NCBI RefSeq assembly: GCF_001640805.2
Contig: NC_066842.1
Location: 23,764,098 to 23,828,097, forward strand
Direction: 5' to 3'
DNA length: 64,000 bases
From: Lates calcarifer
Lineage: Eukaryota; Chordata; Actinopteri; Centropomidae
Of this stretch, positions 1-64,000 are shown piece after piece. The notes under the pieces were generated by a model. The model was not told the origin of the DNA and ran no database searches. It saw only the letters and a program-made list of their open reading frames with translations. The number at the start of each line of letters is the position of its first letter. Within the stretch, counting starts at the first letter, position 1. A program made the translations under genes and the position numbers.

Positions 1-499
1 AAGCTATAAGAAAAGCTAAATTATTTTAAAGTTTATGGTCACATTAGTAATTTTACATTGGTAATGTCTTGTCAGCGGCTCTAACTGTAGTCAAAACAGC
101 ACATAGCAGCAGCAGCAGGTTCAATGCCATCTCTCAAAGTAATTCATGAGATGTTATGTGGCTTGTGTAGACAGTTGTATTATTTAAATAGCATGTGTTC
201 CATCAGATGCGCATGAGATAGATGACAGAAAAAAGACGAATAGTATCCAACATCCAACCTCATATTTTGGGACCCCTGTTCTGCAAGTCAATGGAGTAGC
301 ATTCCCATAAATGAGCTGTCTCACTTCCTTTTCTGCCTTGAAAGTATAAAAGAAAATAGGTTACTACTTTTATGGTTCATTTAACTCCTCAATGCTCAGA
401 ATGAGAGAATAACAGTATCTCAGGGTTGCCAACTCTCACACTTTCACGCCTTCACTCTCAATCTCACACTCTCACTCTGCCTGAACAGATCTCATGCCA

Positions 500-1300
500 A
501 AACCAGGGCTGTGTCCAAAATCACTCACTACTCACTATATAGTGCACTATACAGCACTACAAAATGGCGAACTCACTATGTAGTGCACTAGTGTCTTTAA
601 TAAAAATAGTTTTAACTACCATTAGCATTTTATTATTAGCAAAGTATAGAAAAGATAGAGAAGGATCCAACTTAATAAATGTCTGCTAATGTGCTGCTGA
701 GTATTAGCTTGTTGTATATGGTGATTTTGTGTCCGTCAATGAAATAACAGTACTGTTATCCTGAGTAGGAAGGAGTTTAAAATACTTTCCTTAACACCTA
801 ACCTAAAACAAGACAAAATATCAGCTAGTTTTTTGCTTGACAGAAAACATTATGTCAATACTACTTATTTTCTTACTTAGCTTGAATAACGTTAGCCTTG
901 TTAGCCTTCGTAAGAGCAATTTGTGTTTGTTACCAAGCTGATTAAAGCAATTATTGTTAATTTGTTTTTACCTAACAAGAAATTAGCTACTTTAGATGCA
1001 TTAATGTGTCTAATGTATCTACTATAGCTAATGTTATCTAAAGTTGTGTGTTTATAGAGAAGAATAATGTGATCTTTAGCTGACCAGATACCGTAACTAG
1101 CTATAAACATTTAAGCACATCTAGTTCTTTTGAGCGTGTAACACTTTGCCATTCACTGCTAAGAATTAAAGACCTCCAAAATGGCTGCTGCGGGTGTGTT
1201 ACATCAACGGATACTGCACTGTGTAGGTGACACTTGTGTCACCTATGCCTCATTTAAACCTGCAGTGGTACAGTGTAATTATTAGAAATGAATCTCTTGC
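500..1300. mobile_element. possible non-autonomous DNA element (MITE-like)
   Basis: The stretch near 525-595 repeats the palindromic words 'actatatagtgcactat' and 'tagtgcactag' around a phrase on impaired reading 'aaaatggcg'. A related phrase, 'ccaaaatggctgctgcgg', lies near 1177. This layout resembles common fish non-autonomous elements. Ends and target duplications could not be fixed, so the limits are approximate. Confidence 0.3.
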
Positions 1301-1524
1301 TTTAGTGACGGCTGACAGTTACAGCATTTTATTACAAGGCTTATAGCGCACTAGCTGTTGGAATTAAGCAGCATTTATAATATATTGCCACATCACAGCA
1401 CACTTGACTTCCACCTGTCTATTATTGTGTCTGACTTCTTTAGTTTTCTACACCCTTGGAATGAAATGTGCTCATCCATATTCACCCACTGTTTGAAGAC
1501 ATCAGCAATTTATTTATAGTTTAC

Positions 1525-1564
1525 AAGCTTATGAATAAGCAGCTCCTTGCTTATTCATAAGCTT
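1525..1564. repeat. perfect hairpin, 17-bp arms and 6-nt loop
   Basis: The left arm aagcttatgaataagca (1525-1541) and the right arm tgcttattcataagctt (1548-1564) are exact reverse complements separated by gctcct. Both outer ends carry AAGCTT. The arms are too short for a typical microRNA precursor. No terminal-repeat family was recognised. Confidence 0.9.
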
Positions 1565-3921
1565 CATTTATCTAGCTGATGGGAGTTGGTAAATACCTTT
1601 CGAATCCTCACATAAAGCCAGACCTCTTTCAGCTTCTGTTACTTTTTAAATATGGAATTGAGTGTTCAGGGCGTGATTTCCTTGTGTCAGGTAGTCTCTG
1701 CATTTTGTGTCTTTGAGCCCTCAGCCACACACTGGCACTCACTTTATTTACATTTGTCCTGATTTTGTAAGCATTTTCCAAATTATAAAATGTTGTGATC
1801 ATAGACAATAACTATAGCAGTTAGCATTGTACTGAGCATGTGGTATAGCTTTTCTCTACATTACTAGATAGCTAGGTAAATGTTGTTTCTGTGTATTGTG
1901 CTATGGGTGTGTGAATCATATGTATAAAATGTGAAATGTAACACAATGTAATTCTGCACAGTTAACCATTAGATGAGCTATTAATTCTACTGTACAGCAG
2001 ACATCAAATGACTGCCACCTACAGACAGAGACAGATGGGATTACATCTTCCAGACAATTGCTCTTTTTACAGTATGAAAAGCAAAGCCTTTATAGTTTCT
2101 TTTTGTCTGCAAAGTTGTAGTTTCTGATTATCTCCAACAAGTCACATGTGTTTTCTGTTTGGTCTGACATAAGATCTATTTAACCAAAAAGTTTGTGAAT
2201 TTGTGAACTACAAAGACAACTATCAATGTTGTTATAGCAATGAAGATGAAGATGTAACTTCATACTCCCTTTGTAGATGTCCTCCTTGTGTCTTATTCAG
2301 TACTGCTGAATATATTTAATTTATCAGAAGCTGATTTAAAACTTGAAACAACAAAGTTGATTTAATCTGAGAGAAGAAAGAGAATGATTCATTTGTGTCA
2401 TGCCTTATCTGTTCTATCACTAGATTTTTTTTTAAAAGCTCAACAATATGTGGAAACACATGCTATCACACACACCCAGAAACAATGCCATGAACCTCTT
2501 ATGGAAGGGATGTTTAAATGATTTTAAATATGCATTCCGAGATGAAACAGAAAAGAGGCTCCAGACCAGATGGCTGATGGGAAAAACAGCCACCGTAGTT
2601 GCCTGTGTCAGGCTGTTACCTATCTCTTCATGTTTGGTCAGAATGGAGTGTAAAATCAGTGTAGCTAGTATTATTACTCTTAATTAATTTTGTTTTACCC
2701 ACTGTTCCTTCCCTCAAGAGACATTATGTTGTTCTCCTTTCAAAGGCCTCTTTCATAGACATGCATACACTATATACTGCTGTTATATTGGTATTCTGTG
2801 TCCCATAAATAATTCCCATGCCCTACATTTTGTCTGTTTAGCCTTGATTATTCTAACCATTCCTCGGTGGAAGAGTCAGACTCTCTCTCATATTTGATAC
2901 CCAATATGATGTTTTCCTCTAGGACACCCACCAACTGACCACAGAGGGCATGATTTGCACAATATCAGTGTGAGAATGTGGGAATAGTTCCCCTTCAAAT
3001 CAGAACCTGATCTTCACTTGTAGCATCTTATTTGCTTGCTTACATTTCCCCCGATTGTTAAGAGCCATCAGAGCTAATTCACATTTAGATTCACATTGAG
3101 AACTTTGAGACATCTACCTGGGGAAATTATTGTTAAAAAATAAATAAATAAAAAAAACAAAAAAGGCCCTTGTAGTGCTACAGAATTCCTGATTTGATAT
3201 TCAACACAACAGGGATGCGTTCTGCTGGGTGTCCACCTGGTTTCCCATTTTATGAATTTCCAGAAAGGTTACTGGTGGCTCAAAATGTTGGTGGGTGAAT
3301 TTGTCAAACAATGGACTTTCACCCAGAGGACTGGGGTTTGTGTCCTGTTTTATTTTTTAAACTGAATTGATTTATTATTTTCAGGTGTGTTTTTTTGTTT
3401 GTTTGTTTGTTTGTTCTGACCAGAAGGGCAATGCAACTAGCTGTGCATATTATCACCTTATTGTCTAAGCATTATAGTAACATTAGCATTAATTTGGAGC
3501 AGCATTTGTGTCCACTTGATGACTATAAGTCCAATATTCATTCTCCTTTTTAGCTTTGTTTTGGTCTCCACACATTCCCATGAAAAATATTTGGCTCTTT
3601 AGTAGCTCCACTGTTCACCAGCTATTTGCTGACTTCATCTGTTTGTTTTGTGGTGCTGAGGAGATAGCATAAAGTCAGTTTGAAGAAAATTATGCTGATG
3701 AGAGCAATGAGACTGAACAAAGAGAGTTGAGTTTGGACAGTGAAGCCAAACAACAATCTTAAAGATACTAAAAGGCTTCATAGAGCTGAAGGGAACTACA
3801 GAGGCAGGTGATCATTTTCTGTGGGTTCATCACTACAAGCAATACATTTCACATTACATGTCATCATTTCCATTGTTGTTGTTGTATTTGCTCACTTACT
3901 CCTTATTTCACCCTCTTTCAG

Positions 3922-19373
<15,452 letters not shown>

Positions 19374-21380
19374 GGGGCACTACTGAGCTAGAGAAGAGGT
19401 AAGGGGAGCTGAGGGTTAAATACATGAGATATGAAAAGAAGGGTTTATTTGATGAAGGCAATGGGGGGACTGATTTTTTTGTGCGCATGTGGGTCAGGTG
19501 AGGGTGAGATGATGGGTTTCACATCAAGGACAAAGAATGGTCTGGGCAAGTAAGGGGGAGTGGAGAAAGAAAAGAAAAAGAAGAAGGTGATTCACTGTTT
19601 AGTGAAGCCATTGTAGACTCTTAGTTAACAGGGCTGACTTTTACTTTAGACCACAGTGGAAGTATTAGAGTCATATCTGTGTCCTGCAAAAAAAAACTAA
19701 ATAAATCTTTTCAAGAATTTGAGTGAAAAAAACAATTTAACTAGCTTTCCCATTAACACAAACTTTCCTGTTTTCTGAGAAAAATAACCAAGAAAAACCT
19801 GTAATTTCTGGATTTCCAGTTTATTAGATTTAGCAGTTCCATCTGATTCGAATTCATTATGATTTACAATAATCTGTAAATGAAAACTATGCAGACATGA
19901 CATTTCAGCTATCTTTATCAGACAGGCAGGATGGAGGCTTCCTGAGGTGCAGTGATGTGTACGAATCATATACCCACCTCTGTGCAGGGGGATTTACAAG
20001 ATACCTAGCGAGAAATATGTTTCATTGTACTTTTTGCAAAAGAAAAATCATGTTAATGATTAGCATGATTTGCCTTTAATGTTCTTTCATGTCATCTGTG
20101 GTGTTTACTTCACTTAAGACACATATGCTCTCTTACTTTAGCCTTTAAAGCAGAAAACATGCCTTTAAAGTGGCACCAAGCATGTCTCTTTCCTTGCTGT
20201 TGTTCCATAACCTGCAAGCTTAGTGGTGGGATATTAAGTAGATTAGATGGTTACTGTTAAAACACAAGTAACAAGCTAATGGGGCTCACATACAGTGTGT
20301 GCCAATGACAGTGACAGCAGTTACAAGCCACAGTTAGTAGAGCTACAAGATATCCATAAAGAGACAATGAGAAGCACATAATGTTCACAACATTACGCCA
20401 ATGACCACTCTGATCCATAGTAGAACTGAACTACAAAAAAGTCAATACTCAAGTAAAGCAGCCACAATTTACCCTCTTACCAACACACCACTACAGCACC
20501 AGCAGCTCCATCCCAAATTCAGTGCATTCAATAGGCGAGGCACTGGGTGCAGAAGATTGCCCTAACATTACAAACAAAAAGTTTTTGTTTGTTTGTTTGT
20601 TTGTTTGTTTGTTTTTTGCAAGACATAGATGCTCATGTCTCTACAGTCTTATGGATGTACTGTATATCTACTATCTAACCAACACTTATAAATGACACTA
20701 AATGTAATTACTAAAAACACTTTCCCTATTAAACAGATACATACATTTAAATGGAGATGTTTTATACTGTTAAAACTAGTCTTTATATACTGTACTGCTG
20801 TTTATTTGTTTCAGCTGATGTAGCATTAAACCTGCAATAGCTCTCAGTCTGTCAGGAAATCTTAGTTTAGCATGTGTAAAAATGATTGTTTTGGTTGAAC
20901 AATGTGCTTTATCAACCATAGATATTGTCTTAAAACAGATAGCTAAAATGGCTGTATTGGCCCCTGCTAGTTCCTGAAAGCACCAATAGGTGGAGCCTTA
21001 GAAGTGTCACATCTTACACATGGGCTGTGCTGCACTGGTGCACAGTTCTGATTGCAAAAGAAATTGTATGGGAAACAATATAGATGTTTCTGCACTATTA
21101 AAATCTGTAGGACAGCTAAACATACAGACTGTTACTGGGGCCTTGGTTACATTATTTCCATGTATTGTTTTTATTGCGCTTTTCATTTGTATTTCCAAGA
21201 TGACAGTGATTTTTCTGTTTTTCTGTTTTAATAAGACTGTCGTCACCAAAGTTCTGTGTAGATTTTCTGTAGATCTCTGACTTTCTTGTTTTCAGGCCTC
21301 TTCTTTTGTTTCTTTGCCTCTGTATCATGTGACTATTTTATAAGAAACCACCTTTCAATAAAAAATGTAAATGTGAAAAT
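19374..21380 (+). other. probable spon1 3' untranslated region
   Basis: No coding sequence is seen. Candidate polyadenylation signals are AATAAA at 19700-19705 and at 21357-21362, the latter giving a roughly 2-kb UTR. The interval includes a (TTTG)n run (20582-20613). The extent is inferred, not shown. Confidence 0.45.
20582..20613. repeat. (TTTG)n microsatellite
   Basis: A run of TTTG units in the probable 3' UTR or downstream flank of spon1. Confidence 0.95.
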
Positions 21381-24300
21381 CATCCAGTGATTTTCATTCA
21401 TTATCTATCCCAGCTGACATTGGGCAAGAGGTGGGGTAGATCCTTGGCCCTCTTTAAAAGCCAAGTACTGATGCGGAGTTTACATAAAATATTTCCTTAT
21501 ATGGTGCATTAACACTGCTTCATTTTCTCCTCTGTATTTTGTCACTGTCAAATGTGCAACCCCTGTTTGTGGCAGAGAGATGGGTTACCACTTCAATACT
21601 CCTTTTCATATTCTTTTTTTTTTTTTATATGGTCAGAAGAAAATGAAAACAGTCTATGGAAAATTATCAGCTGATTTTGTAATCTAAAATGATATTATTT
21701 TACACATACCAAACAATGAGGAATTGAAGCCAGTGGCAACAAAATACAGAGAAAATAATTCACATGTGAACAACGCTCTGTTAAAACTGTGCATTGGTAT
21801 TTACATTGTTTACCTGGAAAAAATATATATAACTATACAGCTTTCTCGTCTCTGATAATGTACTTGCAATTTCACTCCACTAGATGGAGATAGAAGAATG
21901 AAAAATCATATAACTCATGAGGAGCTCCTGGTCAAGATGATACTGTGAGTAGAGCGCATCGACAAAATCGGTAAAACAGACTCAAACAGTGTGTTCTTGT
22001 AAATGTATAATCAATATAATATTATATAAAATATTTTTGATCTTGATATTATATATTATTACAGGTTATCATCAATTTTTACATTTAATTATTTCTTCAG
22101 TTGTGTGTGATGTACTTGAAACTTTTTTCCAGATGGTGATTCCTTATGCATCGATAGCAGTATGCACATGCTTTTAAAGGGGCTATCAAACTATTTATTC
22201 TTGCAGTTCAATAAACTTGACAACATTGTAAGTGACAACTTTGTGCACATAAGTAACTTGTCAATCTAATGTTTTATGTTGCACCTCTTATCAATCTGCT
22301 CAACTTCAGCTACCTGTTTAATTGAATTGTGAAACACAATGAAACTTCAGGTGTTATGAAGTCAGCCCACAAATTATAAGTAAAGGTTGCTCATAAATAA
22401 TAAAAGCTAGATGTAGTACAATAGCTTTTTATCTACTAATGATCAATATTGAATGATGTTTTACTGCAGTTGGTTTGTGGGCTTGGTGTTTCAGTTCATA
22501 CAAAGAGAACAACAATTAGACATGCTTTTAGCTTCCAACAGAGCAGAAGCACTTTGTGACAGGTCCCATGATGATGACTGCATTCCATTTCTTTTAAAAC
22601 CTCTGAGACTTACAAGTTTGATCTGAGGATGTGTAGCAGTGGATGACTGTTTGAAACATTGTTGACATTCAATAATGTAACCCCCATGTTACTCAAACTC
22701 CTGCGCTTCCGTAGGTGGAGCGCTCAATGAAGGAATATAACTTATGCTTTATCCAAAGGGAGAGCATGTTTGATGTTTGTACACACCAACTCTACCAAAC
22801 TCTACCCAAAGCCTGATGAGCATGCATTTGCAGTAGTTACACTGGATTTCTGCAGTGCTACATTCTCATGGCATTAGTGTCATACTCAGACATGGGAGTG
22901 GTATAGAACTGAAAACTGAACAAAACCAAATAGGTAACTATTTATTTAACCAAATAATACCACAGAAATTTGGTCATTAATTTGTGCTAACGTTCTCCAA
23001 CAACCAAACTGCAGGACTGAGTGAGATGGTTTCGGAAGTATCTCAGTGGCAGCCATGATAAGAGCTGGTCCTATTCTCTAAATGTTAAGGAAAGGAGCTT
23101 CAATGCCTCCTATCTTATCTCTTTTAGCATAGGATACACAGGACCTTCCTTTATGAAAGGAAAGAATACCGCCCCACAATTCCGTGCAGCAGTAGCATTT
23201 AAAGCAATACACCATCGTAATTACACCACGGCATATCCACATACATGTAGAAGCAACAGAGCTCCTGTTTTATGTTTGTGACATGATCCAAAACTTCTGA
23301 AAATCATCCCCCTCTAAAAATAAATAAATAAATAAAAATAAAATTCTCTACTTAACAAACTTAAACTTAAACTTAAAAGCTAAAAGCGCCCATAACTGTG
23401 TGAATATTATTTACTCTGGACCCGTCGCATAGTTCCTTTTTTATCATTATTTTAATGGCTCAACTTTGTCAACTTGTATTTTCCTTTCATGATATTATAT
23501 TATTAGTGTTAGAGAGGAAACCTTATTGAATTGTAGCACTGAGTTTGCCACTGTACATGTCGTCTATGTGTAATAAAGTAGTTTTTAAAAAAAAAAAACG
23601 CCTAGCGTAAGTACAGTCGAATTCTCTACATACGGCAGTTCACTTTTCCTAATTCCTTATCAGTTCTCCTTCACATCTTTCCTTCACTTCATGACATTGT
23701 CCACCGAGGTCAAGGAAAAGTGGCTACTAGGAAATGAGATTTTTTTTGATTATTGGACCGCAGCCTAGGCTTGGTCCTGGAGGTCCGTGTCCAACTGGAA
23801 ACACAAGCATTGGTTCTGTAATAATGTTTGATCCTTGAGTTGTTCCTTCCGCAATGAGACAGAGAGGATGCGACACGTGACAGAAAAGGTCTAATACAAT
23901 GGACAATAAAAAGAGCAAAGGCAGTGCTGAAAAAGTCAGACTTAAAAAAGACTTTAGAAGCTTTAGAAGCTGACGAGTCTCACTCTGGCCCTGTATACAA
24001 AGCTGACAATTTGGACTCTGTCAGAGTTTTCCAAATGAAAACAGTTCATCAACTGAGGACCATCAATATCAACAGAAAAAATGACCATTAGTTTTGAACA
24101 AATCTTATCACAAAATGGTCTGTTGGAATTTTTTCCGTGATGTTGCAAGACTAATGCTGGGGGGATCACCAAGAACATGATTTATCCTGTTATCCAATAT
24201 CTGTTTCTTCCTAGCTGGTGTAGACTGTTCGGATTCTCCATCTTTATAAGGCTCATTACGACTTAAGTATTACATAACATGTTCGCTACGCTGGCTCTTT

Positions 24301-24980
24301 CTCTCTCTTGTCTTTCTCCTTCAGTGTATGTAGACTTCTTCTGTGTATGTCTTGGTCCAGGAACTAATGCACTGCTGCCTCTGCATACTAAACTGCATTA
24401 CCTGGACTTTTCCAGGGAAGACAAAGCAATATCAGGAAAATTACCACTGGGATCAGTACCCTTCCTGAAAGGTGAGGAGGGGCTATGAGATAGCAGAAAC
24501 TGCATCTGTAAGTGTATTATCAGTATGCTTACACACAACAACAGATGTAATGGCAATTCTGGTTCGTATTCTCATAATTGTATCAAGTCCCTCTAAAGGG
24601 AGAGGCAAGAGGTGATAGATGAATAGACAAATGGACAGATGGAAGACTGTGCTTCAGCACTGTCACAGCATTTCACCTCTTTACACATCCTCTGATTTTT
24701 TGTGTCCCATGTCAGTGTGCCTGCTCAGTGTTTCCCTGTTTTGTCTCTGAACAAGAAACTTGTGTGGTCCCCATGGAGAAATTGGGACATTGCAGCATAA
24801 ATAGAAAGATGATACAGTGAAGAAGAAAATAGACCACAAACGAGAGCAAAAAGAGCATGTAAATATTTGAGGATATGCAAAACTGATAAAGCTGATTCAA
24901 CACTCTCAACTTGTGAGAGCCCACTCAAAATTCAGAATTCAAATTATTACTGATGGCATTTTAAAGTGTGTTGTTTCTGC
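21381..24980. other. intergenic DNA, nothing recognised
   Basis: AT-rich DNA without a recognisable gene, RNA or repeat family. Short open frames here (for example 23021-23281, 23727-23918, 24279-24488) show no family motif and no convincing splice context. An A-rich tract follows 'gtaataaagtag' near 23570-23600 and could be the end of an old retroposed sequence. Confidence 0.5.
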
Positions 24981-24984
24981 TGTT

Positions 24985-25739
24985 GAAGCAAGTGGCAGCC
25001 ATTTCAGCAGCTCTGTGTGTGCCTTGCTCTTTTTTTGCTGTTTTCTATTTATTTACTCTTTATTTTTGCACTCTTTCTAATCTGTGTGATACTCTGTGTT
25101 ATTCTATCCTATGGATATGGATTTTTTATCACATCAAGACTCATTTATTCGAGTGAATTACTTCTTGCTGTGAAAACAAAGTCCTGCGCCAGGGTGGTTC
25201 CCCATTTACCTGATGAGGTGAGGAGGCCATATCATGGGTGCAGAGCTGGCGTAAAGCTAAAGGCTAAGCGTCTAGCGAAGAAGTGGCGATTTAAGCCTAC
25301 AACCCACTGCAGGGGTCACAGTGAAAACATCGAGGAGGTTGTTGACTGCACTACTGACTACATCAACTTCTGTATGGACGTTGTTGTTCTAGTTAAAACT
25401 GTGCGCTGCTATGCAAACAATAAGCCCTGGATCACAAGTGACATCAAGGGCCTTCTGACCATTCTCATCTCAAAACACTGCACCCCCCCACAAATTGATA
25501 TCAATGTCAACTGCTCTGACGGACTACACACTACATACATACACATACTGTACACCATGCACCTTAAATATGGCATTCTGTTTGCACTGGACTTTGCACT
25601 GGACTTGAAGTCTCTTCACTGTGTTTTTTATCAGCTGTGTTTTTATTACTATTCCCAGTATTCATTGCATGCCTTCGACCTTTTATCTTAAGTCTGTTGA
25701 TGCTGCTGGAACTGTGAATGTCCTGTGCGGATTAATAAA

Positions 25740-25773
<34 letters not shown>
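24985..25773 (+). mobile_element. internally deleted non-LTR LINE with (TCTA)n tail
   Basis: The open frame at about 25144-25470 contains a stretch ending VDCTTDYINFCMDVVVLVKT then VRCYANNKPWITSDIKGLL. That resembles the endonuclease-to-reverse-transcriptase connector of fish LINE ORF2. The sequence then jumps to a non-coding 3' region ('ttgcactggactttgcactgg...aactgtgaatgtcc') and ends in a tetranucleotide tail (TCTA)n at 25739-25773. The reverse transcriptase itself is missing, so the copy is dead. The clade was not determined. Confidence 0.7.
25739..25773. repeat. (TCTA)n microsatellite / LINE tail
   Basis: About eight tetranucleotide units follow 'gcggattaataaactatc'. They are most simply explained as the tail of the LINE just upstream. 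Confidence 0.95.
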
Positions 25774-25775
<2 letters not shown>

Positions 25776-25991
25776 AATGTGTTTATGTTACTCAAATGAG
25801 TTGAATTGCAAATACTTTGGAATTATCAGTAGAAATTGATTCTGGTAGAGATGCACCAATCTAATAGGCCACAGTTGCTAGTAATTGTGTGAGGCTGTAC
25901 TTGGGCACAGTGATTCTTTGTGATAAATGCTGACATCAGCATGCTAACATACTCACAATGCAACATGTCTTCCAACCTGAATGACCGATGA

Positions 25992-26340
25992 CTAGCACTT
26001 TATAAGGAACACCTGTACACTTGAGTATTCATGCAATTATCCAATTAGCCAGTCAATGACTGTGGCATCACTATTGGTTCTGGACTGGGTGGTTTGACTA
26101 TTTCTGAAACTGCTAATCTCCTGGGATCGTTGACCATGTGCATCCTTTTATGACGGTTAGTTCAGTGTACTTCAGTAGCCCTCCTATTCACCAGATCTGA
26201 ATGCAGCAGAACATCTTTGAAAAATGGTTGAACAAGAGATGGCCAGCATGAATGTGCAGCTGACAAATCTGCAGACATTACAGTCATATAGTCATATCCA
26301 CTTGGACCAAATTCATTCACCATAAAGGAGTGTTCAAGAA
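25992..26340 (+). mobile_element. internally deleted Tc1-like remnant, sister of 10330-10735
   Basis: The left end is 'agcactttataaggaacacctgtaca'. It is followed by 'gcaattatccaattagccag', 'tttctgaaactgctaatctcctggga' and then, after a deletion, 'agatctgaatgcagcagaacatctttg' (the decayed DLNP.EH region) with 'catgaatgtgcagctgacaaatctgcag'. The order matches the copy at 10330-10735 but the deletion points differ. Confidence 0.75.
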
Positions 26341-26879
26341 TGGAGGCTGTTTTGAGAGCAAAGGAAGGCCCTATCCAGTAGTGTTCCATGAGTGTAGGTT
26401 GCTCAGATATGTACCATAGAAATGCACCAGCAGCAGGTAACAATAATACTATTCACTGTAAATGTGGTTAAGTTTGTGGAATGATTATGGTCTGGTTGGG
26501 TTTGGGCATAAATATACTTGGTTCGATTCAAGGAAAGATCATTGTTTGGGTTAAAATTAGTACTTCAAGGTTAGAGGACCTTCATCATTATCATTACAGA
26601 AATGAACAGACTTTAAGGTTAAGGTTGTGGAACATTTACTGATGAAAGAAAAAGTGGTCTCTTGTACAAAAGTCCTGTGTTTTGTTGACCCATCCTCCTC
26701 TTAACGTCACTCTATAGACTCCGTCACATAACTTCCTCCTTTGCCCCCATCATAGTTGCTATTGTCACCAGCGGTTGCCTAACAATAAAAAAAAAAACAT
26801 ACCTATGGGTCATAATAGGCTGCTTGTACAGACCACTTGTCTTGCCTTGTTTTTTGCAGGACAGTCTCTCACAATAACA

Positions 26880-27190
26880 ATGCCAACATACTGATGTTTA
26901 CCATGTATAATGGCCACCATCTAAGTCGGGGTCATTTAAGTTATTAGGATACATCCTCCAGTGACCAAAGATGTCGAACATTTTGTGTCAATCCATTTCG
27001 TTAAATCCTATCCCATCACTAAAGTCATTAGGATTCACCTTCTGGGTACTTGTTGAGACATTTCACTAAAATTTAAAAAAGTCAACGTGCTGGTGGTGCT
27101 ATAGATAGGATCATCATAGTCAGTAGGATCCATCATTTGAAGACCATGAATGTCTGGACCAACTGACATTGCCAACACAAAAATCACAAA
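26880..27190. repeat. old fish interspersed repeat fragment
   Basis: Phrases 'aatgccaacatactgatgttta', 'cattaggattcaccttctgg' and 'gaccatgaatgtctggacca' belong to the same word set as 16080-16660 and 50395-50740, here in the opposite orientation. The fragment is heavily diverged. Confidence 0.55.
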
Positions 27191-28539
27191 AAGATCTGGA
27201 TCTAGAGAAACTTAGGTAAAAAATAATTTCTAGATTCTGGTATACTGTAACATGGTAAAGTAAAAGATTTATAGAGTAAAATATAAAGTGTCTGTGGTGT
27301 GTGGCAGTAACAGTGACAGGCTACATTATGCTCCAGTGTCTCATAATCTGTCCTCATACTACCAGTGAATGATTCCATGTTAGGCCTTCGTATAGCAGTG
27401 GGACATGACTGTTTCAGTTGTCCAAGGTTTCAAGCATTTGTAATCTAGTCCAGTTTTCAAGCATTTACTAACAAGGTTGTAGGATGCAGATCAAGTAATA
27501 TATAAATCAAAAGCTCTGAGAAGGCCATGTTTAGACATTCAGTGTGTACATGCACATACTGTATGGTACATTTAAGTAAATGTGTAGCTCCTTGAACCTC
27601 TTGTGCTGCCCCCTGTAGAGGATTTCTTGATGTCCCTGTTTTATTCAAGGGCTCCTTCCTAACATGCACTCCATCAAGCAGCCTGTCCCTGTGGATTCAG
27701 CTTTATCTAGTTAAGTTTCCCAGCTGAGAGCTCAGAGTCTAAAGTAGTCTGATTTGCCAGCAGATGTGAAATATTCATGATCTCATTTACATAAGTCTAT
27801 TCTCAAAACTAGTCATGTCCTAAAAATACACATACATGCCTCTATGCTCATTTTAGGTGCTAAAACATCAATAAATAAATGATTGAATGATTGAATGATG
27901 AGGAATTTAACAAGAGCATCATTTAAAATTGGACTTGAACTTGTACAGTCAAGAGGAAAAAGTAATAAAGCTGACACAATTAATATACAGAAAAGGGTAC
28001 ATGGACCTAGAGTTGTGACCTGAATATTACCTGTATCTGGATATGTCAATGCCACATTTGAGGCACATACCTGATCCCATACCCAAGGTTATATTTTTGA
28101 TCTATTTCATTGATTATTGCCTATCTACTTGACACAGAGATTTAAAAATAACCTGACCAAAACCTGTCAAGCCTGAAAGGTTATGCAACTAAAAACTAAA
28201 AGGCTCACAATACTTTATACCACTACATGTTTGGGTGACTTACTGGGAAAATATATTTTGTCACAGCTGGAATCAACTTCATAACCAACCTTGAAATTGT
28301 CCTTGCTGAAATTAAAAACATAATTAGTATATTACTGAAATCTTGCTTGTCAGTCACATGGAAGTCCTGTGATTTGGATTCCCCACCAGTGTGTTCAAGA
28401 AACCATATTTTATATCATACATATTAGAATATAAGACTATAGAATATATTGTAGCACCCTTTTATTTTAAGCCTCAAATTAATTAATTGAGTTTTTAGCC
28501 ACTTGGTGGCAGTGCAACATATTTTTATCTTATTAAGAA
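27191..28539. other. intergenic DNA, nothing recognised
   Basis: AT-rich sequence with no recognisable exon, RNA gene or repeat. Confidence 0.5.
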
Positions 28540-28880
28540 TACTGTGCTAAAGTCTTAGGCCACCACCAGCTTTGTTGTTTTAGCAAAGTTTGACCATCAT
28601 ATTTATTTTTCCATCTCTTTTTTAAGATAGAAACAGAAAATACAGGAAATATGTACACAAAATTGAACATAATTTTCTGAACAAAATGTTTTCTACAGGC
28701 AAGAGTCAGCAGTTAGTGTGACCTCCCTTATCACTAAGTACATCTTGAACTCTTTTGGGGAGACTGTCTTAAAGGTTTTGTTAAGTAATCTTCTGGTATA
28801 TTATACCAGTTTTTTTCAGCACTTCCTAGAGTTCCTCTTTAGATTAGGCTGTCATTTATTTATTTCTCTATGCAGTTTCT
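28540..28880. mobile_element. solo end of a Tc1-like element
   Basis: The terminal phrase 'tactgtgctaaagtcttaggccaccacc' is typical of one fish Tc1-like family end. The following text ('cagcagttagtgtgacctcc', 'gaactcttttggggagac') resembles the antisense transposase C-terminus of such elements. The other end was not found. Confidence 0.55.
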
Positions 28881-29559
28881 GTATACTGCCTCTGTAATGT
28901 TCATTAACTGCATTAGCAGTGTGTTTTTCCTATAAAAAATAATTTAAGTGTGCTGTTAGTATACTTCTTTTAAACTGTGCCATAGTTTACTTTTTATGTA
29001 CCTATCATAGATATACTTAACAAAATTAAACTTGAGTACTGACAAGTATAAACACAGGTCTATACTTGGTTTATATGTGTACCTAATCTTTTGATTGAGA
29101 TATTTTTAAAAGAGTATAACTTGTAACTGGAAGAAAATGTTTTAGATTTCAAAAGGTTCTGTTTTGCATTGGAAATAGAAACAATTTATAGTGAAGATAT
29201 CCCTCAGTTGAAGGTAATAATGTACCAACTTATTTTACTGCAGTTCAGATTACTTCTTTATAACAGTAAATACATGATATTACTACATGAACTTTTTTTG
29301 CCTGTTTTATTTTTTTATTTAGTTAGTTAGTTATCCCTGACCTGAACTTGGATAGACTGCAATCACCTGAAACCCCTAGTTTTTTGATAGATGAAATTAA
29401 CACACACACACAATACAGCAAACCCTTATTTGGTATGAGGACAATACTCTCCCCTCCACCTCCTTTCCACCGTGCTCCTCTAGTTTTTGAGTTTCCCCAC
29501 AACTATTTATTCTCTTGGACACACCCTCTCATTCAGTGGTTTTTCTATGCCCCCTGAAA

Positions 29560-30752
29560 ATTAAAACATTAAAGCGAAAGAGACAAGTTCCATGGTACAA
29601 CTCTAAAACCCGTACACTAAAACAAATATCACATAGGCTTGAAAGAATATGGTGTTCCACCAAACTGGAGGAATCCCACTTAGCCTGGCAAGTCTTAAAA
29701 GATATAAGAAGGCCTTCTGTAATGCAAGAGGCGCCTATTACTCGTCATTAATGGAGGATAATAAGAACAACCCCAGGTTTCTCTTCAGCACTGCAGCCAG
29801 GCTGACAGAGAGTCAGAGCTCTATTGATCCATGTATTCCTATAACCCCCAGCAGTGATGAGTTTATGAACTTTTTAATGATAAAATTTCTACCATTAGAG
29901 ACAAAATTTATCACACCCTGCCTTCAACCAGCACTGATTTATGTCACAACACAGGATCCGTAGAATCAGCTGCAAAATCTAACTTAGACTGTTTTTCTCC
30001 CATCGACCTCTACCAGCTCACTTCAACTATTTCAGCATCTAAACCTTCAACCTGTCTCTTAGACCCCCTGCCACCCCAGATAGCCTTTAATTTGCAGTTC
30101 TGTATTAGATATGTTAAATCTGTCCTTGTTAACATGCTATGTGTTGCAGGTGTATAAAATAGCTATAATCACACCCCTTCTAAAAAAGCCCACTCTTGAT
30201 CCAGACATATGAGCCAACTATAGACCTATATCTAACCTCCCCTTCCTTTCTAAGATCCTGGAGAAAGAAGTTGCAATTCTGTGACTTTCTACAAGATAAT
30301 TCATGGATTTTCAGTCAGGATTTAGGTTGTATCACAGCACAGATACAGCATTTGTAAAAGTTACAAATGACCTCCGAATTGCATCAGACAACGGACTTTT
30401 TTCTGTTATGGTCTTGTTAGATCTCAGTGCTGCTTTTGATACAATTGACCATCACATCCTTTTACAGAGACCGGAGCATTTAATCAGCATTAAAGGAACT
30501 GCACTAAACTGGTTTAAGTCCAGTCTATCTGATAGGCTTCAGTTTGTGCATGTTAATGACAATTCCTCCATGTACAAAAAAGTTAGACATGGAGTTCCAC
30601 TAGGGTCAGTGCTTGGACCAATTCTCTTCACCAAAACTTTCCTCTTTGATAAAGCTTCTAGTTAGGGTTGGCTCAGGCTTGGAACATCCCTTAGTCATGC
30701 TGCAATAGGCCTAGACTGCCGCTGCTGGAGATTTCCCATGACGCATTGAGTT
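29560..30752 (+). mobile_element. L2-type LINE fragment, internally deleted, followed by Tc1 insertion
   Basis: The connector after the endonuclease begins at about 29575 (KRKRQVPWYNSKTRTLKQ) and continues in shifted frames through NKNNPRFLFSTAARLTESQS. From 30303 the reverse transcriptase reads FQSGFRLYHSTDTAFVKVTN, then LLDLSAAFDTIDHHILLQ and HGVPLGSVLGPILFT. At about 30636 it jumps to the element's 3' region ('tcctctttgataaagcttctag...gcaataggcctagactgcc'), so the YADD catalytic box is lost. The phrase GVPLGSVLGP has Leu for the usual Gln. The copy ends near 30752, where Tc1 sequence starts. Confidence 0.82.
30303..30665 (+). pseudogene. LINE reverse transcriptase fragment
   Basis: This is the longest intact frame of the LINE, 120 codons. 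It covers the fingers and the first catalytic-Asp motif (DLSAAFDTIDH) and the GxxxGSVLGP motif of a non-LTR reverse transcriptase. The second catalytic box (YADD) is absent because of the deletion after GPILFT. It is not a host gene. Confidence 0.85.
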
Positions 30753-31563
30753 GTGAAGAAAAACCCCTTCACAACATCTACTCAAGTGAAGAACACTCTC
30801 CAGGAAGTAGGTGTTTCAATATCTAAATCTACCATAAAGAGAAGACTTCATGAGAGTAAATACAAAGGATTCACCACAAGGTGCAAACCATTAATCAGCC
30901 TCAAAAACAGAAAGGCCAGAATTGACTTTGCCAAAAAACACCTGAAGAAGCCAGCCCAGTTCTGGAACAGCATTCTTTGGACAGATGAGACTAAGATCAA
31001 CCTGTACCAGAATGATGGGAAGAAGAAAGTTCGGAGAAGAATTGGAACAGCTCATGATCCAAAGCACACCACATCTTCTGTAAAACATGGTGGAGGCAGT
31101 GTGATGGCATGGGCATGCATGGCTTCCAATGGCACTGGGTCACTTGTGTTTATTGATGTGACAAAAGACAGAAGCAGCCGGATGAATTCTGAAGTGTATA
31201 GGGATAGACTTTCTGCTCAGATTCAGCCAAATGCAGCAAAGTTGATTGGACGGCGCTTCACAGTACAGATGGACAATGATCCAAAACATACTGCAAAAGC
31301 AACCCAGGTTTTTTAAAGCAAAGAAGTGGAATATTCTGCAATGGCCGAGTCAATCACCAGATCTCAACCCAATCGAGCATGCATATCACTTGCTCAAGAC
31401 AAAACTTAAGGCAGAAAGACCCTCAAACAAGCAACAACTGAAGACAGCTGCAGTCAAGGTCTGGCAAAGCATCACAAAGGAGGAAACCCAGCGTTTGGTG
31501 ATGTCCATGGGTTCCAGAGTTCAGGCAGTCATTGCCTGCAAAGGATTCTCAACAAAATATTGA
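30753..31563 (+). pseudogene. Tc1-like DDE transposase, one frameshift, N-terminus missing
   Basis: The first frame (30753-31313) contains SISKSTIKRRLHESKYKG, SILWTDETKINLYQNDG with the first catalytic Asp, GGGSVMAWACMASNGTG, and VQMDNDPKHTAKA with the second Asp. Then an indel near 31308-31316 shifts the frame. The second frame carries FKAKKWNILQWPSQSPDLNP, IEH with the catalytic Glu, and a C-terminus QAVIACKGFSTKY. The spacing fits a DD34E transposase. One indel and the missing N-terminus make it inactive. Relatively few defects suggest a fairly young copy. Confidence 0.92.
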
Positions 31564-31819
31564 AAAGTAACATTTTACTTAGGGTTATGTTTATTTGTCC
31601 AATTACTTTTGAGCCCCTGAAATGAGGATCGTTTGTATAAAAATAGCTACAATTCCTACATGTTTAATCATATATTTTTGTTCAACCCCTTGAATTAAAC
31701 CTTAAAGTCTGCACTTCAATTCTGTTGTAGTTGTTTCATTTCAAATCCAATGTGGTGACATGCAGAGCCCAAATCATGAAGATTGTGTCACTGTCCAAAT
31801 ATTTTTGGGCCTAACTGTA
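30753..31819 (+). mobile_element. 5'-truncated Tc1-like transposon in a LINE
   Basis: The transposase starts part-way through the second DNA-binding helix, so the left inverted repeat and about the first 60 or more residues are missing. The 3' side is complete through the transposase end (GFSTKY, stop at 31561-31563) and the right terminal repeat, which ends 'tatttttgggcctaactgta' at 31819. The element abuts the LINE 3' region at about 30752. Confidence 0.88.
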
Positions 31820-32198
31820 CATATATATGGAATTGAGTCCAGGGGTCCTTTTTTGCAATCCCTGCAGCAGAACCTTGGGCTGCCTCCTTGCAGCAATTGT
31901 TTTTTGAATGTGAGTGAGTTTTACCATGTGATTTAGAAGCAACACTGACTTTGTGGTGCCAATAAAACAACAAAAGGGAGCTAGTGTGTGGATTTTCATT
32001 GGTAGATATTATTCTATATGGTCCCTTCTCCAATCTTACGCAGTGTACCATTTATACATACAGGAAGAGCAAATATTCAATACATACCCCTTAGTCCAAG
32101 GGCAGGATCTGACTCATGATCATCATCATCATCTCCATCTACCTCGCCTACTTCCAGTTCATCTTAAGAAAAGCATTGATGAGCAAAAACACAATATA

Positions 32199-32455
32199 TA
32201 GTACCAGTCAAAAGTTTGGACACACCTTCTCATTTGTTTTGTCTTTGTTTTTATTACTTTCTACATTGTAGATTAATAGTGAAGACATCAAAACTATGAC
32301 GGAATACATATGGAATTATGTAGTAATTATGTAGTAGTGTTGTTTAACAAAAAGTGTTAAACAAACCAGAATTTTAGATTCTTCAAACTAGCCACCTTTT
32401 GCTGTGATGACAGCTTTGCACACTTCTGCCATTCAAATTCATAAGGTAGTACCAG
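32199..32455. mobile_element. solo terminal repeat of a Tc1-like family
   Basis: This starts 'tagtaccagtcaaaagtttggacacacc' and runs through 'tagattcttcaaactagccaccttttgctgtgatgacagctttgcacacttc'. It matches the left end of the element at 42686-44105 almost word for word, including the start of the antisense transposase C-terminus. No second end is nearby. Confidence 0.85.
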
Positions 32456-32817
32456 TTAGTTGGCTAATCAGTTTGCCAAACTTCAGGCATGCCATAGTGA
32501 CATTAAGACTTGGATGACAAGCAACTTTTTACTTTACCTGCTGCTCCTACAACTCCACACAACACTTGCTGTTATAATTAGAAATTACTAGTAGTGCTTC
32601 TAGTTTTACTACTACTTTTGCAATCATTACTTTAATTATCGCTACTGTCATTACTACTACGCTATTCTCTACCCCCCCTTTCTCAACCCAACTGGTTGAG
32701 GCAGATGCCCACCCACCCTGAGTCTGGTTCTGCTCAAGGTTTATGACTCCTCTATAGTTGCCTCTAACAGCCAGTAAAAGTCTTTGTGGATCTGAATATC
32801 ATGGCCCTAAAAGTTAA

Positions 32818-34215
32818 CTAGTTGGTCCAGCTCATTCTTGAGGTTGAGAATCTGGGACAATGTTGCAACGTGCTTGTGAAGATGTGTAGACCTGAGATAG
32901 TCCGGATTCTTTGCACCACACTAACTTGCAAAAATCCTGATGCAGTCCTGTCCTCTGTAGAAGCTAGTGGGGGGTTACTGTGGCCTTCCAAATAAGAAAG
33001 GGTTGTCCCTGTCCACATTACATATGTCACAGTTTCAGGTTTTAACAAAACCAACTTTTCTCCCTCTTTTGTCCATTATTTCCACCCTGCTGAAATGCTT
33101 GGCCAGCTTTCACTCAAATGACGAGAGGCCAACAGCTAAGTCCTCATGAAGCTGAGTCTGGTCTCTTTTCATGAAAGACTCAAGTGTCATTTTTGAGACT
33201 GTACAATGTCTGATAATTATTTGAGCAAGTGTCACTTTTGCAGGTTCTGCATACATCTGTGGAGACAGCATCCACTGATTTCTCTTCCAGGTCTCTTGTT
33301 GACCTTTGATTTGCTCAAAGTAGCATGAGGAATGTACGGAGATAAGTTCTGTCCATTCTTTTGAGCACAGTTGCATGAATCGCTCTGCTGCTTTCATCAT
33401 CTCTTCATCCTCTGCTGCAATGGCCCTGTAGAGAATAATGTTATCCAATCTTCTTAAGCAAATGTTGTAATTTCAAAGCAAGACTTGGTGTGTGATAGAC
33501 ATGCTTTCCCTCATTGTAACCAGCAACATCTTTGACTGCCTCAATGACTTTGTAAAAATCGTTCAGTTTTACAGCATCTTCAAAGCTAAATATAGAAATG
33601 TGTTTTTCTCAGTGTCAACAAGAGTCTCCCCATTTCTCAACCTTCTGTCTGATGCATTCAAATTTTGTTGGCTCATTTCCATGCTCAGTGTAGAGAGACC
33701 AACCAAGTTGCAGCATGAGGAAATCATTTTAAGCGACAGATGGTAACTCATCTTGCCTCATGTTTCTCAAGATCTTCCACACCAGAAATGCATTGAATGA
33801 ATGTTGATTTTGCAACATCAGCTAGAGCTAAGGCATTTATCCTTACCAGTTGCTTCAGTGTCTGTGATTGTCTTTGATGGGCACCTATGCAAGTGGCACC
33901 ACAACTCTGTGCAAATGCATCCCTTTGCAATATACACAATGCACATATACTTTTGAATTTAGCGAGATGTTAGATCTTCCTGGTTGTCTTTTCAGCTTCA
34001 GTGGTCCACTCTGATTGTCCATGATCCCTTGAATGCTTTTAATTGCTTCCATTCTGCAGCTTCTTAAGTCCCATATTTCTCTCTTTATAGTGTCTTGGGA
34101 GCAAATATGCTTAAGCAGTTTCAGGTTCTTCTAATTCATACTGTTTGAGGTGATGAACAATTTTGGATTGAAGCACATTGCAAACATAACATTAGTTTTT
34201 GTGGGAGCAGTCTTT
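32818..34215 (-). pseudogene. decayed gene of a fish multicopy family resembling tyrosine recombinases
   Basis: Minus-strand frames, read from high to low coordinate and broken by several indels, show in order: a Cys-containing KVYVHCVYCKGM segment (about 33895-33960); QLGWSLYTEHGNEPTKFECIR (about 33640-33720); EDAVKLNDFYKVIEAVKDVAG (about 33525-33590); a long clean stretch at 33110-33448 with AAEDEEMMKAAERFMQLCSK; a weak PPTSFYRGQDCIRIF segment (about 32930-32980); and LRSTHLHKHVATLSQ with ILNLKNELDQL (about 32818-32895). From memory, fish genomes carry many uncharacterised genes with this order. Their LRKHxATLSQ...LGH...Y end looks like the C-terminal box of tyrosine recombinases. Here the end after LDQL is missing, and H replaces the Arg of the LRKH motif. 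The call to a recombinase-like family is inference. Confidence 0.5.
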
Positions 34216-35652
34216 GAGGTTTGGTACAGTCTCAATTGTTGCTCCCTAGTTTGAAGAATGAGACTTTTTTATAAACTTTTTTATAGTTGTTCTCTTAGCC
34301 CTCTGAGTATTGTTTGTGGTGGGGTCAAGATCAGAACAGGGACACTGTCAGGTATGAAGTCTTCGTCAATACTGAATTTGTCAGAGTTGGAAGCAGCACT
34401 CCCCTCCCATACAGCAGTTTATGGGTTGTGGCACTGTATTTGTCTTCTTCTTAGAAGACTCTGAGACAATTATGAGTTGATTTCAGACAACGGCTGCTGC
34501 TTCTCTGTCCAATCTGGCTTCATGTCCTACTCACTCCTTTCTAGATATTTTCACATTTTACTTGGTGAATTAATGGTTTATTTCAACCAAAACATTATTG
34601 GAACAATGAACCACAAAGGATTTAGCGAGTTTTATTCTATTTCTTGTTTGGTGAGATGTGTTAAACTTACTGTTTTTCTAAATGGAGTCTGGATTAATAA
34701 AGTGGCTTTCTGGCTTAACAAGAAGGGTCTTACTCTTTAACAACCAAGTGGTTGGAGATTTAGAAAAAAATCTGAGCCCAGCACTGACAAAAACACCAAT
34801 TTTTTTCACTTAAATGAGATACGCTGACAGCCACCATTTCCCAAAGGTTTGCAGCCTGATTCACCAGTGATTACAGCATTCAATACTGACACAAAAACAT
34901 GGGAAAACAGCATTCAAAGTGTAAACATGGAATTTACCCTTAAATACGTTGCTAAAAAACAATATACTTAACAGTTTGGTGATTCCTCATCTGTACATCT
35001 CCCTCCTTTGCACCGTCCTACATTGAGGCCTCGACCTAACAGTCATTTTGACAGGAAACTCAGCAGCCACTAAGTGGCCAGAATCTGCCCGATTGCAGTG
35101 CAGCCAATCACTGACCAGGGATGTGCTCTGCCATGCAATGAATGGCACTTAATCAGTGTGAAAGGAGACAGAAATGTTTACTGAACATCAGGACCGCCCA
35201 ACTTTTGACAGCAGGAGATTATACACTGCAAGCATACACTTTGTCCTCACAAGAAGGAAAGCCAGCAAAACCAATGCACACACACACAGACCCTAGGTAA
35301 CAGCTTTTAAGACAACTACACAAAACTACAATTACATAGTATGTCCAATAGGTGGCTCTCAAAGACCACAAATGGCACAAGATAACTTAATCTCTGATTA
35401 ATGTGTTAAATAAGATATAAAGTTACAAAAACGTTGTTACATGCCACATATGACACAACTAACATGAAAAATTGGCAACAACATGTTATATTGACGGAAA
35501 CAGCGTCCATCAGTAATGAAGCTATAAGCTGCTAACTAGGGGTTATCAAGGGAAGTCAGGGTTGACAAACCCTGGCTGCCTCAGTCTGTCTTAATTGGTA
35601 CTATGATGGTGATTAAGATGTTAGTAAGTTGAGTCTGTGTTAACTTAATCAG

Positions 35653-35656
<4 letters not shown>
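34216..35656. other. intergenic DNA, nothing recognised
   Basis: No family motif, RNA gene or repeat was identified. The open frames at 34258-34464 and 34477-34740 carry no recognisable domain. The first of them may overlap decayed upstream sequence of the minus-strand pseudogene. Confidence 0.4.

Positions 35657-35684
<28 letters not shown>
35657..35684. repeat. (TG)14 microsatellite
   Basis: An uninterrupted TG run in intergenic DNA. Confidence 0.97.
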
Positions 35685-35687
<3 letters not shown>

Positions 35688-37808
35688 TGGGTGTGCACCA
35701 TATTTCTCAGCTGAAGAGTGCACATTAATTCTGTCAGTTTATGAGGAATTTAAAGAGTCTTTAACAGCAAAATGTAAAACCAAGGCTGCCAACAAAGCCA
35801 GGGAGACTTGTCAAGTGTTCTCTAGTATCTTAATTTGTAAAATGAGATGTAAGGACACGGAAAATATGTGATAATTATTAGGGTACTTGGATTATAGTCA
35901 ACATGTGGGTCACATTTCTGAAAATTACCTGTTACTCACTGTAAATTGATGCCTAGAAAACTTAGGCTGCACTGTATGAATGTAATGCTGTTATGTTAGG
36001 TATTAACTACATTTTAACAATGCCTCAGTGGTATGTAGTCTGCAATTACAACAGCCTGCCCCACCTTCCTGACATTTAAGGGATTATTCAGATATGCAAC
36101 ATTAATAATTTTAAATTCTGCCATTGTCTTTCTCATTGAATTGAAAAACTGTATAAATAACACTAACCTTTTATCCACATATCGCTACCATCTACTAACT
36201 ACCATTTTTTCATTTTTCTTTTTAGGAAAGGGCGAATGCAAGGAAATAAATACATGACTTTTTAAAAAAGTGTTAAAAAATTTTTTTCAGACTGAAGGTC
36301 TTTACACAACCCTGTTCTGCGAAGTCAGCCTCTCTCAGTCATTGTGCCAAGATGAATCGGTTCTTTTACCTGTGGGGTAACCTGTGGGTACTTATGTAGG
36401 ATAAAACCAAGTCAACCATGAACATAGCTGCAGTATAAAGATGCATTGTAAAATACCATGGCAGCAAATCGTGGGTAAAACCTATCCACCTTTCCTAGTA
36501 TGGGTTAATCAGGAAGTTACACCTGATATCATTAAGTTACTCCTGAAGTTTCCCTGATAAACCAGTGACCTTGCTTCATAACACAGGCCTCTGCTAGCTC
36601 CTGATTAGACTAGCTGGAACAATAAACAGTCCTCTTTGACTCTCTGCCAATCAGGTATCTCTCACCAATTACTGTCATAGGAGGCTACACTGACTGACAG
36701 GCTTTATAGCCTTTAGGCATAATCACACATTTCCCTGACCCCTGGAAAACTCAGTAACTGCAGTAATAGTCCTTTTCATGTTGGTGTGTGTTGGTTGGGT
36801 TACCAGGGAGATTGTTATGATTTGCCTTCCTGAAGAAAGTTGTGACTGTAAGGTCCTCTTATGGGAGAATGAGGTATTGTTTTAGGCTACTGCTGTTAGG
36901 TGAAGCTCAGTGTTGTCTCAAACCTTTTGTGAAACCTGTAATGCGTGGATTAAACTGTAACTATGCATAATGTGTATGCTACTTTGCTTATTATTTCCAA
37001 GCTTAGGTTTCTGTAGGTTTCTAAGAGTCCAATCTGCATAGTTCTTTTCATGTTATTTCCCTTGATAGAAGTAACAATCAAATACCCAGTGAAGAGATGA
37101 AGTGTGTATTTCTACCATCCATATGGCTTTGTGTCCATTATAGCTGATCTTCTGAACTGACTGTTTGACCTTTGACTTGGTCATGGTCATATACATCGTA
37201 CATGTGCTAATAACTGATCTGTGTTAGAAAGAGGGCCTCCTCTATATCGGCTTCTTATCATGGGATGACAGAAAAGCAGGAGACTGAATGTGTTCAGGCC
37301 ATAATTTTTTTGTGGTATTATTTTACCCTAATGCGGTCCCTGGTGCATATCTACCTGTGTGCCAGGTGTGATGACGCTACATATGTTTTTTTACCTGTTA
37401 TAGCTGCCGTGTCTGAACTTTTTAATCGCACCTCATATATTGAGTGCTCATCTTTCTGTGCGTTCAGTGTATGTTTTTGTAACAGTGCATATTCATGCAC
37501 TTTTACATCAATTTTACATACATTACAATTCAGTGATTCACAGTCCAGTGACAGGCAGAAGAAAAGAGATCTCTATAGTGGTACCATTAATATGCCTGAA
37601 CTATTACAGTATGTGTGTGTGCATGTGTATATATGTGTGTGTAATGTGTGTAGTTGGTTCCCATTGGTGGTCTTGTGGTTGCAGAGTAAATTATCTCGTT
37701 TGCAACCCTTTCAACAAAGTGCTTCTTACTGGGGGGATGATCTCAGTATCATCTCCCCAACCCCCTTTCTTTCTCTCTCTTTCTCCTTGCTCTCTCCCAG
37801 ATCAACAT
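35685..37808. other. intergenic DNA, nothing recognised
   Basis: The longest open frame here (37265-37876) runs into a CA microsatellite and has Cys/Val-rich low-complexity content without a domain. It is not supported as a gene. Confidence 0.5.
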
Positions 37809-38143
37809 ACACACACACACACACACACACCCATGCTCACACAAATGCAGGGGGAGTAGTGTCTCCATTTAGATGAGATGGTGGAAACAGAGTAGCATTT
37901 CCTGTGTCCTCTGATAATGAGCTCTGTAATTGAACATACAATATTCATTCATTCATTCATTCATTCAATTTTCATTCATTCATGCATATTTTTGTCCTGC
38001 TGTTACTAGTCCTTGAGGTGAATTTTAACTGTTATTTAAGCAACCAAGTTTACCATGAACACACTGACATACATGCGATAGTCTGATGGACTACTTGAGA
38101 AAGGGTTTTACACACATACACGCACACACACACACACACACAC
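37809..38143. repeat. cluster of microsatellites: (CA)n, (ATTC)n, (CA)n
   Basis: CA runs at about 37809-37830 and 38112-38143 flank an (ATTC)n run at 37943-37982. These are simple-sequence repeats only. Confidence 0.95.
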
Positions 38144-39300
38144 ACATACAGACACACATAAGATAATCTATTTAAAATTACACACAGTTTGAGTTTGCTA
38201 CTTCACAGTAAGTGAAAGCAATACAGTGTGGGTGTGTATTCAAATTAAGCTGTAGCTGAACACCTACACATCTGCATAAGAAGAATTAAGCCAAACAGTG
38301 ACTGACAAAATCTGATGAGGGCATCCAAATACTTATCTGCAGCTCCCTCACTCAATCAAAATACAACACACCAATACATAATTGGGGATTTCAAATATCA
38401 CCTTAAAGAGAAAGGTCCATGGTTTTACAAAGTAAAGGTTTCAGAAGACCAGCAAGCTGAGGAGAGTGAAAATATAAATTCATGTATTCATTTAACTTCT
38501 GCTTCTCAATACATGTGACTGACAAGACCTGCCAAATAATCTTAAAAGTAGCCCAATTTTTTTTTCTTTATCATTTAAGAGAGGGTTTTTTGTTCATCCC
38601 ATTACATAATGTTGCTATAGATTCAGTAAGCTATATTGTAGGCTGGCAATTTGAGCCCTATTTCTTTTAATCTATATTTGTTTAATGTTAATAGTGAAGT
38701 CAATATTAATAGTTTCTGTTTTATGGGTTCTATTGGATGTGCTAACAGCTATTAATGATTTGCTCTAGAACTGAAGAAAACTTATAAGTGGAATTACCAT
38801 ACTTCATGTTTCAATGACGAGGATTCTCTTCATCTTGGATTCATAAAATCCCAAGAAAACCTTCACAACAGGACAGGAAAAACAGATGATGTCAAAGGGA
38901 GGTTGTCTTATATTAGGTCTATATTCTAGCCAGTACAACATTATTCCACTGAGTCATATCTGTGCCTTACCCATACTACCCATACTTAACTTGACTGTGG
39001 TATTTGAGAGGAAGATATTTTATATGTTCTGCATGTCTTTTATCATTACTACCTCAGTAGTAATCATTACTACCTCATTACTACCTCAGTAGCAGTTGTA
39101 GCTGCACTATAAGAACTTGCGTGTTTACCTCTGCATCCATTGCTGTTGCAAACACATATAGCAGGTTGTAGCTTAGAGTATAATTACTTATAATCAATAA
39201 TATTATATCAAGAGTAAATGACATGACTACTTGTACTACTATGTGAAAGGGATTATTTGTGGTGACAAATCTTTTAGTGTCTTTCATGGTTTTAGTTTTC
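38144..39300. other. intergenic DNA, nothing recognised
   Basis: AT-rich DNA without motif. The repeated word 'cattactacctcagtagtaatcattactacctca' near 39048-39090 is a short local duplication. Confidence 0.5.
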
Positions 39301-40900
39301 TGTCACTACTTTTGTGTCATAGGTTTGGGCAAAAGCTACAAAAAACCACCATTACCACTGGAAATTATTAGCAGTTGTACTTGGCTTCACTAGTTTCCAC
39401 TGCCACCAAACATTTGCTTGTGAAGGGGTGTTTATTCTACCCAACCCGGACACCAGTAAAATTTTCTCCTCCTTTCCCTCCATTTTCTATGATTGTCATG
39501 GTCACACTGCAAACTGTGGGGCAAGTCAAAAAAGTTCAATCATCGTTAACCATCTTCGAATGTCAGTAGCAAGTAGCTGTCTGATTTCAATAGAGCAGTA
39601 TATGTCCTTGCCACATCTACTGATGTCGACCTTGGTAGTATGACTGATGTCTTGTTTACATTCAAAACAATGGAAGTAGCAATTGAAACTGCTAGCTGTT
39701 TGTATGTCTGCAAATACCTTAAAAGTGATGTCTCTGATTTCCTGGTTTCCAGATCAGTCATTTGCAGCAGTTTATCAAGGAACCAAATTTCAACTCACAA
39801 AATATAGTATAGCCTGTGACAAAGCTGCTCAACCTGTCTTGAGACATTTTTGGGCTTTAGATGTTTTCATGACTCTGAGTGTCCACAACAGCCATTACAA
39901 GAAGAGTACAAAATATCCACACAGCAACACACACCTCTTCAAAAGTGTTTTGCAGCAGCTTTCTGCAAATTGCTTTGAGAGCCCAAGAGGGATAAATTAG
40001 GTGGACAAATTGGCACTATATGCAGCCTGTGGGTGCCTCACTTTTGGATCATTTCTAGTGCCTGTTGATAAGTTGAATTACATCCAAGATGTACTTTGTC
40101 TTCACTAATGCCCTGTAATTTTTAAATGTGGCCCAGATTTCTCTGAACTGTGAATCTAAATGACTGATAATGTTGTCATGCTTGGCATAAATACTGTGTC
40201 AGCATTCTGTCTAGTTGGTTTTATCTATGGCAGTCTCATCATGAAACCACTTTTAAGTTCCCTGGTGCCTTTGTATGCTCTGAAATTGAAGTGTCAGCCC
40301 ATTGTATTTGCCTCAGACAGAATATTATCCCAAACATCACTCAGACTCTACATTGCTGTTGCTTTATAGTCTCTCTGTTGGCTCAGCTATCTCCCACGGA
40401 GTGTGTTGTGTTCCTGTCCTCCATGCATTGTCAACCACAAGACAAAAAAGGGAAATCTTGTTGAAAGGCTTAATATATTTTTGGGAACATTTTCTTCTCA
40501 TTTTGCCTTACCAAAGAGTATTCCATGGGGGCAAAATGACAGACAGTGAGACTGTTATTACAGGTCTTACAGCAAAATGCCTTTTTAGCATGGCCCTTGC
40601 TGGCTGTGAAGAGAACCTCAAGATGATTCACACCAACAAATATTTTATTTTGTGTCATAATAACTTGGTATATATCACAATATAGCCATGTTTGTATATG
40701 TTCATACATTCCTCTATCTGTGGCGCACTGAGGTCATGCAGCAACGTCTCTGCATGCTCAGTAAATTACATGAAGCGCTCAGTAGTGTTACAGTGTGCCT
40801 TTCTTCATCATACTGCAGATATCTTAGCAACAGAACAACTTGTTCTGTATGAAAAATATTTCATATGTGGAAAATATACAAATAGTTGAATCGAATATGT
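39301..40900. other. unassigned stretch with protein-like fragments, possibly a decayed element
   Basis: The minus strand gives many short, stop-broken fragments with amino-acid composition more protein-like than the flanks, for example SHLDSQFREIWATFKNY at about 40105-40165. No domain could be named. It may be a heavily decayed transposable element, but it may also be chance. Confidence 0.2.
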
Positions 40901-42685
40901 CAGTAGGTGTTTGTAAATCTCTAAGGTTTGACTGTCATGGACCTAATTACCAGCCATTGATCCCAGTCATTAGTCCAGTGAACTCCTGTTTTTATTCTAA
41001 ACGATTTAACTTTTTAGTTTAAGTCAGCACCTGAGTTCTACAGTCTATACAACAACCTTAAAAAAATTGAAAAAGGTTTATTCTAGCCTGACATATCTCC
41101 CGTAAATGTGGCTATTGAGGCCTATGAGTCGTGCTAACTTTGAATTTGCCACCTCTGTTGAGAATTGTGGAAATGATGACTCACTTAACTAACTGTCGTA
41201 ATTAATAGTATGCATTTTGCTCTTGTGTGTCATGATTTTTAATAACACCATCATCTCAAGTAAAATAGATATTTAGTGAAAGTCCAACAATCCCAGAAAT
41301 GCATATAAGTGTGGAGGGCATCACAGTAAACTTGTGTGCCACACTAATGAGTTGTAACTCAGTAAACTCAGCTTTTTCTGGGCTGTAGCTGCAGCTGATG
41401 GTAATCATGTTAGGCTGAAAATGAATGGCTACCACAAGTTGGACCACACAATTTAACTGTGAGTAAGGAGAATTGGGGTTGATGGTAATGTTGCATCATT
41501 TGTGAATGATTCCTTCAAATGAAAAGATTTTTGAGTTAATGAACAGAAATGAATCACTTCCTGAAAGGATCCATTTATTTTTCAGTTTTCCGTCAGTTGT
41601 GAGAACATGTGCAGCAGTGTGCTTACTCACTGAGTGAGTCATTCAAGTCATTGATTCACTGTCATTGATTCAAGTAATTGATTTGAATCATGTTTACACA
41701 AAGAGATACAATGTATCTGTACATACTAACATGATTTGTTTGTAGTGAGTGAATGTATTCCTGTGGACAAACCATGTTTGCAGGGATAAACTCACATGAA
41801 GGCCTTTTCTCCAAACTAACGGCTAATGCAGATAGGTGTTTGCACACAATAATCAATAGCCTAATCAATGGTCTAATTTTTCAAGTGGTAACACTTAAAG
41901 CTTCACAAACTCAAAATTTTAGCAGACTTTCCCAATAAACCAAAATTTTAAATGGCTGGTTTGCTTGTATGAGAAGAGAGTGGAGAGACTCAGCAGTGTT
42001 GCTGCAGCTGCAATGAGAGGAAAAGAGTCATTGTGTGAGCCGTGAGTGATAGTTGGCGGCTCCAGAGACTGTCTTAGATCCTTTCACTGCGAGGAAACTT
42101 TTGTGTATTTTCAGAAATTTGTTCACTAAGCGTATAACACAGTGAACTCAAATAGGACTCAGGCCCTGCAAGTTCAAGAGTTATGACTAATTGTAGATCA
42201 GTTAGAAAGACTTGAAAACTATTAAAAACAGCGTTCATCTCCAATATTCAGGGATGATGAATAGACACTGTTCAGCCATGTTTCAATCCAGTGCAAGCAT
42301 GAAATGATTTGGTGAGCAAATTTTTTGAACAAATCTTTTTTAGTGAATAGGTTCAAGTGATTTGGGGCACTGAAAAGATCCACTCTGTACCACATCAGAA
42401 TAATGTAGAGCTTCAAGATTACAAGATAAGATCATGAAAACTGTCATTATATGACAAATTCTGCTGCTCTAACTTGACTAGAAACTTTAAGATCACCAGA
42501 AAAGAAATATCTGCTGTTTTTTTTAAAGGCTATAAATGTCCTACCTTTCAGCTTAACTGACAAGCAAAATCAGACTTTGACACTGGAGACGGCAAAAAGG
42601 TGGAGACGCAATTATTTCAGTGGGGATAAAAGCACTAATTTGGACAGTCTTTCCTTGAGGCCATTCATAGTGTTACATTTGTTTG
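40901..42685. other. intergenic DNA with possible dispersed repeat
   Basis: From about 41480 to 42140 there are repeated 'gattca' / 'tgaatc' words (for example 41630-41690), resembling ends of fish non-autonomous elements. The limits and family are unknown. Nothing coding was recognised. Confidence 0.3.
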
Positions 42686-44105
42686 TACAGTACCTGTCAA
42701 AGGTTTGGACACACCTTCTCATTCAATGGTTTTTCTTTGTTTTTATCACTTTCTACATTTTAGATTAACACTGAAGACATCAGATCTATGAAAGAACACA
42801 AGAAATTATATTGTAAACAAAAAAGTGTATGTTTTATATTTTAGATTCTTCAAAGAAACCACCTTTTGCTTTGATGACAGCTTTGCACACTTCTGGCATT
42901 CTCTCACTCAGATTCATGAGGTAGTCACCTGTAACTGTTTTCAGTTAACAGGTGGGCCTTGTCAAGAGTTAATTTGTGGAATTTCTTGCCTTCTTAATGT
43001 GTTTGAGACCATCAGTTGTGTTGTGTGCAGAGGTAGGGTTGGTACACCATTCTATACAGTGAATACCCCTATTTGACTACTGCCATATTATGGCAAGAAC
43101 CACTCAACAAGAGAAATGACAGTCCATTATTACTTTATGACATGAAGGTCAGTCAATCCAGAAAATCTCAAGAACTTTAAATGTATCCTCGCGTGCGGTC
43201 ACGAAAACCATCAAATGCTATGATGATTACTAGCCTCAGAAACCGCAGATTAACAGCACCTTAGATTAGAGCCCATATAAATGCTTCACAGACTTTAAGT
43301 TGCCAACATATCTGAACATCATCCGTTCAGAGGAGACTGCGTGAATCAGGCCTTCATGGTCAAATTGCTGCAAAGAAACCACTACTGAGGAAGAAGAACA
43401 AGAAGAAAAGAACTGCTTGGGCCAAAGAACACAGGAAATTGACATTAGACCAGTGGAATTCTGTACTTTGGTCTGATGAGTCCAAATTTGAGATTTTTGG
43501 TTCCACCTGCAACGTCTTTGTGAGATGCAGGAAAGGTGAGCAGATGGTTTCTACATGTGTGGTTCCCACCATTTAGCATGGACAAGGAGGTGTGATGGTG
43601 TGGAGGTGCTTTGCTGGTGACACTGTTGGTGATTTATTCAAAATTCAGGTCACACTTAACCAGCATGACTACTGCAGCATTCTGCAGTGACATGCCATCC
43701 CATCTGGTTTGTGCTTAGTGGGACCATCATTTGTTTTACAACAGGACAATGACCCCAAACACACATCAAGGCTATGTAAGGGCTATCTGACCAAGAAGGA
43801 GAGTGATGAGTCATCAGATCACCTGACCTCCACAAATACCTGACCTAAACCCAATTGAGACGGTTTTTGGATGAGTTGGACCGCAAAGTGAAGGCAAGGC
43901 AGCCAGCGAGTGCTCAGCACTTCTCAGAACTCCTTTAAGACTGTTGGAAAACCATTCCAGGTGACTACCTCATGAATCTGATTGAGAGAATGCCAAGAGT
44001 GCAAAGCTGTTATCAAAGTAAAAGGTGGCTACTTTGAAGAATCTAAAATATAAAATATATATATTGTTTAACACTTCTTTGTTCTCTACATAATTTCATA
44101 TTTAA
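42686..44105 (+). mobile_element. Tc1-like transposon, decayed, right end truncated
   Basis: The left terminal repeat starts 'tacagtacctgtcaaaggtt' (42686). The transposase is recognisable only in fragments in several frames: the region before the first Asp motif with 'tttggtctgatgagtcc' (first Asp box, about 43469), 'caacaggacaatgaccccaaacac' (second Asp box, about 43740) and 'ctaaacccaattgag' (Glu box, about 43845). The right side ends with 'ggtggctactttgaagaatc' and loses its outer repeat near 44105. Stops and indels in every frame make it inactive. A solo end of the same family lies at 32199. Confidence 0.88.
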
Positions 44106-45546
44106 CACCTGCAAAGGTACATGAATCCAGGAGTGACAGATGGAGTTGTCGAGGTTCAAGAGTTTTATAAAAAACAAAAGCCACCACAAGCAAAATACAT
44201 TTTACACACCACTGGGAGTTTAGGGATCTTTATGTTTTCAGGAAGGTGAGATGGTCACCATAAAGCACTGATAAATATTTTATATAACTAAGGGTTAAAA
44301 GGACTGTGTGAAGTGGTTGTTTATACTGATGTAGTGACAAATTATTACCCAACTCTCTCATGCTGACACATCAACTTTATGACGTGATAATATGTCATTG
44401 CACTGTGCCCAACTGAACCCCACCCACAACCCCTTAATGCAGCTTGCTTACTTACTTCAGCCATGAGGTCATATCTTGTCACAGAAAGTGAAAGCGTGTG
44501 TGTTGTCAGAAGCTCTTGGACTTTCAGTCACAGTGGTCTGCTGGGAGAGCTCACAGCACAGGTGCGAGGTGGAAAAAATGTCTGCTATCTGTATGTGTTT
44601 TTATGTGTCTGTCTCATTCTATCTATCTGACTTCCTGAGACATTTTCTCTCTGCATCTCACATGCCCCATAAATCAATCCTTGCAATATATAGAAATATT
44701 TATTAATAACATCTGAATGGACAATTAACACAGTCTGCCTTAGGTTCATAATACATCTTGGGTTTACAATATGATTAGTACCTCACAACAGAAGAGAGAT
44801 TTTAAAATGACTCATGGAAAATGCATGCACTGTCCCTACAAACACAGAAGAAATCGCCATCATTATGTGTGACAGTGTTCAATACAAAGACATAAACAAT
44901 ACTGGTAATAAACTGAATTGAAAAAAAAAAAAACAAAAACAAAACAAACAAAAGAAAAACCTAACACTGGCTTATTAAAATAACCACAGGGTGTGGTCCC
45001 AATCAAAGAAGAAAACATAGGGCAATTATAATTTCAGAATGGAAACAATCCAGTTACTAATACTTTATAACCAGTGCATGAGAGATTTCAGTGTTCAACT
45101 CAACAACAAAGAACTAAAACTTTGTTGATGTGAACAGGAATGCCCTCTTACCTCTAAATGAGTAAGTCTGCCTATCTAACTCTCACTGTATCAATGATAG
45201 CTGATCACACACACAAATCACTAGCCACAGCTTCACATGTTCACCTAAAAATGAATGAATTTTGGTCCACAAACTGGAATTTGTTTAACAAAACAAAGCT
45301 TGACCTTTTAGATATTCTCAACCTGTTAATACTGTCAGTAACAATTCAAAATGATGAATAGTAGTTCAGTTGGAATGTAGTTAAGTGTTTTTTGGTTGTG
45401 AAGACACATGAGGAAGTAAGGAGAGGGTATTAGCCTTTGTAGTCTTAAGCACACTAAAGCCTAGTTCAATTTAATGACACATCAGTTTGAGTAATGGCTT
45501 ATACCTGATGTTACTACTGTAGTCGCTTGTTAGTCATACCTTGTAC
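44106..45546. other. intergenic DNA, nothing recognised
   Basis: Contains an A-rich tract at about 44921-44960. There is no coding or repeat family that I can name. Confidence 0.5.
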
Positions 45547-45556
45547 TTTATTTATT
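45547..45556 (-). terminator. candidate syt9 polyadenylation signal
   Basis: On the minus strand this reads AATAAATAAA, two overlapping consensus signals. They lie about 100 nt downstream of the stop of the candidate terminal syt9 exon. This is weak support because such signals are common in AT-rich DNA. Confidence 0.4.
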
Positions 45557-45656
45557 AACATTTCAGTAGAACTATCCGCAAGTCTATCATCCATCATTCT
45601 ACCACCCTGTAAGTGTGTTTATCTGTGTTGGTATTAGTGTATGGGTGCTTGTGTGG

Positions 45657-45734
45657 TCATGGTGATGGTGGTGTCTTCAGCGAATTGGTGGATCCACCTT
45701 GGCTTCCACTCCCCGCTGCTCCCTGTCCGACCCA
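45657..45734 (-). CDS. syt9: candidate terminal syt9 exon
   Basis: On the minus strand a strong polypyrimidine tract and AG (ctctttctctttctttcttcggtccag) precede a frame [25 protein letters not shown] and TGA at 45659-45657. This is in phase 0, as required after the GAG that ends the upstream exon. The stretch is GC-rich in an AT-rich setting. The residues cannot be checked against a trusted homologue here. Read-through of the preceding exon is the alternative end. Confidence 0.45.
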   Translation of the reverse strand, partial: WVGQGAAGSGSQGGSTNSLKTPPSP

Positions 45735-46003
45735 CTGGACCGAAGAAAGAAAGAGAAAGAGGGAGATGATGCAGTTTGCTACAGGCAGAAGTGAAATGAA
45801 AGCCTAGAATTTACCAGTGTTGAAAGAAAACCCTGGTGATATTTTTGCTTTATTTACACTTAGATCTTCACTAAAAATGCAAACGTTGAGCTGAGAGTTG
45901 AGGCTAGTGGAATCATGTCCAAGCATCCTCCAAAAAAATGTCTGGACCAACTTTCAAAGCAGGTAAACCAGAGACCATTGGGCCCCCAAAAGTCCTGCTT
46001 TAC

Positions 46004-46059
<56 letters not shown>

Positions 46060-49000
46060 TTTGCAATACATACCACAATGGTATTGGGGTTTCCACAATG
46101 ATTGTTGTTTATTACTAAAATACTCATCAACCTTACCAACAAACATGAACAAAACAGAGGTCACATGCAACAGAGTTGAGAGGCAAAAGGAAACAGGAGC
46201 TCAGCAGTATACATCTTTCCAACTTCCCAACTAACTCAAGAAATACAAGATGAGTCTATCAACACAACTGTACTAATTTCTATTTTTGCATTAATGATAG
46301 ATCAAATGACAATGTGTAATGCGAAAGAAATCATTTATAGTGGCATTCCCACAGAGAATTTCAACACAACTGTGCATTTTGTCTTTCAGGTGATTGTTTT
46401 GGTTTTACAGTTTGCAATACTGTTTTGTTTCACCATTCACATTAACCTAATTTCCAGCTGCAAAAGCCAGCTATTTTTAGAGAAAAATGCTCTGATAAAC
46501 CCATGTATGCTACCTGTCCAACACCAAACAGCAGACATATTTGCAACCAGCTAATTAACGTTGTGTTTCCAGCTTGGTAGATTGCCTCCTCCAAAAAAAA
46601 AAAAAAAATCAATGAATACACTATCAGCTGAGTCAACTGATAATAGCTTCTTGCACTTCTCTCCATTTTCTCTGTACTGGACTGTTTACCCCCATCTTAC
46701 AGTTTGTCCTCAGGATTATTTACATTTCACTATACACAAGTTTTCTTATTAAGGGGTGGGGGGGGGTTAAGCTTTCACAACCAACAGCTTGCCAAGTATG
46801 AGTTGGCGACCCCATTAAATTGGTTAACAGGACAATAAAGTTTACATATATTACTACAAAAATGTGTTTGTACCATCAAGTCCTCTCTCATGACTGTCTG
46901 TAAACCATACCTCGTTTGTTGTTTATACAACAGAGGAGGTTGCATAAAAGTATGGATCATGGCTAAGATAGCAGCCTCAATTTTAGACATTCCTCCATTC
47001 CATAAAATTTCAGCACTGTAAAGACATTTTGCTACTTTTCAGTAATGCACATTTCTGGGTCAAAGTTTAAAAAAAAAAAAGTTGAATTGATGCAAAAAAA
47101 TAAAATAAAATAAAAAGATTTAACAGGTTTATTACAAATCTAATGAAATCTGACTTTCTAAAATGTTGTTGTTACCAGGCATTCAGACAAATTAAATTGT
47201 CTTTGGAAAAGTCTATAAGCTACATTAAACCACTTCCTGTAAGAAATGTCTGGAGGGAAGGTCAATGCCTTGGGCTCTTTGTCATGTTCCTTGAGCCAGT
47301 TCTGTCCAGTTTTTATGGTGTGATGGGGAGCATTGTCCTGCTTGGGGAGGCTGCCACTGTCAGGGAGCATGCTTGCCACAGGGGTGTATGCTTTGTCTTC
47401 AACAATGTTAAGTTGGGCGGTATGTGTCAAAATAACATCTAGATGAATGCCAGGACCCAAGGTTTCCCCGCAGAACATTGCATTGTGAAGAGATAATTAA
47501 TCTTATTCGCTTTACCTATCAGTGGTTTTAATCTTGTGGTTGATCGGTGTGAGCTCAAAGATGGCTTGGGAACATATAAACTTAGGGTTGTGAAAGTAGC
47601 CGCTGTGGTGTGCCTTTCTGTTATTTAACCACTTATTCATGTGACAAAGTGTAGGCAGCTGAGATCCCTGCTTTCTTCATTTCCTTTTCTCTCCACTCAG
47701 TAGCATCAGTAGCATCTGACATGGCTTGAAAGGATGATGGAGAATTCAAGATCATTTTGTGGTTGTTGGTCATCATCGTTTGTGTGTGTTCACAGCACAC
47801 AGATATCAAGATGGTGAATTATTAATGCTCTCAGTCTGTGGTCAGAGGGTCAGTGAGGCTTACTCCAACAATTCAGAAAATCCATGAAAGTGGATAAAAA
47901 CCTATGTGTGTGCCAGAGAGAGTATGTGTGCATATAAGTGTGAATGTGAGAGACAAAATCTCCAAATTTTCTGGGATGTATTTGTTGAATTTTATCTGTA
48001 AGTTTTTTTATGTGTGAATATTTTAGGTGTGCATATCACTGATAAATACAGTGTTTGTACATAGTAGTGCATGTGTATGTGTATATTTATGTGTGCTTGC
48101 ATGTGAGACATGTCAAGTAGGCTAGGTCTCCTCAGGACCTCTGTGTAGCTCTTTTAAAGAAACACAGATAAGCCATTAGTCTGATATCAGGTCCTGCTGC
48201 TGCTGCTACTGTAGTTCACTGCTGCTAATGGCCTCACTTGATGTGCTTGTCATACTATAGATTCCATAAAACTGGAACAGTGTCCCTGATTTAAAGCACC
48301 TAAAAGCAGATGTAGCAACTGTACGGCTCTGCAAGTTTCAAATCTGCAGTTTAGGTCCAGCCTGAGACCCTGTCAGTTTTTTTTTTTTCTTTTTTTTCAG
48401 ATGAATTATCTGTGCGGGTGTTTTTAGAGTTCACAGACTCACTCTTATTATTGTTATTACACTTGCTTTCTACCTTAATCTACTATCCTGTACACAATCT
48501 GTAATACATTGTAAATGGCAGGTAAATATGAACTATGTGCATGCCATTCATTACTGATTGGGTATATTTTTATATTTTTTTATACTTGATGGGTGTTATA
48601 TTATTATTTTATTATAATTTTTTTATTTCTATTTTCTAATTTTTCAATTTTCTATTTGTATATGTGTAACGGAGCACTGCAACACAACAATTTCCCACAA
48701 GGGATAAATAAGGATTCTGATTCTGATGTTACTGTGTGTCTTTTGACTAGCAGTATTAGGAAGATTTTCTGTACACTATCAGTGTGAAGATGCAGAATGA
48801 ATAAACAGAATCAACAAACAGAATGTGCTTCTGAACTGGCAATGGAATGTTAAAATCTCCATAATGTCAATGATCAAGAATGGATCTTCACACCGAAGAT
48901 GAGGATTTTTCTCCTATATTCATGATACTCTTAACAGTACTCAGGACCCATTGTGATGACTAAGCCCACTATTAACAATACTAATACCATAATACCAACA

Positions 49001-51835
49001 CTAGTGCTAATAACTACCTAAAGCACTCCACTACTTGAGCATGACAGTATACAGGTAAATAGAAGGGCAGAATGCTGCAATGCATTGCAATACACTTGGG
49101 CTGAGCCTTATTTGTCAAAATGTTCCTAACTACTCTTGAATATGAAATTATTTAACATTATGAATGTTGTATAAATTGTATAAATGCAGCTCATTATCGT
49201 TTTGAATTCTGAAAACTGACTGGTTGCATTTTTGTTTTTGTTTAGTTTTTCTCATTTTTCATAATGTGAGTTGAAATTTCTTCTTTCTCCTTTCTCCTTA
49301 GCATTAGTAGCACATGTAACTTAAGTCAGTCAACTGGAAGGTAAAAATAATCTAAATAGATGCTTATTATACATTAGTCAGCCTGATTTTAGATGGAATT
49401 CCATTTGGGTAGCAAAGAAAATCACTGACATGTTCATTAGAGATGGAATAATATGCATTATCAGACCTCCTCAGGTAATAAAAAAATAATGATTAGAGAG
49501 GGATTACATCAACAGTCCTCATAATGACCACTGTTAGTGTAGCTGGCAAGTTAGCTTCTGGCTAGGTGCTTCCTATTACATTTTGTAAGAAATGGTAGAT
49601 GCTAATGTGTGTCATTGCTGATGTTAGGCATTATATTTACAGCAATCTGTTTAGAGGCATTTTGTCATCTGACCCCTTCAGCTGAATACCACTAGATTTA
49701 GTTTTGGCAACTCCATTAAAATTTACACAAATTAGTCCAGCATCTGGTCTAATGTATTTTGTTTTTTTTTAATGAGTGTGGGCTGTGAATTCAGAAATAG
49801 AAACAGCTCAGTGAATGCGCCTCTGTGTGTGTGTCTCTCTCTGTAAGCTAGGTGCCTCTGTTGTGGCAATCACAGCAAAACAAGTTGAGTATACATGAGG
49901 GTTATGCAGTATTTTTATTTTTACTGTTTCTCAAAATGGAATTCACAACATGGCAACATAGAATAAGAATACTCATCTAAATTCACTTCATCTGTATTTC
50001 TGAAGTTAGCTCTTTTCTAAATTAAGAATCTTTGTAGTTTAGAAAAATGTTTGTACACTTCATTGTATGGAAGATTGTAATTAACATGTCTACTGCAATT
50101 GGATTTTTGTGTATTTGTTCTTTCAATATTATTACACAAGTATAGTTTTACTTAAATATTCTGATTTCTTAGTCTGATCAGTCTGAATTTCTGATTTATT
50201 TCATTTTACCCATCTATTCGAATGGCTGAACAAATTTGACATGTGGATGGTGACTCATACATTTGAAATCAAAGCCATTACAGATTATTCAAAGCTTTTT
50301 ACCTCTACTACATAAAAAGCTGACCACTTACTAATTATGAAGACATCAGGAGTGAATGGACAGTGGAGAATAATTAATTAATTATATACCTAATTTTTTG
50401 TGACACTGTCAGTCAATGGGTCTACCACTTAAGTCCAGAGTAAAATATCTCTGCAAGAGGATGAATCCTATGACTTTGGCAGCTTTTGGATTGCCATGAA
50501 ATTTGGTTCTAATGGTAATGGTGCCCAGAGGATGAAATTTACAGTACCACCAGCAAGTCAAGATTTTCACATATGCTGTAAAATATATCAACTACTATGT
50601 TGAGATATCTCCTCTAATGCCTTCATGAGGTTAACATTTGTGGTTTTGAATGAAATGTCCTGATAACTATAGGATAGACTGTTATGATATTTAGTTCAGA
50701 CATTCACGTCCCCCTCAGCAGGAATTCTAATAACTTCATCAAGTGCCATAATCTGGTACAATTTTTAATTCATCCAGTTCTTTTGTTCCTGAGCAAATAC
50801 CAGTTAAACCCATGAGAGTCCCATCAGCTTCAGCTGTACCTTGTCTTTTGTGCTAATTTGAAAATACTAAACTAATATGGTAGACATTTGAAATACTATC
50901 TGCTAAATATGAGCATGTTAACTCTATTACTGTGACCACTGTGACCATAGCACGACATCATTTAGCTCAAAACACCACCGTGCCTAAATACAGCCTCACA
51001 AAGATGACTCTTGGACTTGTTTTCTCAATGACTTTAGCCTGAGATGATTGCATGAAGAGGATCATCAGAATGTTTACTTTCTAAGAGTGTAACCTAGAAA
51101 CCCCAGTTTAAAACATCTGTAACAAATATTGTACCAATACAAAAAGTAGCCTGTACCTCTATGAGTGGGTGCCAGTGTGCGATGGGTTTTCCGTGGGTAC
51201 GTCAGCATTTCATTCCAGTGGTCTCGTCCCAGACTCTCAGCCTCATTGCCGACCCTGCACACTCCGATCACTTCATTATGTCCAACCCTGTGGGACAGCA
51301 AAGAATAACACATGAAGAAACCAGAATGTTGAATCAGTTAATGTACTGTAGATGAGCGTAATGAGTGTAATGTATGTATTTAACTTACTGACCGATCATA
51401 GTCCATGACAGCTATGAGCAAGCTGATCTGGTCAATGTTCTCAGGAGGAACATCAAACACAATGGCTTCATTGTACACAGGATTCAGAGTGTTACGCTTT
51501 GTTGACGTCTTCCTTTTCTTCAACCTCCGGCCTTCACACATCAGAGACACTTTCACGTATGGATCTGGAGCCAGGTAACATGGTACTTTCAGCAATGATG
51601 TCAAAATGTATTGATATAGGGAGCCATTCAACAAAACAATAATGTAGCAGTTCAACACCTTATGTGTACATTTGACCTCACAGCAGAAATGCTACATTGT
51701 CTGTCAGCACCCACCTGAGGCTCCAGTGATGTCCATGGCTTTGAGATTTCTGGCTTTAATCATTGTGATGGTAAGCCTGCCAGCCGTGGGGAGATAGCAC
51801 AATGAGAACATCAGCTCTCCCAGGTCCACATTGTC
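45657..51835 (-). CDS. syt9: synaptotagmin-9-like, C2B domain exons (3' part of gene)
   Basis: Synaptotagmins are membrane-anchored vesicle proteins with two C2 domains, C2A and C2B, that sense calcium for exocytosis. Exons on the minus strand at 51715-51835, 51393-51564 and 51157-51287, plus a candidate last exon at 45657-45734, encode the C2B domain. The residues [36 protein letters not shown] and [12 protein letters not shown] fit synaptotagmin-9 better than Syt1/2 or Syt3/6/10 as I remember them. The C2B lysine-rich strand ([12 protein letters not shown]) and the calcium-loop Asp residues (AMDITG, SDPYV, VMDYDR) are present. The exon at 51157-51287 carries one extra base that breaks the C-terminus (see finding). 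C2A, linker, TM and N-terminal exons were not found up to 64000. SPON1 and SYT9 both map to human 11p15, which fits the pairing. Confidence 0.85.
46007..46056. repeat. (AT)25 microsatellite
   Basis: Fifty bases of perfect AT alternation, lying in the proposed last syt9 intron. It gives the Tyr-Ile repeat in several overlapping frames, none of which is a gene. Confidence 0.98.
46057..47189. other. proposed syt9 intron, nothing recognised
   Basis: AT-rich DNA with a poly(A) tract near 46593-46608 and a G-rich patch near 46757. No coding sequence was identified. Confidence 0.5.
47190..47480 (-). mobile_element. Tc1/mariner-type transposase remnant
   Basis: The minus-strand frame 47158-47478 reads [18 protein letters not shown], then [20 protein letters not shown] and [14 protein letters not shown]. 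This is the segment around the second catalytic Asp (QDNAP.H) of a fish Tc1/mariner-like transposase, up to the WPPNSPD region, here decayed to FPPD. The first Asp and the ends are missing. It lies in the proposed last syt9 intron, in the same orientation as that gene. Confidence 0.75.
47481..48654. other. proposed syt9 intron, nothing recognised
   Basis: No coding or RNA feature. There is a T-rich tract near 48378-48398 and AT-rich low complexity near 48560-48650. Confidence 0.5.
48655..48735 (+). mobile_element. LINE 3'-end fragment
   Basis: The phrase 'aacggagcactgcaacacaacaatttcccacaagggataaataagg' followed by (ATTCTG)n is the usual 3' end of fish LINE copies. A related phrase ('gtgggataaataaagt') occurs in the foldback at 53476-53594. 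Only the end is present. Confidence 0.55.
48736..51156. other. proposed syt9 intron with an old repeat
   Basis: Mostly unrecognised AT-rich DNA. About 50395-50740 is a copy of the old interspersed repeat listed separately. Confidence 0.5.
50395..50740. repeat. old fish interspersed repeat
   Basis: Carries 'gaggatgaatcctatgactttgg', 'tgccatgaaatttggttct', 'catgaggttaacatttgtggttttgaatgaaatgtc' and 'cattcacgtccccctcagcagg'. These match the word order of the fragments at 16080-16660 and 26880-27190. It is the longest uninterrupted copy in the window and reads as a tandem-like double unit. Confidence 0.65.
51157..51287 (-). CDS. syt9: syt9 exon: end of C2B, with a +1 frameshift
   Basis: This minus-strand exon lies between acceptor 'gtcccacag' and donor gtacag. 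It reads (R)[20 protein letters not shown] then [13 protein letters not shown], after which the frame becomes [10 protein letters not shown]. Omitting one A of the AAAA run at 51187-51190 (TTTT on the plus strand) instead yields [10 protein letters not shown], the conserved synaptotagmin end with the WHxL motif. The length of 131 nt is one more than the 130 nt that would keep phase to the donor. The exon looks real; the extra base is either an assembly/sequencing slip or a true lesion. Confidence 0.9.
51393..51564 (-). CDS. syt9: syt9 exon: central C2B domain
   Basis: This 172-nt minus-strand exon follows 'cctggctccag'. It reads (D)[20 protein letters not shown], then [20 protein letters not shown] and [16 protein letters not shown](R). 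It has the C2B polybasic strand used for PIP2 and adaptor binding and the [10 protein letters not shown] signature. The donor used must be CG|gtcagt at 51392, because only it keeps phase with the next exon. An equally or more consensus gtaagt starts four bases downstream and would shift the frame. Confidence 0.93.
51715..51835 (-). CDS. syt9: syt9 exon: start of C2B domain
   Basis: This 121-nt minus-strand exon lies between 'gatttgcag' and gtgggt. It reads [20 protein letters not shown], then [20 protein letters not shown]. This is the first strands of C2B including calcium-binding loop 1 ([10 protein letters not shown]). The start is phase 0 and the end phase 1. It joins in frame to the exon at 51393-51564. 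Confidence 0.94.
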
Positions 51836-53475
51836 CTGCAAATCATGATATTGCGTTTTATATCAGTACCGTTCATTATGCTTTCATGATGGCATTTTAA
51901 TTATGAACTTAAATTCAGCGTTAAATCCTCATTTACCATAACTTGCCTCTTGCAAGAGATGGAAAACACTTATGAGGGAAGATTAACATCAACATCCTCA
52001 AGCTAAGCATCATATTGAAAAGATGAATTTAATCAGGGGAAATATTCAGTAAATAAAGATACATCACCTTTGACAGTCATTTGTAACAAATAGCACTTAT
52101 TGGAATCTGCATTGTATATATACTTAGTCTCAGCTATTCCCACAAAATTGAGAAGATTTAGGGAGTTTTTATGTTGTGACATACAACATTAGAAGGCTGT
52201 GTGAAAAAAAAGTTGAAAAGATTATGAAAAGCATGACTCTGATAAAGGACCACACTGCCAGAAAGAAAACAAAACAATACAGGCCATATCTGTAGCTGCA
52301 GTACTGTGGTTGACCACTAGGAATTGGTTCCTGGTTTATACTCCCTGTAATTTGTTGGCACATTGCTACATTTCTTGATGACTTGCCAATGAGTGTAGAC
52401 CAGCTGAGCAGATTGAAACTGGTTTCAGTAAAATGTATTGCACGATACTATTTTCATGCACATGTATAAGTATGTGCATGCTTGCACATGTGCAGGGGAT
52501 ACACAGGGGCCAACTTGAAAAAACATGACTCTATAGTGCTAATAGTGGTCAGCATCTTCACAGGGTACCTTTGAGTGGCATTAGAGTCAAGAACTTTATA
52601 CTTCTCAAAACATATATACAATACATATACTTCACAGCTCAAGAAAATTCCAGGGTTTTTCCTTCATTTACAAAATCTCAGCTGATGCCAAAACCCAGAC
52701 AGAAATATAAAAGTTGCATTGTGAAGCGAGCAAAACTACTTAGCTTCCTGGTCAACAAGTTGACAAGAAGTTCTAGACTTAAGAAAGGATTTCATCTGTT
52801 TAGTTCTGAAACTCAATTTACCAGATGGCACATTATTATATCATAACCCTAACCCTAACCCTATCCCCTGTGGATCAAGCCTGTGACACGTCTGGTAAAA
52901 AATAAAGAAATGAAAACTAATATTAAAGAATAAATTCTACTACTAGTTCTAATAATAATAATAATAAAAGGAAATCTTTCTGATCACATCTGCAATGTGC
53001 AGCAATGGCATGACTCTCTATTAATCAGCATGTTTCATGTTACAGGAATGTTATAACCTGAGCATTTAAATTCTATGCAACCTGGTTTTGAAAATTTGTT
53101 TCATCTCTGTATTTGCTTAAACCTGTGGAATCTGCCATCATGTTTAACTACTCCTCTTTTCCTAAGAAAATATCCCTGCTTTCACAACTCATCCACATTC
53201 ATGTACATGCAAAGCTCTTCTCCCAATTAACACATCTGAAAATAATGTGTGATGGTGTGAGAGTGAGTGGTGCATTTATGAAACACAAGCGCACAAGGTT
53301 ACCCTTACAAGGGAAACTCTGATTTCTAGTTTAGTGCTTTCTTCCACACTGGGCTGACACAGAACTCCCTGTTACAAAATCTTAAACAGGAAGTGAAAAG
53401 AGCCGCATTTGTACTAAATTTGGATACTTAATTACGACAAGGGATTTTACAGGAAAATACAACAAATACAATTCA
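51836..53475 (-). other. syt9 upstream intron, first part
   Basis: No C2A exon was recognised. There is a short telomere-like run at 52844-52862. The rest is unassigned. Confidence 0.55.
52844..52862. repeat. short interstitial telomere-like repeat, (TAACCC)3
   Basis: Three exact TAACCC units plus a partial one ('taaccctaaccctaaccct'), then 'atcccc'. It is too short to indicate a fusion point. Confidence 0.9.
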
Positions 53476-53594
53476 GTTATGAGAGCTGTAGTTGATATGA
53501 TAAGATAAGATAGACTTTATTTGTCCCACAAGTGGGATTACACAAGTGGGATAAATAAAGTCTATCTTATCTTATCAACTACAGCTCTCATAAC
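53476..53594. repeat. long imperfect foldback containing a LINE/SINE-like tail
   Basis: The left arm starts gttatgagagctgtagttga (53476) and the right arm ends with its exact reverse complement (to 53594). The arms stay complementary through 'aagataagatagactttatt', with a 5-nt bulge (atgat) in the left arm and a few mismatches. The spacer is about 10-15 nt. The inner part holds the fish retroposon-like tail 'gtgggataaataaagtc'. The outer arms look like non-repetitive flank, so flank and tail are both inverted. Confidence 0.9.
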
Positions 53595-56191
53595 ACTCTC
53601 TCTTTTCAAAGGGCACAGTTACAAAGAAGGTTAACACAACTATCTGTTTCGTCATGCATTCTGTCCAAACAGTGATTAATACACAGGATGTTAGTGATTT
53701 TGTATTTAGTCTTTGGCTAGTCTGTGGCAACCAATTAGCTAGAAAGCATAGTTAAAGGTCAGATGCAATAGTTAAACTGGAAAATCTTTGTTACTTTCAG
53801 ACATCAATAAATCATCTATCTCATGCTGATTAAGATTAATTGAAGTCAGGCTATACAGAGAAATACACAGACACACATGCACATTAGGATGCTGCTGCTC
53901 AGCGTCTTCTGCTCAAAATTGCTGAAAATCAAATTGAACAGAATGAGTTGATTCATCAAGGATGTCAGCATCTACATGCTCACAAGCATGCAAACACACA
54001 TGTTCTCACACATATGCACACATACGCATACACAAACAGTGCTGTTCAGGATCCATGATATTAAGACTGTGTGATGAGTTGATTCATCACACATGTTGCT
54101 AAGGCAGAATCCACCTCTGACACTGCATCAGTTGCTTGGAGCCTTAGGTGTTAATGATGTACTGCTTATTATGTCTCCAAGGTGTAAATCTCATATGAAT
54201 TTTGGGACAAGCACAGGAATGCACATACACAAACCAGCATGCACATACACAGACTGTAGATTGGCAAGCCCCTCAGCTCTCCACAGATAATGTGATAACC
54301 TTCTCCCATGACACACACACACACGTCATACAGCACATTTAAGTTTTCAGGCTATAGAGCCACTACTGTTATGAGCACTCAAATCAAGCCTGCGGTCAGG
54401 ATTATGGTCACTTTTCCTCTGCCAATGAAATTAGACTGGTGCTCTAAAGCGCTCCAATAAAGCATAGAGAGGGTGTGAATAGTCCATCTTCTCCAATTAT
54501 AAAACTAGCGCCTCAGGATCAGCCAGGCTTTATCTACAAGCCTCTGTCTTGCTGTGTCTTTAGTAATCACAGGCTTGGTCTAACTTGATGTCTCTCCTCT
54601 CTTTCTCGGTCTTTTTCTTCCTTTGTGCCACTGTGTGTATTTCTGTGCCTGTGGAGGGCTTCCTCTAAGTGTTATGTTTAACATGTGTCACTATGAAATT
54701 AACAGGTACATTAAACATTTATTAGACTATGGAAAACTCTTTGACAACCACAGTGCTGATTTCCAATATATTTTTATGATTCCACTTCCACTTATGTTCT
54801 GACCAAAGAGGATAATTATGTTCTTTGGTGGTAGAAAGTAAGTACATTTGTACTATCAAGCAAAAATGCAGATTAAAAATACAAAAAAAAAAAAAAAATG
54901 TACAACTATGATTTTGTTTCTATGATTTGTTTTGTTTGTTTGCATTTAAAAGAATTATACTGAATTAAAGATGTTATTAAAGGTGTATTCCAACAGTGTC
55001 CTAATGCACAGGAACTGTAAAACGCTTGTCCAGAAGATTCATGTCATTCACTGCCCAGCCAGATGTTTACCTAGCAAAATGTGATATAAGAAGAAGACCT
55101 TTTTTTATTCTACCGACTATTCTACACAAATAACACGTTAATGATTATCTAAGTTAATTTTACTCTTGCTCACACTCACTGCCAGTAGTTGTCATGTTTA
55201 CTCAGAAACCTCCATGTTCGTGTTGGAGTGTTGAGAATGACTCTTCCGTGGTCACTGCTGTCACTGAAACTATGAAACTAAATACTGCTCTTAGTTTGTG
55301 CACTTTGGATACTAATGTTCTCACTGCAGGGACTGTATCCATGGGAAACTAGTTACAGGTTCATGTTGTTTCATTGCATCTATTCAGCTTTGCACATAGT
55401 TTTCATGAATGTTTTCTGAAACATAAAAGAAAAATGAATCTATCTGGTGACAGGTGTGAATGTATAAAATGTAAATATAAGGAATACCAATATATTTTTT
55501 ATCTAATATTCTAGTGAAATCCAACTTATTATTGCTTTGAGTCTTATAATTAGTTTTATTTTTGCAATGATTTTTCAATTATTATGACAAACACCCACAA
55601 GGTCATGTACAAATGTATGTACTGGCACAGTCAAGGTTGTGGTCTGAAACTGTAAATAGTAATGCTTTGGTAATGTTATTTTTCTATTTTATTGATGCAT
55701 TTTGATTAAGAGGACTGAAATGCATTAACTCAGTACTATAAGGACACAATGCAGGCATGAGAGTTTGTACAGTTCACTTCAACATCGAAGATCCCATTAC
55801 GTGAGGGCCAGTCAGCAGTACAATATATCTGCCTGGATGAACATGGTGGAAGTAAATAAATCACTGCTTAGTTTGAACTTTAGCTGTATAGATAAATATA
55901 TCTTGACAGAATCAGGTTAGGCTGAAGGATCCTTAATAACTCTCAGTAAAGGATCATGAGACAGTAAAAAAGGAGCTGTGTGAGTACTCCAAGTGGCACT
56001 GTGTTGTACATGGGGCTCACTTCAATTTAGGTGTGCATCAGTTGTTTTACATTTTGTATGTAAACATGTGTATCAAAGAGAAAGACTGTGATATATAGCT
56101 ATCAAAAAGTGCCCTCTAACAGAAATGCTCACCACACATAGCATTTCAATAAATCATCAACATTAATTTGGAAATGTGGGGCTGATCAGGG
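53595..56191 (-). other. syt9 upstream intron, nothing recognised
   Basis: AT-rich DNA with short CA tracts (near 54310) and a poly(A) tract (about 54882-54898). No exon with C2A motifs was found. Confidence 0.5.
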
Positions 56192-56276
56192 TTCAGTATC
56201 TTGCCCAAGTATACTTCGGCATGCGGGCTGGAGAAGCTGGGGATCGAACCACTCCTGAGCCACTGCCACCCAAAAC
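56192..56276 (-). mobile_element. truncated copy of the tRNA-derived SINE
   Basis: The minus strand gives 'gtggcagtggctcaggag', then directly 'tggttcgatccccagcttctcc' and 'gggcaagatactgaacc'. The tRNA-like head has lost the spacer between the A box and B box. The SINE tail is missing. It is the same family as 16198-16455. Confidence 0.75.
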
Positions 56277-57731
56277 ACATATGTTTAGTTTGTTAAAGAA
56301 AAAGTCTGAGAGTTAGAGGTCTTAGTATGCGTGATAATGAACAAATTTGACCACATATGTGTACATTGGTGAACATACCTTTGAACTTTGAAAGGAGGCT
56401 GTTACCTGTTTCCCCCATCTTCCAGTCTTTATGATAAGCTAATAAAAACTTCCATGTAGTAGTTTACACACAGGAAATGAAGGCACAGGTGATGTGTCAA
56501 CAGTAAACAGTCATGAAAGATAGCTAAAACAGAAGAAAAAGGTTCTCTGTATAGGCTATATCATAATGTTTGCCCCTGTAATACATTTAGGATCCTCTAC
56601 TGACTCGACTGACCATAAGCATCTGGAGAATCGCATTTCTCACTTAGTCAATAAGGGCAAATGGGAGGACAAGTGCTTGTTATATGCTTCCATTTGTCAT
56701 TGTTGGGAAATGGGAAACTCCTTTACTGAATTAAGCACACACACCCACACACACACTGCATATGCACATGCTGACCCCATTTATCAAGGTCCTAATTACA
56801 AGCCAACCAGACTGCAGTCGATAGTATTGACTGGCCCTGCAGGAGCTGCAGGTTACAGTGTCTCTGAACTCCTCATTGTCTTTGTCTCTCTTGAAAATCT
56901 TCAGTTGAAGAAAGAAGGCAGGAATGCACATGTAACAGCATGATATACGTCCAACAGCAAACTGAATCTCTTGACACATACTCAATAGTCAAGCTGGGAA
57001 GTCTCTCAACACTCTCAAACCATCATACTAATCTGCACCAAGCTAGATATTCAGTTACTTGTTGAGTTAATCTGTTCTTTAGGAGCTGTAAAGCAAAAAA
57101 TATTTCAAAAAAAATCATGTTAAGAGTTTGTATAAAGCCCTTTTATCACCAGAGGTGGAAAATCAAATTGCATCTTTGTGAGGTTCTACACACATAGTAA
57201 TGTAGTGACTACTCTTAGGGCCAGTTGTTAAACTGCTATAGCTGAAGAGTTAACCACTAACACAAAAGCAAGTGAAGCTAGCACTAGTCATTAGCAATTT
57301 GACCTTCCTTCTACTTTCTCTGTGTAATTTATTCTCACTTGGCACCATGTTCTGAGTTATTGAAGGTGGGAAAAAAGCCCTCTGGGCTAACAAGCTTGTT
57401 ATCTGCTGTTAGTGAACTAGCACTAACAAGACAATAAATTTATTAATTTACACAGCTCCTGGGTCATAACAGTCTGGAAACTATCCCACTTTTCCTAAGC
57501 AGTTTATTCTGACATAGCTAATATGTTACAATAACTCTCCATTCCCTCAAAGGGACTACTGAGGCAGTTTGGTATTGGTCAATGGGAGGCAAACTAGGCC
57601 AAAGTTCAAAGTTGAATGTGACACTAATAATTTGCATGACTTTACTTTGTTTCCATGAGTGAATCCATTGATGGTGGCAATTGCACTGAAATCAATCAGA
57701 TTAGTCATTTGAGATGCTAGTGCGATCAGGT
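56277..57731 (-). other. syt9 upstream intron, nothing recognised
   Basis: Two antiparallel frames at 56566-56943 and 56731-56985 run through a short CA repeat and show no family motif. Confidence 0.5.
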
Positions 57732-57739
57732 ATTAATTC

Positions 57740-58857
57740 TAGGGATGCACCCATACCGATACCAGTATTGGGTATCAGGTCCGATACCCTGTTGCTGTAC
57801 TCATACTCGTAAAACTGTTCCGATACCACAGCCCAATACCACTTTACGGCAGCGTGACGTTCACTCGGGCAGTCAGGTGCAAAGTGAGAGCACGGAGGAG
57901 CAATGTTGGCGGTGTGGAGGTATTTCAAAGTGGATGATGGTGACTAAAGTAAAGCAGACTGCAAATTATGCTCTGATAAAACATCTAAAAAACCAACACG
58001 ACACTGAGTTCAAAGCGTTTGCTAATAATGGCAAACAGCAACAACCAACTTTGCAGCAAACTCTGGAGAAGAGGGAGAAGATGTTAAGAGACAACCCACG
58101 TGCAGTGAAAATAACAGAGGCTCTGACCCAGTACATTGCTCTTGATGACCAGCCATTGTCGGTTGTTGATAATATAGGATTTAGACGTCTTCTCAGCATA
58201 CTGGAGCCGAGGTATGAGATCCCTAGCCGACACCACATCACTGACACAGTGTTGCCAAAGCTACACGAGTTTGTGAAGAGGCACATCCGCAGCCTGTTGC
58301 AAGACATCTCAGCCCTCAGCTTCACCACTGATATTTGGATGAGCAGCGTTAGCCCGGTGTCCCTCATTAGTTTAACTGCACAGCAGAATGACGAGGATTT
58401 TACTCCAGTGAAGAGTCGTACTGCATGCAAAACAGTTTAGGGATTCGCACACCAGCCAAGCCATTGAAGGTGTGTTTGATGACATGCTTCAGACATGTGG
58501 GGTCCCTAAAAGCTCTGTTCATGTTATGCTACGTGATAATGCAAAAAACATGATCAAAGCCATGAGTGACGCTGGACTCCCGAGCCTGCCCTGTGTCACA
58601 CACACCCTCCAGCTAGCTGGCTGTTAATGAGGGGCTTTTAGCACAGAGGAGCGTGGCTGATGCTGTGGCAGTCAGATGGAAAATAGTTGGACATTTTAAA
58701 CATTCCACCTTAGCCTACTCCTGCCTTGAAGACATTCTGTTTGTTAAAAATCTATCTATGAAGTGTAATGGCATTAATAAGTACTCGTATCGGTACTTGG
58801 TATCGGCAAGTATCGGTATCGTATCGGTTTGAAAAAAGTGGTATCAGAGCATCCCTA
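57740..58857 (+). mobile_element. internally deleted hAT transposon (ZBED-like)
   Basis: The 1118-bp element starts 'tagggatgcacccataccgat' and ends 'gtggtatcagagcatcccta', with GATACC/GGTATC-rich inverted ends. Both sides carry the exact 8-bp target duplication attaattc (57732-57739 and 58858-58865), as expected for hAT. The transposase inside is only partial, so the copy is non-autonomous. Confidence 0.95.
57898..58750 (+). pseudogene. hAT (ZBED-like) transposase, N-terminal part, frameshifted
   Basis: A BED-type zinc-finger remnant (CWRCGG...HLKNQHDTEF) is followed by LEPRYEIPSRHHITDTVLPK, then FTTDIWMSSVSPVSLISLTA, the region that includes a catalytic Asp of the RNase H-like fold. Near 58400 the frame shifts. 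The next part reads HAKQFRDSHTSQAIEGVFDD, then VMLRDNAKNMIKAMSDAGLP and THTLQLA, with a stop in the middle (ctgttaatga, about 58621). It is cut off after STLAYSCLEDI, so the rest of the catalytic domain and the C-terminal dimerisation region are missing. It is not functional. Confidence 0.9.
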
Positions 58858-58865
58858 ATTAATTC

Positions 58866-60542
58866 TGTAATCTCTATGATTTATTATTTATTTATTTATT
58901 TTTGTCCAACAAGAAACAAGGGTAAGTCCTCTGTCTATGACTTCATAAAAACCAGCTGTGACAATGATGTCCACAGTTATAATTGTTTTTTTATGACTAT
59001 AGGGAACATGCTATATAAGGCAATGGCAGTCCAGAGAACTAGAATCCCATTCATATAGAGTGATCATTAATTATATCTTGTTTTAATGTCACCAGTATTA
59101 TGGGACTGCAGAGTGAAAGAGAAATGCAGGGCCAAGTCAAGCCAGGTTCATTCTGAGCCAGCAACATATGGCTTCCAGAGGAAAATTTTAATTACTGGTG
59201 TGTGGATTAAGTTAGATGCTATAGCTTCAACATGAATCCATGCAGAAGAGGACTACATGGTAAACTTGAGGTTGGAGTTAATTAAACTCCACAAAAACTC
59301 ACAAAAGGGATATGCCAAGACTGTAAATACTAATCAACTTGTCTAATTAGGTATACAGTAACAAGTTCAAGCACCACAGACTATACTAGGACTGTCTCAG
59401 CACCCCCATGACTGACTTTCTAATGTACACCCTGCAGGATGAACCTTATTTATTTTTCTTTAAGCAAGCAGTTCAGAAATGTGTGTATATTATAGTCCAG
59501 TGCATATGGCCAGGCTTGGCCAGAGGCTTCTGTGCCAAGAGCCATGATTAATGCACATGGACTGGAGACTGGATCAGCGCAGGGTTCCTCCCTGTAATCC
59601 CAAGGGAGGTAACCTAGTTCTGCTGAGGACAGTAAGAGAGAGAGAGAGAGTAGAAACATATTTACATTTCTTTAGACCTCCCTCACAGATGCAAAATGCT
59701 GTAACATAAAAGTTCCAGCATAAGTAACTAAGTGCAAGGCCTTAGCACGTCAACCAGTCAGATGATATCAAGGATGATTTCACAAAGATATATCAAAGCA
59801 CACTGAAATGGCTTATTTCACATTGTGTGCAGTCTACAGGAAAAAAATTGAATGAAGGGGACAGGAGGAGGTCTTACAGCTGAGGAGCTGGCCCTCCATT
59901 ATCCACATTGCCCACATAAAAGTACTCACAGAAAAGTAAAGTAAGGCACTGCATACAGTTTGGGGACTGTAAATGCATGACCATGACATATTGCTCTGGC
60001 AACATACGGCTCAAGAAGCTGACACAGATAAGTAATTCTCTCAGATGAGAATCTATAGTATATCTCATATTAAAATCACTGCAGAAGGGCAGAGGGGTTT
60101 TTCCTGTCTCTGAACAATCTGCACACTGAGGTCCACAGGATCTTCTATGAATGGTGATGCCAATTTCCCAGAGAAGTGATTGGTCAGTAGATGGTGCTTT
60201 TATATGCGTTGATCTGTTATCTCGAACAAAACCTATTCTGAAGCAGGTTAGGTGTGCAGCATAAGTTACCATGGTGATGTAACTGAAGCTACCTTGCTAA
60301 CCCCAAATTCTCATAGTACAGCTCTCAGAGTGGGAGGAGAACTAGATAATGACAGTTCTCTTCACTCTGAGAACTATAGTAACAGATTAAAGAAACAAGA
60401 AGTTACAATGAACTGGATAGATGTTACTGCTGTATACTACAAATTACGGATGTAATGTGTTAATTAACAACATAAAAAAATTCTTAATCTGTTACAATGA
60501 AGAGTCACCAGTTAACCTAACCTGCATGACTGTGCAAGGAAG
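58866..60542 (-). other. syt9 upstream intron, no supported gene
   Basis: There are minus-strand open frames at 59450-59659 and 59874-60272 (132 codons), but neither has a recognised domain and they are not convincing exons. A (GA)n run lies at about 59634-59651. Confidence 0.45.
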
Positions 60543-60672
60543 TGAGAATACCTGGAAAAAACCCATACAGGTACAGGGAGTACACAAAAGAGCCCCAGGC
60601 AAACTGGGGGTGAATCTGGAACCCTCTTGCTGTGAGACAACAGTGCTAACCACTGCACCACCATGCCAACCT
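60543..60672 (-). mobile_element. tRNA-like SINE-type repeat
   Basis: The minus strand reads 'ggcatggtggtgcagtggttagcactgttgtctcacagcaagag', then 'ggttccagattcacc' and 'tgggttttttccaggtattctc'. This is the common fish repeat with an A box-like 'tggtgcagtggttagcactg' and a degenerate B box. The copy is partial. Confidence 0.75.
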
Positions 60673-62589
60673 TTTTCAAAGTTGCTCAAGGTAAACATGA
60701 GTTGGAAAAGTTCAGTAGTACAGTAGTAAAAAGAAAGTACACCCTGTTAAAAACCATACTTCCTGATCAGCCCCAGGAAGGTTGAACTTAGCCCTCCAAC
60801 CTACTGGGCCACACCTAAACTCTTAAGAGGCCTGGATTAGGGCCTGAACACTCTCTCCCTTTGTTTGCTGCATCATGTTAATCTGCATGCTGAAGTTAAA
60901 TTTCCTTAAGTTTCATTGTTTGAGTAAGTGACTGACATTTGTTATAGTTTTTGCTGTTCCTTTGTTCGTTTGAGTAAGTTATTGATATTAGATGTATTTA
61001 TTGCCGTTTCTTTGTTTAATAGTGAAAGATAGCAGTAAGGGTGTACTTAATTTTTCACACAATGCTCCTGCATTTTGGCCTAGTTTTTCTTAAATAAATA
61101 ATGACACGGTGTATTATGTCATGTGTTGTTGTTCATCTGAGGTTCTATTTATCTAATTTTAAGACCAGATGATTTTTTATTATGTCCTCATACAGAAAAC
61201 CATATTATTCAAAGAGGGTGTATCTTCTTTTTCACATGACTATACGTGATTAAGGATCATGTTTGATCATGTTTGAGTGAACTCCTCAGTCTTGGATGCA
61301 AAAGACAGGACAGCTATAGTTCACAAGCTGGGTGCCTCAAAGGAGGTTCTAACCCATTTAACTGACCTTATTTAGCCAAGTCTGTTAGAGTCTGAATGGT
61401 ATTAAAACAATATTTGTGAACCAACAAGAGTGAGTGTGTGTACATATGGGTGTGCTAAAAGGTGGAAGAGTTATCCCACTGGGTCTCTCTATTACTGCAA
61501 TAACAGGTCAAAACTGGTTTAGTGCTGACCCAGCTAATTTTCTGGTTTTGAAGTTAATTACTTTATGAGGAGTAGCTGTGTCTCTCCCACAGTTTCAAAG
61601 CCTCTCCCAAAAATCAGGCTGAGTAGTGGCCACACTCCACCAGAGGTAGGTTCCTGAAACACTTTCTCTGATATGCTGAATTTCTAGTCCTTTTGTGCAC
61701 CCCCATTTTTTTCACCTTTTATTGAAATTTAAGCAGGTCATAATCTTAAATGTCTTAAACCTTAAATGCGTAAAGGTCAGTGGTAAAATACTGAAGGTAA
61801 AAAAAAAAACCAATAAAAGTTTAATAGAAAACTGACCTTTTCAGGGATTAAGAAATAGTTTAACTTACATTTTTTAATGCCTCAATGGATTTGAATGAAG
61901 CCTTCAACATTAATGCGTTATTCCTACAGGTGCCCCAACTTCTGTTGATTACTTACAAATTCTCTGTCTGTACAAAAACAATGTTTGAACAAACCTTCTG
62001 ATCCCTTCTGAGGACAATGTATGTATTGAAGAAGTAGTTCTGTATATTGCCATCAGAACGGTGAAACAAAGGCAAGTAACAAAAGAAGACAGACAAACCG
62101 TAGTTGGGAGCACACTGGTTGCTATGTGTATATTTTACTTTGACTCAGTTATCAGCAAACTTCTCAGACTGGACACCTCTCCTCTGTTCATGATAGAGGA
62201 TGAGGAGGCATTTGAGCTCCTTTTTCCTTTTTCCTTTTTTTTTTGCACATCTTTCCAAATAATGTTTCTTTGCCATTGTAGAGCTGCTGATTATGTGCAA
62301 CTCCTGGACAAGTAAAACATGTTGATTAAATTTATATTTGAAAAGATTAAAAATAAAACTTTATTCATTTGTTATGAGTTTTAATTCTAGAGTACACGGA
62401 GACATTACACTGCATACATTTAAGTAACAATTGGAAAATTTGTGTTCTAAAACCTTGACAGGTAGTGTACATATGTTCAACAACTATACTTAAGTTGTAG
62501 TAGGCTGCTCATAATTGCTTATAACTGTGGTCTACACAATATCACCTGAACAATTCTACAGCTATACTGGCAGCTCTGTGACTCTGCCC
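60673..62589 (-). other. syt9 upstream intron, nothing recognised
   Basis: AT-rich DNA. The frame at 62061-62315 carries low-complexity Phe/Ser content and no domain. Confidence 0.5.
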
Positions 62590-62790
62590 TGCAGCACTGC
62601 AGTGCTTGGAGCTGCTAACAGTAACATATGAACATGATCACAATGACATTATTTCTATACGGCACAATGTTAACCATGGTCACTGTGGTCATTTAGTGTG
62701 TTAGCATACTAAGATTAGGTAATTGACTGTAAACATAAGTTACATCTGAGGTTGATGGGAATGCAGTCAGGTGAGAAGCCCCTGAAAACC
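62590..62790. repeat. old interspersed repeat fragment
   Basis: Words such as 'catgatcacaatgacatt', 'gtgtgttagcatactaa' and 'gaggttgatgggaatg' occur in the order of a widely spread, decayed fish repeat, probably the same family as 26880-27190 and 50395-50740. Limits are approximate. Confidence 0.5.
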
Positions 62791-63884
62791 ATAAACAACA
62801 TTTTGTGTAAATCCATGAAGTAGATGCAGAGATTTAAAAACTGAAGCTCACTAGGGATGTTATATAGCTTACCATTTGTAACTGTATCATCAAGCCTGTC
62901 ATGTTCACATGTATTTTCTAAAGAGAGTAGAGGCAAACGACAGATAATATAACCTCAACAAGGATACAGTCACTATGAAAAAACTGGTAGCCTTCTAATC
63001 AAAAAAGCCTACAGTTTATATAGTCTGCACTGAGGCCAGAATTCTGAAATCATTCCTCCACCCAAACAGTACAGCAAAATGAAAGCACAAGAAACTGATT
63101 AAATTAGCAGTAAAAAGTGATGGCCTCATTTCTTTATGTAAATGGCTTACAGCTGCAAAATTTCACCGAACCTTGTATCCTTGGCATTGGCTCAGTTTGC
63201 CTGATTCAAACATCTCTTCTTTGAAAAGGTCTTATGTTCACAAGTAATAAAAGGATTAGATACAAGGAAATTTTCCAAGGCTGTATAACAAAAATATCCA
63301 ATCTATTATTATAGTGTACAAACAAACACTTACACACACAACCAAAGGTGGAGATACTTTTAGTTCTCAGAGGGAATAAAACATCATGATGATAATAAAG
63401 CACAGCCCAGTAAGATTATATTATATTGTATTATATATATGAAAATATATAAAAACGAATATAAATTTATATTAGCGTTCATATTTTAGACCCATTCAAT
63501 CAAAACACAATACAAAAGAATACAAAAGTATTCAAGTTATTCTCTATACTACAAGTGTCACTGGAATTTTGTTCTCTTTTACAGACTCCACTGCACCTCT
63601 GAAGGGTCTATTTTTCATTAGGTTTCCATTAACTATATTCTACACTGTCAAGCCATAGAAAATACTGTCACTGTATACTGTTAATAAAACAATTCCAATA
63701 TAAATAGTTTGTTATTATCTGTTATTATCTCCTTAGTAGTTTAGTTATAGGAACTGTTACATAGGGGTAAATCTTGCACATATTATTCATAAACTATGAA
63801 ATCATGTGAATTCTCATGTATTCATGGTCAACAGCACTATCCTCAGTTAAAATAGCCTCTATCTTGATAAATATGGTGTTTACA
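62791..63884 (-). other. syt9 upstream intron, nothing recognised
   Basis: AT-rich DNA with a TATA-rich patch near 63420-63470. No exon was identified. Confidence 0.5.
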
Positions 63885-64000
63885 AGGGATAGACCGATTA
63901 TCGGCGCCGATATTCGGCATTTAGACGCATATCGGCATCAGCCTTTTTTAAAAAACCGACGGGAGATACAAGATCAATTTAAAACTGGGTTAATTTGGCT
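63885..64000 (+). mobile_element. left end of a hAT-like element, cut by the window edge
   Basis: 'agggatagaccgattatcgg' followed by 'cgccgatattcggcattt' is the start of a common fish element whose end resembles hAT termini (AGGGAT). The other end is beyond the window, so target duplication cannot be checked. Confidence 0.6.

Follow-up and report, generated by a model that had tools for sequence, protein, structure and literature searches.

An extra base, very probably a consensus error in the v3 assembly, takes the WHxL C-terminus out of frame in syt9b of Lates calcarifer

Single-base breaks in otherwise intact genes have been described from assemblies that were built, without phasing, from PacBio reads of heterozygous organisms. 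According to passages of PMC5632298, an unphased PacBio assembly acquired indels through the merging of haplotypes, at positions where these carry different bases, and excerpts of PMC8445201 describe a collapsed assembly in which indels were caused by nearby allelic variants. The syt9b gene of Lates calcarifer (barramundi) likewise shows one-base breaks in an otherwise intact gene, and here too the organism was heterozygous and the PacBio assembly unphased; in the parts of those two papers that we draw on, the sequences were compared with phased assemblies or corrected reads, whereas for syt9b we infer the error.

The window, by which we mean the whole 64,000-nucleotide stretch of DNA analyzed, belongs to the L. 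calcarifer v3 assembly. The assembly analyzed here comprises 673.2 Mb in 2979 contigs, the last of which (C2979, 16,535 bases) is as long as the mitochondrial genomes of fishes, and the part of PMC4833346 that gives assembly sizes (Table 1) lists v2 as 668.5 Mb in 3,807 pieces and v3 as 586.9 Mb in 24. The release analyzed is thus near the published v3, though perhaps not exactly identical with it, and its unplaced part may differ. Excerpts of PMC4833346 name as the source a single fish of a backcross line, partly inbred yet heterozygous (0.4-0.5%), which was sequenced to ~90x with PacBio, assembled by HGAP with a diploid-unaware assembler and polished with Quiver, the Illumina reads being used to count k-mers, to build a separate assembly and to run checks by mapping. 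No short-read base correction of the assembly is described in 12 of the 27 mentions of Illumina, error correction or consensus in that paper, and the term "Pilon" is absent from its main text. Insertions can enter a consensus when PacBio reads of a heterozygous individual are assembled and polished without phasing, as they were here. Excerpts of the same paper also report 99.4% base agreement between BAC ends and the assembly, and passages of PMC10413685, which mention no base errors, report mis-assemblies of v3 at the scaffold scale. A population study from 2024 still used the 2016 project's reference for read alignment (section of PMC11817853), and public L. calcarifer PacBio and Illumina reads have been re-assembled as a benchmark (section of PMC10555665).

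The gene that carries the extra base is syt9b (synaptotagmin-9b) of L. calcarifer; its best full-length match is annotated syt9/syt9b, and all exons were found with their order kept. The coding sequence lies on the minus strand and extends past the window, with exons 1-4 beyond its right end (84065-83918, 69773-69598, 66434-66217 and 65962-65421, in window coordinates extended past 64000) and exons 5-8 inside. Exon 5 (51715-51835) is in frame, as is exon 6 (51393-51564), which carries C2 sequence up to ...VMDYDR; the computed boundary of each was shifted by one base, so that the GT donor of exon 5 and the AG acceptor of exon 6 are kept. Exon 7 (51157-51287) encodes the end of C2B with the WHxL stretch and is followed by the donor GTACAG. 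Terminal exon 8 (45657-45734) is open in phase 0, in the original frame without the shift; its 25 residues, followed by a stop, share 92% identity with the tail, also of 25 residues, of the synaptotagmin-9 of Stegastes partitus (damselfish). As assembled, the coding sequence measures 1586 nt, and its reading frame through C2A and C2B is broken twice; removing one base at either break gives 1584 nt in all, or 527 codons and a stop, in a continuous frame, which is the length of the S. partitus and Mugil cephalus (mullet) proteins. The two breaks aside, the syt9b exons hold no in-frame stop and have lost no GT/AG splice site. In exon content, N-terminus, transmembrane stretch, C2A, C2B and the terminal SLKTPPSP exon the gene agrees with percomorph syt9b, and the read-through protein is 97% identical to M. 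cephalus synaptotagmin-9b (query without exon 8); compared with these percomorph genes, the assembled L. calcarifer gene carries one inserted base in C2A and another ahead of WHxL. The last intron contains a dispersed repeat at 50805-51013; of the 43 genome matches listed for window positions 50800-51700, 36 are to this stretch, at 67-95% identity.

The second of these insertions in coding order falls within or adjacent to an AAAA run at 51187-51190 (TTTT on the plus strand; C10:23815284-23815287), in the context CGG-AAAA-CCC. The minus strand reads CCACGGAAAACCCATCGC here, with the A run at 51190-51187, and ahead of the donor GTACAG of exon 7 it reads TACCCACGGAAAACCCATCGCACACTGGCACCCACTCATAGAG. 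The WHxL C-terminus is therefore out of frame in syt9b as assembled and present in the neighboring frame. The initial annotation, which had reported that an extra base shifts this exon out of the WHxL frame, is borne out by this reading of the minus strand, and its exon length also holds, since one base fewer gives an exon of 130 nt that ends in phase 0 at GAG/gtacag, as against 131 nt as assembled. It had further placed the extra base in the A run, where dropping one A does restore YPRKPIA; the loss of a G of CGG restores it too, so the base is not assignable to the A run alone.

The WHxL stretch has a putative role in docking, and chains of Syt3 and Syt1 from solved structures align through it as HWHQL and QWHTL. 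The stretch lies in beta-strand 8 of C2B and has been reported, in passages of PMC3373503, to mediate internalization; the portion of the PMC literature covered for L. calcarifer together with synaptotagmin held nothing that we judged relevant. Within the same genome, all four close paralogues (on C2, C18, C6 and C11) are in frame through WHxL, including PIEHWHQLVE, and encode Arg-Lys-Pro in frame at the site of the AAAA run; five more distant synaptotagmin-like loci likewise have their WH in frame (WHPL, WHTL, WHPL, WHNL and WHAM). The motif had been called invariant, which is too strong for a stretch that is strongly conserved and yet not absolute: 112 of the 120 best homologues listed (of 4467 found) have it, and the eight without it are L. 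calcarifer itself, three with WHPV or WHPI, and four with cut or aberrant ends. Two synaptotagmin gene models on the homologue list (P0009 and P0095) carry extra PF05699 and PF00078 domains and are probably annotation fusions with transposable-element open reading frames.

Another +1 insertion lies in the C2A exon of syt9b, ~1.8 kb past the right end of the window, at C10:23829859-23829864 (positions 1762-1767 of the extracted region L009), the gene again running on the minus strand. Here ...FILKFDFDL and EQLIVKIHKAQ... lie in different frames, and there is no space for an intron between them; the sequence reads GACCTTGGAACAA, and the Leu-Glu-Gln frame requires one base fewer. This break and terminal exon 8 (45657-45734) are additions to the account given in the initial annotation. 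The translation of syt9b as assembled stops at about residue 280, shortly past the C2A break, and the loss of WHxL is therefore not the main damage, if the letters are real; the C2A break would in that case cost the protein most of C2A and the whole of C2B.

The same upstream stop bears on the idea that the shifted C-terminus is functional, or that recoding or editing gives barramundi syt9b a new tail. The shifted frame meets no stop within exon 7 and would run to one after splicing to exon 8, as a new tail would have it, but the C2A break ends the protein first, the conserved frame of exon 8 is the unshifted one, and the shifted tail THRTLAP occurs in just one of the 120 best homologues (of 4467 found), that one being the L. 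calcarifer protein; we regard this idea as barely conceivable. The public record in question, UniRef A0A4W6EBH9, is identical to the assembled gene for residues 1-224 and again for 249 more, including the shifted tail, while its model lacks 29 residues around the C2A break and has an intron-derived end. It derives from such an assembled sequence and carries over its errors, and so is not independent support for them; its end and its internal gap are probably absent from the animal.

A gene on its way to being lost could likewise carry two frame breaks, which counts against an artefact, and a fixed young pseudogene in L. calcarifer would be consistent with the presence of a close paralogue on C2 (syt9a-like, 95% identical over the C2B exon) that could cover the role of syt9b. 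The signs of relaxed constraint that a pseudogene would be expected to show, namely stops, lost splice sites and raised divergence, were not seen: the read-through protein is 98% identical to the synaptotagmin-9 of S. partitus (502-residue query, exon 8 excluded), and the terminal exon keeps its 92% identity in the old frame. This high identity and the intact frame of exon 8 indicate that constraint on syt9b lasted until very recently, and fixed loss of the gene appears highly improbable.

Breaks of the same kind occur elsewhere in the assembly. As a control we used a search for the Cadherin_2 family, in which the 150 matches listed (150 of 260 candidates were scored) comprise 90 chromosomal protocadherin exons and 60 on unplaced contigs, and we counted as short any open frame of less than 700 residues. 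Among those listed, 8 of the 90 chromosomal exons, in 217 kb of open frame, and 17 of the 60 on unplaced contigs, some of them at contig ends, have a short frame. All eight chromosomal cases are on C8; one (L084) has an in-frame stop, and seven continue in another frame with a net shift of +1 each (for L083 as judged by its open frames and by visual reading). By eye, one of the seven (L088) looks like a two-base loss, one (L087) is a more complex break, and one (L086) shows additional disorder downstream and does not fit a merge of alleles differing by a transition; the remaining net +1 breaks look like one-base gains. The chromosome copy of L087 has 2+1+1 extra bases within ~70 bases, and its unplaced copy L092, which differs from it by 9 mismatches in 355 columns, is open over the whole 117 codons. 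Unplaced copies of other exons vary: against the chromosome, L078 has 15 indels (8 gains and 7 losses) with only 5 mismatches, L080 has mostly losses, and L079 has 3 indels with 42 mismatches. Since indels of both signs occur on unplaced contigs, gains only are not a general mark of assembly errors. We read the protocadherin indels as signs of consensus indel errors, and the tandem cluster may be richer in errors, or in real pseudogenes, than single-copy genes are. The pair L090 and L091, which we had considered as alleles, are ~92% alike (53 mismatches in 644 columns) and thus probably paralogues, and were dropped. The protocadherin cluster lies at C8:11.64-12.18 Mb, and near-duplicates of it lie on unplaced contigs C1299-C1305, C1737-C1739 and C2978.

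Seven breaks in 217 kb correspond to about one per 31 kb, or ~0.05 per coding sequence of 1.58 kb, if they are spread evenly and if one gene cluster, which is maybe unrepresentative, stands for the whole. By our own arithmetic from the same control, two breaks would be met in a given gene with a chance of ~0.1%, yet in ~28 of 22,184 annotated genes, the number reported in excerpts of PMC4833346.

Collectively, the data point to a consensus error in the v3 assembly of L. calcarifer as the source of the extra base, in a syt9b gene that is otherwise normal (probability roughly 0.92), because the fish was heterozygous and its PacBio assembly unphased, a second +1 insertion lies in the same coding sequence, and similar breaks occur elsewhere. 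We infer that the living fish has an ordinary syt9b frame. The initial annotation had left the choice between a slip in the assembly and a recent lesion or polymorphism; the three observations just given favor the slip, and nothing specific points to a lesion. A true frameshift allele that segregates in the sequenced fish or its stock, with the consensus having chosen that haplotype, would be in keeping with a heterozygous fish of a backcross line, and both flanks of the break are well conserved, as they would be around a young lesion. Two independent +1 insertions would be needed in one 1.58-kb coding sequence and on the same consensus, however, and the same type of break is found in other exons, including the protocadherin exon that is open on another contig, which makes such an allele improbable. 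Taken as a whole, it is unlikely that barramundi carries frameshift alleles of syt9b, fixed or segregating, that remove C2B function, one syt9 ohnologue being in the course of loss.

If the extra base is a consensus error, it may have arisen as follows. An assembler that ignores diploidy would build its consensus from PacBio reads of a heterozygous fish, alleles that differ by a synonymous base would merge, and the consensus would retain both letters. CGG and CGA (both Arg) ahead of AAA CCC would thus give CGGAAAACCC, and CTG and TTG (both Leu, in C2A) ahead of GAA would give CTTGGAA. The same artefact could instead come from a simple error that inserts one base at a short run. The allele merge is perhaps the route of origin; the pattern of a synonymous-transition merge arises by chance in 748 of the 2675 run-lengthening insertions in the syt9b coding sequence (28%), or in ~8% for two, and the detail of the merge is therefore a lead, not a result. 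The homopolymer slip proposed in the initial annotation is a possible route as well, although four A make a short run for such a slip, which counts against an artefact of that kind. It could be the sole mechanism, but the C2A break lies in CCTTGG, outside any long run, so that an allele merge or a plain insertion has an equal or better likelihood. Among the matches for window positions 50800-51700 and for positions 1300-2100 of region L009, none was a further copy of the syt9b region that would show the other allele, which also counts against the artefact; the other matches to these query regions are paralogues or the dispersed intron repeat.

The matter is chiefly a caution: other barramundi gene models may have the same kind of break, and counts of lost genes or of new C-termini drawn from this assembly need checking against reads.

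Several other features of the window lie apart from syt9b. Thrombospondin type-1 repeat exons, which we take to resemble the 3' part of spon1, occupy 6489-19370 on the plus strand, and a G-rich (AGG)n stretch follows one of them at 19008-19070. A match to a tRNA model at 10110-10182 on the plus strand scores 31.4 bits against a gathering threshold of 29 and perhaps marks a tRNA-derived SINE. In addition, pieces of open reading frames at 30300-31560, 43316-43573 and 57721-58437, also on the plus strand, look by eye like debris of transposable elements and presumably resemble reverse transcriptase, Tc1-like and hAT/BED-like transposase.
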